Assembly (NCBI GenBank): GCA_018711625.1 | Contig: DVID01000004.1 | Location: 1-50,243, forward strand | Source of the DNA: Candidatus Limicola stercorigallinarum | GTDB lineage: Bacteria > Actinomycetota > Coriobacteriia > Coriobacteriales > Coriobacteriaceae | DNA: 50,243 nt | Direction of reading: 5' to 3' | Part shown: in pieces, positions 1-50,243 of the stretch | Layout of the letters: each line of letters starts with the position of its first letter | Position numbering within the stretch: position 1 is the stretch's first letter | Made by a program: the position numbers and the translations under genes | The notes under the pieces: generated by a model | What the model was told of the DNA's origin: nothing | What the model saw: only the letters and a program-made list of their open reading frames with translations | Database searches by the model: none

Positions 1-42
1 GCGCAGTAGGCGGAGCAGAAAAGGGCGGCAGAAAGGGGCTTT

Positions 43-184
43 ATGAAGATCACGGTGCTATTGGAGAACGCGACCCCTTCGAGCCGCTTCATCGCCAAGC
101 ATGGGCTTTCGCTGCTGCTCGATGCGGCAACCGCTGGGCGACCGGGTGCAGTACCTGTGCTGCGGCAGCAGCGTTGAGGTGTAA
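43..184 (+). pseudogene. Remnant of an MBL-fold metal-dependent hydrolase with a large internal deletion
   Basis: An ATG at 43, after a GAAAGGGG ribosome binding site, begins MKITVLLENATPSSRF followed by AKHGLSLLLDA, the usual N-terminus of small metallo-beta-lactamase-fold hydrolases (F420-independent, COG1237-like). About 30 codons later the frame changes: 134-184 read in another frame give LGDRVQYLCCGSSVEV and a stop, which looks like the C-terminal end of the same family. The original frame stops at 175-177. The metal-binding HxHxDH core is absent, so the gene appears to have lost some 200 codons by deletion and is dead. Family assignment is from memory of N- and C-terminal patterns and could be wrong; the join itself is visible. 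Confidence 0.5.
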
Positions 185-207
185 GCGCCGCGACGGCGCC
201 ACATTTT

Positions 208-804
208 CTAGCCGAGCGCGTTGAATCCCGTCTGGCGCAGCGCCTCGTATATCACGATGGCGGCAGCGTTGGAGAGATTGAGCGCGCTGATGCGGTAATC
301 GTTGGGGTCGATGAAGTTGCCGCAGATATCCTGGGCGCGCAGCGCGACATGGTCCGCAGGCTCGCCGGCGCCTTGGCTCCAGAGCTCTCGGTTGGCGAGC
401 GATGCCTCGTCGGGCAGCATGGGAATGCGCTCGCAGCAGGTGGCGTAGCGCGCCAGGAGCTCTTCGGGAATGCCTGAGCTCTCCTTGCCAAGCACCAGGT
501 AGTCGCCGTCAGCGTAGTGGGCGTCACTGTAGATGGTGCGTGCCTTCTTGGTGAGCAGGTGCAGCCGCGGCTCGGGGCCGTGCAGGGCAAGGCCGTTGCG
601 TGCGCAAAAATCGTCCCAGCTTGTATAGGTGGTTACATCAAGGTTGGGCCAGTAGCCCAAGCCCGCCCGTCGCAGCGCGTGGTTATCGAGTGAGAAGCCG
701 AGTGGCTCAATAAGATGCAGGCGCGAGCCGGTGAGCACACAGGTACGGCCGATATTGCCCGTGTTGGCGGGAATCTCGGGTTCAAAGAGCACAACGTTGA
801 ACAC
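208..804 (-). CDS. trmL: tRNA (cytidine/uridine-2'-O-)-methyltransferase, TrmL/CspR type (SPOUT)
   Basis: Predicted SPOUT methyltransferase that 2'-O-methylates the wobble base of tRNA-Leu species using S-adenosylmethionine. The protein (about 198 residues from a GTG at 804) starts with FNVVLFEPEIPANTGNIGRT, the family N-terminus, has the GKESSGIP motif and ends with the knot-forming NLSNAAAIVIYEALRQ. It is longer than the usual 155-160 residues because of an insertion of about 35 residues between the IPM motif and the NLSN motif (around 135-170). A TTG at 825 would extend it into the upstream thioesterase gene; the GTG at 804 with AGTAGG six bases upstream is preferred. It lies 7 bases downstream of the thioesterase stop, so the two are probably co-transcribed. 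Confidence 0.85.
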   Translation of the reverse strand: MFNVVLFEPEIPANTGNIGRTCVLTGSRLHLIEPLGFSLDNHALRRAGLGYWPNLDVTTYTSWDDFCARNGLALHGPEPRLHLLTKKARTIYSDAHYADGDYLVLGKESSGIPEELLARYATCCERIPMLPDEASLANRELWSQGAGEPADHVALRAQDICGNFIDPNDYRISALNLSNAAAIVIYEALRQTGFNALG

Positions 805-811
805 GACGCAC

Positions 812-1576
812 CTACTGAAGCTCAATCACGGCAAAAGGGGACCCTGTGGCATCTTCGAGCGACACCACCGCACGCGCAGCCTCTTGGGCATAGCGCGGGT
901 GTATCTCGTCACCCAGAACCGCAGCGCGATGATAAGCCACACGCAGCTCGTGCGGGGTGGCCTCGGCCGGAAGCAGGTCGAGCGCCATCTGCACGTACTG
1001 GCAGTTGTTTACATGTTCATTGGTGTCGATGAGGCCGCGTCCTACGGTAAGCGGCACGCCTGCGCACATGGTGTCAGGAAGCTGGATGCGCCGCGGAACT
1101 TCGGGCATGGCCAGGGGTTCTGCGGTGCCGTAAGGCTCAATGTGCTCGGGCTCGGGGCGGCAGGGACGTCCTGTCGCGAGGTTGATGAAGGCCCAGGTGG
1201 AATCGGCCCGCGCAATCAGGCGGCCCGCGTTATCGCGCAGGTAGAAAGTGCGCTTGGCGGCAATGCCGCGGAAGTGCGTGGCAAAGGTGCCCACCGTGAT
1301 GGCCTCGCAGAGCGAGGGATACCGCTCGATAACAATGTGCCAGCTGGTGAGCACCCAAGCGCGTTCTTGATGCTTGAGCCAAGCCATGCCCATGCCAAGC
1401 ACCTCAGACTGGAAGGTGCTGCAATCTTGAAACGCGTTCACCACGGCGGGGAGCGTCATAAGGCCGCGGTGGCCTACCTCGCTATACCGCACGTGGTAGG
1501 TGTACTCAAAGGCGTTGGGCGCCTGTTTGGGGGAGGGCGTCTGCTCCAGCAGCGCCTCCGTCAAGGTTTTGGACAT
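812..1576 (-). CDS. Acyl-ACP thioesterase (double hotdog fold)
   Basis: Hydrolyses acyl-ACP to free fatty acid and ACP in the cytoplasm. The 254-residue protein has two hotdog halves: the first holds YHVRYSEVGHRGLMTL and the long helix AVVNAFQDCSTFQSEVLG, the second holds the catalytic-type segment NEHVNNCQYVQMAL near residue 180. Length and order match bacterial FatA/B-like thioesterases (PF01643). The open frame continues 49 codons upstream, but that part is arginine- and histidine-rich non-coding-like sequence; the ATG at 1576 starts MSKTLTEALLEQ and gives the normal family length. The ribosome binding site is weak (CGGATGAC). trmL follows directly on the same strand. Confidence 0.85.
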   Translation of the reverse strand: MSKTLTEALLEQTPSPKQAPNAFEYTYHVRYSEVGHRGLMTLPAVVNAFQDCSTFQSEVLGMGMAWLKHQERAWVLTSWHIVIERYPSLCEAITVGTFATHFRGIAAKRTFYLRDNAGRLIARADSTWAFINLATGRPCRPEPEHIEPYGTAEPLAMPEVPRRIQLPDTMCAGVPLTVGRGLIDTNEHVNNCQYVQMALDLLPAEATPHELRVAYHRAAVLGDEIHPRYAQEAARAVVSLEDATGSPFAVIELQ

Positions 1577-1858
1577 GGTGTCATCCGATCGATCGGTTGG
1601 TGTGGGCACACGGCCCTTGTGGGCTGTTGTGCCCGCCGCACCGCGCTGGGGCAGCGCGGCGATAAGAAAGCATACCACCTCCACATGTTTGCGGAGCGCT
1701 TGGGCTGCCCCGGCATGCTTCACGGACTGCGCAGCGCGTCATGGCGCCGCCCCTAGGCGCATGCCCACCGGTGTGGCGTGCAATATGACAGAAGTGTAAG
1801 CGTGCCGCCGCGTACGCATGGCCCTGGGTAGGGCACAATGAGGGCGAGGAGGTGCGTG

Positions 1859-2575
1859 ATGAGAACGCTGCTCAAAGTTGTTCGCCGGTTTATCCTTGGC
1901 ATGCTCGTGCTGCTGGTTGTGGCGGGCGGTGTGCTGGTGTGGCGTGGTCACGAGCTCTATCGTTCGGCGCTCGCGCACGAAAGCATCGAGGAGGCTGTTG
2001 ATCGGTTGCATGCGCAGCCGGGCTATACCTCCGCAGACGCACTGCCCCGAGTGTACCTCGACGCCGTTGTGGCCATTGAGGACCACCGCTTTTACGAGCA
2101 TCCCGGTATCGACATCATTGCTATCTGTCGCGCCGCATGGAACGACCTCCGCACGCTCAGCTTTGCCCAGGGCGGTAGCACCATCACCCAGCAGGTTGCC
2201 AAGAACCTCTTCTTCACGCAGGAGAAGCGCCTCGACCGCAAGGTGGCGGAGGTGTTCATGGCCTTTGATCTGGAGCGCTCCTACACCAAGCGTGAGATTC
2301 TTGAGCTCTATGTCAACTCAAGCTACTTTGGCGACGGCTACACGGGGATTGGCCAGGCGGCTCCGGGGTATTTGGGCAAGGCCGCGGGGGAGATGACCGA
2401 TTATGAGAGCACCCTTATGGCAGGCATCCCCAATGCTCCCTCGATGCTTTCGGCCGCCCCGGATGCTGCTGCCGCGCGTCAGCGCCTGGTGGTGCGCCAG
2501 ATGCTCAAGTATGGGTTTGACCCCGGTACGGCAACGCCGGCGGCCTCCTCGGTGCTCATCGAAGAGGGTGCGTAA
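1859..2575 (+). CDS. Monofunctional peptidoglycan transglycosylase (GT51)
   Basis: Polymerises lipid II into glycan strands at the outer face of the membrane. The 238-residue protein has one N-terminal membrane anchor (FILGMLVLLVVAGGVLVW, about residues 10-30), then GT51 motifs in order: AIEDHRFYEHPGID with the catalytic Glu, GGSTITQQVAKNLF, and a block with FMAFDLERSYTKREILELYVN. No transpeptidase domain follows, so this is an MtgA-like enzyme rather than a class A PBP. Start chosen at 1859 because GAGGAGG at 1846-1852 is spaced six bases; the in-frame ATG at 1838 lies upstream of that site. Transcribed away from the thioesterase gene. Confidence 0.88.
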   Translation: MRTLLKVVRRFILGMLVLLVVAGGVLVWRGHELYRSALAHESIEEAVDRLHAQPGYTSADALPRVYLDAVVAIEDHRFYEHPGIDIIAICRAAWNDLRTLSFAQGGSTITQQVAKNLFFTQEKRLDRKVAEVFMAFDLERSYTKREILELYVNSSYFGDGYTGIGQAAPGYLGKAAGEMTDYESTLMAGIPNAPSMLSAAPDAAAARQRLVVRQMLKYGFDPGTATPAASSVLIEEGA

Positions 2576-2673
2576 ACCGGCACATGGGCTGTTGGACGCG
2601 GAGCAGCCACGGGTGTATGCCGGAGCGCTAAGATGAAAGAATCTCTGATGTCTGCCTATGCTGGGAGGTCCGC

Positions 2674-3672
2674 ATGCGCAGGATACGTCGTGCCTTGCTA
2701 GGTGGAGAGCTGGAGCAAGAGGTTCTTGAGAGCGCCGAGCGCGCAGGGTTTGTGAGGATCGATGACCCGCTGCGGCAATACTCTTCGTTTGTGCTGCGCC
2801 TGTTGGCGGCTACGGTTATCGCCACGGCAGGCGTTGCGGCAGACTCTGCCACCACCATCATTGGCGCCATGCTGGTGGCACCGCTTATGTCGCCCATGTT
2901 AGGCACGGCGCTTGCCGTCGCCACGGGGCGTCCCCGCGAGACCGCGCGTACGTTTTTACTGACGGTGCTTGGCATGGTGGGGGTGGTTGTGGTGTCCATT
3001 GGGGTGACCGCTATCATCCCCGTTGATGTGGACATGAGCACCAACACCCAGGTGCTCGCCCGTATCTCGCCGCGCCTTGTGGACCTCATCATCGCCCTGG
3101 CCTCGGGGTTTATTGCGGCGTTGGCTTCCATTCGGCGCGACATTCCCGATGCGGTTCCCGGCGTTGCCATCTCCGCCTCCATCGTGCCGCCGCTTTGCGT
3201 GGTTGGAGCGGCCTTGTATGAGGGCGCGATCTCTGCAGCCCTGGGCGCGCTCCTCCTCTTTGTCACCAATTTCCTTGCCATTCAGGTGATGGGTGGAGCT
3301 TTGTATCTCGCCGTGGGCCTGGGCTCGCGCACCTTTTCGCTCATCGAGGGCAAGGCGCGTGAGATATGGTACCTTGCGGTGGCGCTGTGCAGCCTTGCTG
3401 TGCTTGGCGTGCTTGCCGCCACGAGCTTTGGGGTTGTTCATGCCAATGAGCAGCTACGTTTGGCGCAGGATACCGTGGTTTCTTGGATCGATGGGTACGA
3501 CTATCGTGTGTCGCGCTTTGAGTTTGAGGACGGTGCGCTCCGGCTTGAGATTGCAGGCACCGACCGTGCTCCTTCGGCAGAGCGTCTGAACGGTGAACTT
3601 CTCCGCGCTGGTGTGGAGCTCAAGGAGCTTTCGCTTGCGGTGGTTGAGGAGCATCGCATCGAGAACCGCTGA
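2674..3672 (+). CDS. DUF389 (TIGR00341) integral membrane protein
   Basis: The 332-residue protein matches the DUF389 family: a core of about seven membrane segments from residue 40 to 260 with the signature TIIGAMLVAPLMSPMLG and the following ALAVATGR, then SIRRDIPDAVPGVAISASIVPPL in two neighbouring parts, and a soluble C-terminal domain of about 75 residues (WIDGYDYRVSRFEF onward). No biochemical function is established that I know of. The start has GGGAGG seven bases upstream. The last codons, ENR-stop, are the beginning of the first unit of the 40-bp tandem repeat at 3663-3782, so the C-terminus may have been set by repeat formation. Confidence 0.85.
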   Translation: MRRIRRALLGGELEQEVLESAERAGFVRIDDPLRQYSSFVLRLLAATVIATAGVAADSATTIIGAMLVAPLMSPMLGTALAVATGRPRETARTFLLTVLGMVGVVVVSIGVTAIIPVDVDMSTNTQVLARISPRLVDLIIALASGFIAALASIRRDIPDAVPGVAISASIVPPLCVVGAALYEGAISAALGALLLFVTNFLAIQVMGGALYLAVGLGSRTFSLIEGKAREIWYLAVALCSLAVLGVLAATSFGVVHANEQLRLAQDTVVSWIDGYDYRVSRFEFEDGALRLEIAGTDRAPSAERLNGELLRAGVELKELSLAVVEEHRIENR

Positions 3673-3782
3673 CGGGCGCTGTGGATCGGTAGTGGGAATC
3701 GTGAACCGCTGACGGGCGCTGCGAACCGGCGGAGGGAATCGTGAACCGCTGACGGGCTTCACTGGCCGCTGGCGGACGTCCG
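3663..3782 (+). repeat. Three tandem 40-bp repeats overlapping the DUF389 stop codon
   Basis: GAACCGCTGACGGGC begins at 3663, 3703 and 3743, exactly 40 bases apart. Units 1 and 2 also share the next GCT and the final GGGAATCGT; unit 3 diverges in its second half. The first unit supplies the last coding bases and the TGA stop of the DUF389 gene. Confidence 0.85.
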
Positions 3783-3842
3783 CTAGCTGTTAACGGGGCT
3801 TGTGGCCCGTCGGAATGTCTCCTCAACTCGCCTCAAAAGAAC

Positions 3843-3873
3843 GCTGGCCCCTCCAAACTGTGGAGGGGCCAGC
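3843..3873 (-). terminator. Rho-independent terminator of the FAD-rhodanese-sirohaem gene
   Basis: Perfect 12-bp stem GCTGGCCCCTCC / GGAGGGGCCAGC with a 7-base loop. On the minus strand it is followed by GTTCTTTTG, a T-rich tail, and it lies about 60 bases after the stop codon of the minus-strand gene ending at 3936. It could also stop plus-strand transcripts from the DUF389 gene. Confidence 0.75.
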
Positions 3874-3935
3874 TCTTCGTTGACCGTTATGGTTCTTGCG
3901 TGCCGCATGGGTACAGGCACGCTTGAGCGGGCTCT

Positions 3936-6515
3936 CTAGCAGGTAGCGCCGCCCTTGACCTCCTTCTTCAGGATGGCATCCTTGTCGATGGGTGCGGTGA
4001 GGAGCTTCTCCTGCACGTAGTCAAAGCCCAGACGGGCCACGGTGTCCGAGAGACGCTCGCCACTTTGGCCCTCGTCGCGGAAGAAGAGGATCGTGCGCTC
4101 GACCACGTCCATAACCTCGTCTTCGCTCGTAAAGATCTTGTCCAACGGGATGCCGTGTGCGGTCTTCTTGCCCCAACGTCCGCCGATATAGATCTTGTAG
4201 CCCACCTGCGCCTCGGTAACCGCGCCAAACGGGCAGGAACCAATGCAGCGACCGCAGTGGTTGCAGAGCTCTTCGTCAATGGTGATGGTGCCGTTCTCGG
4301 CTATGCGCGCGTCGCCCATGGGGCAGGCGTTCACCACCTGGCACACCTTGCAGCCGCGGCATTTCTCCACGTCAAGCTGCGGAATGCGCTGGCCTACGAT
4401 ACCCAGGTCGTTGAGGTCGGGCTTCACGCACATGTTGGGGCAGCCACCCACGGCGATCTTGAACTTGTGCGGCAGCTCAACCCCGTGGTAGCCCACGTAG
4501 AAGCGCTCGTGCAGCTTCTCGGAGAGGTCAAAGGTATCGATGAGGCCATACTGGCAGGTGGTGCCCTTGCAGCTCACCACCGGACGCACCTTTGAGCCGG
4601 TGCCGCCCGCGTCGAGGCCGTGGGCTTGCAGGAAGCTGATGCAGCTCTCGATGTTGTCGTAGGATACACCCTGAATCTCAAGCGTCAGGCGCGTGGTCAT
4701 GGTCACCTCGCCCGAGCCGAACTGCTCGGCGGCCTCGGCAACCACCTTCTGCTCGGTTGCGGTGAGCTTGCCGTTGCGCGTGATCACGCGCACGTTGAAC
4801 ACGTCGTCATAGCGCTTGTCCTGGAGGCACCCCAGGCCCTTGAGGCGCTTGATCTCGGCGGCGGGAAGCTTCTTGCCCGTACGCGGAACCTTGACCTCGT
4901 TGAAGGTCATGCCGCCCTCGAGCACACGCGTGTTAGTGTAGCCCGCGGCCTTGAGGCGATTCTGGGTGAAGTACCCGCGCTTGCCCTTGGCACACACCAA
5001 GAGAAGCTTGGCGTCTTTCGCGATGCCCTCGATGCCATCCGCGCCGATGCTCGCAAGGTTCACCCAGGTGGCGCCAGGGATCGTAGGCTCGGGCAGCACG
5101 TCGATCACCGTGTAGTTCTTGGCGGCTCCGGCGGCGTACTCGGCGGGGGTGAAAGTCTCCAGGCGGCCGGCGAGCTTGTTCTCCAAGATGTAGCAGCAGG
5201 TTACAAGCGGATGGATCGCTGTGGAGAAGGGCGGCGCGTAGGAGAAGTCCATGAGGTCGAGGTCTTCGATCGCAAGCTTACCGTAGATGGCGGTGACGGC
5301 AATGTCGCACACCTTGTCCACCGCGCCTGCGCCAAACACCTGCACACCGAGCAGGCGATGGGTGGGGGCGTCGGCGATGAGCTTGATGTAGAAGCTCGAG
5401 GCGCCGGGGTAGTAGTGAGCCTTGTCATCAACGATGGCAACAACGCTCTCCGGCGTAAAACCTGCCGCCTGCGCCTGTGCCTCGGTGAGGCCGGTGCGGC
5501 CGCCGTTGAGCGCGGAGGTGAGCTTTACCACGCCGGTGCCCAGCACGCCGGGGTAGGGCGTGGGCGTACCGGCGAGGGTCTTGGCAAGCGCGCGGGCGGC
5601 GATGTTGGCGGTTGAGCCCATGGCGCTCCACTGCGGCGCGCCGGTGATGGCGTTGCGCACCTCGGCGCAGTCACCCGCGGCGTACACGTTGGGGAGATTC
5701 GTTTGCAGGTACTCGTCAACAAGGATGGTGCCCTTGAGCATTTCGATGCCCGAGCCCTCAAGCCATGCCGTTGCCGGGCGGATGCCGATGGCGAGGATCA
5801 CCAGGTCGGCCGGCAAGGTGCCGTTGGGGGTCTCAACGGCGGAGGCGCGTCCGTTCTCGCCCGCGATGCCCGAGAGCGCCGTCGAGGTCATGACGCGCAT
5901 ACCGGCTGCTTTGAGCTGGCGGCGTGCCCAATCGGCCATCTCGTGGTCGAAGGCGTTGGGCATAATCTGGTCGGCCGCGTCGATGATGGTCACCGAAAGA
6001 CCGCGGGCGTGCAGGTTCTCTGCCACCTCAAGGCCAATGAAGCCGGCGCCCACCACCACAGCACGGCGGCAGCCCTCCTGCTCGGCCCATGCGCGAATGC
6101 GCTCGGCGTCGTCGGGGGTGCGCACGCAGAAAACGCCTTCAAGGTCGCGCCCTGGCACGGGCGGCACAAAGGGGGCGGCGCCGGTAGCGATGACGAGCTT
6201 GTCGTAGGTCTCCACGCCCGTGCTGCCGTCTGCACGACGCACGCTTACCTGTTTGGCAGCGGCGTCGAGCGCCGTTGCCTCCACGCCGGTTTCCACATGC
6301 ACGCCAGTGAGGCCCTCGTACTTGGCGGGCGTGTTCACAATGAGCTCGTCGCGGGTCTCGATGCCGCCACCGATGTAGTACGGCAGACCGCAGCCCGCGT
6401 AGGAAATGTCGGCGTCGCGGGTGATCACCTGCACATCGGCCGTGCGGTCGCAGCGCTTGAGCTTCGCTGCTGCTTTGGTGCCCGCAGCAACGCCGCCAAC
6501 AATCAGGTATTTCAT
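3936..6515 (-). CDS. FAD-dependent CoA-disulfide reductase-like / rhodanese / sirohaem-[4Fe-4S] reductase fusion
   Basis: An 859-residue cytoplasmic redox fusion. Residues 1-450 are a pyridine nucleotide-disulfide reductase of the CoA-disulfide reductase/NADH oxidase type: FAD motif GGVAAGTKAAAKLKR, active Cys42 in GCGLPYYIGG, NAD motif VVVGAGFIGLE near 155 and AAGDCAE near 280. Residues 465-545 form a rhodanese domain with catalytic Cys508 (CAKGKRGY). Residues 555-710 match the nitrite/sulfite reductase core with sirohaem cluster cysteines CKGTTC (649, 654) and CPNMC (692, 696). Two [4Fe-4S] motifs follow, at 719-732 and 751-762. It may reduce sulfite or a persulfide-derived sulfur compound with NAD(P)H; the substrate is not known. 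The ATG at 6515 has GGGAGGA upstream; an open extension of 91 codons before it is not protein-like. The sirohaem genes at 7.7-10.8 kb fit its cofactor need. Confidence 0.85.
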   Translation of the reverse strand: MKYLIVGGVAAGTKAAAKLKRCDRTADVQVITRDADISYAGCGLPYYIGGGIETRDELIVNTPAKYEGLTGVHVETGVEATALDAAAKQVSVRRADGSTGVETYDKLVIATGAAPFVPPVPGRDLEGVFCVRTPDDAERIRAWAEQEGCRRAVVVGAGFIGLEVAENLHARGLSVTIIDAADQIMPNAFDHEMADWARRQLKAAGMRVMTSTALSGIAGENGRASAVETPNGTLPADLVILAIGIRPATAWLEGSGIEMLKGTILVDEYLQTNLPNVYAAGDCAEVRNAITGAPQWSAMGSTANIAARALAKTLAGTPTPYPGVLGTGVVKLTSALNGGRTGLTEAQAQAAGFTPESVVAIVDDKAHYYPGASSFYIKLIADAPTHRLLGVQVFGAGAVDKVCDIAVTAIYGKLAIEDLDLMDFSYAPPFSTAIHPLVTCCYILENKLAGRLETFTPAEYAAGAAKNYTVIDVLPEPTIPGATWVNLASIGADGIEGIAKDAKLLLVCAKGKRGYFTQNRLKAAGYTNTRVLEGGMTFNEVKVPRTGKKLPAAEIKRLKGLGCLQDKRYDDVFNVRVITRNGKLTATEQKVVAEAAEQFGSGEVTMTTRLTLEIQGVSYDNIESCISFLQAHGLDAGGTGSKVRPVVSCKGTTCQYGLIDTFDLSEKLHERFYVGYHGVELPHKFKIAVGGCPNMCVKPDLNDLGIVGQRIPQLDVEKCRGCKVCQVVNACPMGDARIAENGTITIDEELCNHCGRCIGSCPFGAVTEAQVGYKIYIGGRWGKKTAHGIPLDKIFTSEDEVMDVVERTILFFRDEGQSGERLSDTVARLGFDYVQEKLLTAPIDKDAILKKEVKGGATC

Positions 6516-6699
6516 AAGCTGTTCCTCCCTGAACCAGCCGCGTGCAGCACCGTCTGCGCTGCCGCTTCTTTCATAATACGGCTCTTTGGCTCGGTGCGTG
6601 TTCACGCTGCTTGGCAGTTGGTGGCTGGAGGCCAGCAGGCGGGGCGCATGCGATGAGGGTCGGATGAAGCGACCCCGGTTCCACGCGCCTGCCATGGAG

Positions 6700-6733
6700 C
6701 GGATGAAATGAACCCGTCCCCATCCGTCCCGTC
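6700..6733. repeat. Intergenic repeat related to the GGGGACGGGTTCA family
   Basis: The strand complementary to ATGAAATGAACCCGTCCCC reads GGGGACGGGTTCATTTCAT, which resembles the repeats at 19440-19483 and 24696-24787. A weaker copy (GGATGAAGCGACCCCGG) lies 40 bases upstream. The rest of the 326-base gap 6516-6841 holds the promoter listed next and nothing else I recognise. Confidence 0.4.
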
Positions 6734-6755
6734 CACTCACTCGGCCGATGCTTGC

Positions 6756-6784
6756 TTGCCCGCTTGTGTGGAGGCAGATACGAT
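6756..6784 (+). promoter_or_regulatory. Predicted sigma-70 type promoter of the NifX-like gene
   Basis: TTGCCC at 6756-6761 and TACGAT at 6779-6784 with a 17-base spacer, 57 bases ahead of the start codon at 6842. Prediction by pattern only. Confidence 0.4.
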
Positions 6785-6841
6785 ACAACGAGGTGCGCTG
6801 TATACGTGGCGCGCCACATGCAGAAAGAGGGATTGATACGC

Positions 6842-7204
6842 ATGAAGATTGCTATTCCAACCATGGGCGCGGGCGGGCTCGACTGCGAGCGCTCGGGGCA
6901 TTTTGGTCATTGCGATTGCTTTACCGTTGTTGACGTGGAGAACGGTGAGCTTGGTGAGGTGACCATCATCGAGAATCCGCCGCATGAGGAAGGCGGCTGC
7001 ATGCGTCCGGTGGCGCTTTTGGCGCAGCACGGTGTGGACGCCATCGTGGCGGCAGGTATGGGCATGCGCCCCATGATGGGCTTTGCCGACGCGGGCATCA
7101 CCGTGTACTTTGAGAACCAGACGCCCGGCGTGGGCGACGTGGCGCATATGGCCGCCGCCGGCGAGCTGCCGGTGATGGGCGCCGAGCACGCGTGTCATCA
7201 CTAA
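6842..7204 (+). CDS. NifB/NifX-type dinitrogenase iron-molybdenum cofactor family protein
   Basis: A 120-residue protein of the NifX/NafY-like fold (PF02579). It begins MKIAIPTMGAGGLDCERSGH, has the family FGHCDCFTVVDVENGE segment, a Cys in EEGGCMRPVALLAQHGVDAI and ends in HACHH, a possible metal ligand. Stand-alone members occur in many anaerobes without nitrogenase and are thought to handle iron-sulfur or molybdenum cofactors; no nitrogenase genes are seen here. The position between the iron-sulfur/sirohaem fusion enzyme and the sirohaem synthesis genes suggests a link to metal cofactor metabolism, which is inference. The ATG at 6842 is preferred to earlier starts because they lie before or within the promoter. 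Confidence 0.8.
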   Translation: MKIAIPTMGAGGLDCERSGHFGHCDCFTVVDVENGELGEVTIIENPPHEEGGCMRPVALLAQHGVDAIVAAGMGMRPMMGFADAGITVYFENQTPGVGDVAHMAAAGELPVMGAEHACHH

Positions 7205-7219
7205 GCGCTCCTTAGGGAG

Positions 7220-7303
7220 ACGATGATCATCTGGCGCTCCCAGCAAGCGTCCCCCGTTGGTGGTACCCCCTTGAGTGTCTCCTGCAGGCTTGCCAGATGA
7301 TGA
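7220..7303. repeat. Long-range inverted repeat downstream of the NifX-like gene
   Basis: GATGATCATCTGGC at 7220-7233 pairs with GCCAGATGATGATG at about 7290-7303 (ten perfect pairs plus flanks) around a 56-base loop. Just before it CTCC-TTAG-GGAG forms a short hairpin. No U-tract is seen, so a terminator role is doubtful. Confidence 0.5.
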
Positions 7304-7309
7304 TGGTCC

Positions 7310-7518
7310 GTGATTTTTCGTGGCCGTGGTCAAAAAGGTCGCCGAGTGTGTACTCTGGCGGCGTCCCGGGGCACCAGATGGTGCCTCGTCCCGCCTGGAA
7401 GGGGCAAAATACGGCCTTTCGGCGCTTCCGGATGCGCTCGTCAGCGCTTCAGGGAGCCCCGGCGGACGGCGAAAGTACACACTCGACGACCTTTTTGACC
7501 ATCGGCTCGAAAAATTGC
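7310..7518. mobile_element. 209-bp palindromic element with about 45-bp terminal inverted repeats, copy 1
   Basis: The left end (7310-7354) contains GGTCAAAAAGGTCGCCGAG and TGTGTACT; the right end (7474-7518) is its inverted counterpart with CTCGACGACCTTTTTGACC. The outer 22 bases on each side (ATTTTTCG...GTGGTC against GACCAT...CGAAAAAT) also pair with some mismatches. The interior is about 119 bases with shorter hairpins. A second copy of exactly the same length, with conserved ends and interior words, lies at 31902-32110. No protein gene and no clear target duplication are visible. This fits a MITE- or REP-like element; open frames on both strands inside it are products of the palindrome. 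Confidence 0.75.
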
Positions 7519-7637
7519 GACAGCGGTCGGCCGGGGTGGGGCTCACCATCCGGGTCGTGGCGTCCGGGCGTCGGCCGGCCACGCCGCCGCGATGCAGAAG
7601 AAGAAGTCCGAGGGGGTTTGCCGGCGTGTGTCATAAA

Positions 7638-7666
7638 TTGGTGTCTCCCTAGGTATGAGGTACTGT
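7638..7666 (+). promoter_or_regulatory. Predicted promoter of the sirohaem operon
   Basis: TTGGTG at 7638-7643 and TACTGT at 7661-7666 with a 17-base spacer, about 80 bases before the start of the chelatase-dehydrogenase gene. Both boxes are imperfect. No cobalamin riboswitch box was found in the 230 bases between the palindromic element and the gene. Confidence 0.35.
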
Positions 7667-7748
7667 GCATGAGAGACGGCTGTCCGCGGGGCGGCCGTTT
7701 TGCCCGGGTGGCAATCGGTTGGCTATGAGGGAGTGTGGACGGCGCGCT

Positions 7749-9179
7749 ATGCCGGCAATGAGTATAGAAAGAGATGCCGAGAAGGCGGATGGCATTCCAG
7801 TGCGCGGGCTCGTGATTGCTTGCTACGGCGTGGCGCAACGAGTGACGTTTGAAGCGCAGGTGCTGCCATTTGCAGCTCGCGTGCGTCGCGTGGTGGCCGA
7901 GCATCTGGGCGAGCGTGAGGCATGCCTGCCCTGCGTGCTTGCGTGCACGAGCGCCCGTATTCGTGAGCAGCTGGCGCGTGATGGCATGCCCGTCTGCTCT
8001 CTTGAGGAAGCGCTGCAACAGTGTGCTGAACAGGGCATTGCCGATTTGTGGGTTGTCTCGCTGCAGCTTATTGCGGGTTCCTCATATCGCCTGGTGGAGA
8101 GGGCTGTTCAGGATGCGCAGCCCCGCTTTAAGGCTATTCATCTTACGGCTCCGTTGCTTGTCGATGTGCGGGCGATTGGGATGCTCGCGGCCGTCCTGGA
8201 TGCGCGCTATCCACAGGAGTCGGGTCGTGCCCTTGTGCTGGTAGGGCATGGCACAGAAGGTGCCGAGAACCTTTCTTATCTCGCTCTGGGGTATGCGCTT
8301 GCCGTACGTAACCGTGCCGATGTGCTGGTGGGAACGCTGCGCGCGCATCCGGGTGTGAATGAGGTGCTGCAAGCGCTTGCGGCGCGCGGGCGTAGGCGTG
8401 TTCTCCTTGTTCCCTGCACGCTCTTTGATGGTGTTCATCGCGCTCGCGATCTGGATGGTGCGGATGATACGAGTTGGCGCAGCGCGTTGGAGCGTGCGGG
8501 ATATGCCGTTGACGTAGCGCGCGAAGGGCTTTCTGCGCTGCCGGGCATGGACGAGCTCTTGCGGCATGAGCTTTCTGCGGCTCGTCTGCTGCCGGGGTCT
8601 TCCGAGATGCCCGATGAGCTTGGCGAGATTGATGGGTCTGACGGGTCTGATGCGTCGGGTCGTTCGGGCGAAGTGGAGCTGCTGGACGCGTCTGGCAACG
8701 ATTTGTTTGGCTCGTGCCCGCGTCCGCGCAGCGCCGCTTCACGGTTCCCGCTTATGGTCCCGCTTGAGGGCGCACGCTGCCTTGTGGTGGGTGCAGGCCA
8801 GGTGGGCGCGCGCCGCGCCCGTGTGCTGCTCCGCCACGGTGCCTGGGTGACCATCATCGATCCCACGGCCGACGAAGATGCGTTTCCCAGGGCGGTGGTA
8901 GAGCCGCGTCCTTACCGCGTGGGTGACGAGCGGGACTTCGCCCTCGTGGTGGCTGCTACCAGCAATCGCTCGGTCAACCACATAGTAGGGGAGCGCTGCC
9001 GCCAGGCTGGCATTCCCGTTTCTGTTGCCGACGCCGCCGAGGAGGGAACGTTCGTGTTCCCTGCGCTCTGTGAAACGGATGACGTGTGCGTGGGCGTGGT
9101 TTCGCGCGACGATAATCACGCGCGCGTGGCGCAGGTTGCGCGGGCAGTGCGTGAGTTGCTGGACGAGAGGGATGGCTGA
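7749..9179 (+). CDS. Sirohydrochlorin chelatase (CbiK type) fused to precorrin-2 dehydrogenase
   Basis: A bifunctional protein of about 476 residues for the last two steps of sirohaem synthesis. Residues 18-285 resemble the anaerobic chelatase CbiK: CTSARIREQL, SLEEALQQCAEQGI, VVSLQLIAGSSY, then the metal site VGHGTEGAENLSY with His167 and GVHRARDLDGADDTSW with His230. The Gly/Ser/Asp-rich stretch 290-325 is a linker. Residues 335-476 form a Met8p/SirC/CysG-N NAD-dependent dehydrogenase: VVGAGQVGARRA, AATSNRSVN, and the Asp region SVADAAEEGTFVFPA. Iron (sirohaem) rather than cobalt is favoured by the neighbouring sirohaem-binding enzyme and lack of cobalamin genes, but CbiK can also insert cobalt. 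Start uncertain: 7749 with GGACGG upstream, or 7758, or 7725. The gene just precedes the CobA-HemD gene. Confidence 0.82.
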   Translation: MPAMSIERDAEKADGIPVRGLVIACYGVAQRVTFEAQVLPFAARVRRVVAEHLGEREACLPCVLACTSARIREQLARDGMPVCSLEEALQQCAEQGIADLWVVSLQLIAGSSYRLVERAVQDAQPRFKAIHLTAPLLVDVRAIGMLAAVLDARYPQESGRALVLVGHGTEGAENLSYLALGYALAVRNRADVLVGTLRAHPGVNEVLQALAARGRRRVLLVPCTLFDGVHRARDLDGADDTSWRSALERAGYAVDVAREGLSALPGMDELLRHELSAARLLPGSSEMPDELGEIDGSDGSDASGRSGEVELLDASGNDLFGSCPRPRSAASRFPLMVPLEGARCLVVGAGQVGARRARVLLRHGAWVTIIDPTADEDAFPRAVVEPRPYRVGDERDFALVVAATSNRSVNHIVGERCRQAGIPVSVADAAEEGTFVFPALCETDDVCVGVVSRDDNHARVAQVARAVRELLDERDG

Positions 9180-9180
9180 T

Positions 9181-10824
9181 ATGGGGTTCCCAACGGACGC
9201 GGCGGGCACATTCAACGCTGGTCAGACGCGGGGCGCATCTGAACCACAGGCCGACAGCGCATGCGGTACCGTCGCGCTCGTGGGTGCTGGCCCTGGAGAC
9301 CCAGCCCTCATCACGGTACGCGGCCGTGCCTTGCTGGAGCGGGCCGATGTTGTGCTCTATGACCGGCTGGTCGCGCCCGCGCTGCTCGCCCATGCTCGAC
9401 ACGCTCGCCTTATCGACGTTGGCAAGCGCCAGGGCGACCATCCTGTTCCGCAGCATGAGATTTGCTCGCTTCTGGTTGCGGAGGCGCGGCGTGTTGGGCC
9501 GCATGGGCTTGTGGTGCGCCTCAAGGGCGGCGACCCTTACGTGTTTGGTCGTGGCGGTGAGGAGGCCTCCTATCTGCGCGAGCATGGTGTTCCCTTTGAG
9601 GTGGTTCCTGGGATCACGAGCGCCATCGCCGCGCCTGCCTACGCCGGCATTCCCGTGACCGACCGGCGCCACGCGGCGGCGGTGCATATCATCACGGGGC
9701 ACCGTCAGCATGATGGAAGCCTAGATATCAATTTTTCCGCGCTGGTGCAGGCGGGCGGAACGTGCGTGTTCCTTATGGCGGTGGCGACCCTGGCCGATGT
9801 GTGCCAGGGGCTTATGGATGCCGGTGCCTCGCCCAAGGCTCCTGCGGCCGTTGTTGAGCGTGGTACCACGCCACAGCAGCGACAGGTGTTGGGCACGCTC
9901 GGTACCATCGTGGAGCTGGCGCGTGCTGCCGCGGTGGAGAGCCCTGCGGTGCTCGTGGTGGGCGATGTTGTGTCGCTTGCGCCTGAGCTCGACTGGTTTG
10001 ATCAAGGGCAGCTGCGCGGTGCTACCGTGCTGGTGACGCGTCCGCGTGAGCGTGCGGCGGCGCTGGTGGAGCAGCTGGAGGGCTGCGGTGCTCATGTGCT
10101 TACGCTCCCTTGCATAGATACACACGCAGCGCCTGCGGATGAGCTGGAACGGCACGTTCGTGTCATCCCTACATTCGACTGGCTCGTGTTCACAAGCCCC
10201 TTTGGGGTGCGGTGCCTCTTCTGGGGTCTGGAGGCCGCAGGGCTCGATGCGCGCCACCTGGCTGGTGTGCGCGTTGCTGTCATCGGTCCTGCCACCGCTA
10301 CGGCGCTTCGTGCGCATGGCATCACTGCCGACGTTGTCCCTGAAGTGTATGATGGCGCTCACCTGGCCGAGGCAGTGGTGCGTGCGGTTGAGCAGAAACG
10401 TGCTTGCGACGAGGCCAACGACGAGAGTCCCCAGACGCGAGCGCTTCTCTTCCGTTCGCGTGAGGGTGCGCCCGAACTTCGTGAAGCGCTCGAGCGTGCA
10501 GGCATTGCATGCGAGGAGGCCGCCATCTACACCACCGAGCTTGCGCCCGAGGAGCCGTTGCCTGAGGTGGCGCAGGCGCTCAAAGGGGGTGCGGTGGACT
10601 ACATCACCTTCACAAGCTCCTCAACTGTTGCGGGCTTCATGCGGGTCTATCCTGCCATGGCCGAGCTTGACTCCGCTGAGCGCCCTAAGGCACTCTGTCT
10701 GGGCGCATCAACGCGTGCCGCGGCTGAGCAGGCAGGCTTCACCTGCATCGTAGCTGCCCAGGCCACCATGGATTCCCTCGTAAACGCATGCATTGCCGAC
10801 TGGGGTGCTACTAATGTGTCGTGA
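9181..10824 (+). CDS. cobA-hemD: Uroporphyrinogen-III C-methyltransferase fused to uroporphyrinogen-III synthase (CobA-HemD)
   Basis: A 547-residue bifunctional enzyme. Residues 29-272 are the SAM-dependent methyltransferase that turns uroporphyrinogen III into precorrin-2: VALVGAGPGDPALITVRG, YDRLVAP, RLKGGDPYVFGRGGEE and PGITSAIAAPAYAGIP. Residues 282-540 are HemD, which closes hydroxymethylbilane: GATVLVTRPRERAAALVEQL, FTSPFGVRCLFWGL, VAVIGPATATALRAHG, and YITFTSSSTVAGFM. Such fusions are known in Gram-positive anaerobes. The ATG at 9181 is preferred, one base after the upstream stop, because GAGAGGG at 9165-9171 has nine bases of spacing; an ATG at 9172 would overlap the upstream gene. 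With the upstream fusion it supplies all steps from hydroxymethylbilane to sirohaem; hemA, hemL, hemB and hemC are not in this window. Confidence 0.9.
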   Translation: MGFPTDAAGTFNAGQTRGASEPQADSACGTVALVGAGPGDPALITVRGRALLERADVVLYDRLVAPALLAHARHARLIDVGKRQGDHPVPQHEICSLLVAEARRVGPHGLVVRLKGGDPYVFGRGGEEASYLREHGVPFEVVPGITSAIAAPAYAGIPVTDRRHAAAVHIITGHRQHDGSLDINFSALVQAGGTCVFLMAVATLADVCQGLMDAGASPKAPAAVVERGTTPQQRQVLGTLGTIVELARAAAVESPAVLVVGDVVSLAPELDWFDQGQLRGATVLVTRPRERAAALVEQLEGCGAHVLTLPCIDTHAAPADELERHVRVIPTFDWLVFTSPFGVRCLFWGLEAAGLDARHLAGVRVAVIGPATATALRAHGITADVVPEVYDGAHLAEAVVRAVEQKRACDEANDESPQTRALLFRSREGAPELREALERAGIACEEAAIYTTELAPEEPLPEVAQALKGGAVDYITFTSSSTVAGFMRVYPAMAELDSAERPKALCLGASTRAAAEQAGFTCIVAAQATMDSLVNACIADWGATNVS

Positions 10825-10856
10825 TCCCGAAATGGGCTAAAACGGGCGGATCCCTA

Positions 10857-11018
10857 TCAATCTTCGTAATGCCCTCGACATGAGACAACGCGCACCACAT
10901 CGCCATCGACGGCGAAGACAAGCCGGTTTTTAGCGTCAATGTGGGCACTTCGTAGTCCGTTCTTGTTTCCGCGCAGGAGCTCGGTTTTGCCTCGCTTGTT
11001 GCTAAGCTCCGCTTTTTT
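10857..11018 (-). pseudogene. C-terminal remnant of a Txe/YoeB-family toxin
   Basis: Read on the minus strand, this 53-codon open stretch translates to GKTELLRGNKNGLRSAHIDA, then KNRLVFAVDGDVVRVVSC and RGHYED-stop. This is the C-terminal half of the YoeB/Txe mRNA-interferase family (typical form: PEPLKGNLSG-W-SRRID-NRLVY...SCRGHY), including the final His-Tyr of the active site. The frame is closed upstream by TGA at 11019-11021, directly beside the terminator of the exonuclease gene, so the N-terminal 30 or more residues are missing. No YefM/Axe-type antitoxin is found next to it. It is a non-functional remnant. Confidence 0.7.
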
Positions 11019-11030
11019 TCATTCTGGCCA

Positions 11031-11067
11031 ACAAAAAGAGCGGCTACCTCGTTTCGGTAGCCGCTCT
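11031..11067 (-). terminator. Rho-independent terminator of the exonuclease gene
   Basis: Perfect 12-bp stem AGAGCGGCTACC / GGTAGCCGCTCT at 11037-11048 and 11056-11067 with a 7-base loop; on the minus strand it is followed by TTTTTGTT. It starts about ten bases after the stop codon at 11078. Confidence 0.85.
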
Positions 11068-11077
11068 GCTCGTACCT

Positions 11078-12043
11078 TTACTTCGCGAACATGCTCTTGC
11101 GATTGAACTCCGCTTGAACGGTGCGAAGCATGAGGTCGGTGTCCTCAAGGCCCAGATGGCGCTCGTCGGCATCGGCGGCCAGTGTGCCACGACGGCGTGC
11201 CCAGTTCTCCAGGCTTGCGGGTGCACTCTCGCGCGGCAGCGTGCGCACCTCTTCGTCGATGGAGCGGCAGATCTGGCGCGAGTCGATCACCACGATCTTG
11301 CCGGCACGGCGTGCCTCGGCATAACCGGGCAGATGCAGCATGAACCACGAGTCCTCAAAGGCGGCGTTGTGCGCCATATACGGCTGCTTCTTCATGAGCG
11401 AAAGCAGCTTTTTCTGCAGCGCGGTGTCCTCGCGGAAGGGCTTTTTGCCCTCTACGTCCTGCCAGGTGATGTGGTGGATATCGGCCAGCGGAATGCCCGC
11501 CTCGCGGTACATTTCGGGAAGACCGCAGTACACCGCCTCGCCGTCGTGCGGCACGGCGTCGCTTGTCATGTCCATGAGCTCCCAGCCCACGTTGATGATG
11601 TAGCCACGTTCGGGTGCGCGGCCGGTGGTCTCGATGTCGATGCCCAGTACCTTACCCTTGATGGGCTTGCGCACCCACTCAACGGCATAGGCATCGCGGT
11701 CGCCGCGCACGGCGCGCGCAATCACCGAGGCACCGCGGCCCTGCAGCTTGCCAATGCCGGCGCAGGTATCGGCATCGGAGAGGCTGCGAGCGAGCATCGG
11801 CGACGATAGGTTGCGCAGACGCACCTCGCCAATCTGGTCGCACAGCTCGCGGTTTTGATCGGCGAGCTGCAGAATCACGTCAAAGGAAAAAAACGGCTCC
11901 TCGCTTGCGTGCCAGGCGTCGAGCAGGGTCTTCATGGCCTCCTCGCCGCGGCGTCGCTCGGACTCCATGGCGTCGTAATCGCCGTAAATGAACATGGGGA
12001 TGAACGGTTGCATCGAGTACTCAAGTGCTTGATTTACGTTCAC
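11078..12043 (-). CDS. DEDDh-family 3'-5' exonuclease
   Basis: A 321-residue cytoplasmic nuclease. The C-terminal half holds the DEDDh exonuclease motifs in order: GIDIETTGRAPERGYIINVG (Exo I, Asp-Glu), HHITWQDVEG, AHNAAFEDSW (Exo II, Asp) and HLGLEDTDLML (Exo III, His and Asp). The fold is that of the DNA polymerase III epsilon/RNase T group. The N-terminal 130 residues have no family I recognise and may bind partner or substrate. Start chosen as GTG at 12043 because AGAGGTGAG lies five bases upstream; the open frame continues 56 codons further but without a plausible site. It is transcribed alone and ends at a strong terminator. Confidence 0.78.
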   Translation of the reverse strand: MNVNQALEYSMQPFIPMFIYGDYDAMESERRRGEEAMKTLLDAWHASEEPFFSFDVILQLADQNRELCDQIGEVRLRNLSSPMLARSLSDADTCAGIGKLQGRGASVIARAVRGDRDAYAVEWVRKPIKGKVLGIDIETTGRAPERGYIINVGWELMDMTSDAVPHDGEAVYCGLPEMYREAGIPLADIHHITWQDVEGKKPFREDTALQKKLLSLMKKQPYMAHNAAFEDSWFMLHLPGYAEARRAGKIVVIDSRQICRSIDEEVRTLPRESAPASLENWARRRGTLAADADERHLGLEDTDLMLRTVQAEFNRKSMFAK

Positions 12044-12209
12044 GCTACTCACCTCTCGCGTTCTTGTGAAGAGTTTGCCATATGAAACTAGCGTAGTTAC
12101 AATACCTGAACTTGTGACAACTCCACAACGCGCCATGCATTCTGCACAGGCATGATGGCCAAACGTTGTATGGTTCGGAAGACGATTATACGAAAGCGGG
12201 TGACGTTCC

Positions 12210-13280
12210 ATGGATCAATTCACGCATTTCGTGGTGCATGCATGGGAGGACACGCTGCCGCTCGTGCCCTTTTTGCTGGTAACGTATCTGGTGCTTGAGG
12301 TACTTGAGCACACGGCTGGTGAGCGCGTGAACGCGGCGGTGCGCCGTGCGGGAGCGGCAGGGCCCGTGGTGGGCGGTCTTCTGGGCATTGTGCCGCAATG
12401 TGGGTTTTCTGCTATGGGGGCCACGCTTTATGCGGGCCGTGTGATTACGCTGGGTACGCTCGTGGCGGTGTTTTTGTCCACCTCGGACGAGATGCTGCCC
12501 CTCTTGGTTGCTGAGCGCGTGGATGCTCCGGCGCTTGCCCAGGTGCTTGTTGCCAAGGCGGCCGTGGCCGCTGTTACCGGCTTGGTGCTCGATGCCGTGC
12601 TCCGTGCGCTGCGCAAAAACGCCCGCGTGCACGCGGCATTGCGCCGTCTTGCGCGGGGCCCCGAGGCCACGCCCGATCTGATTGACGAGATGGCAGAGGC
12701 CGGCGAGGGCGCCGAACACATCCACCGCCTGTGCGAGCGCGACCACTGCGGCTGTGACGATGAGGCGGACTCACCGAGCGACCATGCTCACGAGCACAGC
12801 CACGCCCATGGGCGCGACCACGACCACGATGCAGAGGATGCATGCGCTCATAGCTGCGGCCACACGCACCACCATGGTGCGATTGCCCCCTGGCCGATTA
12901 TCCGCAGCGCCCTTTCTCACACCATCCAAGTGAGCGTATTCATCTTTTTGGTGACGTTTGTGCTGGTGGCGGTGCTTGAGACGGTGGGGGAGGACGCGCT
13001 GGCGGCCTTCTTGTCGGGCAACCAAACGCTTGCCCTTTTTGCCTCTGCTCTCGTGGGCTTGGTGCCCAACTGCGCGGCTAGCGTGGTGATTACCCAGCTG
13101 TACTTGGAGGGCGTGCTTGGCTTCGGGCCGCTGATGGCGGGAACCTTGGTGGGTGCCGGTGTGGGCTTTTTGGTGCTTTTCCGTACCAACCGCAACGTGC
13201 GCGAAAACGCGATCATCTTGGTGATGCTCTACTGCGTGGGCGTGGCCTGGGGATTTCTTTTTTCCGCCTGGGGCATGTAG
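12210..13280 (+). CDS. ArsP_2-like putative 10-TM heavy-metal exporter
   Basis: A 356-residue inner membrane protein in two homologous halves. Each half has several membrane segments and a shared motif: GLLGIVPQCGFSAMGATLYA (about residues 57-76) and ALVGLVPNCAASVVITQLYL (about 282-301). Between them a cytoplasmic loop (about residues 165-230) is rich in His, Asp and Cys (HIHRLCERDHCGCDDE, HAHEHSHAHGRDHDHD), a likely metal-binding region. This matches PF11449 (putative manganese/arsenic/heavy-metal exporter). The metal is not determined; the His-rich loop suggests a divalent cation. ATG at 12210; the ribosome binding site is weak. Single gene divergent from the exonuclease gene. Confidence 0.78.
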   Translation: MDQFTHFVVHAWEDTLPLVPFLLVTYLVLEVLEHTAGERVNAAVRRAGAAGPVVGGLLGIVPQCGFSAMGATLYAGRVITLGTLVAVFLSTSDEMLPLLVAERVDAPALAQVLVAKAAVAAVTGLVLDAVLRALRKNARVHAALRRLARGPEATPDLIDEMAEAGEGAEHIHRLCERDHCGCDDEADSPSDHAHEHSHAHGRDHDHDAEDACAHSCGHTHHHGAIAPWPIIRSALSHTIQVSVFIFLVTFVLVAVLETVGEDALAAFLSGNQTLALFASALVGLVPNCAASVVITQLYLEGVLGFGPLMAGTLVGAGVGFLVLFRTNRNVRENAIILVMLYCVGVAWGFLFSAWGM

Positions 13281-13520
13281 GGCTGTCTCAACAGGCTTGC
13301 TGGCGCCTTGCGTAGCGCCCTGCGTGCGTAATTAACCGACGCTCGAACAGGCTAAGGCGAGGACGCAAAAGGCTCAATTCTGGGCTCCTGGCATGCGTTC
13401 CGCGTTGGAAACCTGAGTCTGCTAGGATGCACACGGGGCAGGCCACATGGTCACTCCAAAGATATGCATAAACGAGATGGTGCAGTTGTTCAAGCGGCTG
13501 CTTATAAGGGAGGGTGCTTC

Positions 13521-14321
13521 ATGGCAAAGGAACTGGCACTGATTGGTTGCGGCAACATGGGCGGTGCAATCGCGCAGGGCATCATGGGCGCGGGACTTGT
13601 TGCGCCCGAAGACATGGTGGTGTCGGACGCGGTGGAAGCGGCTCAGCAGCGGCTTGCAGACAAACTGGGATGCATGGGTACCTGTGACAACAATGAGGCT
13701 GTGCATGATGCGCGCTTGGTGATCATTGCAGTAAAACCGCAGTATCTGGACGATGTGGTGCGCGGTTTCGCGGCGGATGTGGCACCCGATGCGATCGTGG
13801 TCTCCATTGCCGCCGGTGTGACGCTCGCGCGTTTGGAGGGTCTCCTTGGCTCCGACCGCAAGATTGTGCGCGTAATGCCCAATCTGCCGGCTATGGTACT
13901 GGCGGGCATGAGCTCGCTGACCCCTAACGATCAGGTGACGTCTGACGAGCTTAATTACGTTGTGAAGCTTTTTGAGAGCTTCGGCCGCGCCGAGGTGGTG
14001 CCCGAGCACCTCATTGATGCTGTTGTGGCGGCATCGGGCAGCTCTCCGGCGTATGTGTGCGTGTTTATTGAGGCGCTTGCCGATGCGGCGGTTGCCGAAG
14101 GTATGCCGCGTGCTCAAGCCTATGTGTTTGCCGAGCAGGCGGTGCTGGGTACGGCCAAGTATCTGCTTGAGACGGGTGCGCACCCCGCCGTGCTCAAAGA
14201 CATGGTGTGTTCGCCGGGTGGTACGACCATCGAGGCCGTCGCCGCGCTTGAGGCCGGTGGCTTGCGCTCGACGGTTATCGAGGCCGCTCGCGCCACGGCA
14301 GCTAAGAATCGAGCTATGTAG
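13521..14321 (+). CDS. proC: Pyrroline-5-carboxylate reductase
   Basis: Catalyses the last step of proline synthesis, NAD(P)H-dependent reduction of 1-pyrroline-5-carboxylate. The 266-residue protein begins MAKELALIGCGNMGGAIAQG (Rossmann GxGxMG), has VIIAVKPQYLDDV, RVMPNLPAMVLAGMSSL, and the C-terminal dimer-domain signature DMVCSPGGTTIEAVAALEAGG. GGGAGGG lies seven bases before the ATG at 13521. The partner proB is 32 kb away at 45711 in this window; proA is not here. The 240 bases upstream hold no gene. Confidence 0.93.
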   Translation: MAKELALIGCGNMGGAIAQGIMGAGLVAPEDMVVSDAVEAAQQRLADKLGCMGTCDNNEAVHDARLVIIAVKPQYLDDVVRGFAADVAPDAIVVSIAAGVTLARLEGLLGSDRKIVRVMPNLPAMVLAGMSSLTPNDQVTSDELNYVVKLFESFGRAEVVPEHLIDAVVAASGSSPAYVCVFIEALADAAVAEGMPRAQAYVFAEQAVLGTAKYLLETGAHPAVLKDMVCSPGGTTIEAVAALEAGGLRSTVIEAARATAAKNRAM

Positions 14322-14331
14322 CGCATAAACA

Positions 14332-14359
14332 CATGGGCCCCGTCTGTGCGGGGCCCATG
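14332..14359. terminator. Bidirectional terminator between proC and the DUF1015 gene
   Basis: Perfect 11-bp stem CATGGGCCCCG / CGGGGCCCATG with a 6-base loop, between two convergent stop codons. Only weak T-rich sequence follows (GCGTTCTAT on plus, TGTTTATG on minus). Confidence 0.7.
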
Positions 14360-14377
14360 GCGTTCTATACATCAGCG

Positions 14378-15631
14378 CTAGGCGATCCGGTGCATAAAGA
14401 GGCCGCTGCGCAGCTTGGGTTCAAACCAGGTGGACTTGGGCGGCATGAGCAGGCCCGCGTCGGCCACGGCCAAGAGCTCGTCAATGCTTGTAGCGTGCAG
14501 GGTAAAGGCTACGCCTTCTGAGCCGGCGCGCTCCTCAAGCTCGTCTGTGCCGCGGATACCGCCTACAAAGTCGATGCGGGGGTCTTCGCGCACATCACCA
14601 ATGCCCAACAGGGGCTCAAGTATCCGGCTTTGGAGCACCGAGGTGTCAAGCGATGCCACTGGGTCTGCCTCGGCAAGCTCGGCAGCAAGCGCTGCGCTTT
14701 GGGTGAGGCGCCACCAGCGTCCGTCGGTGAAGAGCCCCAGCTCGCCATGGTGCGCGGGCAAAGCCGCAGCCTCAGCCGGCTCAACGTCAAAACCTGCGGC
14801 CGCCACGCGCTCCACCAGCTCGTCGGCGCTCATGCCCATGCGGTCGGAAACCACACGGTTATACGGCAAAATGGTGAGCTGACTTGCCGGGAAGAGCACC
14901 GAAAGGAAGAAGTTAAACGGCTCTTTACCGGTGAAGGTGCCGGCAGCTTTTGCCTCCTCGCGGATAGCAAGTCCCACCTTTACAGCCGAGGCGGCGCGAT
15001 GGTGACCGTCGGCAATGTAGGCACAGGGAACCTGTTGGAACATGGCATGGATGGCCTCTACGGCATCGGGACGCTTGATCTCCCAAACCGTCTGGGTAAC
15101 GCCCTCGTCGTCGGTGAAGTGATACAGCGGCGTTGCGGCCTTAGCCGCGCCAATAATCACATCGAGCACGGGCTGATCGCGGTAGGTAAGAAAGATCGGT
15201 CCGGTCTGATAACCCAGGGCACGCATGTGCTCAATACGGTCGCGCTCCTTTTCGGAGCGGGTAAGCTCGTGTCGCTTGATAGTGCCGTTTTCGTACTCAT
15301 CAATGGGGCAGACGCCTACCAAGCCCGTTTGCGTATGCCCCTGCCACACCAGCTCATAGAGGTAATAGCTGCGTGCGGGATCGGCGAAGAGCGTATGGTC
15401 GGCAATGCGCTCGTGCAAGAGCTCCGCGGCGCGCGCGTACACCTCGGGCGCGTACATGTCCTGTTCGGGCGGGAATTGCGTCTCGGGACGGTCGATGTTC
15501 AAAAACGAGCGTGGGCGGTCGCGCACATATGCGGCAGCCTCCGCGCGGTCGAACACGTCGTAGGGGAGGGCGGCAACCTCGGCGGCAGCCTCGGGCACGG
15601 GTCGCGTGCAGGGGAAGGGCAAAACGTTCAT
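14378..15631 (-). CDS. DUF1015 family protein (ParB/Srx-like fold, serine-linked)
   Basis: A 417-residue protein of the DUF1015/COG4198 family. Visible family features are LPYDVFDRAEA at the N-terminus, LNIDRPETQFPPEQD, LVGVCPIDEY, and the signature IADGHHRAASAVKVG near residue 215. The gene is regularly found with serA and serC in anaerobes, as here. Relatives in the ParB/sulfiredoxin-like superfamily include free serine kinases, so an L-serine or phosphoserine kinase/phosphatase-like role is possible; I am not certain of a direct experimental case for this subfamily. The start at 15631 has AAAGGGG upstream. It lies 231 bases downstream of serA and probably belongs to the same transcription unit. 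Confidence 0.78.
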   Translation of the reverse strand: MNVLPFPCTRPVPEAAAEVAALPYDVFDRAEAAAYVRDRPRSFLNIDRPETQFPPEQDMYAPEVYARAAELLHERIADHTLFADPARSYYLYELVWQGHTQTGLVGVCPIDEYENGTIKRHELTRSEKERDRIEHMRALGYQTGPIFLTYRDQPVLDVIIGAAKAATPLYHFTDDEGVTQTVWEIKRPDAVEAIHAMFQQVPCAYIADGHHRAASAVKVGLAIREEAKAAGTFTGKEPFNFFLSVLFPASQLTILPYNRVVSDRMGMSADELVERVAAAGFDVEPAEAAALPAHHGELGLFTDGRWWRLTQSAALAAELAEADPVASLDTSVLQSRILEPLLGIGDVREDPRIDFVGGIRGTDELEERAGSEGVAFTLHATSIDELLAVADAGLLMPPKSTWFEPKLRSGLFMHRIA

Positions 15632-15743
15632 AGTGCCCCTTTCATGTGGTGGGTGAAGCGGTTTTCCGCATCCTCATGATACCGTAGGCTCGCCCCAGGC
15701 CGCCTCGGTACATGTGCTGGCAATAAGGTCCTACTCAGATTCG

Positions 15744-15815
15744 GGCCTGGGCTCGGACTCGGGTGCAATTCGGGTTCGGGCACACATGTAGGCTCAGGCG
15801 CGGGTTCAAGCAAAC
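15744..15815. repeat. Low-complexity degenerate hexamer stretch
   Basis: The gap between serA and the DUF1015 gene contains imperfect repeats of TCGGGC/CTCGGG-type hexamers. No gene is visible in the gap 15632-15862. Confidence 0.4.
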
Positions 15816-15862
15816 GTCTGAAAGCCGCGCCCAAGCCCGAGCATGAGTTTGAGCGCAAGCGC

Positions 15863-17026
15863 CTACTTGATCACGCGCACGCGGTAGACGGCGGGAATCT
15901 CTTTGAGCGCCTCGATGGTGGAGCTTTCCAGGTGCTCGTCGGTGTCAAACATGGTGTAGGCGTTCTCACCGGCGCTCTCGTTGACCATGCGCTGCACGTT
16001 GGCGTTGTCTTTCGCGAGGATCGCCGTGATCTGGCCAATCATGTTGGGCACATTGGCGTGCAGGCAGGCGATACGGCTTGCGGCGCGCGCCTTGCCCATG
16101 GAGCAAGAAGGATAGTTCACCGAGTGTGCGATATTGCCGTTTTCCAGGTAATCTTTAAGCTCAGAGATAGCCATGTCGGCGCAATTGGCCTCAGCTTCGC
16201 TGGTGCCAGCGCCGGAGTGCGTAGTTACAAACGTATTGGGCATGAGCACGGTTTTGGACGTGGCGAAGTCGGTAGAGAACCATGAGAGCTGGCCTGTGTG
16301 CAGGGCATCGTTTACGGCGTCCTCGTCCACGATGGTTTCACGCGCAAAGTTTATAAGCACGGCGCCGGGATGGAGAAGCGCCAGCTGCTCGGTGCTGATC
16401 ATGCCTATGGTGTCCGCCTTTGACGGCACATGGAGCGTGAGGTAGTCGCAGCCGCGGCACAGGTCTTCGAGTGTGCCCACGCGCCGCACATCGCGCGAGA
16501 GGTCCCAAGCATGTTCAACCGAGATGAAGGGGTCGTAACCATACACGTCCATGCCCAGCTGCACGCAGGCGTTTGCCACCTTGGAGCCCACGTTGCCCAG
16601 GCCGATGACGCCCACACGCTTGCCGCTGAGCTCTTGGCCCACGAAGGCCTTCTTCACCTTCTCTGCTTCAACCATGATGTTGGGGCGGTTTGCGTTGTCG
16701 CGCACCCACTCCATCGATTGCACAATGCCACGGCTGGAGAGGATCATCATGCAGATGACCATCTCCTTCACCGCGTTGGCGTTGGCGCCTGGCGAGTTAA
16801 ACACCACCACGCCGCGCTTGGCGTATTCGTCCACCGGGATATTGTTCACTCCGGCACCGCAGCGCGCGATGGCGCGGATACCGCCGGGGAGGTCGTATCC
16901 GTGCAGGTCGGTTGAGCGCATGAGGATGGCGTCCGCATCGGCGGTATCCTCCACGAAGGTATAGCCGTCGCCAAAGTTGACGGTTCCGTCTTTGGTGATG
17001 TCATCAATGAGTTTGATCTTTCGCAT
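15863..17026 (-). CDS. serA: D-3-phosphoglycerate dehydrogenase
   Basis: Oxidises 3-phosphoglycerate to phosphohydroxypyruvate with NAD, the first step of serine synthesis. The 387-residue protein is the short form: substrate domain, then Rossmann domain with VGVIGLGNVGSKVANAC near residue 145, the catalytic Arg in INFARETIVDEDAV, Glu further on and His in TTHSGAGTSEAE, and a C-terminal ACT domain (ASRIACLHANVPNMIGQITA) for possible serine feedback. GGGAGCG is a good ribosome binding site. The 5' leader contains the 107-base cruciform at 17041-17147. serC lies upstream on the same strand after 300 bases. Confidence 0.9.
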   Translation of the reverse strand: MRKIKLIDDITKDGTVNFGDGYTFVEDTADADAILMRSTDLHGYDLPGGIRAIARCGAGVNNIPVDEYAKRGVVVFNSPGANANAVKEMVICMMILSSRGIVQSMEWVRDNANRPNIMVEAEKVKKAFVGQELSGKRVGVIGLGNVGSKVANACVQLGMDVYGYDPFISVEHAWDLSRDVRRVGTLEDLCRGCDYLTLHVPSKADTIGMISTEQLALLHPGAVLINFARETIVDEDAVNDALHTGQLSWFSTDFATSKTVLMPNTFVTTHSGAGTSEAEANCADMAISELKDYLENGNIAHSVNYPSCSMGKARAASRIACLHANVPNMIGQITAILAKDNANVQRMVNESAGENAYTMFDTDEHLESSTIEALKEIPAVYRVRVIK

Positions 17027-17040
17027 GATTCGCTCCCTTC

Positions 17041-17147
17041 GGTGTTGTGTGTATGTCTCCCCGCTTCAGACAGTCCTGCGCAAGACGGAGATGCCACTGG
17101 CATCTCCTTTGCGTGCGGAACTCGCGGGGAGACATGCACACAACACC
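17041..17147 (-). promoter_or_regulatory. 107-base cruciform in the leader of serA
   Basis: Arms of 24 bases at 17041-17064 and 17124-17147 (GGTGTTGTGTG...TCTCCCCGC) pair with one mismatch that is a G-U in RNA. Between them GGAGATGCC / GGCATCTCC (17087-17095, 17099-17107) forms an inner stem, and CCTGCGCAA / TTGCGTGCGG partly pairs. It ends 15 bases before the serA start. It may be a regulatory RNA structure or a small palindromic mobile element. The rest of the gap to serC (17148-17331) shows nothing else clear. Confidence 0.65.
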
Positions 17148-17331
17148 TGCGCAATCCTGTGACGTGATGGTAGCTGGAAAGGTTGAGGTGTGTAGAGCGC
17201 CGTATGGGCGATTTGGCTATATCGGCGCCCAACCTACCTTAGAGCTTGCAACGTGTTTTCAAAAGAACATTCCGCTGACGGGGTAGGGCGGTGGGTCTGG
17301 GGCGGGGGCGGAACATAGTCCCAGGCGCGCC

Positions 17332-18426
17332 CTAGTGCGATCGCTGGGTGCGTTCGAAGTCTTCCATGTAGGCTACAAGCGCCTCCACTGCTTCGAGGGT
17401 TACGGCGTTGTAGATGCTCGCGCGCATGCCGCCGGTGAGGCGGTGGGCCTTGACGCCCTCGATTCCGCGCTCGCGGGCGCCCTCAATGAAGGCGCGGTCG
17501 AGCTCGGGCGTGGCGCAGCGGAAGGTGACGTTGGCAATCGAGCGCGACGCGGGTTCCGCGGTGGGTGTGAAGACCTCGCTCTGGTCGAGCAGGTTGTAGA
17601 GCAGCGCGGCCTTTTGACGGTTGACGCGTTCCATAGCTTCAAGCCCGCCTTGCTCCTCAACCCAGCGGAACACCTTACCGCACACATAGATGCCAAAGGT
17701 GTTGGGCGTGTTCATCATCGAGCCAGCGTCGACTTGACGGCGGTAGCTCATGTAGCTCGGGCACGCTGCCAAAGCAGGCCCGTCGTCTACCAGGTCGTCG
17801 CGCACAATAATCACCGTAACACCCGCAATACCAGCGTTTTTCTGAGCGCCTGCATAGATGAGTCCGTAGCGCTCCACATCAAGCGGTGTGGAGAGAAAGC
17901 AGCTGGAGACGTCGGCAACGAGCGGTGTGGCTCCCGTGCGGGGCAGCTCGGAGAACATGGTGCCAAAGATGGTGTTGTTTTGGCAGATGTAGACGTAGTC
18001 GAGTCCTGCGGCCTTGGCTTCGATACCGGTGAGGTCGGGAATGCGGTCGAACCCGGCGTCTTCGCTCGTGGCGAGCACGTCTGCCTGGCCGTAGCGGCAG
18101 GCCTCCTGCCAGGCAAGTTTGGCAAAGTGTCCGCTCACTACATAGCCGGCGTGGCCGGTGCGCATGAGGTTGAGCGGGATGCCGGCAAATTGCAGTGTGG
18201 CTCCGCCCTGCAAAAAGAGGACCCGGTAGGAGCTGGGAATGCCAAGCAGCCGGCGCAGCGTGGCCTCGGCGTCTTCAATAACCTGCGCATACGCTGCTGA
18301 GCGATGACTCATCTCCATAATCGACATGCCGGTTCCCTGGTAGTCGAGGAGCTCATCTTGTATTTCGCGCAGTACGGGCAGCGGGAGCGCCGCCGGTCCG
18401 GCTGAGAAGGAGTAGACACGGGTCAT
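17332..18426 (-). CDS. serC: Phosphoserine aminotransferase
   Basis: PLP-dependent conversion of phosphohydroxypyruvate and glutamate to phosphoserine and 2-oxoglutarate. The 364-residue protein begins MTRVYSFSAGPAALPLPVL, has GMSIMEMSHRS, LFLQGGATLQFAGIPLNL, VADVSSCFLSTPLDV, the PLP lysine in YAGAQKNAGIAGVTVII and the C-terminal VKAHRLTGGMRASIYNAV. All are standard class V SerC signatures. AAAGGACG precedes the start. It is the first gene of the serC-serA-DUF1015 group. No serB is seen in the window. Confidence 0.94.
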   Translation of the reverse strand: MTRVYSFSAGPAALPLPVLREIQDELLDYQGTGMSIMEMSHRSAAYAQVIEDAEATLRRLLGIPSSYRVLFLQGGATLQFAGIPLNLMRTGHAGYVVSGHFAKLAWQEACRYGQADVLATSEDAGFDRIPDLTGIEAKAAGLDYVYICQNNTIFGTMFSELPRTGATPLVADVSSCFLSTPLDVERYGLIYAGAQKNAGIAGVTVIIVRDDLVDDGPALAACPSYMSYRRQVDAGSMMNTPNTFGIYVCGKVFRWVEEQGGLEAMERVNRQKAALLYNLLDQSEVFTPTAEPASRSIANVTFRCATPELDRAFIEGARERGIEGVKAHRLTGGMRASIYNAVTLEAVEALVAYMEDFERTQRSH

Positions 18427-18604
18427 GAAGCGTCCTTTCGGGCTTTGGGCCGCGCGTAGAGCAGCCCGGGGTCAAGAGCCTGTAGGTTACGTTATCATAG
18501 TAAAGCGAGCACTCGGCAAACACGGAAATCCGACTGTAACGCTCTGATTAACCATCGCGAAACACGTATCGCACGTTTTGCCACACGAAGGTAAGAAGGT
18601 TGCT

Positions 18605-19441
18605 ATGGCGTGGTATGTCACATCAGACGCGCACGGGCATCTGCGGCCGCTGGATCGTGTGCTCGCGCGTATCTCGCCCGGGGCGGACGATACGGTTGTG
18701 GTGCTGGGCGATATGGTCGACCGTGGCCCTGATCCTCTGGGGGTCATCAAGTTGGTGCGCAGCCTGCCCAATGCACGCGTGCTCATGGGCAATCACGAGC
18801 GCATGATGCTCGACGCGCTCCTCTCGGAGGGCGATTTGGAGCTTGATACCTGGGCTATGAATGGCGGATACACTACGGCGACGGGCCTTGATGCGCTGGA
18901 GAAAGAAGCGTTCTCAGAGCTTGTTGACTGGGTGGTTAACCTGCCGCTTTTCATGGTGGCCGAGACTGCGGAGCGCCCCTATATTTTGGTGCATGCAGGC
19001 ATTGATGCCCTGGCGGCGCGCGGCTATTTGGCCACGGCGGGCGTTGCCTGCTCAGATGGCAGGGGTGCGGCAGATGCGAGCGTATCACAGCTGCTCGATA
19101 TGCTAGCCTGTCAAGATCCTATGGACCTCCTCTGGATCCGCGGACAGTTTTGGGGTGAGCCCACCGGCCTTGTGGGAGCTGATGGGCGCGGGCCCGTAGT
19201 GATTGCGGGGCACACGCCCTCGGTGGCGCTAAGCATGTATGCAGGACAGGAAGGTGTGGGTGTCTCGCCCGAAGGCAAAGGTACGATCACGCCGCTTGGC
19301 GCATGCCCCGAGACAGGCTGGGTGGCCGACCGCATTGATATCGACTGCGCCGCGGCGGGAGGCAGCCGTACCGGCCGCATCGGTGTGATGCGCCTTGACG
19401 ATGGTGCCACCTGGTACGAGGCGATCGAGCAAGACGAGTAA
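18605..19441 (+). CDS. Metallophosphoesterase, ApaH/PrpE-like
   Basis: A 278-residue calcineurin-like phosphoesterase. Metal-ligand motifs appear in order: SDAHGHLRPLD, GDMVDRGPDPLG, MGNHERMM, LVHAGID near residue 140 and AGHTPSV near 205. This is the arrangement of diadenosine tetraphosphatase/serine-threonine phosphatase relatives; the substrate cannot be told from sequence. ATG at 18605 with AAGAAGG six bases upstream; the open frame reaches back nine more codons. Transcribed divergently from serC. Confidence 0.8.
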   Translation: MAWYVTSDAHGHLRPLDRVLARISPGADDTVVVLGDMVDRGPDPLGVIKLVRSLPNARVLMGNHERMMLDALLSEGDLELDTWAMNGGYTTATGLDALEKEAFSELVDWVVNLPLFMVAETAERPYILVHAGIDALAARGYLATAGVACSDGRGAADASVSQLLDMLACQDPMDLLWIRGQFWGEPTGLVGADGRGPVVIAGHTPSVALSMYAGQEGVGVSPEGKGTITPLGACPETGWVADRIDIDCAAAGGSRTGRIGVMRLDDGATWYEAIEQDE

Positions 19442-19483
19442 ATGGGTTGGTTGGGGACGTGTTCGTTTCAACCCATTTCCTTG
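19440..19483. repeat. Intergenic inverted repeat of the GGGGACGTGTTCGTTT family
   Basis: AAATGGGTTG at the left and CAACCCATTT at the right pair around a loop containing GGGGACGTGTTCGTTT. The left arm starts in the stop codon of the phosphoesterase gene. It shares words with the element at 24696-24787. Confidence 0.6.
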
Positions 19484-19505
19484 GCACATCCACGAGCTGC
19501 GTGCC

Positions 19506-21014
19506 CTACGAGAAGGGGTTGCGCTCCTTGGTGATGGCGCGACGCATGCGTGCGTATTCAAGGACCAACAGTACAAGCAAAAGCCCCATCGTGCCCAGAT
19601 AACTCACCACGGCGCCGGTGAGTCCCAACAGGTTCACAAGCACGAGCGACAGCACAATCGATACTACAAACGACAGCATATAGAGCTTCATCACAGCCTG
19701 CTGGCGCCTGAGCACGGCAACAATGGCGTAGAGGAAGTCGATTGCTGCGGTGATGCCGCCTGCGATGATCATGAGGTGGGCGAGGAGCCCGAACTGCCCA
19801 AAGTCCACGCCGTACATAAAGCTCATAAGGGGCAGGCCAATCCACTCCATAAAGAGCGAGACCACAGCGGTGAGGCCCAAAATCACAGCCATAACAGCAG
19901 CGATAATCACATCGAAGCGGCGGCGCTTGCGCGGATTGGACCAAATGCTCGCCAGGCGCAGCAGTTGCGGCTTATACACAAAGCCAATGGCCAGCAAAAT
20001 GCCCTGGGCGGGGAAGTAAAGCGCGTTGAAGTAGAGCTGGTTGTCGTAGGAAAGCGCGCCTTCCATTACAAACTTAGGAATGCTTTCGATGAGGTTGAAC
20101 AAGAAGAGGGCCGCAAAAAGGGGAAAGCAATGGGTGAGCAGGTCGGTGACCTCGTCCACGTGCCAGCGGCCCGATTTCTCGGTCTCAAGCAGGGCAAGCG
20201 GGAGCGTGAGCAGGGCAAACGAGGCGACCGCAATCACCGCCATCGCAATGGACGCAAGCGCAAGGTTGCGTGTGATGAGCAGCATGAGCGAGAACGCAAC
20301 CACCACAACCACCGAGCGTACGGCCTGAGAGATGCCGGCAAGGTAGAGCTTATCGGCCTGCTGTAGGCGCCCCTCGTACACGTCGGCAACACCATCGATG
20401 AGCTTGTATACGTAGACGCCCATGCAGATGGTGAACATATCGGGCTCATAGCCGCGCAGGGTGCAGTAGAGAAGTCCCATCCCAAAGGCGAGGATTCCCG
20501 TGATCCAGCGAGCAAGCTGGTAGGAACCAAAGGAATGCGTCTCGTCTATGTCCGAGACCTGATAATTGCGCACGCCGTAGTTTGCGGCGATCATGAGCAG
20601 CGTTCCCGTTACAAATGCCATAGAGAACATGCCTGCCTGCTCGGTGCCGGCAAGCTGCGTGGCAACAACGGTGAACACCGGGAAGGTCATGCCCCACAGG
20701 GCCGTGCCAACGGTGTTCCATACATAGTCGCGCCCCGTGCTGTGCGAGGCGTACTCGGCTTCCTGCTCGCTCAGCGAGCCGTGGTAGATGGCTTGGAGCA
20801 GGCGGGTCCACCATTGGTTTATCAGCCGGGCGACGAACGGCTCGCGGGCGGGGTGTCGGCGAGCGCGCCCGGTGCGCGGCTCGTGACCAGGGCGAACATC
20901 CACACGCTCGGCTCCATCGTTCTCTACCTGCTCGGCATGGCGAAAGGCGGGCCTGGCGTGTGTGGCACCGCGACGGGTGAGCGCGCGAACGATATCTTGC
21001 GGATTGCGTGCCAT
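19506..21014 (-). CDS. Wzx/RfbX-type polysaccharide flippase (MOP superfamily)
   Basis: A 502-residue inner membrane protein with about 12-14 predicted segments from residue 90 to the C-terminus, for example TALWGMTFPVFTVVATQLAG, AFVTGTLLMIAANYGVRNYQ and LLVLLVLEYARMRRAI. Fold and length match lipopolysaccharide/teichoic acid repeat-unit flippases. The first 75 residues are basic, Arg-rich and soluble, which is unusual. The ATG at 21014 (MARNPQDIVRAL) follows AGGGGC; the open frame extends 85 codons upstream through sequence with an atypical composition. No glycan synthesis cluster is adjacent, though a WecA/TagO homologue is at 27130. Confidence 0.75.
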   Translation of the reverse strand: MARNPQDIVRALTRRGATHARPAFRHAEQVENDGAERVDVRPGHEPRTGRARRHPAREPFVARLINQWWTRLLQAIYHGSLSEQEAEYASHSTGRDYVWNTVGTALWGMTFPVFTVVATQLAGTEQAGMFSMAFVTGTLLMIAANYGVRNYQVSDIDETHSFGSYQLARWITGILAFGMGLLYCTLRGYEPDMFTICMGVYVYKLIDGVADVYEGRLQQADKLYLAGISQAVRSVVVVVAFSLMLLITRNLALASIAMAVIAVASFALLTLPLALLETEKSGRWHVDEVTDLLTHCFPLFAALFLFNLIESIPKFVMEGALSYDNQLYFNALYFPAQGILLAIGFVYKPQLLRLASIWSNPRKRRRFDVIIAAVMAVILGLTAVVSLFMEWIGLPLMSFMYGVDFGQFGLLAHLMIIAGGITAAIDFLYAIVAVLRRQQAVMKLYMLSFVVSIVLSLVLVNLLGLTGAVVSYLGTMGLLLVLLVLEYARMRRAITKERNPFS

Positions 21015-21216
21015 AGAGCCCCTGTCTTTGTGAGGAGGGGCGCGTGCGGGCACAACTCCCCCTCGGAATGGATGCCTGGCATTATACCCGCTGAGGCGCG
21101 CAGGCGCGTGTGCGGTGCCGTCTGCGACTAAGGAGCGTCGTTTCTCCGATAGAGGGGGTGCGCAGAGCAGTTGGTTGAGGTATATAGGGGAAGGTTGTAC
21201 ATGTGCCGCGCCGGTT

Positions 21217-21232
21217 TCTGTCGGCCGACAGA
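21217..21232. promoter_or_regulatory. 16-bp perfect palindrome in the pckA leader
   Basis: TCTGTCGGCCGACAGA is a perfect palindrome about 80 bases before the pckA start. It could be an operator or a short hairpin. Confidence 0.4.
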
Positions 21233-21313
21233 TGGGTTCGCGCTTCATGGTCGGAGCGGCGAGGCACACGGCAGCGCATACGCGATGCCGTCTAGTAATG
21301 AAAGGTGACAGAT

Positions 21314-22906
21314 ATGATTGAAACCATATTGTTGGAATCGGGCATCGATTGCGACATCGATCGCGTGCATGTTGACTGGAGCCCTGCCAAGCTCATCGAG
21401 CATGCTATCTCGCACCACGAGGCCTATCTCACCTCCACTGGTTCCCTCTCGGTTTCTACGGGTGCTTTCACCGGTCGCTCGCCCGAGAACCGCTACATCG
21501 TTGACGCCGGCGAAGCCGATGCGAACGTCAACTGGGATAGTCCCACCAATAAGCCCATCGACGAGAAAACCTATAAGCGCGTGCGCAAGAACGTGACGCG
21601 TTACATGTCGCAGCGCCGCCACCTGTTTGTGGTGCGCGGTTTCGCGGGCGCCGACCGCCAGTATGCCCGCAAGGTCATGGTGGTGTGCGAGCGCGCCCAC
21701 CAGGCGCTGTTCATCTCTCAGATGCTCGTGCGCCCCTCTGCTGACGAGCTTGAGGTATTTGGCCGCCCCGACATCATGGTGTTCGCGGCGCCCACTTACG
21801 TGTGCTCGCGTGACCGCGATGGCTTGGAGCCCGCGGCTGTCATCCTCGATATGGAGGGCAAGAAGATCGTTGTCGCCGGTACTGGCTACTGCGGCGAGAT
21901 CAAGAAGGCCATCTTCACGATGATGAACTACCTGCTGCCCATCGAGGACGGCGTGCTCCCCATGCACTGCTCGGCCAACATGGATCCGCGCACCGGCAAG
22001 ACCGCCATTCTCTTTGGTCTTTCGGGCACCGGCAAGACGACCCTCTCCGCCGACCCCGACCGCCTGCTCATCGGCGACGATGAGCACGGTTGGAGCCCCC
22101 GTGGCGTCTTCAACATCGAGGGCGGCTGCTACGCCAAGACCATCGACCTCACGCGCGAGCGCGAACCGGACATCTACGACGCCATCCGCTTCGGCAGCCT
22201 GTCCGAGAATGTGAAGCTCGACCGCAAGAGCCGCGCTCCCATCTACTCCGATAGCTCCATCACCGAGAACGGCCGCGCCGCCTATCCGCTGAGCCACATC
22301 CAGCGCGTGGTGGAGTCCGGCACGGGCGAGACCCCTTCGGTGGTGCTCTTCCTTACGGCCGACGCCTATGGCGTGCTCCCGCCCATCTCCAAGCTTGACC
22401 GCGCCCAGGCCATGTTCCAGTTCCTCACCGGCTACACCGCCAAGGTTGCTGGTACCGAGCTGGGCATCAAGGAGCCGCAGCCCACGTTCTCGGCGCTCTT
22501 TGGCGAGCCCTTCATGCCGCTCGATCACATGGTGTACGCCTACCTGCTGGGCGAGAAGATCACCCAGAACAATACACGCGTGTACCTGGTGAACACCGGC
22601 TGGACCGGCGGCCCCTATGGCGTTGGTCACCGCATTGCGCTCTACCACACGCGCGCGCTCGTGAAGGCCGCCATGAACGGCGAGCTCGATGTGGCGGGCT
22701 ATCGTCATGACGACGTGTTCAACGTAGACGTTCCGCTCGATTGCCCGGGCGTGCCGTCTAAGATCCTGAACCCGCGTGACACCTGGGAAGATGGCGAGGC
22801 TTACGACAAGGCTGCCGCCGAGCTGGTAAAGAAGTTCAAGGACAACTTCGACAAGCGCTATCCGGGTGCCGACCTTAACAGCATGACGCGCCCGCGCACC
22901 CGCTAA
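21314..22906 (+). CDS. pckA: Phosphoenolpyruvate carboxykinase (ATP)
   Basis: Interconverts oxaloacetate + ATP and PEP + CO2 + ADP. The 530-residue protein has STGAFTGRSPENRYIVD, GYCGEIKKAIFTMMNYLLP, the kinase-1a P-loop FGLSGTGKTTLSADPDR, the metal-binding IGDDEHGW, FNIEGGCYAKTIDL and NTGWTGGPYGVGHRI, all diagnostic of the ATP-dependent type. Length is normal. The ATG at 21314 with AAAGGTG six bases upstream is preferred over GTG at 21305. Followed by a strong terminator. In fermenting anaerobes it usually works toward oxaloacetate for succinate formation; direction here is inference. Codon use is strongly C-ending, suggesting high expression. Confidence 0.95.
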   Translation: MIETILLESGIDCDIDRVHVDWSPAKLIEHAISHHEAYLTSTGSLSVSTGAFTGRSPENRYIVDAGEADANVNWDSPTNKPIDEKTYKRVRKNVTRYMSQRRHLFVVRGFAGADRQYARKVMVVCERAHQALFISQMLVRPSADELEVFGRPDIMVFAAPTYVCSRDRDGLEPAAVILDMEGKKIVVAGTGYCGEIKKAIFTMMNYLLPIEDGVLPMHCSANMDPRTGKTAILFGLSGTGKTTLSADPDRLLIGDDEHGWSPRGVFNIEGGCYAKTIDLTREREPDIYDAIRFGSLSENVKLDRKSRAPIYSDSSITENGRAAYPLSHIQRVVESGTGETPSVVLFLTADAYGVLPPISKLDRAQAMFQFLTGYTAKVAGTELGIKEPQPTFSALFGEPFMPLDHMVYAYLLGEKITQNNTRVYLVNTGWTGGPYGVGHRIALYHTRALVKAAMNGELDVAGYRHDDVFNVDVPLDCPGVPSKILNPRDTWEDGEAYDKAAAELVKKFKDNFDKRYPGADLNSMTRPRTR

Positions 22907-22930
22907 GGATTGCGGAGGCATTACGTTCGC

Positions 22931-22964
22931 AAACGGTGGGTCGCTCGGCGGCCCACCGTTTTTT
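22931..22964 (+). terminator. Rho-independent terminator of pckA
   Basis: Stem AAACGGTGGG / CCCACCGTTT with an 11-base loop, followed by TTT after the stem, 25 bases after the pckA stop. Confidence 0.88.
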
Positions 22965-23061
22965 GAAGCGCCGGCTGGGTGAAGGATGTTTGGCCAGCGG
23001 GGTTCGGCACGCATGCAGCTCTGTGCTCCTGATGCTGCTCGGGGCTGGCCGCGGTTGTTTC

Positions 23062-23090
23062 TTGACCCCTGCTAGCAGGAGAATTACCAT
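23062..23090 (+). promoter_or_regulatory. Predicted promoter with a palindromic operator-like spacer
   Basis: TTGACC at 23062-23067 and TACCAT at 23085-23090 are 17 bases apart. The spacer begins with the perfect 12-bp palindrome CCTGCTAGCAGG at 23068-23079, where a repressor could block polymerase. Confidence 0.5.
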
Positions 23091-23096
23091 AAACGT

Positions 23097-23184
23097 GCCT
23101 CCTTCCCCGGATGGAGGCCTTGTGCGCGCTTGCGTGCCAGCACCGTAGGGCTGAGAAGGTGGCTGGTATGAAGCGCGTTTTTTT
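23097..23184 (+). ncRNA. Structured leader or small RNA ending in a terminator hairpin
   Basis: Downstream of the promoter, CCTCC/GGAGG forms a first hairpin. A second structure has an outer stem CGCGCTT / AAGCGCG (23125-23131, 23171-23177) and an inner stem CCAGCACC / GGTGGCTGG, followed directly by seven T (23178-23184). This is a terminator configuration 55 bases before the B3/B4 gene start. It could be an attenuator for that gene or the end of an independent small RNA. No known riboswitch class is recognised. Confidence 0.5.
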
Positions 23185-23239
23185 ATAGAGCTTGAGCGAG
23201 AGTTTGAGCGCGAACGCTCCAACGGAAAGGATGCGAACG

Positions 23240-23968
23240 ATGAAGCAGTTCATCACCGAGGATTCGTTTTGGAACTTGTTTCCCCAGGCGGTCATTGGTG
23301 TGGTGGTGGCCGAGGGCATGAAGCCTGCCTCCGAGGTGCCCCAGGAGGACGCGGATGAGATAGCGCGTCTGCTCGACCGCGCCAACGTGCTCGCCGAGCG
23401 TCACCTCACGAGCGACACCATCTCGGAGAACGCACCGGTAAAGGCCTGGCGCGATGCGTACCGCGCGTTCAAAACCAAGAAGGGTGCCCGCTGCTCCATC
23501 GAGAACCTGCTCAAGCGCGTTCTTAAGGGCAAGCCCGTGGGCAGCATCACGCCGGCGGTGGATATCTACAACGCCATCTCGCTCAAGTATGCGCTGCCTG
23601 TGGGCGGGGAGGATATCGATGCGTTTGAGGGCAATCTGCGTCTGGGACTGACCGAAGGTGGCGACGCGTTCCTGCCCCTGGGTGAGAACGAGTCCGACGA
23701 TCCCACGCTGCCGGGCGAGCTTTGCTACCGCGACGATGCCGGTGCCGTGTGCCGCTGCTGGAACTGGCGCGACGGCGTTCGTACGGCGCTCACGGATGAT
23801 TCCACAAACGCCTTCTTGATTATTGAGTGTGTTGAGCCGGAGCGTGCAGCAGATTGCGAGGCTGCCATCAACGAGCTCGCTGAGCTGGTGGAGCGCTACC
23901 TGGGCGCCACCATCCGCACCAAGGCGCTCATCACATCTGAGCAGCGCTCGGTTGCTATTGCCGACTAG
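23240..23968 (+). CDS. B3/B4 tRNA-binding domain protein
   Basis: A 242-residue soluble protein of the stand-alone B3/B4 family (PF03483), related to the editing domain of the phenylalanyl-tRNA synthetase beta subunit. Visible features are AWRDAYRAFKTKKGARCSIENL, ITPAVDIYNAISLKYALPVGGEDID and a C-terminal ELVERYLGATI segment. Stand-alone members may hydrolyse mischarged tRNA or bind aminoacyl groups; function is unproven. The ATG at 23240 with GGAAAGG nine bases upstream fits the family; the frame runs 16 codons further up into the leader. Expression may be controlled by the palindromic promoter and the terminator-like leader. Confidence 0.8.
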   Translation: MKQFITEDSFWNLFPQAVIGVVVAEGMKPASEVPQEDADEIARLLDRANVLAERHLTSDTISENAPVKAWRDAYRAFKTKKGARCSIENLLKRVLKGKPVGSITPAVDIYNAISLKYALPVGGEDIDAFEGNLRLGLTEGGDAFLPLGENESDDPTLPGELCYRDDAGAVCRCWNWRDGVRTALTDDSTNAFLIIECVEPERAADCEAAINELAELVERYLGATIRTKALITSEQRSVAIAD

Positions 23969-24049
23969 TACGGCACGAGGCACCAGTGCTATAGGGAAGG
24001 CGGCGACGGATGAGGGCTCCCGTCGCCGCCTTTGTGGTAAAAGTCGCGC

Positions 24050-24283
24050 TTATGCAGAGTGAGGCTGCTCGGTGGCGCGTACGTGCTCGGCAAACCCGTG
24101 ATAGGTCCAATCTTGCTCATCGCCGGGGAGCAGCCCCTCTGAGGAGACATCGCGGAAGAAGCAGGTGGGAATCTCGTGCTGCTTCAGGCATTTTGCGATG
24201 CAAGGCGTGCAACCGGCATTGTGATTGACGGGGTTGTTGGGGCAGGCATGGTCTGTGCAGGTGCAAAACGGTACGTTTGCCAT
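24050..24283 (-). CDS. Small Cys-rich protein, DUF6485-like
   Basis: A 77-residue protein beginning MANVPFCTCTDHACPNNPVN, with further cysteines in GCTPCIAKCLKQHEIPTCFF. The CxCxxxxC...CxxCxxxC pattern suggests bound zinc or an iron-sulfur site. It resembles small conserved proteins of gut anaerobes (DUF6485, from memory). Start at 24283 follows AAAGGA by five bases. It lies 49 bases after the MGMT-like gene on the same strand, so the two may be co-transcribed. Confidence 0.7.
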   Translation of the reverse strand: MANVPFCTCTDHACPNNPVNHNAGCTPCIAKCLKQHEIPTCFFRDVSSEGLLPGDEQDWTYHGFAEHVRATEQPHSA

Positions 24284-24332
24284 GGTCATCCTTTCTGCAT
24301 GAGGCAATCTGGGTAGGATAGGGCGCGGGCGA

Positions 24333-24656
24333 CTATTCGATCCCGGCGGGCCAGCGGCAGCGCGTGAGGTCAACATGGGTGTTGTCGCGAAAGATAACGC
24401 CCTCATCGAGGAGCAGGGCGCGTTGAACCTCGGGGCCGCCAAACGCAAAACCGGTGCAGGTTGATCCATCGGCAAAGACAACACGATGACAGGGGATAAT
24501 GCCAGGGCGGGGGTTGCTGTGCAGGGCAAATCCTACATAGCGCGCTTTGCGCGGTTCTCCCACCAGCCGGGCAATCTGACCATAGGTGGCAACCATTCCA
24601 CAGGGTATTTGTTGCACGGTGTCATACACGCGTTCAAAAAAGCCATCGGAACCCAT
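24333..24656 (-). CDS. MGMT-family DNA-binding domain protein (methylguanine methyltransferase)
   Basis: A 107-residue protein consisting only of the C-terminal MGMT domain: FFERVYDTVQQIPCGMVATY, YGQIARLVGEPRKARYVGFAL with the Arg finger region, and the acceptor site IIPCHRVV with Cys. The N-terminal domain of Ada/Ogt is absent, as in many short MGMT/ATL-like proteins. Because the PCHR cysteine is intact it may transfer alkyl groups from O6-alkylguanine, unlike true ATL proteins that lack it. GGAGGG lies well placed before the ATG at 24656. Confidence 0.85.
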   Translation of the reverse strand: MGSDGFFERVYDTVQQIPCGMVATYGQIARLVGEPRKARYVGFALHSNPRPGIIPCHRVVFADGSTCTGFAFGGPEVQRALLLDEGVIFRDNTHVDLTRCRWPAGIE

Positions 24657-24695
24657 GACGCCCTCCTCACCAAGCGGCTTGCTTCTCCATTGTAG

Positions 24696-24787
24696 ATGGG
24701 TCGGATGGGGACGGGTTCAAAATGACCCATTTTCGTTTTGCCCCATCCATCCCGCCAATGGGGCAAAACGAACACGTCCCCATTTGA
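24696..24787. repeat. Nested inverted repeat of the GGGGACG / GTTTTGCCCC family
   Basis: Perfect 15-bp arms TTCGTTTTGCCCCAT (24732-24746) and ATGGGGCAAAACGAA (24758-24772) sit inside a second pair, GGATGGGGACG and CGTCCCCAT, and ATGGGTC/GACCCAT. Shared words occur at 6700-6733 and 19440-19483, pointing to a dispersed intergenic family. Confidence 0.7.
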
Positions 24788-24837
24788 CCCAAGTAAGTTA
24801 AGGGTAACTTGTGGAGGAGTGATGAAGTTCACCTATG

Positions 24838-24869
24838 TTGACTTCATTAATCAACAAGTTTCGTATAGT
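24838..24869 (+). promoter_or_regulatory. Predicted promoter of a candidate small RNA or leader
   Basis: TTGACT at 24838-24843 with TCGTAT at 24861-24866 (17-base spacer) or TATAGT at 24864-24869. TTGA...TCAA and AGTTAACT dyads overlap it. An ATG at 24822 preceded by GGAGGAG opens a 16-codon ORF across this site. Confidence 0.4.
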
Positions 24870-24875
24870 TAACTC

Positions 24876-25000
24876 AGCAACGGACGAAAGCGCAGGCGAT
24901 GAAAAAGCTTCGTTCTTGTAGACAGATTGCATCCCTCCCCTCTGTGCAGTCGTCGATGAACATGTGAGCAGGCCGTCGGATTTCCGGCGGCCTGCTCGTT
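24876..25000 (+). ncRNA. Candidate small transcript ending in a strong hairpin
   Basis: From the promoter above to the hairpin GAGCAGGCCG / CGGCCTGCTC (24966-24975, 24988-24997; inner stem TCGGA/TCCGG) followed by GTTGTTT. The only ORF is a 22-codon one at 24899 (MKKLRSCRQIA...), without a convincing ribosome binding site. The region up to 25061 has no other gene. Confidence 0.35.
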
Positions 25001-25061
25001 GTTTCAGGTTAAGGGAGGGGAGGGTCCTGTCACCCCGGTGATGCGTCTCTAGCTTAGGCGC

Positions 25062-25898
25062 TTACTGGTGCTCGGGTTCAATCACGCGCTCGAGAAGTTC
25101 GGCAAAGGCACCGTCGTGCGCGGGCGTGTCAAGCACCAGGTCGCAGTAGGGGCGGGTGTCGTCGGTGACGTTAGCAACGCCCACGCCAAGACCCGCTGCC
25201 TCAATCATGGCAAGGTCGTTGGCAGAGTCGCCCACGCCAATGGTCTCAGCAATAGAAATGCCCAAGAGCTCTGCAAGGTGTGCAAGACCCGTACCTTTGT
25301 TTACACCAGCCGGAACAAACTCCGCGTAGCGCTTCGAGGAGTAGGTGATGTCTACCAACGAAGGATCAAGCAAGGAGCGCATTTCGGCCCCCAGGCGCTT
25401 CACGGCATCAAAGTCGCTATTCATGTAGAGGATCTTCACCAGGTCCTCGTCGCCCACAAAGTCAAGTGAGGTGCAATCGTCGCTCAGCGGGATAACACCC
25501 GTGATGGTCTTGACGTACGCAACCTCTTCGGGCGGCAGGAACTGCGTGAAAATCTTGCCGCTTGGCGTGTAGATGTGCATGGCGAGGTGGTGCTCAACGC
25601 CATAGCGGTAAAGAAACTCAATAGCTTCGCGATTAATGGTGGTGCTTAGGATAGGTGTAGGATCACCGTAGCGATTGATGAAGCCGCCGTTGTACGAGAT
25701 AACGTACGAATCCTGCAGGAGCTCCTGGTCTATGTCGACGAAGTTTGCCATGATGGACTGGTAGGGCCGTCCCGAGCTAGGCACAAAGAGCACACCCAGC
25801 TCGCGCATGCGGCGGAGCGCGTTGAGGTTTGCCGCGGGGATACGGTGATGACCATCCAGGAAGGTCTCGTCCATGTCGCTGGCAACAAGTTTGTACAT
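25062..25898 (-). CDS. Cof-type HAD-superfamily sugar-phosphate phosphatase
   Basis: A 278-residue cytoplasmic phosphatase of HAD subfamily IIB. Motifs: DMDETFLDG (nucleophile Asp), VPSSGRPYQS (motif II Ser), Lys in AGVNKGTGLAHL and IGVGDSANDLAMI (motif IV). The cap domain lies at about residues 85-185. Substrate cannot be told; Cof proteins act on sugar phosphates, flavin or pyridoxal phosphates. AAAGGAGC precedes the start. It follows trpS by 126 bases on the same strand, with two tandem 15-bp copies of GGCACGTGCCCCCGA (25970-25999) in the gap. Confidence 0.88.
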   Translation of the reverse strand: MYKLVASDMDETFLDGHHRIPAANLNALRRMRELGVLFVPSSGRPYQSIMANFVDIDQELLQDSYVISYNGGFINRYGDPTPILSTTINREAIEFLYRYGVEHHLAMHIYTPSGKIFTQFLPPEEVAYVKTITGVIPLSDDCTSLDFVGDEDLVKILYMNSDFDAVKRLGAEMRSLLDPSLVDITYSSKRYAEFVPAGVNKGTGLAHLAELLGISIAETIGVGDSANDLAMIEAAGLGVGVANVTDDTRPYCDLVLDTPAHDGAFAELLERVIEPEHQ

Positions 25899-25969
25899 GC
25901 GGCTCCTTTCAAGAGAACAGAAGTGGCCTTGGGACAGGTGCTCGCGGCATAGTCAAACGCTCCGCCATT

Positions 25970-25999
25970 GGCACGTGCCCCCGAGGCACGTGCCCCCGA
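25970..25999. repeat. Two tandem copies of a 15-bp sequence
   Basis: GGCACGTGCCCCCGA is repeated exactly at 25970-25984 and 25985-25999; each copy contains the palindrome GGCACGTGCC. Confidence 0.8.
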
Positions 26000-26024
26000 T
26001 GGCAGGTGAGTGGCTCTTGTGGCT

Positions 26025-27074
26025 CTAGTACACCATGCCCATTGCCTCGCGCACCTCTTCCAGGGTGGCGGCGGCAATCTGGCGCGCCTTCGCATTGCCC
26101 TCGGCAAGCACGTCCTTCACATATGTAAGGTCGTTCTCATACGTGTGACGACGCTCGCGGATGGGTGCGAAATAGGAGTTCACAGCCTCGGTAACGTATG
26201 CCTTGAGGGCGCCCGAGCCGCCCATACCAATCTCCTCGGCAATCTCGGCCTCGGAGCGTCCGGTGCAGATGGCAGCGGTTGAAAGCAGACCCGAGACGCC
26301 CGGACGATGCTCGGGGTTAAAGGTGATCATGCGCTCAGAGTCGGTCTGCGACTTCTTGATGCGCTTGGCAGTCTCCTCGGCGGTCATCGAGATGGAGATG
26401 GCGTTGCCATAGCTCTTGCTCATCTTGCGCCCGTCGAGGCCGGGCAGCAGCGGCGTGTCGGAAAGCAGCGCATCGACCTCGGGAAACACCTTGCCATAGC
26501 GGTTGTTAAAGCGGCGCGCGATAAGGCGCGTGAGCTCGATGTGGGGGAGCTGGTCGCGGCCCACGGGCACGATGTTGCCTTTGCAGAACAAGATGTCGCA
26601 CGCCTGATGCACCGGGTAGGTGAGCAGAAGACCCGTGAGCTCGTGGCCGGAGGCCTCCATCTCGGCCTTCACCGTGGGGTTGCGCTGGAGCTCCGCCTCA
26701 GACACAAGGGAGAGGAAGGGGAGCATCAGCTGGTTTGCCTCGGGTACGGCGGAGTGCGCGTAGATCATGGTCTTCGCGGGATCGATGCCACAGGCAAGGT
26801 AGTCCATGACCATGTTATAGACGTTGTCCTGGATGTGCTCGGTGGTGTCGCGGTCGGTGATCACCTGGTAGTCGGCAATGAGCACATTCGTGTGGACGCC
26901 CTGGTTCTGCAGCTCAACGCGGCCCTTGAGCGTGCCAAAGTAATGGCCCAGATGCAGGCGTCCGGTGGGGCGGTCGCCCGTGAGCATCACGTAATTCTCA
27001 GGATGCTCGGCAAGGTCGGCGTGAATCTGGTTGCTGCGCTTCACGGCAGTTTCGTAGCTGCGCTCGTTGGGCAT
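26025..27074 (-). CDS. trpS: Tryptophanyl-tRNA synthetase
   Basis: Charges tRNA-Trp with tryptophan. The 349-residue class I synthetase has the HIGH equivalent in TGRLHLGHYFGTL, the Trp-binding region with YQVITDRDT, and KMSKS in DGRKMSKSYGNAI. Length is normal. The ATG at 27074 (MPNERSYETA) has AAAGGAG upstream; an upstream ATG at 27143 would overlap the wecA-like gene and is rejected. It lies 55 bases after that gene, probably in one transcription unit. Confidence 0.94.
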   Translation of the reverse strand: MPNERSYETAVKRSNQIHADLAEHPENYVMLTGDRPTGRLHLGHYFGTLKGRVELQNQGVHTNVLIADYQVITDRDTTEHIQDNVYNMVMDYLACGIDPAKTMIYAHSAVPEANQLMLPFLSLVSEAELQRNPTVKAEMEASGHELTGLLLTYPVHQACDILFCKGNIVPVGRDQLPHIELTRLIARRFNNRYGKVFPEVDALLSDTPLLPGLDGRKMSKSYGNAISISMTAEETAKRIKKSQTDSERMITFNPEHRPGVSGLLSTAAICTGRSEAEIAEEIGMGGSGALKAYVTEAVNSYFAPIRERRHTYENDLTYVKDVLAEGNAKARQIAAATLEEVREAMGMVY

Positions 27075-27129
27075 GGGTTCTCCTTTGCTATGCTGCGGCG
27101 GCAGGGCCGCATCGGGTGAATAAAGAGCA

Positions 27130-28368
27130 TTACGCCTTGTCATCGTGTGAGCCAGGCGTTTTAAAGTGACGCGGTTTATGGGGAAGATGCCGCTGCTCGC
27201 GACGTTCGCGGTCTTCCTCTATAGCCTCAAAGAAGGCCGTGTCATCGGGCGAGACAATCTCATCCTGGTGCGTCTTGGGGTTGTAGTGGTGGCGAAGCAC
27301 TGGCTCAAACAAGTGGAGGCGCATGGCGAAGGCCGCGGAGCACACAAGCAGCAGCACAAAGACTACAATGCGCAGCTCAACGCCCACCTGGTTGATGGTT
27401 GCCGCGCCAATTGAGAGCAGGATGCACCACGCGTAGATAAGCAGAACCGCCTGGCGCTGGTCATAGCCTTCCTGGATGAGGCGGTGGTGGATGTGCCCCT
27501 TATCCGCCTGGCCGATGCTCACGTGTGCACGCGTGCGGCGCACAATGGCCGAGAGCGTGTCGATGATGGGCACGCCTGCCACAATGAGCGGGATGAGGAG
27601 CGAGGTGAGGGCGGCGGTACGGCTTACCAAGAGAAGCGAGATGGTGCCGAGGGTAAACCCAAGCAAGAGCGAGCCCGAGTCGCCCAAAAAGATCGATGCC
27701 GGGTGGAAGTTGTAGCGCAAAAAGGCAAGGCATGCGCCAAAGAGCGCAATGGAAAGCGCTGCCGCATCTCCGCGTCCAGACAGGATGGCAAAGCTGAACA
27801 TCGTAACCCCCGCGATGGCCGAGATGCCCGTGGCAAGGCCATCGAGGCCGTCGATGAGGTTGATGATGTTGGTGAAGGCCACCAGATAGATAACGGTGAT
27901 GGGATAGGCAAGCCAGCCAAGTTGCAGGTATTCGCCCGAGACAAAGGGATGGGCGATGCTGCCGATGGTGAGGCCGCCTGCCGCCGCGATGCCTGCGGCA
28001 ACAAGCTGCCCGGCAAGCTTGACGCGCGGTGAGAGCGAGATGATATCGTCGGCCGCGCCGGTGGCAACCACCACCAAAAACGAGAGGGCAAGCAGGTAGT
28101 AGTTGAGCGTTAGGCTGGGGTGCGGCACAAGCGCCGAAGGCCAACCCCAAAACCAGGTGCCCAAAATCTGAACAGCGCAGGCCACAATGATGCCGGCAAA
28201 GACCGCCAGGCCGCCCATGCGGGGGATGGGCGTGGTGTTGATGCGGCGCTTTGAGGGATAGTCGACGGCATCAACTTTAAGGGCGAGCCGTTTAACAGGG
28301 GGAACCAAAAGCAGGGTGGTCACAAACGCAGCAGCCGCGATACATATGTAGGGAAGGAGTGTTTCCAT
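27130..28368 (-). CDS. Undecaprenyl-phosphate GlcNAc-1-phosphate transferase (WecA/TagO)
   Basis: Transfers a HexNAc-1-phosphate from UDP-sugar to undecaprenyl phosphate, starting synthesis of teichoic acid or other wall glycan. The 412-residue protein has about 11 membrane segments and the MraY-superfamily motifs: PRMGGLAVF, ATGAADDIISLSPRVKLAGQ, TNIINLIDGLDGLATG, FLGDSGSLLLGF and the HIHHRL site of WecA/TagO members. The last 75 residues are charged and cytoplasmic. Start at 28368 follows only a weak ribosome binding site. trpS is next on the same strand. Confidence 0.9.
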   Translation of the reverse strand: METLLPYICIAAAAFVTTLLLVPPVKRLALKVDAVDYPSKRRINTTPIPRMGGLAVFAGIIVACAVQILGTWFWGWPSALVPHPSLTLNYYLLALSFLVVVATGAADDIISLSPRVKLAGQLVAAGIAAAGGLTIGSIAHPFVSGEYLQLGWLAYPITVIYLVAFTNIINLIDGLDGLATGISAIAGVTMFSFAILSGRGDAAALSIALFGACLAFLRYNFHPASIFLGDSGSLLLGFTLGTISLLLVSRTAALTSLLIPLIVAGVPIIDTLSAIVRRTRAHVSIGQADKGHIHHRLIQEGYDQRQAVLLIYAWCILLSIGAATINQVGVELRIVVFVLLLVCSAAFAMRLHLFEPVLRHHYNPKTHQDEIVSPDDTAFFEAIEEDRERREQRHLPHKPRHFKTPGSHDDKA

Positions 28369-28496
28369 GCCGATATGACCGCCATCTGGATGCTAGACCA
28401 ATAGAACAGGCACGCCACGCGTTGCCGCGCCCTATGATACCTAAGTTGGTCGTTCGCATGTCTCGGCAGGTCGAACATCACGACGATAGCAGAACA

Positions 28497-28555
28497 AACG
28501 CGTGCATGTCCCCGTTTAGGCCCATGACATGCCAAAACGACGAAATGCACGCGTT
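28497..28555. repeat. Inverted repeat upstream of the wecA/tagO gene
   Basis: AACGCGTGCAT (28497-28507) and ATGCACGCGTT (28545-28555) are perfect 11-base arms around a 37-base loop containing CATGACATG. The 1.1-kb gene-poor stretch 28369-29490 holds this repeat, the hairpin at 28747, a GH13 remnant and the TPP riboswitch. Confidence 0.6.
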
Positions 28556-28746
28556 CAGCGCCATCATGCGTCAGTGTTTGTGATAAGTCAAGACTGGTAT
28601 TCGTATGCGGTCGCTTTATGATGAAGTTGTTCCGCCCCCTGCGGAGCAACTGGGTGAACCGTCGCGTTTTTCTAGGGAGCCCACACAGTCGTAGTGAGTA
28701 CAGGTATCCTTCGTTGTTAAGGACGCTGGAAAGCACGATGAGGGCA

Positions 28747-28773
28747 CCCACCTTGTAGAGGTGGGTTCATTTA
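28747..28773 (+). terminator. Hairpin with T-rich tail, orphan terminator
   Basis: ACCCACCT / AGGTGGGT with a 5-base loop, followed by TCATTTACG. No gene is seen upstream on the plus strand; it may end a small RNA or be left over from a deleted gene. Confidence 0.5.
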
Positions 28774-28925
28774 CGTGAAGCAGGGGGCGGTTTTTGCTGC
28801 CGCGATAGCGCAGCGTTTGTGGTTCATGCCGCGCTTCAAGCAGTGGCGCTATCTTCTCGTTTCTTCCGCCCTGATGGGTGTTTTGCTACACGGTGCTGCG
28901 AACGGCAGTATCGTGGAAGCAGAAC

Positions 28926-29186
28926 GTATCGGGCCGGTGGCGCGAACAGGTGTATTCAAACATAAATTTGCACCTGCACGATGTGAGTCAGCCCGATCTG
29001 GACTGGACTAACCCCGAGGTGCGCGAGCAGCTGGCACAGGTGGTGCGTTTTTGGAAAGATCGCGGGGTGGAGGGATTCCGCTTTGACGTGGTGAACCTCA
29101 TCTCCAAGCCCGACGTGCTGGTGGACGCGCCGGATGGGTCGGGGCGTCGCATCGTGGCGGACGGGCCCACTGCGTTTACGCTGTGA
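28926..29186 (+). pseudogene. Fragment of a GH13 alpha-glucosidase (trehalose-6-phosphate hydrolase-like)
   Basis: The open stretch reads NLHLHDVSQPDLDWTNPEVR, then VVRFWKDRGVEGFRFDVVNL and ISKPD...RRIVADGPTAF before a stop. This is the part of TreC/oligo-1,6-glucosidase proteins around the catalytic nucleophile (GFRFDVVNLISK, with Asp). About 85 codons remain of about 550; no start region or C-terminal domain is present. It is a deletion remnant. Confidence 0.72.
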
Positions 29187-29307
29187 GCTCACGAACGCGC
29201 GGCGCTGCGCGACCGGTACGACGGGGCGACGGCCTTCGAGAGGCATGGCCCCGTGCGGACGGATTCGTCCCCGGCGCTTCTTACTCCCAAACACCGTCTC
29301 TTGTGCG

Positions 29308-29316
29308 TGCTATACT
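29308..29316 (+). promoter_or_regulatory. Extended -10 promoter of the thiamin transport operon
   Basis: TGCTATACT is an extended -10 element (TG-N-TATACT) 14 bases before the TPP riboswitch. No good -35 box is seen. Confidence 0.5.
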
Positions 29317-29321
29317 GGGGC

Positions 29322-29427
29322 GCGTAAACGGGGAGCTGGGGGAGCCCGGCTGAGAGGAAGCCCGCGCCAAAGTGGTGCACCGCTTCGACCCATGAACCTG
29401 ATCCGGATAATGCCGGCGTAGGGACCG
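29322..29427 (+). promoter_or_regulatory. TPP riboswitch (THI element)
   Basis: Conserved TPP aptamer parts in order: GGGGAGC near 29330, GGCTGAGAGGAAGC at 29348-29361, GACCCATGAACCTGATCCGG from 29387, and ATAATGCCGGCGTAGGGA ending at 29424. All core nucleotides for thiamin pyrophosphate binding are present. The following hairpin CCCCT/AGGGG (about 29449-29465), just before the GGAAGGGAG ribosome binding site at 29477, may be the expression platform. It controls the transporter genes downstream. Confidence 0.95.
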
Positions 29428-29490
29428 CGTGGCGCGCTGCAGCGATGCCCCTACGAGTTGAGGGGCGTCATGCCCCGGAAGGGAGCAGTA

Positions 29491-29799
29491 ATGGAAGCAA
29501 GCGTCGCGATTCAGGTGTTGCCGCAAAACGTTGGCGGCGACGAAGAGGTCTGCCGCATTGTCGACGAGGCCATCGCCTACATCCAATCCGAATTTCCCGA
29601 TGCTTATGTGGGGCCCTTTGAGACCGCCATCGAGGGCGAGTACGATCACTGCATGAAGGTGCTTGCCGAGGTGAACCGCATCGTCATCAAGGCGGGTGCC
29701 AACAAGGTTGCCTGCTATGCGAAGATCTTCTTCGCGCCTGAGCTTGGCCTGCTCACAACGGAGCAGAAGGTCGGAAAGTACCATGCCGAAGAAGCCTAA
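29491..29799 (+). CDS. MTH1187/YkoF-family thiamine-binding protein
   Basis: A 102-residue protein of the MTH1187/YqgV family (DUF77): MEASVAIQVLPQNVGGDEEV, VDEAIAYIQSEFPDAYVGPF with the family PFETAIEG, and EVNRIVIKAGANKVACYAKI. YkoF-like proteins bind thiamin or its pyrimidine part and often sit beside thiamin-related ABC transporters. GGAAGGGAG gives a good site for the ATG at 29491. The permease gene starts inside its last codons (17-base overlap), showing translational coupling, and the TPP riboswitch lies directly upstream. Confidence 0.88.
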   Translation: MEASVAIQVLPQNVGGDEEVCRIVDEAIAYIQSEFPDAYVGPFETAIEGEYDHCMKVLAEVNRIVIKAGANKVACYAKIFFAPELGLLTTEQKVGKYHAEEA

Positions 29800-30580
29800 C
29801 GACCGCGCGAACGCCTCGACGTCCATCTCGGAGTGCCTTGCCCGCTTTGCGGCGCCCATCGCTGTGGTGGCGATCATCGTCATATGGCAGCTGGTATGCA
29901 CGTTTGGCCTGGTGCCCGCCTTCTTGCTTCCGAGCCCCGTTGCGGTGGTTCAGGCGCTCGTGGGCGACTGGCAGCTGCTGGCAGGCCATGCCGTGACCTC
30001 GCTTGCCGAGGCGGCGCTTGGCCTTACGGCCGGCATCGCTCTGGGTTTTGTTGCAGCGGTTGCCATGGACCGCTTCAAGCTGGTGTATCGGGCGTTTTAT
30101 CCGCTCGTGGTGCTCACGCAGACCATCCCCACGGTTGCCATCGCTCCGCTTTTGGTGCTGTGGATGGGGTACGGCATGCTGCCCAAAGTGGTGCTCATCG
30201 TTATTGCCACGTTCTTTCCCATCACGGTGGGTTTGCTCGATGGTTTCCGTTCCGTAGACCCAGATGTCATCGACCTCATGCGTTCTATGGGTGCCAGCCG
30301 CTCGCAGATCATGCGTCATGCCAAGCTGCCCGCGTCGCTCTCGTACTTCTTCTCGGGCCTGAAGATCTCGGCTGCCTATGCCATTGTGGGCGCCGTCATC
30401 GCCGAGTGGCTCGGTGGCTTCTCGGGCCTGGGCGTGTATATGACGCGCGTGCGTAGCGCCTATGCGTTTGACAAGATGTTCGCCGTCATTTTGCTTATCT
30501 CGGCGCTCTCGCTCGTGCTTATGCGCGTGGTGGAGCTTGTCCGCCGTGCCGTCATGCCGTGGGAGCGTGCCGGCCGGTAG
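29783..30580 (+). CDS. thiX: ABC transporter permease, ThiX-like (thiamin precursor uptake)
   Basis: A 265-residue permease of the SsuC/TauC/ThiX type with six predicted membrane segments and the EAA loop MRSMGASRSQIMRHAKLPAS. It would form the channel for HMP or a thiamin breakdown pyrimidine. The substrate is inferred from the TPP riboswitch and the NMT1/THI5-like binding protein downstream. ATG at 29783 with GGAAAG upstream overlaps the preceding gene. Confidence 0.85.
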   Translation: MPKKPNDRANASTSISECLARFAAPIAVVAIIVIWQLVCTFGLVPAFLLPSPVAVVQALVGDWQLLAGHAVTSLAEAALGLTAGIALGFVAAVAMDRFKLVYRAFYPLVVLTQTIPTVAIAPLLVLWMGYGMLPKVVLIVIATFFPITVGLLDGFRSVDPDVIDLMRSMGASRSQIMRHAKLPASLSYFFSGLKISAAYAIVGAVIAEWLGGFSGLGVYMTRVRSAYAFDKMFAVILLISALSLVLMRVVELVRRAVMPWERAGR

Positions 30581-30696
30581 CGTGTGCGGCTCTCGCCAGG
30601 CCGCGTGCCGTGCGGCGCACGGCCCGGTAAGCTCACGCGCCATTGTGTTGTTTCATGCGCCGCGCATTGTGCGGTGTCGTTTCAAGGAGGATTACC

Positions 30697-31758
30697 ATGC
30701 AACAGGTACATCATCGTTTGTCGTATCCGTTCTCGCGCCGTGCCTTCATCGCCGGCGGCCTTTCTGCCCTTGGCCTCGCTGGTGCCACCGCGCTCACGGG
30801 CTGCGGCAATCAGGCCAGCACGGCTACGGGTTCTGGCTCGTCCACCGCGGAGAAGAGCGGTCTTACCAAGGTGACCTTCGCCCTCGACTGGACACCCAAC
30901 ACCAACCACACGGGTGTGTACGTGGCCGCTGCACGTGGCTACTACGAGGACGCTGGCCTCTCGGTTGAGATTGTGCAGGCTCCCGAGAACGGCGCCGATG
31001 CGCTTGTTGCCGGTGGCGACGCCCAGTTTGGCGTGTCCTTCCAGGACACCATGGCCACCTATGTTTCGAGCGACAGCCCCCTTCCGGTGAGCGCACTTGC
31101 GGCCATCATCCAGCACAACACCTCGGGCATCATCAGCCGCAAGGAGAAGGGCATCACGAGCCCCGCAGGCATGATGGACCATACCTACGCCACGTGGGAT
31201 ATGCCCATTGAGCAGGGCGTGATCCAGCGCTGCGTGGAGGCCGACGGTGGCGACTTCTCGCGCGTTCAGATGGTGCCTTCCACGGTTACCGACGAGGTGA
31301 CGGCCCTTTCGACCGACCAGGTGGATACCATCTGGATCTACTGGGCGTGGGCAGGCGTGAAGTGCGAGCTCGCCGGCCTTGACACCAATTACTTCGCCTT
31401 TGCCGACATCGACCCGGTCTTTGATTTCTACACGCCGGTCATCATTGGTAACGACGACTTCATTGCCTCCAACCCCGATACGGTGCAGGCGTTTATGGAC
31501 GCCACGCGCAAAGGCTATGAGGACGCCATTGCCGACCCCGATGGCGCTGCCGAGGACCTGCTGAAGAGCGCGCCCGAGCTTGACCGCGAGCTGGTCATTG
31601 CCAGCCAGGAGTATCTGGCCGATCAGTACCAGGCCGACGCCGAGAGCTGGGGCGTTATTGACCAGGATCGCTGGGACGCCTTCTTTGGTTGGGTGGGCGA
31701 CCAGGGCTTTGCTCCCCAGATTGAGCCGGGCGCAGGCCTGAACACGAAGTTTATCTAA
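30697..31758 (+). CDS. thiY: ABC transporter substrate-binding lipoprotein, ThiY/NMT1-like
   Basis: A 353-residue exported binding protein. The N-terminus has a twin-arginine SRRAFIAGG and a lipobox LTGC with Cys36, so it is a lipoprotein, possibly exported by Tat. The mature part has the NMT1/THI5-like signature FALDWTPNTNHTGVYVAAARGYY, PENGADALVAGGDAQFGVSF and DQVDTIWIYWAWAGVKCEL. It likely binds an HMP-type pyrimidine. AAGGAGG six bases before the ATG at 30697. The gap of 116 bases after the permease gene has no gene. Confidence 0.88.
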   Translation: MQQVHHRLSYPFSRRAFIAGGLSALGLAGATALTGCGNQASTATGSGSSTAEKSGLTKVTFALDWTPNTNHTGVYVAAARGYYEDAGLSVEIVQAPENGADALVAGGDAQFGVSFQDTMATYVSSDSPLPVSALAAIIQHNTSGIISRKEKGITSPAGMMDHTYATWDMPIEQGVIQRCVEADGGDFSRVQMVPSTVTDEVTALSTDQVDTIWIYWAWAGVKCELAGLDTNYFAFADIDPVFDFYTPVIIGNDDFIASNPDTVQAFMDATRKGYEDAIADPDGAAEDLLKSAPELDRELVIASQEYLADQYQADAESWGVIDQDRWDAFFGWVGDQGFAPQIEPGAGLNTKFI

Positions 31759-31821
31759 GAAGACAGAAACTGATTACAGACGCGTACCGACCGTGTCCTT
31801 CGGATGTCTTCTTTCCGTGTC

Positions 31822-31872
31822 GCGATGACCGCCCGGCCCGCGCCCGGGGCCGTGGCGCGGGCGGTCATATCG
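31822..31872. repeat. GC-rich hairpin between thiY and the palindromic element
   Basis: CGATGACCGCCCG and CGGGCGGTCATATCG pair around GC-rich CCCGCGCC/GGCGCGGG sequence. It has no U-tract on plus. Confidence 0.55.
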
Positions 31873-31901
31873 CCCCAGGCTGAATCCGGTTGGTTGCCGC
31901 T

Positions 31902-32110
31902 GCAATTATTCACGCCGTTGGTCAAAAAGGTCGTCGAGTGTGTACTCTGGCGGGGCCCCGCGGTCCCAGGCAACGTCAGATCCCGCCTAAAGAGGTCCGA
32001 AAATGGCCTTCCGGTGCCTCTGAGCGCGGCCGGCGGCGCCGGAAGAGGCCCCGTCGGGCGGAGAAAGTACACACTCGGCGACCTTTTTGACCACGGCAGA
32101 GAAAAATTAC
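31902..32110. mobile_element. 209-bp palindromic element with about 45-bp terminal inverted repeats, copy 2
   Basis: Same length as copy 1 at 7310-7518. The left arm 31902-31946 contains GGTCAAAAAGGTCGTCGAG and the right arm 32066-32110 contains CTCGGCGACCTTTTTGACC. Outer AATTATTC/AAAAATTA segments also pair. Interior words such as CTCTGGCGG, CCCGCCT and GGCCTT are shared with copy 1. It lies between the ThiY and ThiZ genes of the thiamin transport operon. Confidence 0.75.
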
Positions 32111-32197
32111 GACCCATCATCCGACAGGTCGGGCGCGCTTGCTATGGCGTTGCCAGGCCTGTGGGCGGGTGTTGAGATGAGGAGGAAAGGGGAGCGC

Positions 32198-32950
32198 ATG
32201 GCGCTGCTTGAAGTGGACAACGTGAGCGTGAGCTTTGACGCGGTGAAGGTGCTCGACCAGGTGAGCCTGAAGGTTGAGCGCGGTGCCATCGCGTGCTTGC
32301 TGGGGCCTTCCGGCTGCGGTAAAACCACGCTCTTCCATGTGGTGGCAGGGCTTTCGCTCCCTACTGTCGGCAGGGTGCTTCTCGATGGCCGCGATATCAC
32401 AGGTGTTCCAGGTCAGCTTGCCTACATGCTCCAAAAAGACCTGCTGCTGCCAGAGAAAACCATCGTGGACAACGTGAGCCTGCCCCTTGTGTTGCGCGGC
32501 GTGCCTGCCGCGAAAGCGCGCGAGCAGGCACTTGAGCTCTTCGATACCTTTGGGCTGTCTGGTACGGAGCATCGCTGGCCCGCTGAGCTCTCAGGCGGTA
32601 TGCGGCAGCGCGCGGCGCTCTTGCGCAGCTACCTCTTCTCGCAGGAGTTCATGCTGCTTGACGAACCGTTCTCGGCGCTTGATGCCTTCACCAAGGCCGA
32701 CCTTCACGCGTGGTTCCTCGATGTTGCCGACCGCTTTGACACCACCGCGCTTGTGGTGACGCACGACATTGACGAGGCCATCGAGCTTGCGGACGAGATT
32801 TTTGTGATGCGTGGCGCCCCGCAGGCGGGGGAGCCCACGCGCATTGTGGGCAGTGAGCGCATTGTGTGCCCGCGGAGTGAGCGCGCTACCTTCTCTCTTA
32901 CTGAGGAGTTTTTGGAGCACAAGCGCCGCGTGCTTGCTCTGCTGGGCTAA
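32198..32950 (+). CDS. thiZ: ABC transporter ATPase, ThiZ-like
   Basis: A 250-residue ATPase that would energise the ThiXY transporter. Walker A LLGPSGCGKTT near residue 35, Q-loop YMLQKDLLLPEKTI, signature ELSGGMRQRAALLRS, Walker B FMLLDEPFSALD and the H-loop VVTHDIDEAIELAD are all intact. Best relatives by pattern are nitrate/taurine/HMP-type importers. The ATG at 32198 has GGAAAGGGGAG upstream. It is separated from thiY by 439 bases containing a hairpin and the 209-bp palindromic element, so it may depend on read-through or on a promoter of its own. Confidence 0.88.
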   Translation: MALLEVDNVSVSFDAVKVLDQVSLKVERGAIACLLGPSGCGKTTLFHVVAGLSLPTVGRVLLDGRDITGVPGQLAYMLQKDLLLPEKTIVDNVSLPLVLRGVPAAKAREQALELFDTFGLSGTEHRWPAELSGGMRQRAALLRSYLFSQEFMLLDEPFSALDAFTKADLHAWFLDVADRFDTTALVVTHDIDEAIELADEIFVMRGAPQAGEPTRIVGSERIVCPRSERATFSLTEEFLEHKRRVLALLG

Positions 32951-33024
32951 GCGCGGACGGCAAGCCGGTGATGCGCTGCGGTGCGCTGCAAAGAGACGTT
33001 TTTGGTTAGGTTGCAGATTGGCCG

Positions 33025-33052
33025 TTGACATCGCACAACTGCTTGGTATCAT
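33025..33052 (+). promoter_or_regulatory. Promoter of tRNA-Ala
   Basis: Perfect TTGACA at 33025-33030 and TATCAT at 33047-33052 with a 16-base spacer, ending 12 bases before the mature tRNA. Confidence 0.75.
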
Positions 33053-33064
33053 ATTTCCCTGCTT

Positions 33065-33140
33065 GGGGACGTAGCTCAGCTGGGAGAGCGCTGCCGTCGC
33101 ATGGCAGAGGCCGAGGGTTCGATTCCCTTCGTCTCCACCA
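33065..33140 (+). tRNA. tRNA-Ala (anticodon CGC)
   Basis: Full cloverleaf of 76 bases with encoded CCA: acceptor GGGGACG/CGTCTCC including the G3-U70 pair that marks alanine tRNA, D arm GCTCAGCTGGGAGAGC, anticodon arm CTGCC-GTCGCAT-GGCAG with anticodon CGC, and T arm with GGTTCGATTCCC. Reads GCG codons. Confidence 0.96.
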
Positions 33141-33152
33141 CAAGCTTTTGAG

Positions 33153-33176
33153 GCCCCGCTTCGGCGGGGCTTTTTT
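33153..33176 (+). terminator. Terminator of tRNA-Ala
   Basis: GCCCCGC-TTCG-GCGGGGC followed by six T: perfect 7-bp stem with a stable tetraloop. Confidence 0.95.
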
Positions 33177-33207
33177 GTAGGTATTGGCGCTTGGGGAGGT
33201 GCGAACG

Positions 33208-33750
33208 GTGCTTATTGAGCGTGCCTGTGCAAATGACCTTCCCGCTGTTGAGGCACTCTATGCCGAGGCGATTGACGCCATGCGCAACACACCGTTTGAC
33301 ATCTGGTGGGAGATGGGGATGCACCCCACTGCCGATGGTCTTGCGCGCGCCCAGGAAGCGGGCAATCTGTTTGTTGCGCGCGATGGCGCGCGGATGCTCG
33401 GGGCCTTTGTGCTCGATGCGCGCGAGGGTGCTGATTACGCGCGCATTCCCTGGCGGGTTGATGCCGCGCCTGGCGCGGTAGCTGCGCTGCATCTTTTGGC
33501 TGTGGCGCCCGCCGCGCGTGGCCAGGGCGTTGCCCGTGCGCTCGTGACGGCGGCGGCTGAGGAGGCTCGGCATCGCGGGGCCGAGGCCCTTCGCCTGGAC
33601 GTCTTTAGCAACAACACCCCCGCCCGTGCGCTCTATCAGACGCTGGGCTTTGCCGATATCTGCGAGACGGATATTCACGTGGGCGGAGGTCTTGTGCATG
33701 CCTCGCACCTTATGGAGCTCGACCTCAGGGGAGATGTAGCCCATGCCTGA
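33208..33750 (+). CDS. GNAT-family N-acetyltransferase
   Basis: A 180-residue acetyl-CoA-dependent acyltransferase. The core motif A is LLAVAPAARGQGVARALV near residue 100 and motif B is NNTPARALYQTLGF. Substrate unknown. GTG at 33208 is chosen because GGGGAGG lies eight bases upstream; an in-frame TTG at 33184 precedes that site. Its end overlaps the radical SAM gene by 8 bases, so the two are coupled. Confidence 0.82.
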   Translation: MLIERACANDLPAVEALYAEAIDAMRNTPFDIWWEMGMHPTADGLARAQEAGNLFVARDGARMLGAFVLDAREGADYARIPWRVDAAPGAVAALHLLAVAPAARGQGVARALVTAAAEEARHRGAEALRLDVFSNNTPARALYQTLGFADICETDIHVGGGLVHASHLMELDLRGDVAHA

Positions 33751-34690
33751 GCGCTTGCTCGACGCGACAACTTTGGGCGCGTGTGAACTTTGCCCCCGCG
33801 CCTGCGGCGTGAACCGCCTGGAGGGCGCGGTGGGCGCCTGCGGTTCCACCGATCGCTTGCGTCTTGCCCGGGCTGCTCTGCATTTTTGGGAGGAGCCGCC
33901 CATTTCGGGCGAGGCGGGTTCGGGCACGATCTTTTTTAGCGGCTGCCCACTCAAGTGCGTGTACTGCCAAAACCATGAGATATCGACGGGCAACTTTGGC
34001 CTAGAGGTTCCTCCCGAGCGCCTGGTGGAGATTATGCTGGAGCTTGAGGACCAGGGTGCGCTCAACATCAACCTCGTGACGGCTACCCACTACGCGCACC
34101 TGTTGCCCGCGGCGCTTGCCGAGGCGCGCCGGCGCGGGCTTTCGCTCCCTGTGGTGTACAACACGAGCGGCTACGAGCGGGTCCAGGCGGTACGCGAGCT
34201 GGGTGACCTCGTTGACATCTGGCTTACCGACTTTAAGTATGCCGATGCTGCCCTGGGCGCACGGCTCTCGCACGTTGCCGATTATCCGGTGGTGGCTGCC
34301 GCTGCATTGGCTCAGATGGTGGCAGAGCTTGAACGGCGAGGTGGCCCGTCTGAGCGCGCCGATGGCACATGGCTGCGCGGTATCATCGTGCGCCATCTGG
34401 TGCTCCCGGGGCATGCGGATGATTCGTGCCGGGTGCTCGACCTCATTTGGAATACCGTGGGCGATGTGCCCATCTCGGTCATGAACCAGTACACCCCCAA
34501 CGCCGCCATGCGCGCCGCAGGCGGCGAGCTTGCCCGCGCCGTGACGGATGAGGAGTATGAGCGCGTGCTCGACCATGCGGACGACCTGGGCTTCTCGCAG
34601 ATGTTTTGGCAGGAGGGTGGCGCTGTGGACGAGAGCTTCACCCCACCGTTTGACACCACGGGCGTCTTGTCCCGCCCGCGCAACAACTAA
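33743..34690 (+). CDS. Radical SAM protein, PflA/PflX-like (COG1313)
   Basis: A 315-residue protein with the radical SAM cluster CPLKCVYCQN (CxxxCxxC) near residue 75, preceded by an N-terminal Cys pattern CELCPRACGVNR and GACGSTDRLRLARAALHFWE typical of the PflX group. Later NTSGYERV and VNQYTPNA-like segments also match. These proteins resemble pyruvate formate-lyase activators but lack an identified target. No glycyl radical enzyme gene is next to it. ATG at 33743 overlaps the GNAT gene. Confidence 0.85.
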   Translation: MPERLLDATTLGACELCPRACGVNRLEGAVGACGSTDRLRLARAALHFWEEPPISGEAGSGTIFFSGCPLKCVYCQNHEISTGNFGLEVPPERLVEIMLELEDQGALNINLVTATHYAHLLPAALAEARRRGLSLPVVYNTSGYERVQAVRELGDLVDIWLTDFKYADAALGARLSHVADYPVVAAAALAQMVAELERRGGPSERADGTWLRGIIVRHLVLPGHADDSCRVLDLIWNTVGDVPISVMNQYTPNAAMRAAGGELARAVTDEEYERVLDHADDLGFSQMFWQEGGAVDESFTPPFDTTGVLSRPRNN

Positions 34691-34830
34691 CCTCCCTCGA
34701 TAGCCTCATTGTTATCAAGTGAGCAACATGGGCACGGTGCGTTTGAGCCCAGGCCACAACGGATATACTTTTTCTCATATGGCATTACAACCCGCATCGT
34801 GCGATGCGATGGGCGAGAAGAGGTTATGGC

Positions 34831-35265
34831 ATGTCCGAGCAAGATGCCCAGCCCTTAACGGATGACGAGCGCGCCGAGCTGGAAGCGCTGCGCGCCGAGA
34901 AAGCGCGTCGTGAGCGTGCCGAGCTCGAGGCGCTTCGTGTTGAGCATAAGAACGCCGAGGCCCCGCAGGCGCATAAGCCGCAGGCGGCTCCAACGGCTGC
35001 CCCTGCTCAGGAGGCTCCCGCACGGGCTGCCGCACCGGCCCCCGCGCCTGAAGCGCCCGCGTCCAAGGCCAAACCGGCTGCGGCTTCTGACGCCCCGGTC
35101 TCCGCTGATGCCCGGCACGAGCGCACCCTTCACGAGCGCATGGTTGTCTCGGAGGGGAAGGACGCCGACGGCGTTCCCACCATGCCGCCCGCCCAGAAGC
35201 TCATCATCTTCATCGCACTCATTGCCGTTGTGGTCATTGTGGCGTACTACATGCTCAATAGGTAG
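34831..35265 (+). CDS. Tail-anchored protein with Ala/Pro-rich linker, function unknown
   Basis: A 144-residue protein I do not recognise. Residues 1-40 are charged and helical (ERAELEALRAEKARRERAEL, coiled-coil-like heptads), 45-85 are Ala/Pro-rich, and the C-terminus ends with a single membrane segment LIIFIALIAVVVIVAYYML about residues 121-141 followed by NR. It is therefore anchored by its tail with the N-terminus in the cytoplasm. ATG at 34831 with AAGAGG upstream. It lies 87 bases before pncB. Confidence 0.7.
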   Translation: MSEQDAQPLTDDERAELEALRAEKARRERAELEALRVEHKNAEAPQAHKPQAAPTAAPAQEAPARAAAPAPAPEAPASKAKPAAASDAPVSADARHERTLHERMVVSEGKDADGVPTMPPAQKLIIFIALIAVVVIVAYYMLNR

Positions 35266-35352
35266 CTTCTGCCAGGCCCGTATGAGGCCCCAAGTATGGA
35301 GTCGCTCGGCTCCTCTGCCATCTCGGCGCAACTCTTTGGAAGGATGATTTCC

Positions 35353-36873
35353 ATGGCACTGACCGATCCCACGCGTCCCACCGACGTCGCGCTGCTAACC
35401 GACCTTTACGAACTCACCATGGCGCAAGGCCTGTGGGAGAGCGGTAAGCTCGACGAGGAGGACTGCTTCACGGCGTTTTATCGCGACCACCCCTTTGGGA
35501 GCGCCTATGCCGTGATGTGCGGCACCGCCGAGCTGGCCGAGCTGGTAGAGAACCTCCGCTTTGAAGATGAGGACATCGACTACCTGGCGTCGCTTGAGGC
35601 GCCTGCTGGCGGCAAGCTCTTCAAGCCGGGCTTCCTTGAGTATCTGCGCTCCTTTGAGATGCATGTGGACATTGACGCGGTGCCCGAGGGCGAGCTGGTG
35701 TTTCCGCGCGAGCCCATGGTGCGTGTGAAGGGCCGTGCGCTTGAGTGCCAGATGCTCGAGACGGCGTTGCTCAACACCATCAACTTCGAAACGCTTGTGG
35801 CCACCAAGACCGCGCGTGTGGTGCAGGCGGCGGCAGGCCGCCCGGTGGCAGAGTTTGGCCTGCGCCGTGCCCAGGGCCCCGATGGCGGCATGGCGGTTGC
35901 CCGCGCAAGCTACATCGCAGGCTGCTCGTCCACCTCAAACGTGCTTGCGGGCCGAAAATACGGCATTCCGGTGTTTGGCACCCACGCGCACAGCTGGGTT
36001 ATGAGCTTTGATACGGAGCTCGAGGCCTTCCGTGCGTTTGCCCACACAAGCCCCAACAACTGCACGCTGCTCATTGACACCTACGACGTGCGCGAGGGTG
36101 TGGAGAATGCCATCACCGTTGCGCGCGAGATGGAGGCGCGTGGCGAGCGCCTCTCGGCCATCCGTATCGACTCGGGCGACCTTGCCAAGCTCTCCAAGTA
36201 TGTGCGTAGCCGCTTTGACGACGAAGGTCTGCCGTATGTGAAGATCTCGGTCTCGAACGACCTGGACGAGTACACCATCCAGTCGCTGCTGGATCAGGGT
36301 GCGCCCATCGACTCCTTTGGCGTGGGCACCAAGCTCGCCACCTGCTACGACCAGCCTGCACTGGGCGGCGTGTACAAGCTGTGCGCCCGCCGCGAGGCCG
36401 GCGAGAGCACCTGGGAACCGGTGATGAAGCTCTCTGAACAGCCGTACAAGCGCACGATCCCCGGTGTGCAGCAGGTGCGCCGCTACTTTGACGAGGCGGG
36501 AAGCCCCGTGTGCGACATGATTCTGGACGAGACGTATTGCGAGGGCACGGGTGAGGACCGCGCGACCACGCTTGTGGCGGTGAACGATGCCGCGTTGGTA
36601 ACGAGCGTTGCCGGCATGCCGTACCGCGAGCTCCTGGAGCCGGTGGTGCGCGGCGGCCGCGCCGTGGCCCCGCGTGAGCCGCTTGAGGCGGCGCGCGAGC
36701 GCTGCGCCCAGGCGCTCTCTGCGCTCGATCCCGAGTACAAGCGCTTCCTCTTCCCGCAGACCTACGTGGTGGGTATGGAGAGCGGTCTTGCACGCGTCCG
36801 CGACGAGCTTGTACGCGAGCGCTTGGCTGCCACCGGTGCGACCATGCCCTGGAAGGCCCCGCGGCATCACTAG
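35353..36873 (+). CDS. pncB: Nicotinate phosphoribosyltransferase
   Basis: Converts nicotinate and PRPP to nicotinate mononucleotide for NAD salvage. The 506-residue protein has LLTDLYELTMAQGLWESG, AEFGLRRAQGPDGG, HSWVMSFDTELEAF, TLLIDTYDV and RIDSGDLAKLSKYVR, with a C-terminal part containing CEGTGEDRATT. Length and order fit the bacterial NAPRTase family. ATG at 35353 has GGAAGGA eight bases upstream; an in-frame ATG three codons earlier is possible. The LuxR-type gene begins 3 bases after its stop. Confidence 0.92.
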   Translation: MALTDPTRPTDVALLTDLYELTMAQGLWESGKLDEEDCFTAFYRDHPFGSAYAVMCGTAELAELVENLRFEDEDIDYLASLEAPAGGKLFKPGFLEYLRSFEMHVDIDAVPEGELVFPREPMVRVKGRALECQMLETALLNTINFETLVATKTARVVQAAAGRPVAEFGLRRAQGPDGGMAVARASYIAGCSSTSNVLAGRKYGIPVFGTHAHSWVMSFDTELEAFRAFAHTSPNNCTLLIDTYDVREGVENAITVAREMEARGERLSAIRIDSGDLAKLSKYVRSRFDDEGLPYVKISVSNDLDEYTIQSLLDQGAPIDSFGVGTKLATCYDQPALGGVYKLCARREAGESTWEPVMKLSEQPYKRTIPGVQQVRRYFDEAGSPVCDMILDETYCEGTGEDRATTLVAVNDAALVTSVAGMPYRELLEPVVRGGRAVAPREPLEAARERCAQALSALDPEYKRFLFPQTYVVGMESGLARVRDELVRERLAATGATMPWKAPRHH

Positions 36874-36876
36874 GTT

Positions 36877-39444
36877 ATGGTTCAAGAGCGAAGCAAAACA
36901 ATTTTGATAGTGAGGCGAGTACTTGCCGCAATTTGTCTTACGCTCTGGGTTTTCACGCCATACATCCTCATCTCGTATGTTGAGGGCTTGGGGTGGTCGT
37001 CACTCTACGCGCTTGTTGGAGTGGGAATCGCCGTGGCAACTAGTGCTGTTTTGGTAGCCAAGAGCTTTATGCCGGCCTCCCGTCGGCACGATGCAGACGA
37101 GCCCGCCTCGTGCATCGCCATTGCGTTGACACTGGCGGGAGTTCTAGCATCGCTACTTGTATGCGTCCCCGAGTGGATGCTCGCTGCGCAGTACCTGATT
37201 GAGGGGTCCGCCATCATGACGGGCTCCTCGATAGTGGGCACCTTGTACGAAGTTGCGCTTCAATGGGAGCCAGCCCTAGTGCTGCTGGGGTCTGCATGCA
37301 CAACGGCCGGTCTGCTTTTGGTGGAGGCGCCAGATGGCGCGCTTGATACGTCGCGTGACCACCAAGAGGGGATGAGTGGATCAGACAGCGTTACGGGCGT
37401 TCTGAAGACTCGCATTTTGACTGGTGACGGTGCCTCCACTACGTTTGCTCTTGTCCAGAACCTTGCGTTCTATGGTTGCTGTGCGCTTGTGTGCGTTATG
37501 TCGCGTATGGTCTGGCTTGCTGCAGATGGAACTTTGCAGGGTGGGACCGGCCATCTTGCTATGGTCGCTGCAGCTCTTGTGCTACTTGCGGTAGCGCTCA
37601 TCGCGGGGCGCCCGAAGCATATCAATGTATCTCTCGCTTGTGCTTGGGCATCGTTTGGACTTTGCTCATGGAGCGCGCTTTCACGCGTGACGCCTGTGGG
37701 AGAGCTTGCCGAGCTTCTGCTGCTTCCGACGCTCCTGTTTGGTGGCGTGTGTGTTCTCATTATGCTGCTAGGTCGGCGCAAGAAAAAGCCTGGTGTGCGC
37801 GCCGATGCGGAAGGGCCTGAAGGTTCGTGTGAGGGCGGAGTCCCTACTGCTTCTGATTGCAGTGCCAGTGTCAGCGACACTCACCCTCACGTTCCGTTAC
37901 CTGTTCAACAGGTATGGCAGCGCTATGCGCAGAGATTCGACTTGGCGCCCCGCGAGTTTGAGATTGGTGCGCTCATCGTTCAGGGCGCGACGTCCCGCGA
38001 GGTGGGCGAGAAGCTGAATATCAAGCCGTCAACAGTTCGTGCCACCATGCAGCGCGTCTATAAGAAGTGTGGCGTTGCCAATCGCGATGCTCTGCTAGAA
38101 GCTATTGGTATTGATGGGCCTCAGGGGGATTTCGATATATCGCCTGAGCCCGATGCTTTCGGTGGTCGTATCCAGGAGTCCGTCAAGGCCTCGGGTGAAG
38201 TGGGCAGCTGGCTCTACCGCACGTCTCGTGTGGGTGTTTCGCCACTTACCAGCATTTCCCGGGGAGTCTCCATCGAGCTTGTACTCGTGGTGGCAATCTC
38301 CTGCCTCCTACTTTGGCCGTGGTCCCTTGTCGCCCCGTGCTGGGGTTTAGGTTTTGAGATTCCACTTGGTTTTGGACTGGGCCTCGTACTGTTCGGGCTT
38401 GTTGCCGCCGCATTCGCTATACACGATGTTCCCTCCACTCTCTGCAATTCGCGTTGGTCCCTCTGGGCGACGCGCAGTGCATGGATAATCACTGCGGCTG
38501 GATTCTTTACTACGTCTTGGGGCACCGTGCGCGTCCCTGCGGAGGGTGCACATGTTGGCGACTCGCTTGCTCTGCTGAGTTGGATGGCGGTCTTTGCCAT
38601 GGCGACAGCCATGAATCTGGCGCGACTTTTGCGCGGCGCTTCGGTTCATGGCGCGTTGGATGTTCCGTCGCGTGGAGTCGGATTTGTTTGTTCAGCTGTT
38701 TTCATTAGCTTCTTGCTCGGTTTTGCCTTCGAAGATGCGTGGCGCACCGTTAGCGGGTTCTCCTTCGTGGAAATATCGGGCGCGCTTTGCCTTGTGCTGG
38801 CCGGTGTTACGGCATGGGTGTTGCTGCGGAGCGTGCGTGAGGACCGTCGGATCATCATTGGGGTCGCAATTATTGTAGTGGGTGCATTTGCTTTGCTAGC
38901 CAGGGGTTTGCCTGTTGCGGTGCTCTTCGCATCTATCGTCGCTATAAGCTATGGAGCCGTTTCGTTCCTTTCCATCTTTGCGATTTCGTGCGGTGCTGGT
39001 TGTCTTTCGGGCTTCTACATCACGTCGGTTGTGTCTGATGGCATCTGGGCGCGGAACGCCGGATTGACGGCATTGTTTTCCGGTGACGTTGCGTTTGGCG
39101 TTGTGGCACACATAGCGATTGGTGTTCTGTTTGCGGTGGGAGCGCTTGCAGTCCTTTTGATTGCTATGGGCATCACAAGCAATAGGTGTTGGCAGAACTT
39201 TGTAGCTTCCAATAAAGGTGCTGAGCGTCGTGTGCGTGGCTTTTTGGTGAGCAAGGGTCTCACCGACACACAGGTGGCTGTTCTTATGGCTTTGGCTGAG
39301 GGAATGTCCGACCGCCAAGTTGCTGATCGCCTCGGCTACGCGCGGGGCACCGTCAACACGGCGCGCACGATGGGCTACGCCGCGCTTGGCGTGCACTCTC
39401 GCTCAGCACTCATCAATGTGTTGTTGCAGGTAACACGCTTGTAA
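36877..39444 (+). CDS. Multi-TM LuxR-type regulator with two HTH domains
   Basis: An 855-residue membrane regulator built as a tandem of two similar units. Residues 15-300 have about eight to nine membrane segments, followed by a cytoplasmic LuxR-type HTH at about 355-412 (LAPREFEIGALIVQG, SREVGEKLNIKPSTVRATMQ, RVYKKCGVANRDAL). Residues 465-765 hold another eight to ten segments and the C-terminus (793-852) a second HTH (LTDTQVAVLMALAEGMSDRQ, VADRLGYARGTVNTARTMGY). Single-unit proteins of this type are abundant in Coriobacteriia; a fused double one is unusual. The signal sensed is unknown. ATG at 36877 has a weak ribosome binding site and immediately follows pncB. It precedes the ABC/exported-protein cassette, which it may control; that is inference from position. 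Confidence 0.85.
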   Translation: MVQERSKTILIVRRVLAAICLTLWVFTPYILISYVEGLGWSSLYALVGVGIAVATSAVLVAKSFMPASRRHDADEPASCIAIALTLAGVLASLLVCVPEWMLAAQYLIEGSAIMTGSSIVGTLYEVALQWEPALVLLGSACTTAGLLLVEAPDGALDTSRDHQEGMSGSDSVTGVLKTRILTGDGASTTFALVQNLAFYGCCALVCVMSRMVWLAADGTLQGGTGHLAMVAAALVLLAVALIAGRPKHINVSLACAWASFGLCSWSALSRVTPVGELAELLLLPTLLFGGVCVLIMLLGRRKKKPGVRADAEGPEGSCEGGVPTASDCSASVSDTHPHVPLPVQQVWQRYAQRFDLAPREFEIGALIVQGATSREVGEKLNIKPSTVRATMQRVYKKCGVANRDALLEAIGIDGPQGDFDISPEPDAFGGRIQESVKASGEVGSWLYRTSRVGVSPLTSISRGVSIELVLVVAISCLLLWPWSLVAPCWGLGFEIPLGFGLGLVLFGLVAAAFAIHDVPSTLCNSRWSLWATRSAWIITAAGFFTTSWGTVRVPAEGAHVGDSLALLSWMAVFAMATAMNLARLLRGASVHGALDVPSRGVGFVCSAVFISFLLGFAFEDAWRTVSGFSFVEISGALCLVLAGVTAWVLLRSVREDRRIIIGVAIIVVGAFALLARGLPVAVLFASIVAISYGAVSFLSIFAISCGAGCLSGFYITSVVSDGIWARNAGLTALFSGDVAFGVVAHIAIGVLFAVGALAVLLIAMGITSNRCWQNFVASNKGAERRVRGFLVSKGLTDTQVAVLMALAEGMSDRQVADRLGYARGTVNTARTMGYAALGVHSRSALINVLLQVTRL

Positions 39445-39583
39445 ACACCCCGCTTACCCTGTTTCATTGCACCTGACTACAGACGAATACCGTTTCTGAC
39501 TTCATCCTTTCTTGTGGGCTGACCATATGTCAGCCCACATACGGGCCCGTTGTATCTGTATCGGTGCAAAGAAGGGAAGCGTT

Positions 39584-39746
39584 ATGAAGAAGCATCGTGT
39601 TGTCCTTGCGCTTGGGATTGCTGCCGAACAGCGTTTACGAGAGCGGCCTTAGGTGGTCTCAGATGAGGGCCTATAGCAATCTGAATGGAACGATGAGGGG
39701 ATATTGGAGTCCTGATTGTGTGGGACACTTCCATGTCCTTTCTTAA
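39584..39746 (+). pseudogene. Short exported-peptide gene, probably frameshifted
   Basis: After GAAGGGAAG, an ATG at 39584 starts MKKHRVVLALGIAA, a beginning signal-peptide, but the frame ends after 22 codons (39652). The next frame is open from 39588 to TAA at 39744-39746 and continues with PNSVYESGLRWSQMRAYSN and LNGTMRGYWSPDCVGHFHVLS. Read together they suggest a secreted peptide of 60-70 residues disrupted by a deletion. The mature part is only weakly reminiscent of lactococcin-972-type bacteriocins (YSN, GYWS words). It lies ahead of a hairpin and an ABC transporter cassette, the usual place for a bacteriocin-like structural gene. Otherwise the 367-base gap 39445-39811 has no gene. Confidence 0.4.
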
Positions 39747-39770
39747 AAGAAGCTGAGAGCCTGATTGATT

Positions 39771-39795
39771 GGGCGGGCGCTCTTGGCGCCCGCCC
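39771..39795 (+). terminator. Hairpin between the peptide ORF and the ABC cassette
   Basis: Perfect 10-bp stem GGGCGGGCGC / GCGCCCGCCC with a 5-base loop, followed by TTCT and then GGGAGAG for the next gene. It could act as a partial terminator that lowers expression of the cassette relative to the peptide gene. Confidence 0.5.
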
Positions 39796-39811
39796 TTCTG
39801 GGAGAGAAGCG

Positions 39812-40537
39812 ATGACAAAGAACTATGTGTCAAAGAAGCATGTTGTTGGCTTCGCGCTTGTCCTCTTGATTGCTGCGCTTGGAGTGGGTTTTGCTTGGGT
39901 TGTTGCGCAGCCTACAACGAGCTTGCGCATGGATGACCAGGTGCTTTCGAGTGGAAAGTCCTCCAACACAACGGTGCATATGGGCGAGACAATCAAGCTC
40001 GACTCGCAAGAGGATCAAAAGACGGCCGGCAATGAAGACCAACAGGGTATTGGCGCGGCAAATTTTGCATGGACGGGCGAGCTCGACATGTGCGTCGACA
40101 AGGCTGTGCTCATGACGTCAGAGCAGGCGAAGGAGCGCTACGGGAGCGATACCAAATACTACGACGAAGGCATGGAGGAGGCCATGTCTACGGAGCCTTG
40201 GACGGCACTTGCCCTGGAGATGACGTTCACCAATGTTGATGCGGTGCCTGACAAATCGAGCCAGGGTAACCGTGTGTTCACCATGACATCGTTTATGACG
40301 CGGCAGGAGTATACGCAGATCCTCTATTTCAACGGGTGCCCAGACGGTATCGGCGTGACGGAAGGGTATACGTTCCCGCTTGACAAGGGGCAATCCACTA
40401 CAGTCACCATCGTGTATTGCATCAACGATTCGCTGCTTGACGGAAAGTATTCCTACAGTGCCGGGATTAATAGGCGGGCGATTCGCAAGTACTGCGTTGA
40501 GCTTGATGTGGACGATCAGCGTGGTGATGCGTCATGA
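39812..40537 (+). CDS. Membrane-anchored exported protein, first paralogue of the ABC cassette
   Basis: A 241-residue protein with one N-terminal membrane segment (VVGFALVLLIAALGVGFAWVV, residues 10-30) and an extracellular domain of unknown function. It is clearly related to the product at 42904-43569: both have a YG-containing segment (AKERYGSDTKYYDE against YVERYGVDGEAYKP), a following TNV/TNH strand region and a C-terminal VELDVD/VEFDVAP. The fold looks beta-rich. GGGAGAG precedes the ATG at 39812. Its stop overlaps the next start by 4 bases. A role in binding or immunity against an exported peptide is possible but unproven. Confidence 0.7.
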   Translation: MTKNYVSKKHVVGFALVLLIAALGVGFAWVVAQPTTSLRMDDQVLSSGKSSNTTVHMGETIKLDSQEDQKTAGNEDQQGIGAANFAWTGELDMCVDKAVLMTSEQAKERYGSDTKYYDEGMEEAMSTEPWTALALEMTFTNVDAVPDKSSQGNRVFTMTSFMTRQEYTQILYFNGCPDGIGVTEGYTFPLDKGQSTTVTIVYCINDSLLDGKYSYSAGINRRAIRKYCVELDVDDQRGDAS

Positions 40538-41427
40538 TGAGGCACCTTGTTCACATGGAGCTTGAGAAGGCGTTTTGTTCCCGCTGGTTTGCGGTGGCAC
40601 TTGGTGCTGCCTGCGCCGTGGCAGTTGCTTCTGCTATGGACAGCATCATGTACTACTTCGCCACGTTTTCAAACCTTGCGCAAGGCGATGCCGAGTATTG
40701 GATTGGCATGTCACCGCTGAGCAGTTATGCTGCCTCTATTGTGGTCGGCTCGTTGTCCAGGGGACCATGGCGCGAACTGTATCGTTACCTGGTGCCGCTT
40801 CTCATGTTTGTTCCATTTGTTTGGACGCTCCGTTCAGAGCTCAATTCTGGATATATAAATCAGGTGCTTACGCGGTCTCGCCGGTCGTCGTACCTGTGGG
40901 CCAAAGGGTTTGCGGTGTTCACGTCGGCATTTATGGTGATCGCAGTTTCACTTTTGCTTAATTTCGTTATCCTCTCGTGCGCTCTACCAGGGTATCAGCT
41001 CACCTCGGCTGATGTGCTGTATCTCGGCGTTACGGTTAGCGACATGTGGGCTGGTCTGTTTTACACGCGACCGGTTGCCTACATACTTCTTAATGCGCTG
41101 TACACCAGTGTATGCCTGGCTTCTGTGGCAGTGTTGGTACTTGCAGTGTCGTCCCTCGTGAAGTCTCCTGCCATCCTCACCATCGGTTCGTACATCGCGT
41201 TGCTGTTCGTGAAATATGTGAACGACAACATCGTCTTTGTGCTTGCAGGGAATATCCGTGGTTTTGTCTTCGACCCCATAGATTTCTTGTTAGTTCAAGG
41301 AAGTTCGTTTTATACGCGCGACGCCCTGGTTATGGCGGTGGTCGCTGTGGGATGCCTGCTTGTCTCGTTGTTCATTTTTATGCTTACGAGAAGGAGGGAC
41401 GTCCTGTGCGATTCTTCAGATGTTTAA
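40534..41427 (+). CDS. ABC-2 type transporter permease, subunit 1
   Basis: A 297-residue membrane protein with six or seven predicted segments and an N-terminal HMELEKAFCSRWFAVALG that is typical of ABC-2 permeases. The middle holds an extracellular loop (ELNSGYINQVLTRSRRSSYL is the cytoplasmic coupling-like part). It has no clear sequence family beyond ABC-2. Starts at 40534 (or the adjacent ATG at 40537), overlapping the upstream stop. Works with the permease at 41406 and the ATPase at 42260. Confidence 0.72.
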   Translation: MMRHLVHMELEKAFCSRWFAVALGAACAVAVASAMDSIMYYFATFSNLAQGDAEYWIGMSPLSSYAASIVVGSLSRGPWRELYRYLVPLLMFVPFVWTLRSELNSGYINQVLTRSRRSSYLWAKGFAVFTSAFMVIAVSLLLNFVILSCALPGYQLTSADVLYLGVTVSDMWAGLFYTRPVAYILLNALYTSVCLASVAVLVLAVSSLVKSPAILTIGSYIALLFVKYVNDNIVFVLAGNIRGFVFDPIDFLLVQGSSFYTRDALVMAVVAVGCLLVSLFIFMLTRRRDVLCDSSDV

Positions 41428-42263
41428 GGGCAGATATTATCGAAGGGTCACCCCAGGTCGCTCGCCGCTTGGTGGTGCTCGTGCTCCTCATGGTGTTTTG
41501 CGTTGTCTCTGTGCACGCTTGGTTCACCGTTGCTGAGGGGGCATTAGCTCTGGATGGCCTTATTGATGGGCTGACCTTGGGTGATTATTGCGCAGACGTA
41601 CTCAAGGGCATGAAGCCTTTTTCGGCTGCCCAGTTCGAGACCTTCACAGTTCCTGTTGCATGGATGCTCGTGATGCTGCTTGCTTTTTACACGACGGTGA
41701 CGTTCCCCTCACGCAATCTTGCTCATTTTGGTGGTGCACAGTTGGCGGCGTCGGGAGGCCGCTGGACATGGTGGCTGGCGAAGTGCGCCTGGGTGGTTCT
41801 TTCCACCTGTTTGTATTGGCTCGTGGCTCTTGTCGCGCTTGCCCTTGTGGCGCTTGTGCTGGGTAACGATATGACGCTCAACGTATCGAACGGATACGCC
41901 TTGAATGTTGAGTATGCTCTCAACGTGGCGGCGCTTCCTCCTTATAACGTGCTGTCGTTTCTTGCCTCGGTTCCCGTTATGACGTGCGGGCTGGCGCTGG
42001 TGCAGCTGGCGCTGTCCATCAACACCCGCCCCATGGTGGGCTTTTGTTCCATGATTGCTGTCCTTGTGGTCTCGGCGTTCTATCTTACGCCGTTATTGCC
42101 GGGCAACTACCTCATGACCGCGCGCACCGCCTGCCTGTTCGATTACGGGATGAACCCGTATGCGGGTATGCTGCTCGGCATTTTGCTGGGCGTGGTTGCG
42201 GTTGCTGCTGGGGGCGTTGCTTTCAAATCCAAAGATGTGTTGGAAAGGGATGGTGCGCTATGA
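41406..42263 (+). CDS. ABC-2 type transporter permease, subunit 2
   Basis: A 285-residue membrane protein with about six segments: LVVLVLLMVFCVVSVHAWF, PVAWMLVMLLAFYTTVTF, WVVLSTCLYWLVALVALALV, a segment around VPVMTCGLALVQLAL, and C-terminal ones up to VAVAAGGVAF. Start chosen at GTG 41406 because AAGGAGGG lies eight bases upstream; this overlaps the end of the first permease by 22 bases. It ends in ATGA shared with the ATPase start. Confidence 0.72.
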   Translation: MRFFRCLRADIIEGSPQVARRLVVLVLLMVFCVVSVHAWFTVAEGALALDGLIDGLTLGDYCADVLKGMKPFSAAQFETFTVPVAWMLVMLLAFYTTVTFPSRNLAHFGGAQLAASGGRWTWWLAKCAWVVLSTCLYWLVALVALALVALVLGNDMTLNVSNGYALNVEYALNVAALPPYNVLSFLASVPVMTCGLALVQLALSINTRPMVGFCSMIAVLVVSAFYLTPLLPGNYLMTARTACLFDYGMNPYAGMLLGILLGVVAVAAGGVAFKSKDVLERDGAL

Positions 42264-42907
42264 GCTTGGTTGTCTCTCAGGTGTGCAAACGCATCAACGG
42301 TGTCGATATTCTCAAGGACATCAGCTTCTCGGTGTCCTCGGGCTCGGTGGTGGGGCTCTCAGGCGTTAACGGTTCGGGCAAGACTATGATTATGCGCGCG
42401 GTTGCTGGCCTCATCCGGCCATCGTCGGGCACCATCGAGGTCGATGGCCAAGTGCTGGGTAAGGATATCGAGTTTCCTCCGAGCCTGGGGATTCTTATCG
42501 AGAATCCCTCATTCCTCTCCAACCGGACGGCCGCGGCTAACCTCAAGCTGCTTGCCTCCATTAAGGGCAAGGTGGGGGAGCCCACCATCGCGAAGGTGTT
42601 GCATGCCGTTGGCCTGGATGCTCAGGATCGGCGGAAGTTCAAGAGCTTCTCGCTCGGCATGAAGCAGCGTTTGGGCATTGCCGCTGCGGTCATGGAATCG
42701 CCCGATTTGCTCTTGCTCGATGAGCCTACCAACGCGCTTGACCGTGATGGTGTTGAGATGGTGAAGCGCATGATCCGCTGGGCGCGCGGCCGCGGTGCCT
42801 CGGTGCTTTTGGCCTGCCACGATCGGAGCATCTTGCGGGAGTTGTCTGACGAGATTTACTACATCGCGGAAGGACACATAGATGGTCACGAGGAGCTGGC
42901 GTCATGA
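42260..42907 (+). CDS. ABC transporter ATPase of the exported-protein cassette
   Basis: A 215-residue ATPase with Walker A GLSGVNGSGKTMIMRAVAG, signature SFSLGMKQRLGIAA, Walker B LLLLDEPTNALD and H-loop ACHD. The signature LGMKQR and short length place it with ABC-2 exporters, including the LanF-type lantibiotic immunity ATPases. Start overlaps the permease stop and its stop overlaps the next start (ATGA at both ends), so expression is coupled. Confidence 0.88.
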   Translation: MSLVVSQVCKRINGVDILKDISFSVSSGSVVGLSGVNGSGKTMIMRAVAGLIRPSSGTIEVDGQVLGKDIEFPPSLGILIENPSFLSNRTAAANLKLLASIKGKVGEPTIAKVLHAVGLDAQDRRKFKSFSLGMKQRLGIAAAVMESPDLLLLDEPTNALDRDGVEMVKRMIRWARGRGASVLLACHDRSILRELSDEIYYIAEGHIDGHEELAS

Positions 42908-43569
42908 GCGGGAAGCACAAAGCGCTCCACCACGTCGTTCTGGTTCTCGTGGGCATTGCGGTGGTTGCCTTGGTTGGCGTGCGCATATGGTATGTGAACG
43001 CTACGGCATACAGGCCCAAGGTGGAGCTGTATGGGACAGGTGACGAGGTGGCAATGGACGGATCGTTTCTTGGGCAGCAGCTGGAGGCGGAGGGCGACTA
43101 CAGCATCACCATCCAAGACGCGGAACGAATGTCATTCAACGAGTATGTGGAGCGCTACGGGGTTGATGGAGAGGCGTACAAACCTTCTTCTGATGCCATG
43201 GTGCACGATGGCGGCCTTGATGGAGAGGACGTTGTTGTGGTGGACATGGCGGTCACCAACCACGGTGGGGAGGATGGGTATATCGCTGCGCTCAACTGGC
43301 GTTTGGTGGCGCAAGACAGGCCCGCGGCGACCTATCTGGGTAATTTCGATCTGCTGCGCACGTCGGAGCCTGGGTTGTCCGTGGGGTACTTCGCGGTCGC
43401 ACCCGGGCATACCCATGTCCTGCATATGCCGTTTTGTGCCCAGAGGTATGGTCCCGCTTCAGCACCGAGCAACGAGAAGCACTACACCCAGGCAGATACA
43501 GGGTTGTTCAGCCTCAATATCACCAACTATCCCGTTCAGAAAACCGTTGAGTTTGACGTGGCGCCCTAG
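42904..43569 (+). CDS. Membrane-anchored exported protein, second paralogue of the ABC cassette
   Basis: A 221-residue protein with an N-terminal anchor (HHVVLVLVGIAVVALVGVRIW, about residues 9-29) and a mainly beta extracellular domain. It is a divergent paralogue of the protein at 39812 (shared ERYG-D-Y segment, TNHGG strand and VEFDV C-terminus). It ends the five-gene cassette. Start ATG overlaps the ATPase stop by 4 bases. Function unknown; two anchored paralogues flanking a transporter suggest substrate capture or protection. Confidence 0.7.
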   Translation: MSGKHKALHHVVLVLVGIAVVALVGVRIWYVNATAYRPKVELYGTGDEVAMDGSFLGQQLEAEGDYSITIQDAERMSFNEYVERYGVDGEAYKPSSDAMVHDGGLDGEDVVVVDMAVTNHGGEDGYIAALNWRLVAQDRPAATYLGNFDLLRTSEPGLSVGYFAVAPGHTHVLHMPFCAQRYGPASAPSNEKHYTQADTGLFSLNITNYPVQKTVEFDVAP

Positions 43570-43674
43570 GTTGCCGCTTTGCAGACAATCGGTTTGGCGC
43601 AAGGTGTTACTCTCTTGCTCTTTTGCTAGCTCCTCCACATTTAGCTGCGCGCCTACGTGCCGTCCCGTCTGGAT

Positions 43675-43700
43675 CGCCTGCGGTATGATGGGGCGGCATG
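43675..43700 (+). promoter_or_regulatory. Promoter block ahead of the cupin gene, shared with proB
   Basis: This 26-base block contains a TATGAT -10 box (43684-43689) and matches 45638-45663 ahead of proB with only two differences. No clear -35 box is seen. The remainder of the 238-base gap before the cupin gene holds GC-rich hairpin sequence (GCCGCGCTCGCGCGGC). Confidence 0.5.
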
Positions 43701-43807
43701 CTGTATTGCGGGCTGGTTGGGTCCGTGACGTGCCGCGCTCGCGCGGCAGTCCCGCGGCACCGCTAAAGATGTTCGCGGGCTCCTCAAAGAGCAAGGGAGG
43801 AAGATTG

Positions 43808-44251
43808 ATGTCAGACGCGTTATCATCCGATAGCCGCTTCGCCGTTTTCACCGTGAGTGAGCTTGACCATGCGCTATCGCAGAGCCGCCGCGTGTACCTT
43901 TCCGGCCATCTTGCCACCCCGCAAGAAGTCATGCCCTACGTGGATATCGAGCCTAACGAGATGGGCATCAGCCAGTACGATTCGTTCACGTGCGACAAAC
44001 CCCACGTTCACGATGTGAACCACGAGTTCAACTACATCGCCGAGGGGGAGACGCATGTACTTGATATCGACCGGATGGAAGAGCATGTGCTCCCCAAGGG
44101 TTCGGTCTTTATCTTGCAGCCGGGTGTGCCTTATGTTTCTAAGCATACGGCCGGCACGAAGGTGGTGTTCTTCAAGGCCCCAGGTGGTAACGACAAGCGC
44201 GTGATAGAGGTTACGGACGCGGTTCGCACATGGATGGAGACGCCAATCTAG
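43808..44251 (+). CDS. Cupin domain protein
   Basis: A 147-residue single-domain cupin. The core contains the metal-site type pattern HVHDVNHEFNYIAEGETHV and a second motif PKGSVFILQPGVPYVSKHT with His. The ligands His-His-Glu-His may bind a divalent metal. Small stand-alone cupins sense or bind small carboxylates, but nothing shows the ligand here. GGGAGGAAG is a strong ribosome binding site before the ATG at 43808. It is followed 91 bases later by the two-TM macro-like gene. Confidence 0.78.
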   Translation: MSDALSSDSRFAVFTVSELDHALSQSRRVYLSGHLATPQEVMPYVDIEPNEMGISQYDSFTCDKPHVHDVNHEFNYIAEGETHVLDIDRMEEHVLPKGSVFILQPGVPYVSKHTAGTKVVFFKAPGGNDKRVIEVTDAVRTWMETPI

Positions 44252-44342
44252 GCACGCGGGCTTGCTCGTTGTTTGATGCGCGGCGGGTTCCGTTGCCCAT
44301 TGCGGGGCGCCGCTGCGTCTTGGCCGTATTGGAGGAAGGCAC

Positions 44343-45500
44343 GTGGTTATGCACCGTTTGGCCGAGGTGCTGCGCGATCTTCCCAGCCGCTGTGAGCAGG
44401 TATGGGAGGTTGCTAAGTCGCCGTTCTGGGATTCTCTTGCCATGTTTGGTGGTATTGCGGGTGCTGCTTCGGCGGTGCTTTCCATCGAGGGCTTGGCGGA
44501 AGATGTGGCTGCGCTGTGTAGCATGGTGGTTTCGGCGTGCATTGTGGCCTGGATTCTCTCCCTGGTAGTCATCGTTTGCTATGCGGTGTGGCGCGCGCTG
44601 AAGGATGAATCGACGCAGCAGGTCCCCTTTGCCCACAACGCGCAGCTTCATGTGATTGCGGGAAACGGCTACATCGAGAACCTTGCGCGTTTTGTTGAGC
44701 ATCACGACAACTACCGCAGCATCGTGTGCGTATGCGGCATGAACCGGAAAGGCTCGCTCGAAGAGCTCACCGAGGGTAGTGTGGTGCGCACCATGATGGA
44801 AAAGATCATCCTCGATACGAGCGACCTTCAGCATTCTGACCTGCGGAACCTTCCGAGCGAGGAGCTTGCCCGGTTTCCCCAGATGGTCTATCTGCAGGAG
44901 CTGATCAACCGGGACGCGCAGACGCTTTGCGGCGAGGTGGGCTGCGAGTTTCCGTATGGCACGTGCCTGATGGTGAAATACGAGCGCGAGGTGGTTCGGC
45001 AGGTTGTTGATGAGTATCTTGCCGAGGCAGGCCCGGACGACGAGATTGCCACGATGCTCCGCGAGGCGTCTGCCGGCGGCACCCGGGACCCCCAGAACGA
45101 GGCGGATGACCCCTGGGCGTACCTGAAGTCGCTCAAGATTCCCGACCTGCTCTACATCATCTTCCTTGTTAACTCGCGCCGCAACGAGGGCGTGAGCGCG
45201 GTTGAGAAGAGCGCCATCGTGGGCCCCGAGTCCGCAAGCATCATCACCTGCGTGTTTGATCGCGTGGAGGAGATGCACCCCGATTTGCTGTTTATCCCCG
45301 CGCTGGGAACGAACCGCCTGGCGAACAACCACCAGTCGGTGATTGCGAGCATCATTCAACGCTATTGCTCCAAAACACCGCCTTCGCGGCGGCTCTACGA
45401 CCTTGCGATCAGCGTGCGCAAGGAGAGCATGGAGTGGGACGGCCTCAACCTCGTGCGGCTGCGTCGCTACATTGCCGAGTCGATTCGCTTTTATTCGTAG
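44343..45500 (+). CDS. Two-TM protein with macro-like C-terminal domain, ThsA-like
   Basis: A 385-residue protein I relate tentatively to the TM-macro effector (ThsA) of type II Thoeris. Two membrane segments lie at about 30-47 and 57-83 (CIVAWILSLVVIVCYAVW). The C-terminal part (95-385) has the alternating pattern expected of the macro-like domain: LHVIAGNGYIENLARF, GTCLMVKYE, PDLLYIIFLVN, then LLFIPALGTNRLANNHQSVI, ASIIQRYC and LYDLAISVRKESMEWDGLNL. In known relatives this domain binds an ADP-ribose-derived signal and opens or disrupts the membrane. No TIR (ThsB) gene is beside it. GTG at 44343 is chosen with GGAGGAAGG seven bases upstream; ATG at 44349 is possible. Confidence 0.5.
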   Translation: MVMHRLAEVLRDLPSRCEQVWEVAKSPFWDSLAMFGGIAGAASAVLSIEGLAEDVAALCSMVVSACIVAWILSLVVIVCYAVWRALKDESTQQVPFAHNAQLHVIAGNGYIENLARFVEHHDNYRSIVCVCGMNRKGSLEELTEGSVVRTMMEKIILDTSDLQHSDLRNLPSEELARFPQMVYLQELINRDAQTLCGEVGCEFPYGTCLMVKYEREVVRQVVDEYLAEAGPDDEIATMLREASAGGTRDPQNEADDPWAYLKSLKIPDLLYIIFLVNSRRNEGVSAVEKSAIVGPESASIITCVFDRVEEMHPDLLFIPALGTNRLANNHQSVIASIIQRYCSKTPPSRRLYDLAISVRKESMEWDGLNLVRLRRYIAESIRFYS

Positions 45501-45637
45501 AGGGTTTTGGTGGCTGGTGCTGGCGGCCGGTTGGACGCTGGCTGTTGCATCCCTACTGACTGCGCCTGCAGGCGTGTAGGGCGGGGCTCGCGCGGGTGAA
45601 GCTCCTCATAAAGACGTGCGTGCCGCCTCGCCCCGGG

Positions 45638-45663
45638 CGCTTGCGGTATGATGGGGCGACATG
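45638..45663 (+). promoter_or_regulatory. Promoter block ahead of proB, shared with the cupin gene
   Basis: Contains TATGAT at 45647-45652; matches 43675-43700 except at two positions. It ends 47 bases before the proB start. Confidence 0.5.
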
Positions 45664-45710
45664 TTTGTAGAGCTCGCCTGCGCAGGCAGGCCATCTGTGA
45701 TGGAGTCAAA

Positions 45711-46856
45711 ATGGCGGAGAACGCTTTGTGCGCCACCTGCGCGTCCAAAACCATGGTCGTCAAAATTGGATCGTCCACGCTGGTGGGGGAGGACCGCGAG
45801 CTCAATCGCGGCTTTATTGCCGGGCTTGCCGCCCAGGCGCGTAAGCTGCGTTCGCTCGGCTGGAACCTTGTGGTGGTAAGCTCGGGCGCCATTGCGTGTG
45901 GATACCCTGTGCTGGGTTTCAAAGCTAAGCCGCACGACATGCCAAGCCTGCAGGCGTGCGCCTCGGTGGGGCAGTGCATCCTCTCCGCCGTGTACGACGA
46001 GGAGTTTCGTGCGCAGGACATGCTTACTTCGCTCGTGCTTCTCACGCGGCACGATACCGCGCGCCGTACCTCGTACCTACACGCGCGCGACACGCTGACG
46101 CGTCTGGTGGGGCTTGGCGTGGTGCCGGTGGTGAACGAGAACGACACGGTTACCGTTGATGAGATTCGCTTTGGTGACAACGACACCCTGGCCGCGCTGG
46201 TGGCTTGCCTTGTTTCTGCCGACTTGTGCGTGACGCTTTCGGACATCGACGGCCTGTACACCGCTAACCCCGCGCTCGACCCTACGGCGACGTTCATTCC
46301 GTTGGTTGAGAAGATCGATGCCTCCATCATTGGCGCCGCGGGTGATTCATCCACGGCCGTGGGTACGGGCGGCATGATTACCAAGATTCGCAGTAGCCGC
46401 ATCCTCATGACGGCGGGCATTGAGAGCGTGATTTGCTCGGGCGCGGAGGAGCAGCCGCTGGTGCGCCTGGCACGTGGTGAGTCGGTGGGTACGCGGTTTG
46501 TGCCGCCGGCGAACAGGCTGGAGATTGCGCCGCGCAAACTTTGGATTGCTTTGGGAGACGCGGCGCGTGGCACGCTGACGGTTGACGAGGGCGCAGCGCG
46601 TGCGTTGATGGAGCGCGGGTCGTCGCTCTTGCCGGTAGGAGTGACCGCTGTCTCGGGCTCGTTCGCGGCGGGCGACGTGCTTGACGTGTGCGACAGCACC
46701 GGCTTTGTGCTGGCACGCGGCATTGCCGAGGCAGGGTCTGACGAGCTGGTGCTGGCGGCTGGCCGCCATCAGGACGAGATTGCGGGAAACCGCCTGCTTG
46801 CATCGCTTGCAGGGAAGCCTGCGATTCACCGTGACAACTTGATTGTGTTTGCGTAG
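45711..46856 (+). CDS. proB: Glutamate 5-kinase with PUA domain
   Basis: Phosphorylates glutamate, the first step of proline synthesis. The 381-residue protein has an amino-acid kinase domain: VVKIGSSTLVGEDRELNRGF, VVVSSGAIACGYPVLGF, VPVVNENDTVTVDEIRFGDN, LSDIDGLYTANPALDP and GTGGMITKI. A C-terminal PUA domain (GTLTVDEGAARALMERGSSL, LPVGVTAVSG, GDVLDVCD) follows. The ATG at 45711 has GGAG six bases upstream; an upstream ATG at 45648 lies in the promoter. proA is absent from this window. Confidence 0.93.
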   Translation: MAENALCATCASKTMVVKIGSSTLVGEDRELNRGFIAGLAAQARKLRSLGWNLVVVSSGAIACGYPVLGFKAKPHDMPSLQACASVGQCILSAVYDEEFRAQDMLTSLVLLTRHDTARRTSYLHARDTLTRLVGLGVVPVVNENDTVTVDEIRFGDNDTLAALVACLVSADLCVTLSDIDGLYTANPALDPTATFIPLVEKIDASIIGAAGDSSTAVGTGGMITKIRSSRILMTAGIESVICSGAEEQPLVRLARGESVGTRFVPPANRLEIAPRKLWIALGDAARGTLTVDEGAARALMERGSSLLPVGVTAVSGSFAAGDVLDVCDSTGFVLARGIAEAGSDELVLAAGRHQDEIAGNRLLASLAGKPAIHRDNLIVFA

Positions 46857-46936
46857 CAAGGCTGAAGAAGAGGGGCGCCCCGGTAAAAAATATTGACGGG
46901 GGGCGCTCTTGGATAACCTTGAATCCGTCTAACGGT

Positions 46937-46956
46937 CCGCCCCGAAGGGGCGGTTT
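46937..46956 (+). terminator. Hairpin downstream of proB
   Basis: CCGCCCC-GAA-GGGGCGG followed by TTTCG; 81 bases after the proB stop. It also sits in the leader of the truncated ORF at 46974. Confidence 0.5.
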
Positions 46957-46973
46957 CGAGGAGGGTATCAAGG

Positions 46974-47024
46974 ATGCTCAACGTTCAAGTGAAGAACGCC
47001 GCGCGCGTCGCGGCCGCCGCCTAG
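46974..47024 (+). pseudogene. Truncated duplicate of the surface-protein gene start
   Basis: After GAGGAGGG, a 16-codon ORF reads MLNVQVKNAARVAAAA-stop. It parallels the first residues of the downstream surface protein (MFKMEFKSAARLAATAG). Upstream it also has a TTGACGGGGGG segment (46893) like the one before the intact gene (TTGACGGGGGGGG at 47202). The rest of the gene is gone. The 440-base gap 46857-47296 otherwise shows no gene. Confidence 0.6.
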
Positions 47025-47201
47025 CAGGTTTTCCGGCAAGCTAGAAAAAGTGGAACGTGGCGAATCTCGTTCTGTCTCTGTTATCCGGACGAGGCACATG
47101 CCCGCCTTCAAGATGGGGACGGTGCGCACGTCGCCTGATCATGTGAGCACAATCTCGGGTAGGCAGCTTTGTAAGGATGCTGCCGTTTGCGGTCGGAAGT
47201 G

Positions 47202-47231
47202 TTGACGGGGGGGGGTGCTCGCTGCTAACTT
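47202..47231 (+). promoter_or_regulatory. Predicted promoter of the surface-protein gene
   Basis: TTGACG at 47202-47207 and TAACTT at 47226-47231 with an 18-base spacer containing a run of eight G after the -35 box. The G-run could vary by slippage and change spacing, which would alter promoter strength. Confidence 0.4.
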
Positions 47232-47296
47232 CAGCTTAAACATGGACATTCCTCCCGCGCGTTCTCGCGAGGGGATTTCGGGAGAAAGGACCCGTT

Positions 47297-50243
47297 ATGT
47301 TCAAGATGGAATTCAAGAGCGCTGCGCGCTTGGCGGCAACGGCGGGTCTTGGCCTGTCGCTCGCCTTCGCTGCAGCCCCGGTTGTGGCGATGGCGAATGA
47401 GCCTTCATTCATCAAGGAGGCATCGGCTGTCGAAGTTGCTATTCCAGAAAGTGCAGTTGTTGCCCTTTCGGACCCTGCGGAGCCGGTAGATAATGCCGAT
47501 GAGGCATCCACAGACGTGGCAACTGTCGATGGCGTCTCCTACGATTCACTTGCTGGTGCGATTTCCAATGCCAACGGTAAGACCGTTGAGCTCCAAAAGG
47601 ACATTGAGCTTTCGAGCGTCATCTCAATTCCGAGCGATTCGAGCGTCGTGTTGGACCTGAATGGTTTCAACATCACTGGTAATGCGGAACAGCTCATTTC
47701 CGTTCCAGCTGGTTCCACGCTTACCGTCCAGGATGACTCTCCCGAACCCGGTGAGATTTCTGGTGGAACGGGTCGTGCAGTGTTCGTTGCCGGCAGCTTT
47801 AAGCTTACGGGCGGCAAGATTGCTTCAGACGGCGGTCAGGCTGTCCTTGTTTCTAACAAACAAGGTGGTTCAAACTTTGAGATGACCGGCGGCGAGATTC
47901 ATGGTTCGGTTGAAGCGCTCCGCGGACAGTGGGCGACCATCAATATAAGTGGCGGCCGTCTGATCACTGATGAACAATCGATAAAGGCCTCGCCGCTTGC
48001 TCTTCTTGCAAGCAATGCGACTCTGTCTGGAGACGCTCGTCTGGAGGGGTATTGTGGCGTGGCGCTGTTTAATATCACCTCTGCTGGAGCAGTTGACAAC
48101 GATGACACGTCAGTTTCCTCTTCGTTCACTATGAACGGCGGCTCCATCGATTGCTACGTGTACGCGATTTCAGGCAACAATATGCAATCTGCGAAGTGCT
48201 CGGCTACTATTAATGCGGGAACCGTTACTGCTGAAGATACCTGCATTTACTGGCCTATGGAAGGTACGCTCACCGTCAATGGCGGCACTGTTGCCGGCGG
48301 TAACGCGATTGAAGCCAAGATGGGCGCCATTAACATTTATGGAGGCACGCTGCGCGGTACCGAAGAGTATGGTTTCGCCTACACCGGAAACGGTTCGGCG
48401 TCGGATGGAGCGGCGCTCAAGCTTGTTGGTCAAATCTATGGCGGCTCTGAGGGGCAGTTTATCAGCGACCCTGATCTCACCGTTAATGTGACGGGTGGCA
48501 GGCTCGAAAGCGAGCACGGAAATGCCGTGTCCGTTTATGTTGATGATGTTGCGTCCGCATATGGTGACGCGGATCTCAAGGCAAGCATTACGGTTGGTCA
48601 AGAGGCAGTTCTCGCGCCCGCCGAAAACCGCGATGCGCTCCGTGCGACTTCAGTTGGAGATTTCACTATTTCAGAAAATGGCGTCTCTTCAAACAATACA
48701 ACCATTACTAGCCCCGAGCTTGCTGAAGCCGCTGTGGTTGCTAACGGAAAGATCCAAACAAGTGCCTCAACATCTCAGGACGGCAATACGCTGTATACGA
48801 CTATCGGGCGCGCACTTACCTCGGCAACTGCTACGGGCGTAGCAGCTGATGCCGGAACCACCATTTCGCTTCTGCGCAATGTGGAAGAGGATGTGGTTAT
48901 TCCTGAAAATGCTAAGGTGAAACTCGACCTTGGTACGCATACGCTGACCGGTGGTGTGGAGAACAAGGGGGCCCTTGAGATCGCAGGCACCGGCGACCTT
49001 GTTGGCCAGGTGACGGGCAAAGAGCCTACCGGTAGCGGTGAAGTTACAATTGTAGTTGCAACGATCGGCTACAATACATATCCTTCCCTTGAGGATGCTA
49101 TCGAGGCTGTTCAATCAGGGCAGACCATCGTGCTTCAAGCCGATGCGAAGCTCTCATCCCGCCTCGCGATCACCAAGGATGACGTGACGCTCGACCTGGG
49201 CGGCCACACGATCTCTGCGGCAAGCGATTTCGAGAAGTCCTCCAACAACAACGACAACCAGCTCGTCTCCATCGACGGCGCTGAGAACGTGACCGTCAAG
49301 AACGGCTCGATCGTCGCCGGCGGGAACAACTACCACACGCTGAACGTCTGGAACTCCGAGGGCGTCAAGCTCGAGAATCTCACGCTCGGCCACTCCGAGG
49401 CGTACAGCGGCGCCCCGTTGATCGTCGGCGCCTCAAGCGTCACGGTCTCCGGTGACCTCAATGTCGTCACCGGCAAGAATTCCTGGTACGGCATCAACGT
49501 CGACAGCCGCATGGTGGGCGGCACCAAAACAGCATCGTCCCTCACCTTTGCAAAGGATGCAGACGTCGAGTTCTCCGGCCCGAGCAAGACGGGCGTCTAC
49601 ATCGAGAACTCCGCCGACATGGAAAAGAAGGACGTCGTCGTCTCGTTCGAGCCCGGCGTGACGCTCTCTTCCGACGTCGACGACTTCGTGCCGGTCTCCT
49701 TCGCGAAGAAGAAGGACGGCGCTCCCGTCGCCGGCACGGTGGAGAACCCTGAGAACGCCGGCCTCGTCGCAGGCCCCGACGGCACCTTCGTGCCCAAGCC
49801 CTCCACCCCTGCTGAGACCGGCAACGCCGTGAAGGTCGAGCAGGCCGAGGGAGGCAAGGTGTCCGTTACCCCGGCCCGCGCCGACGAGGGCGACGAGGTC
49901 ACCATCACCGCCACGCCCGACAAGGGCCAGGAGGTCAGGTCGGTCACGGTGACCACGAAGGACGGCAAGAAGGTCAAGGTCACCAAGGGTGAAAAGGCGA
50001 ACACCTGGACGTTCGAGATGCCGGACGCCGAGGTGACCGTGAAGGTGACCTTCGGCTGCGACGGCGGCGAGCTGTGCCCGACGCGCAAGTTCGACGACGT
50101 CGATGCCGGCGCCTGGTACCACGACGCCGTGGACTGGGCCGTGGAGGAGGGCCTCCTCTCCGGCTACGAGGACGGGAAGCTCGGCCCCGACGGAACCCTG
50201 AGCCGCGCCCAGCTGGCGACCGTGCTCTGGCGCCAGGCCGGAG
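47297..50243 (+). CDS. SLH-anchored beta-helix surface protein, 3'-truncated by the window end
   Basis: At least 982 residues, open to the window edge. Residues 1-32 form a signal peptide (AARLAATAGLGLSLAFAAAP then VVAMA). About 75-790 are rich in short beta-strand repeats with DLNGFNITGN, MTGGEI, NISGGRL, NGGTVAGGN and LDLGGHTI-type turns, as in right-handed parallel beta-helices. About 845-925 match a divergent InlB B-repeat (VEQAEGGKVSVTPARADEG, EVTITATPDKGQEV). From about 935 an SLH domain begins (FDDVDAGAWYHDAVDWAVEEG, then SGYEDGKLGPDG and LSRAQLATVLWRQAG) that would bind secondary wall polymer. Codons from about 49145 onward are markedly more C-ending than before, suggesting a mosaic gene. 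GAAAGGA precedes the ATG at 47297. Confidence 0.85.
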   Translation, partial: MFKMEFKSAARLAATAGLGLSLAFAAAPVVAMANEPSFIKEASAVEVAIPESAVVALSDPAEPVDNADEASTDVATVDGVSYDSLAGAISNANGKTVELQKDIELSSVISIPSDSSVVLDLNGFNITGNAEQLISVPAGSTLTVQDDSPEPGEISGGTGRAVFVAGSFKLTGGKIASDGGQAVLVSNKQGGSNFEMTGGEIHGSVEALRGQWATINISGGRLITDEQSIKASPLALLASNATLSGDARLEGYCGVALFNITSAGAVDNDDTSVSSSFTMNGGSIDCYVYAISGNNMQSAKCSATINAGTVTAEDTCIYWPMEGTLTVNGGTVAGGNAIEAKMGAINIYGGTLRGTEEYGFAYTGNGSASDGAALKLVGQIYGGSEGQFISDPDLTVNVTGGRLESEHGNAVSVYVDDVASAYGDADLKASITVGQEAVLAPAENRDALRATSVGDFTISENGVSSNNTTITSPELAEAAVVANGKIQTSASTSQDGNTLYTTIGRALTSATATGVAADAGTTISLLRNVEEDVVIPENAKVKLDLGTHTLTGGVENKGALEIAGTGDLVGQVTGKEPTGSGEVTIVVATIGYNTYPSLEDAIEAVQSGQTIVLQADAKLSSRLAITKDDVTLDLGGHTISAASDFEKSSNNNDNQLVSIDGAENVTVKNGSIVAGGNNYHTLNVWNSEGVKLENLTLGHSEAYSGAPLIVGASSVTVSGDLNVVTGKNSWYGINVDSRMVGGTKTASSLTFAKDADVEFSGPSKTGVYIENSADMEKKDVVVSFEPGVTLSSDVDDFVPVSFAKKKDGAPVAGTVENPENAGLVAGPDGTFVPKPSTPAETGNAVKVEQAEGGKVSVTPARADEGDEVTITATPDKGQEVRSVTVTTKDGKKVKVTKGEKANTWTFEMPDAEVTVKVTFGCDGGELCPTRKFDDVDAGAWYHDAVDWAVEEGLLSGYEDGKLGPDGTLSRAQLATVLWRQAG

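Follow-up and report, generated by a model that had tools for sequence, protein, structure and literature searches.

The 50,243-nt window of Candidatus Limicola stercorigallinarum analyzed here carries two members of an established dispersed family of elements, characterized by near-invariant inverted arms, an invariant spacing between these arms and drifted interiors. Our leading reading, offered tentatively and drawn from sequence comparison, is that of a MITE-like dispersed element that maintains two protein-recognition sites in phase, the most likely protein being a site-specific recombinase that acts in trans. The combination of identically spaced sites with drifted, sometimes reversed interiors suggests that a protein still recognizes the pair and can flip the interior.

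A sequence-only reading had drawn attention to two palindromic segments at 7310–7518 and 31902–32110. Both are indeed 209 bases long and lie in register at a constant offset of 24592. Their inverted ends are real, each segment containing an inverted pair of the 27-mer TGGTCAAAAAGGTCG(C/T)CGAGTGTGTAC; such pairs are expected 0.00 times by chance, which rules out chance palindromes. The 1.96-Mb genome contains 19 occurrences of this arm, four of them within the window; none would be expected by chance in the whole genome. The 19 arms are spread over 10 contigs and form eight complete inverted pairs (on C11, C22, C23 (twice), C26, C27, C35 and C49) and three half copies with a single arm (on C21, C37 and C44); copies are named after their contigs, the two in the window being C23a and C23b. 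In 8/8 complete pairs, the start-to-start distance of the arms is 148 bp, so that the further copies in the genome share the inner length of those in the window. All copies, complete or half, are intergenic, short, dispersed and without coding capacity, and the notion of a defined element is thus strongly supported. Arm columns are 96–98% identical between copies and all differences are transitions, with base changes in 3/108 positions of orphan arms versus 1/416 of paired arms (p ~0.03). The arm contains no obvious pair of inverted half-sites. The arms offer the reading frame MVKKVAECVL...YTLGDLFDH on either strand, but a coding element was rejected, as the frame in copy 1 runs into a stop shortly inside; we take this frame to be incidental to the inverted repeat.

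The window contains further repeats: a 40-nt unit (ATCGTGAACCGCTGACGGGC...) present three times in tandem at 3658–3777, a second dispersed motif, TGAACCCGTCCCCATCC / GAACACGTCCCC, in inverted arrangement at 6709–6736, 19443–19477 and 24692–24791, which is unrelated to the element, and a 24-nt inverted repeat, GGTGTTGTGTGTATGTCTCCCCGC, at 17041–17147 (96% complementary, 59 nt apart).

Table 1. Coordinates of the two element copies in the window, and the tyrosine recombinases of the genome.
Feature	Position	Strand	Basis or remark
Whole copy 1 (C23a), ~439 bp including TA flanking both ends	7213..7651	.	inverted ends, homology
Copy 1 inverted end TAGGGAGACGATGATCATCTGG	7213-7234	+	
Copy 1 B-side end	7213..7237	+	23/25 to family end consensus; background best 13-15
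Copy 1 left arm, recognition-site-like 27-mer TGGTCAAAAAGGTCGCCGAGTGTGTAC	7327..7353	+	genome arm search
Copy 1 interior, drifted, fixed length	7354..7474	.	majority orientation relative to flanks
Copy 1 right arm, inverted, with C-to-T variant	7475..7501	-	genome arm search
Copy 1 A-side end TAGGGAGACACCAATT	7651-7636	-	1 mismatch to A-end pattern
Copy 2 (C23b), outer limits	~31757 to before 32198		no recognizable right end
Copy 2 inner 209 bp	31902..32110	.	
Copy 2 left arm, C-to-T variant	31919..31945	+	adjoins A-type flank
Copy 2 interior, inverted versus own outer flanks	31946..32066	.	-47 bits leave-one-out
Copy 2 right arm	32067..32093	-	adjoins B-type flank
XerD-like tyrosine recombinase	C49		
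XerC-like tyrosine recombinase	C4		
Tyrosine recombinase, 309-aa	C24		in type I restriction locus
Third Xer-like tyrosine recombinase	G000:C19:8940-9857		below XerC and XerD cut-offs

Between the arms, sequence and length behave very differently. The interiors are homologous between copies, with pairwise identities of 37–74% (mean 53%; shuffle means 0.28–0.31), certain of them being alignable only once reversed. The interiors of C23a and C23b, described beforehand as diverged but alignable, match at 63–64% without gaps, where 300 shuffles never exceeded 41%. Their length is the same in 8/8 copies, and MAFFT requires only a compensating pair of one-base gaps in two of them. The segments outside the arms come in two types, A and B, and vary in length between copies (B: 114, 112, 113, 110, 114 and 123; A: 150, 151, 108 in C26 and 159). 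Non-modal lengths are found in 7/10 outer segments versus 0/8 interiors (exact p ~0.004, an approximate value because some A-end assignments are weak matches). That the outer lengths vary and the interior length never does is what we take as the strongest evidence for selection on the distance between the arms. The constraint on this length presumably reflects the helical phasing of the two arms, 148 bp corresponding to ~14.1 turns at 10.5 bp per turn.

The interiors have also been turned around. In the window, the two interiors share the same orientation and the outer flanks have opposite orientations. In six copies, the A end of the interior adjoins flank A; in C23b and C49, it adjoins flank B. 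The best of 128 possible orientation assignments flips exactly these two copies and scores 513.5 bits, compared with 447.9 without flips and a maximum of 407.5 with shuffled flanks. Leave-one-out orientation scores are −47.0 bits for C23b, −22.0 bits for C49 and +25 to +41 bits for the other copies. As the interiors of C23b and C49 are reversed relative to their own flanks, recombination between the arms must have occurred at least twice, and we regard historical inversions at the arms, as read from comparing copies within one genome, as established. In a half copy from a sister species (G065), a flank of type B adjoins an interior end of type A, and this copy therefore also reads as flipped. 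In C23a, C23b and C37, the C-to-T variant of the arm lies on the flank-A side irrespective of interior orientation, and the bases just inside the arm move together with the interior; judging from these few cases, the crossover would fall within the inner half of the arm.

The 209 bp initially noticed represent only the inner part of the element, which measures ~400–440 bp in full. Flank homology past the arms stops ~110–123 bp away on the B side and mostly 150–160 bp away on the A side, with 108 bp in C26. The elements end in degenerate, inverted, transposon-like sequences of the form TA followed by GGGARACRCTGATTATCTGG (also given as TA followed by GGGARACRCTGATTATCTGGCGC); together with the flank homology, these delimit copy 1 as listed in Table 1. 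B ends match the consensus at 18–23 of 25 positions in six copies, against background maxima of 13–15, and A ends are clear in C23a and C27 and weaker in C26 and C37. TA-flanked inverted ends are seen in C23a, C26, C22 and C49. The TA, a candidate target-site duplication that often lies inside CTAG or TTAG, is present at both ends in C23a and C26 and at one end in others; no precise empty site was identified for comparison. A search for an autonomous parent with matching ends, which the sequence-only reading had envisaged, covered the three genomes of the genus and viral contigs and, at the stringency applied, returned none.

Within the family (67 genomes), only the two other genomes of the same genus (G065 and G066) have related pairs or half copies that are convincing; the check for the arm pattern was additionally run over 150 genomes of the order. 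G066, Collinsella sp. An2, has two pairs with the arm TGGTCAAAAAGGTCACTGAGGTAGTTTTT, spans of 186 and 185 and spacings of 159 and 158, that is, 148 plus one helical turn (158–159 bp corresponding to ~15.1 turns). Its arms have diverged, retaining their outer half; the geometry of the pair is kept as well. The interiors (46–47% GC) are similar neither to each other nor to those of Ca. Limicola stercorigallinarum, and the shared part therefore consists of the arms and their geometry. No recognizable transposon-like ends were seen at these pairs.

At the site orthologous to that of copy 2, the genes for an NMT1/THI5-type binding protein and an ABC ATPase are ~24 bp apart in Collinsella sp. An2, and the element is absent from this intergenic region in G065. 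The junction that harbors the C35 copy, between genes we take from their translations to be tmk and holB, is compact in both relatives. The element was either gained in this lineage or lost twice. The C44 half copy lies at the edge of a 1.49-kb stretch that is 99.4% identical to G065, which has no arm there; this stretch (L019:1-1492, L126), with a TetR-like regulator, ends a few bases from the half copy. The exact arm was found nowhere else in prokaryotes. A looser inverted-pair pattern matched Collinsella sp. An2, and its remaining matches were unrelated, among them four of identical length in Bacteroidota that look like one coding region. No similar plasmid or phage sequence was found, and a plasmid or phage element was rejected on these grounds. 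The literature searched contained nothing on the element. In another genus of the family, locus L061 of G034 has a different palindromic repeat at ~1479–1560 with AAACTCGGTGCACTTTTTCAAACTCGG, which is loosely arm-like.

We propose that this genus-restricted intergenic element probably spread as a non-autonomous transposon, and that its maintained part would be the inverted pair of 27-bp sites in a fixed helical register. The protein most likely to recognize these sites would be a site-specific recombinase provided in trans, able to pair both of them and to invert the ~121 bp in between; both the binding of a protein to the arms and its nature as a recombinase are what we infer. The interior sequence would then be nearly free to drift and its length would not, because two sites at such a short distance must face each other on the helix. 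The inversions themselves are less specific, as 45-bp inverted repeats can also invert through homologous or template-switching recombination. A description as a short site-pair module, with phased, invariant inverted sites around a free, replaceable spacer of fixed length, dispersed by a MITE, inverted by a recombinase in trans and devoid of a promoter in the invertible segment, is possible but doubtful.

The genome encodes four tyrosine recombinases (Table 1) and no serine recombinase above the cut-off, and no recombinase gene was seen beside any copy of the element. The third Xer-like protein is a candidate only. It is found in 3/3 arm-bearing species versus 5/58 other family genomes searched, a weak co-occurrence because the three species belong to one genus; its gene is not linked to the element, and its surroundings revealed no inverted repeats. 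Its versions in G065 and G066 (L160, L161) are 99.4% identical, as against 57–75% for those XerC/XerD-like orthologs that were compared, and the gene was therefore probably transferred recently; in several genomes, it lies near contig ends. The C24 recombinase resides in a type I restriction-modification locus (G000:C24:14000-21857, L153) with several partial hsdS genes and long inverted repeats of 87, 68 and 48 nt, which is probably an hsdS shufflon. We set this protein aside as the enzyme of the element, as it is likely the HsdS invertase and has no ortholog in G066.

Other explanations account for parts of these observations. A plain MITE family, moving still or recently, would use the arms as subterminal transposase-binding sites; arms would be conserved solely because a copy with defective arms fails to move, interiors would differ through the divergence of their source lineages, and flips would stem from occasional homologous recombination between arms. 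The MITE proposal of the sequence-only reading has gained TA-flanked, transposon-like ends in four copies, empty orthologous positions wherever these were examined in sister species, and a count of 11 copies, whole or half, in one species against few in its relatives. It leaves unexplained, however, why the interior length is fixed while the outer segments vary; moreover, conservation is far lower at the extreme ends than in the internal arms, no partner element with these ends was found in the genus or among viral contigs, and the pairs of Collinsella sp. An2 have no recognizable ends, so that we judge a plain MITE to be unlikely, if a serious contender. We find it improbable that the arms were distributed by a MITE and then co-opted as a paired operator or an architectural module, in which a regulator or nucleoid protein bridges them in phase and loops the DNA. 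Conserved arms, a near-integer-turn spacing in two species, an exclusively intergenic location and a dispensable interior sequence would all be expected of such a module, but interior inversions would not; the genes on either side of a copy may be co-directional, convergent or divergent, and they show no common theme.

A structured RNA had also been suggested; in the form considered here, the arm helix would close it and its fold would keep the length constant, which is in our estimation very unlikely. The fold of the interior does exceed column-shuffled, re-optimized alignments on one strand (z −2.4, 0.013; 0.10 on the other), and its predicted structure has more pair types than the shuffles. 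In the first run, the covariation term of the consensus fold was unfavorable. Against an RNA, the arm helix has no compensatory change and a C-A mismatch in one copy, the held-out G065 homolog does not fit the predicted structure (14/27 pairs, P 0.22), single interiors fold no better than shuffled ones, the interiors of G066 are unrelated and no Rfam family matches. Interior inversion would, in addition, move the fold to the opposite strand.

Among known systems, the invertible promoters of Bacteroides fragilis have a common inverted-repeat consensus and are served by Mpi, a single master invertase acting in trans. The element resembles invertons, such as the promoter family treated in PMC4747536 and PMC8375218, in having many short intergenic segments with the same inverted repeat genome-wide and evidence of inversion; in C23b and C49, inverted repeats bound an inverted segment. 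Unlike these invertons, its pair sits inside a transposon-like element, its segment length is strictly constant despite heavy drift, its inversion is known from copy comparison rather than from a population, and no promoter was recognized in the two interiors scanned. No sigma-70-type promoter was found in the interiors of the window copies, with the proviso that promoters of the class may differ, and a switch function is therefore without a sign of output.

MITEs such as Correia/NEMIS and other TA-target families are likewise small, multi-copy and intergenic, with inverted ends. The element shares these traits, has TA in several copies and is missing at orthologous sites of relatives, but differs in its degenerate ends versus nearly invariant internal arms, its fixed inter-arm spacing and the lack of a parent. 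REP/BIME and ERIC are intergenic palindromic repeats as well, yet a REP-like identity does not fit, given the longer arms (~45 nt), the exact 148-bp register, interiors diverged to ~50% and the restriction to one genus. Among the genes inspected in the neighborhood of the copies, no REP-associated tyrosine transposase was recognized. Finally, terC of Bacillus subtilis is an inverted pair of Ter sites and, like the element, places two inverted repeats at a set distance, protein-bound in terC and putatively so here. The spacing differs, and with eight pairs spread over the genome, a paired fork-trap role is hardly possible.

If the recombinase reading is correct, eight loci in the genome of this gut actinobacterium would share a single enzyme that acts on all of them simultaneously. 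The constant length of an otherwise drifting spacer would then be a natural experiment on the distance and phase of recombination or binding sites, and a transposon-like element would have served as a route for seeding the genome with ready-made invertible segments.
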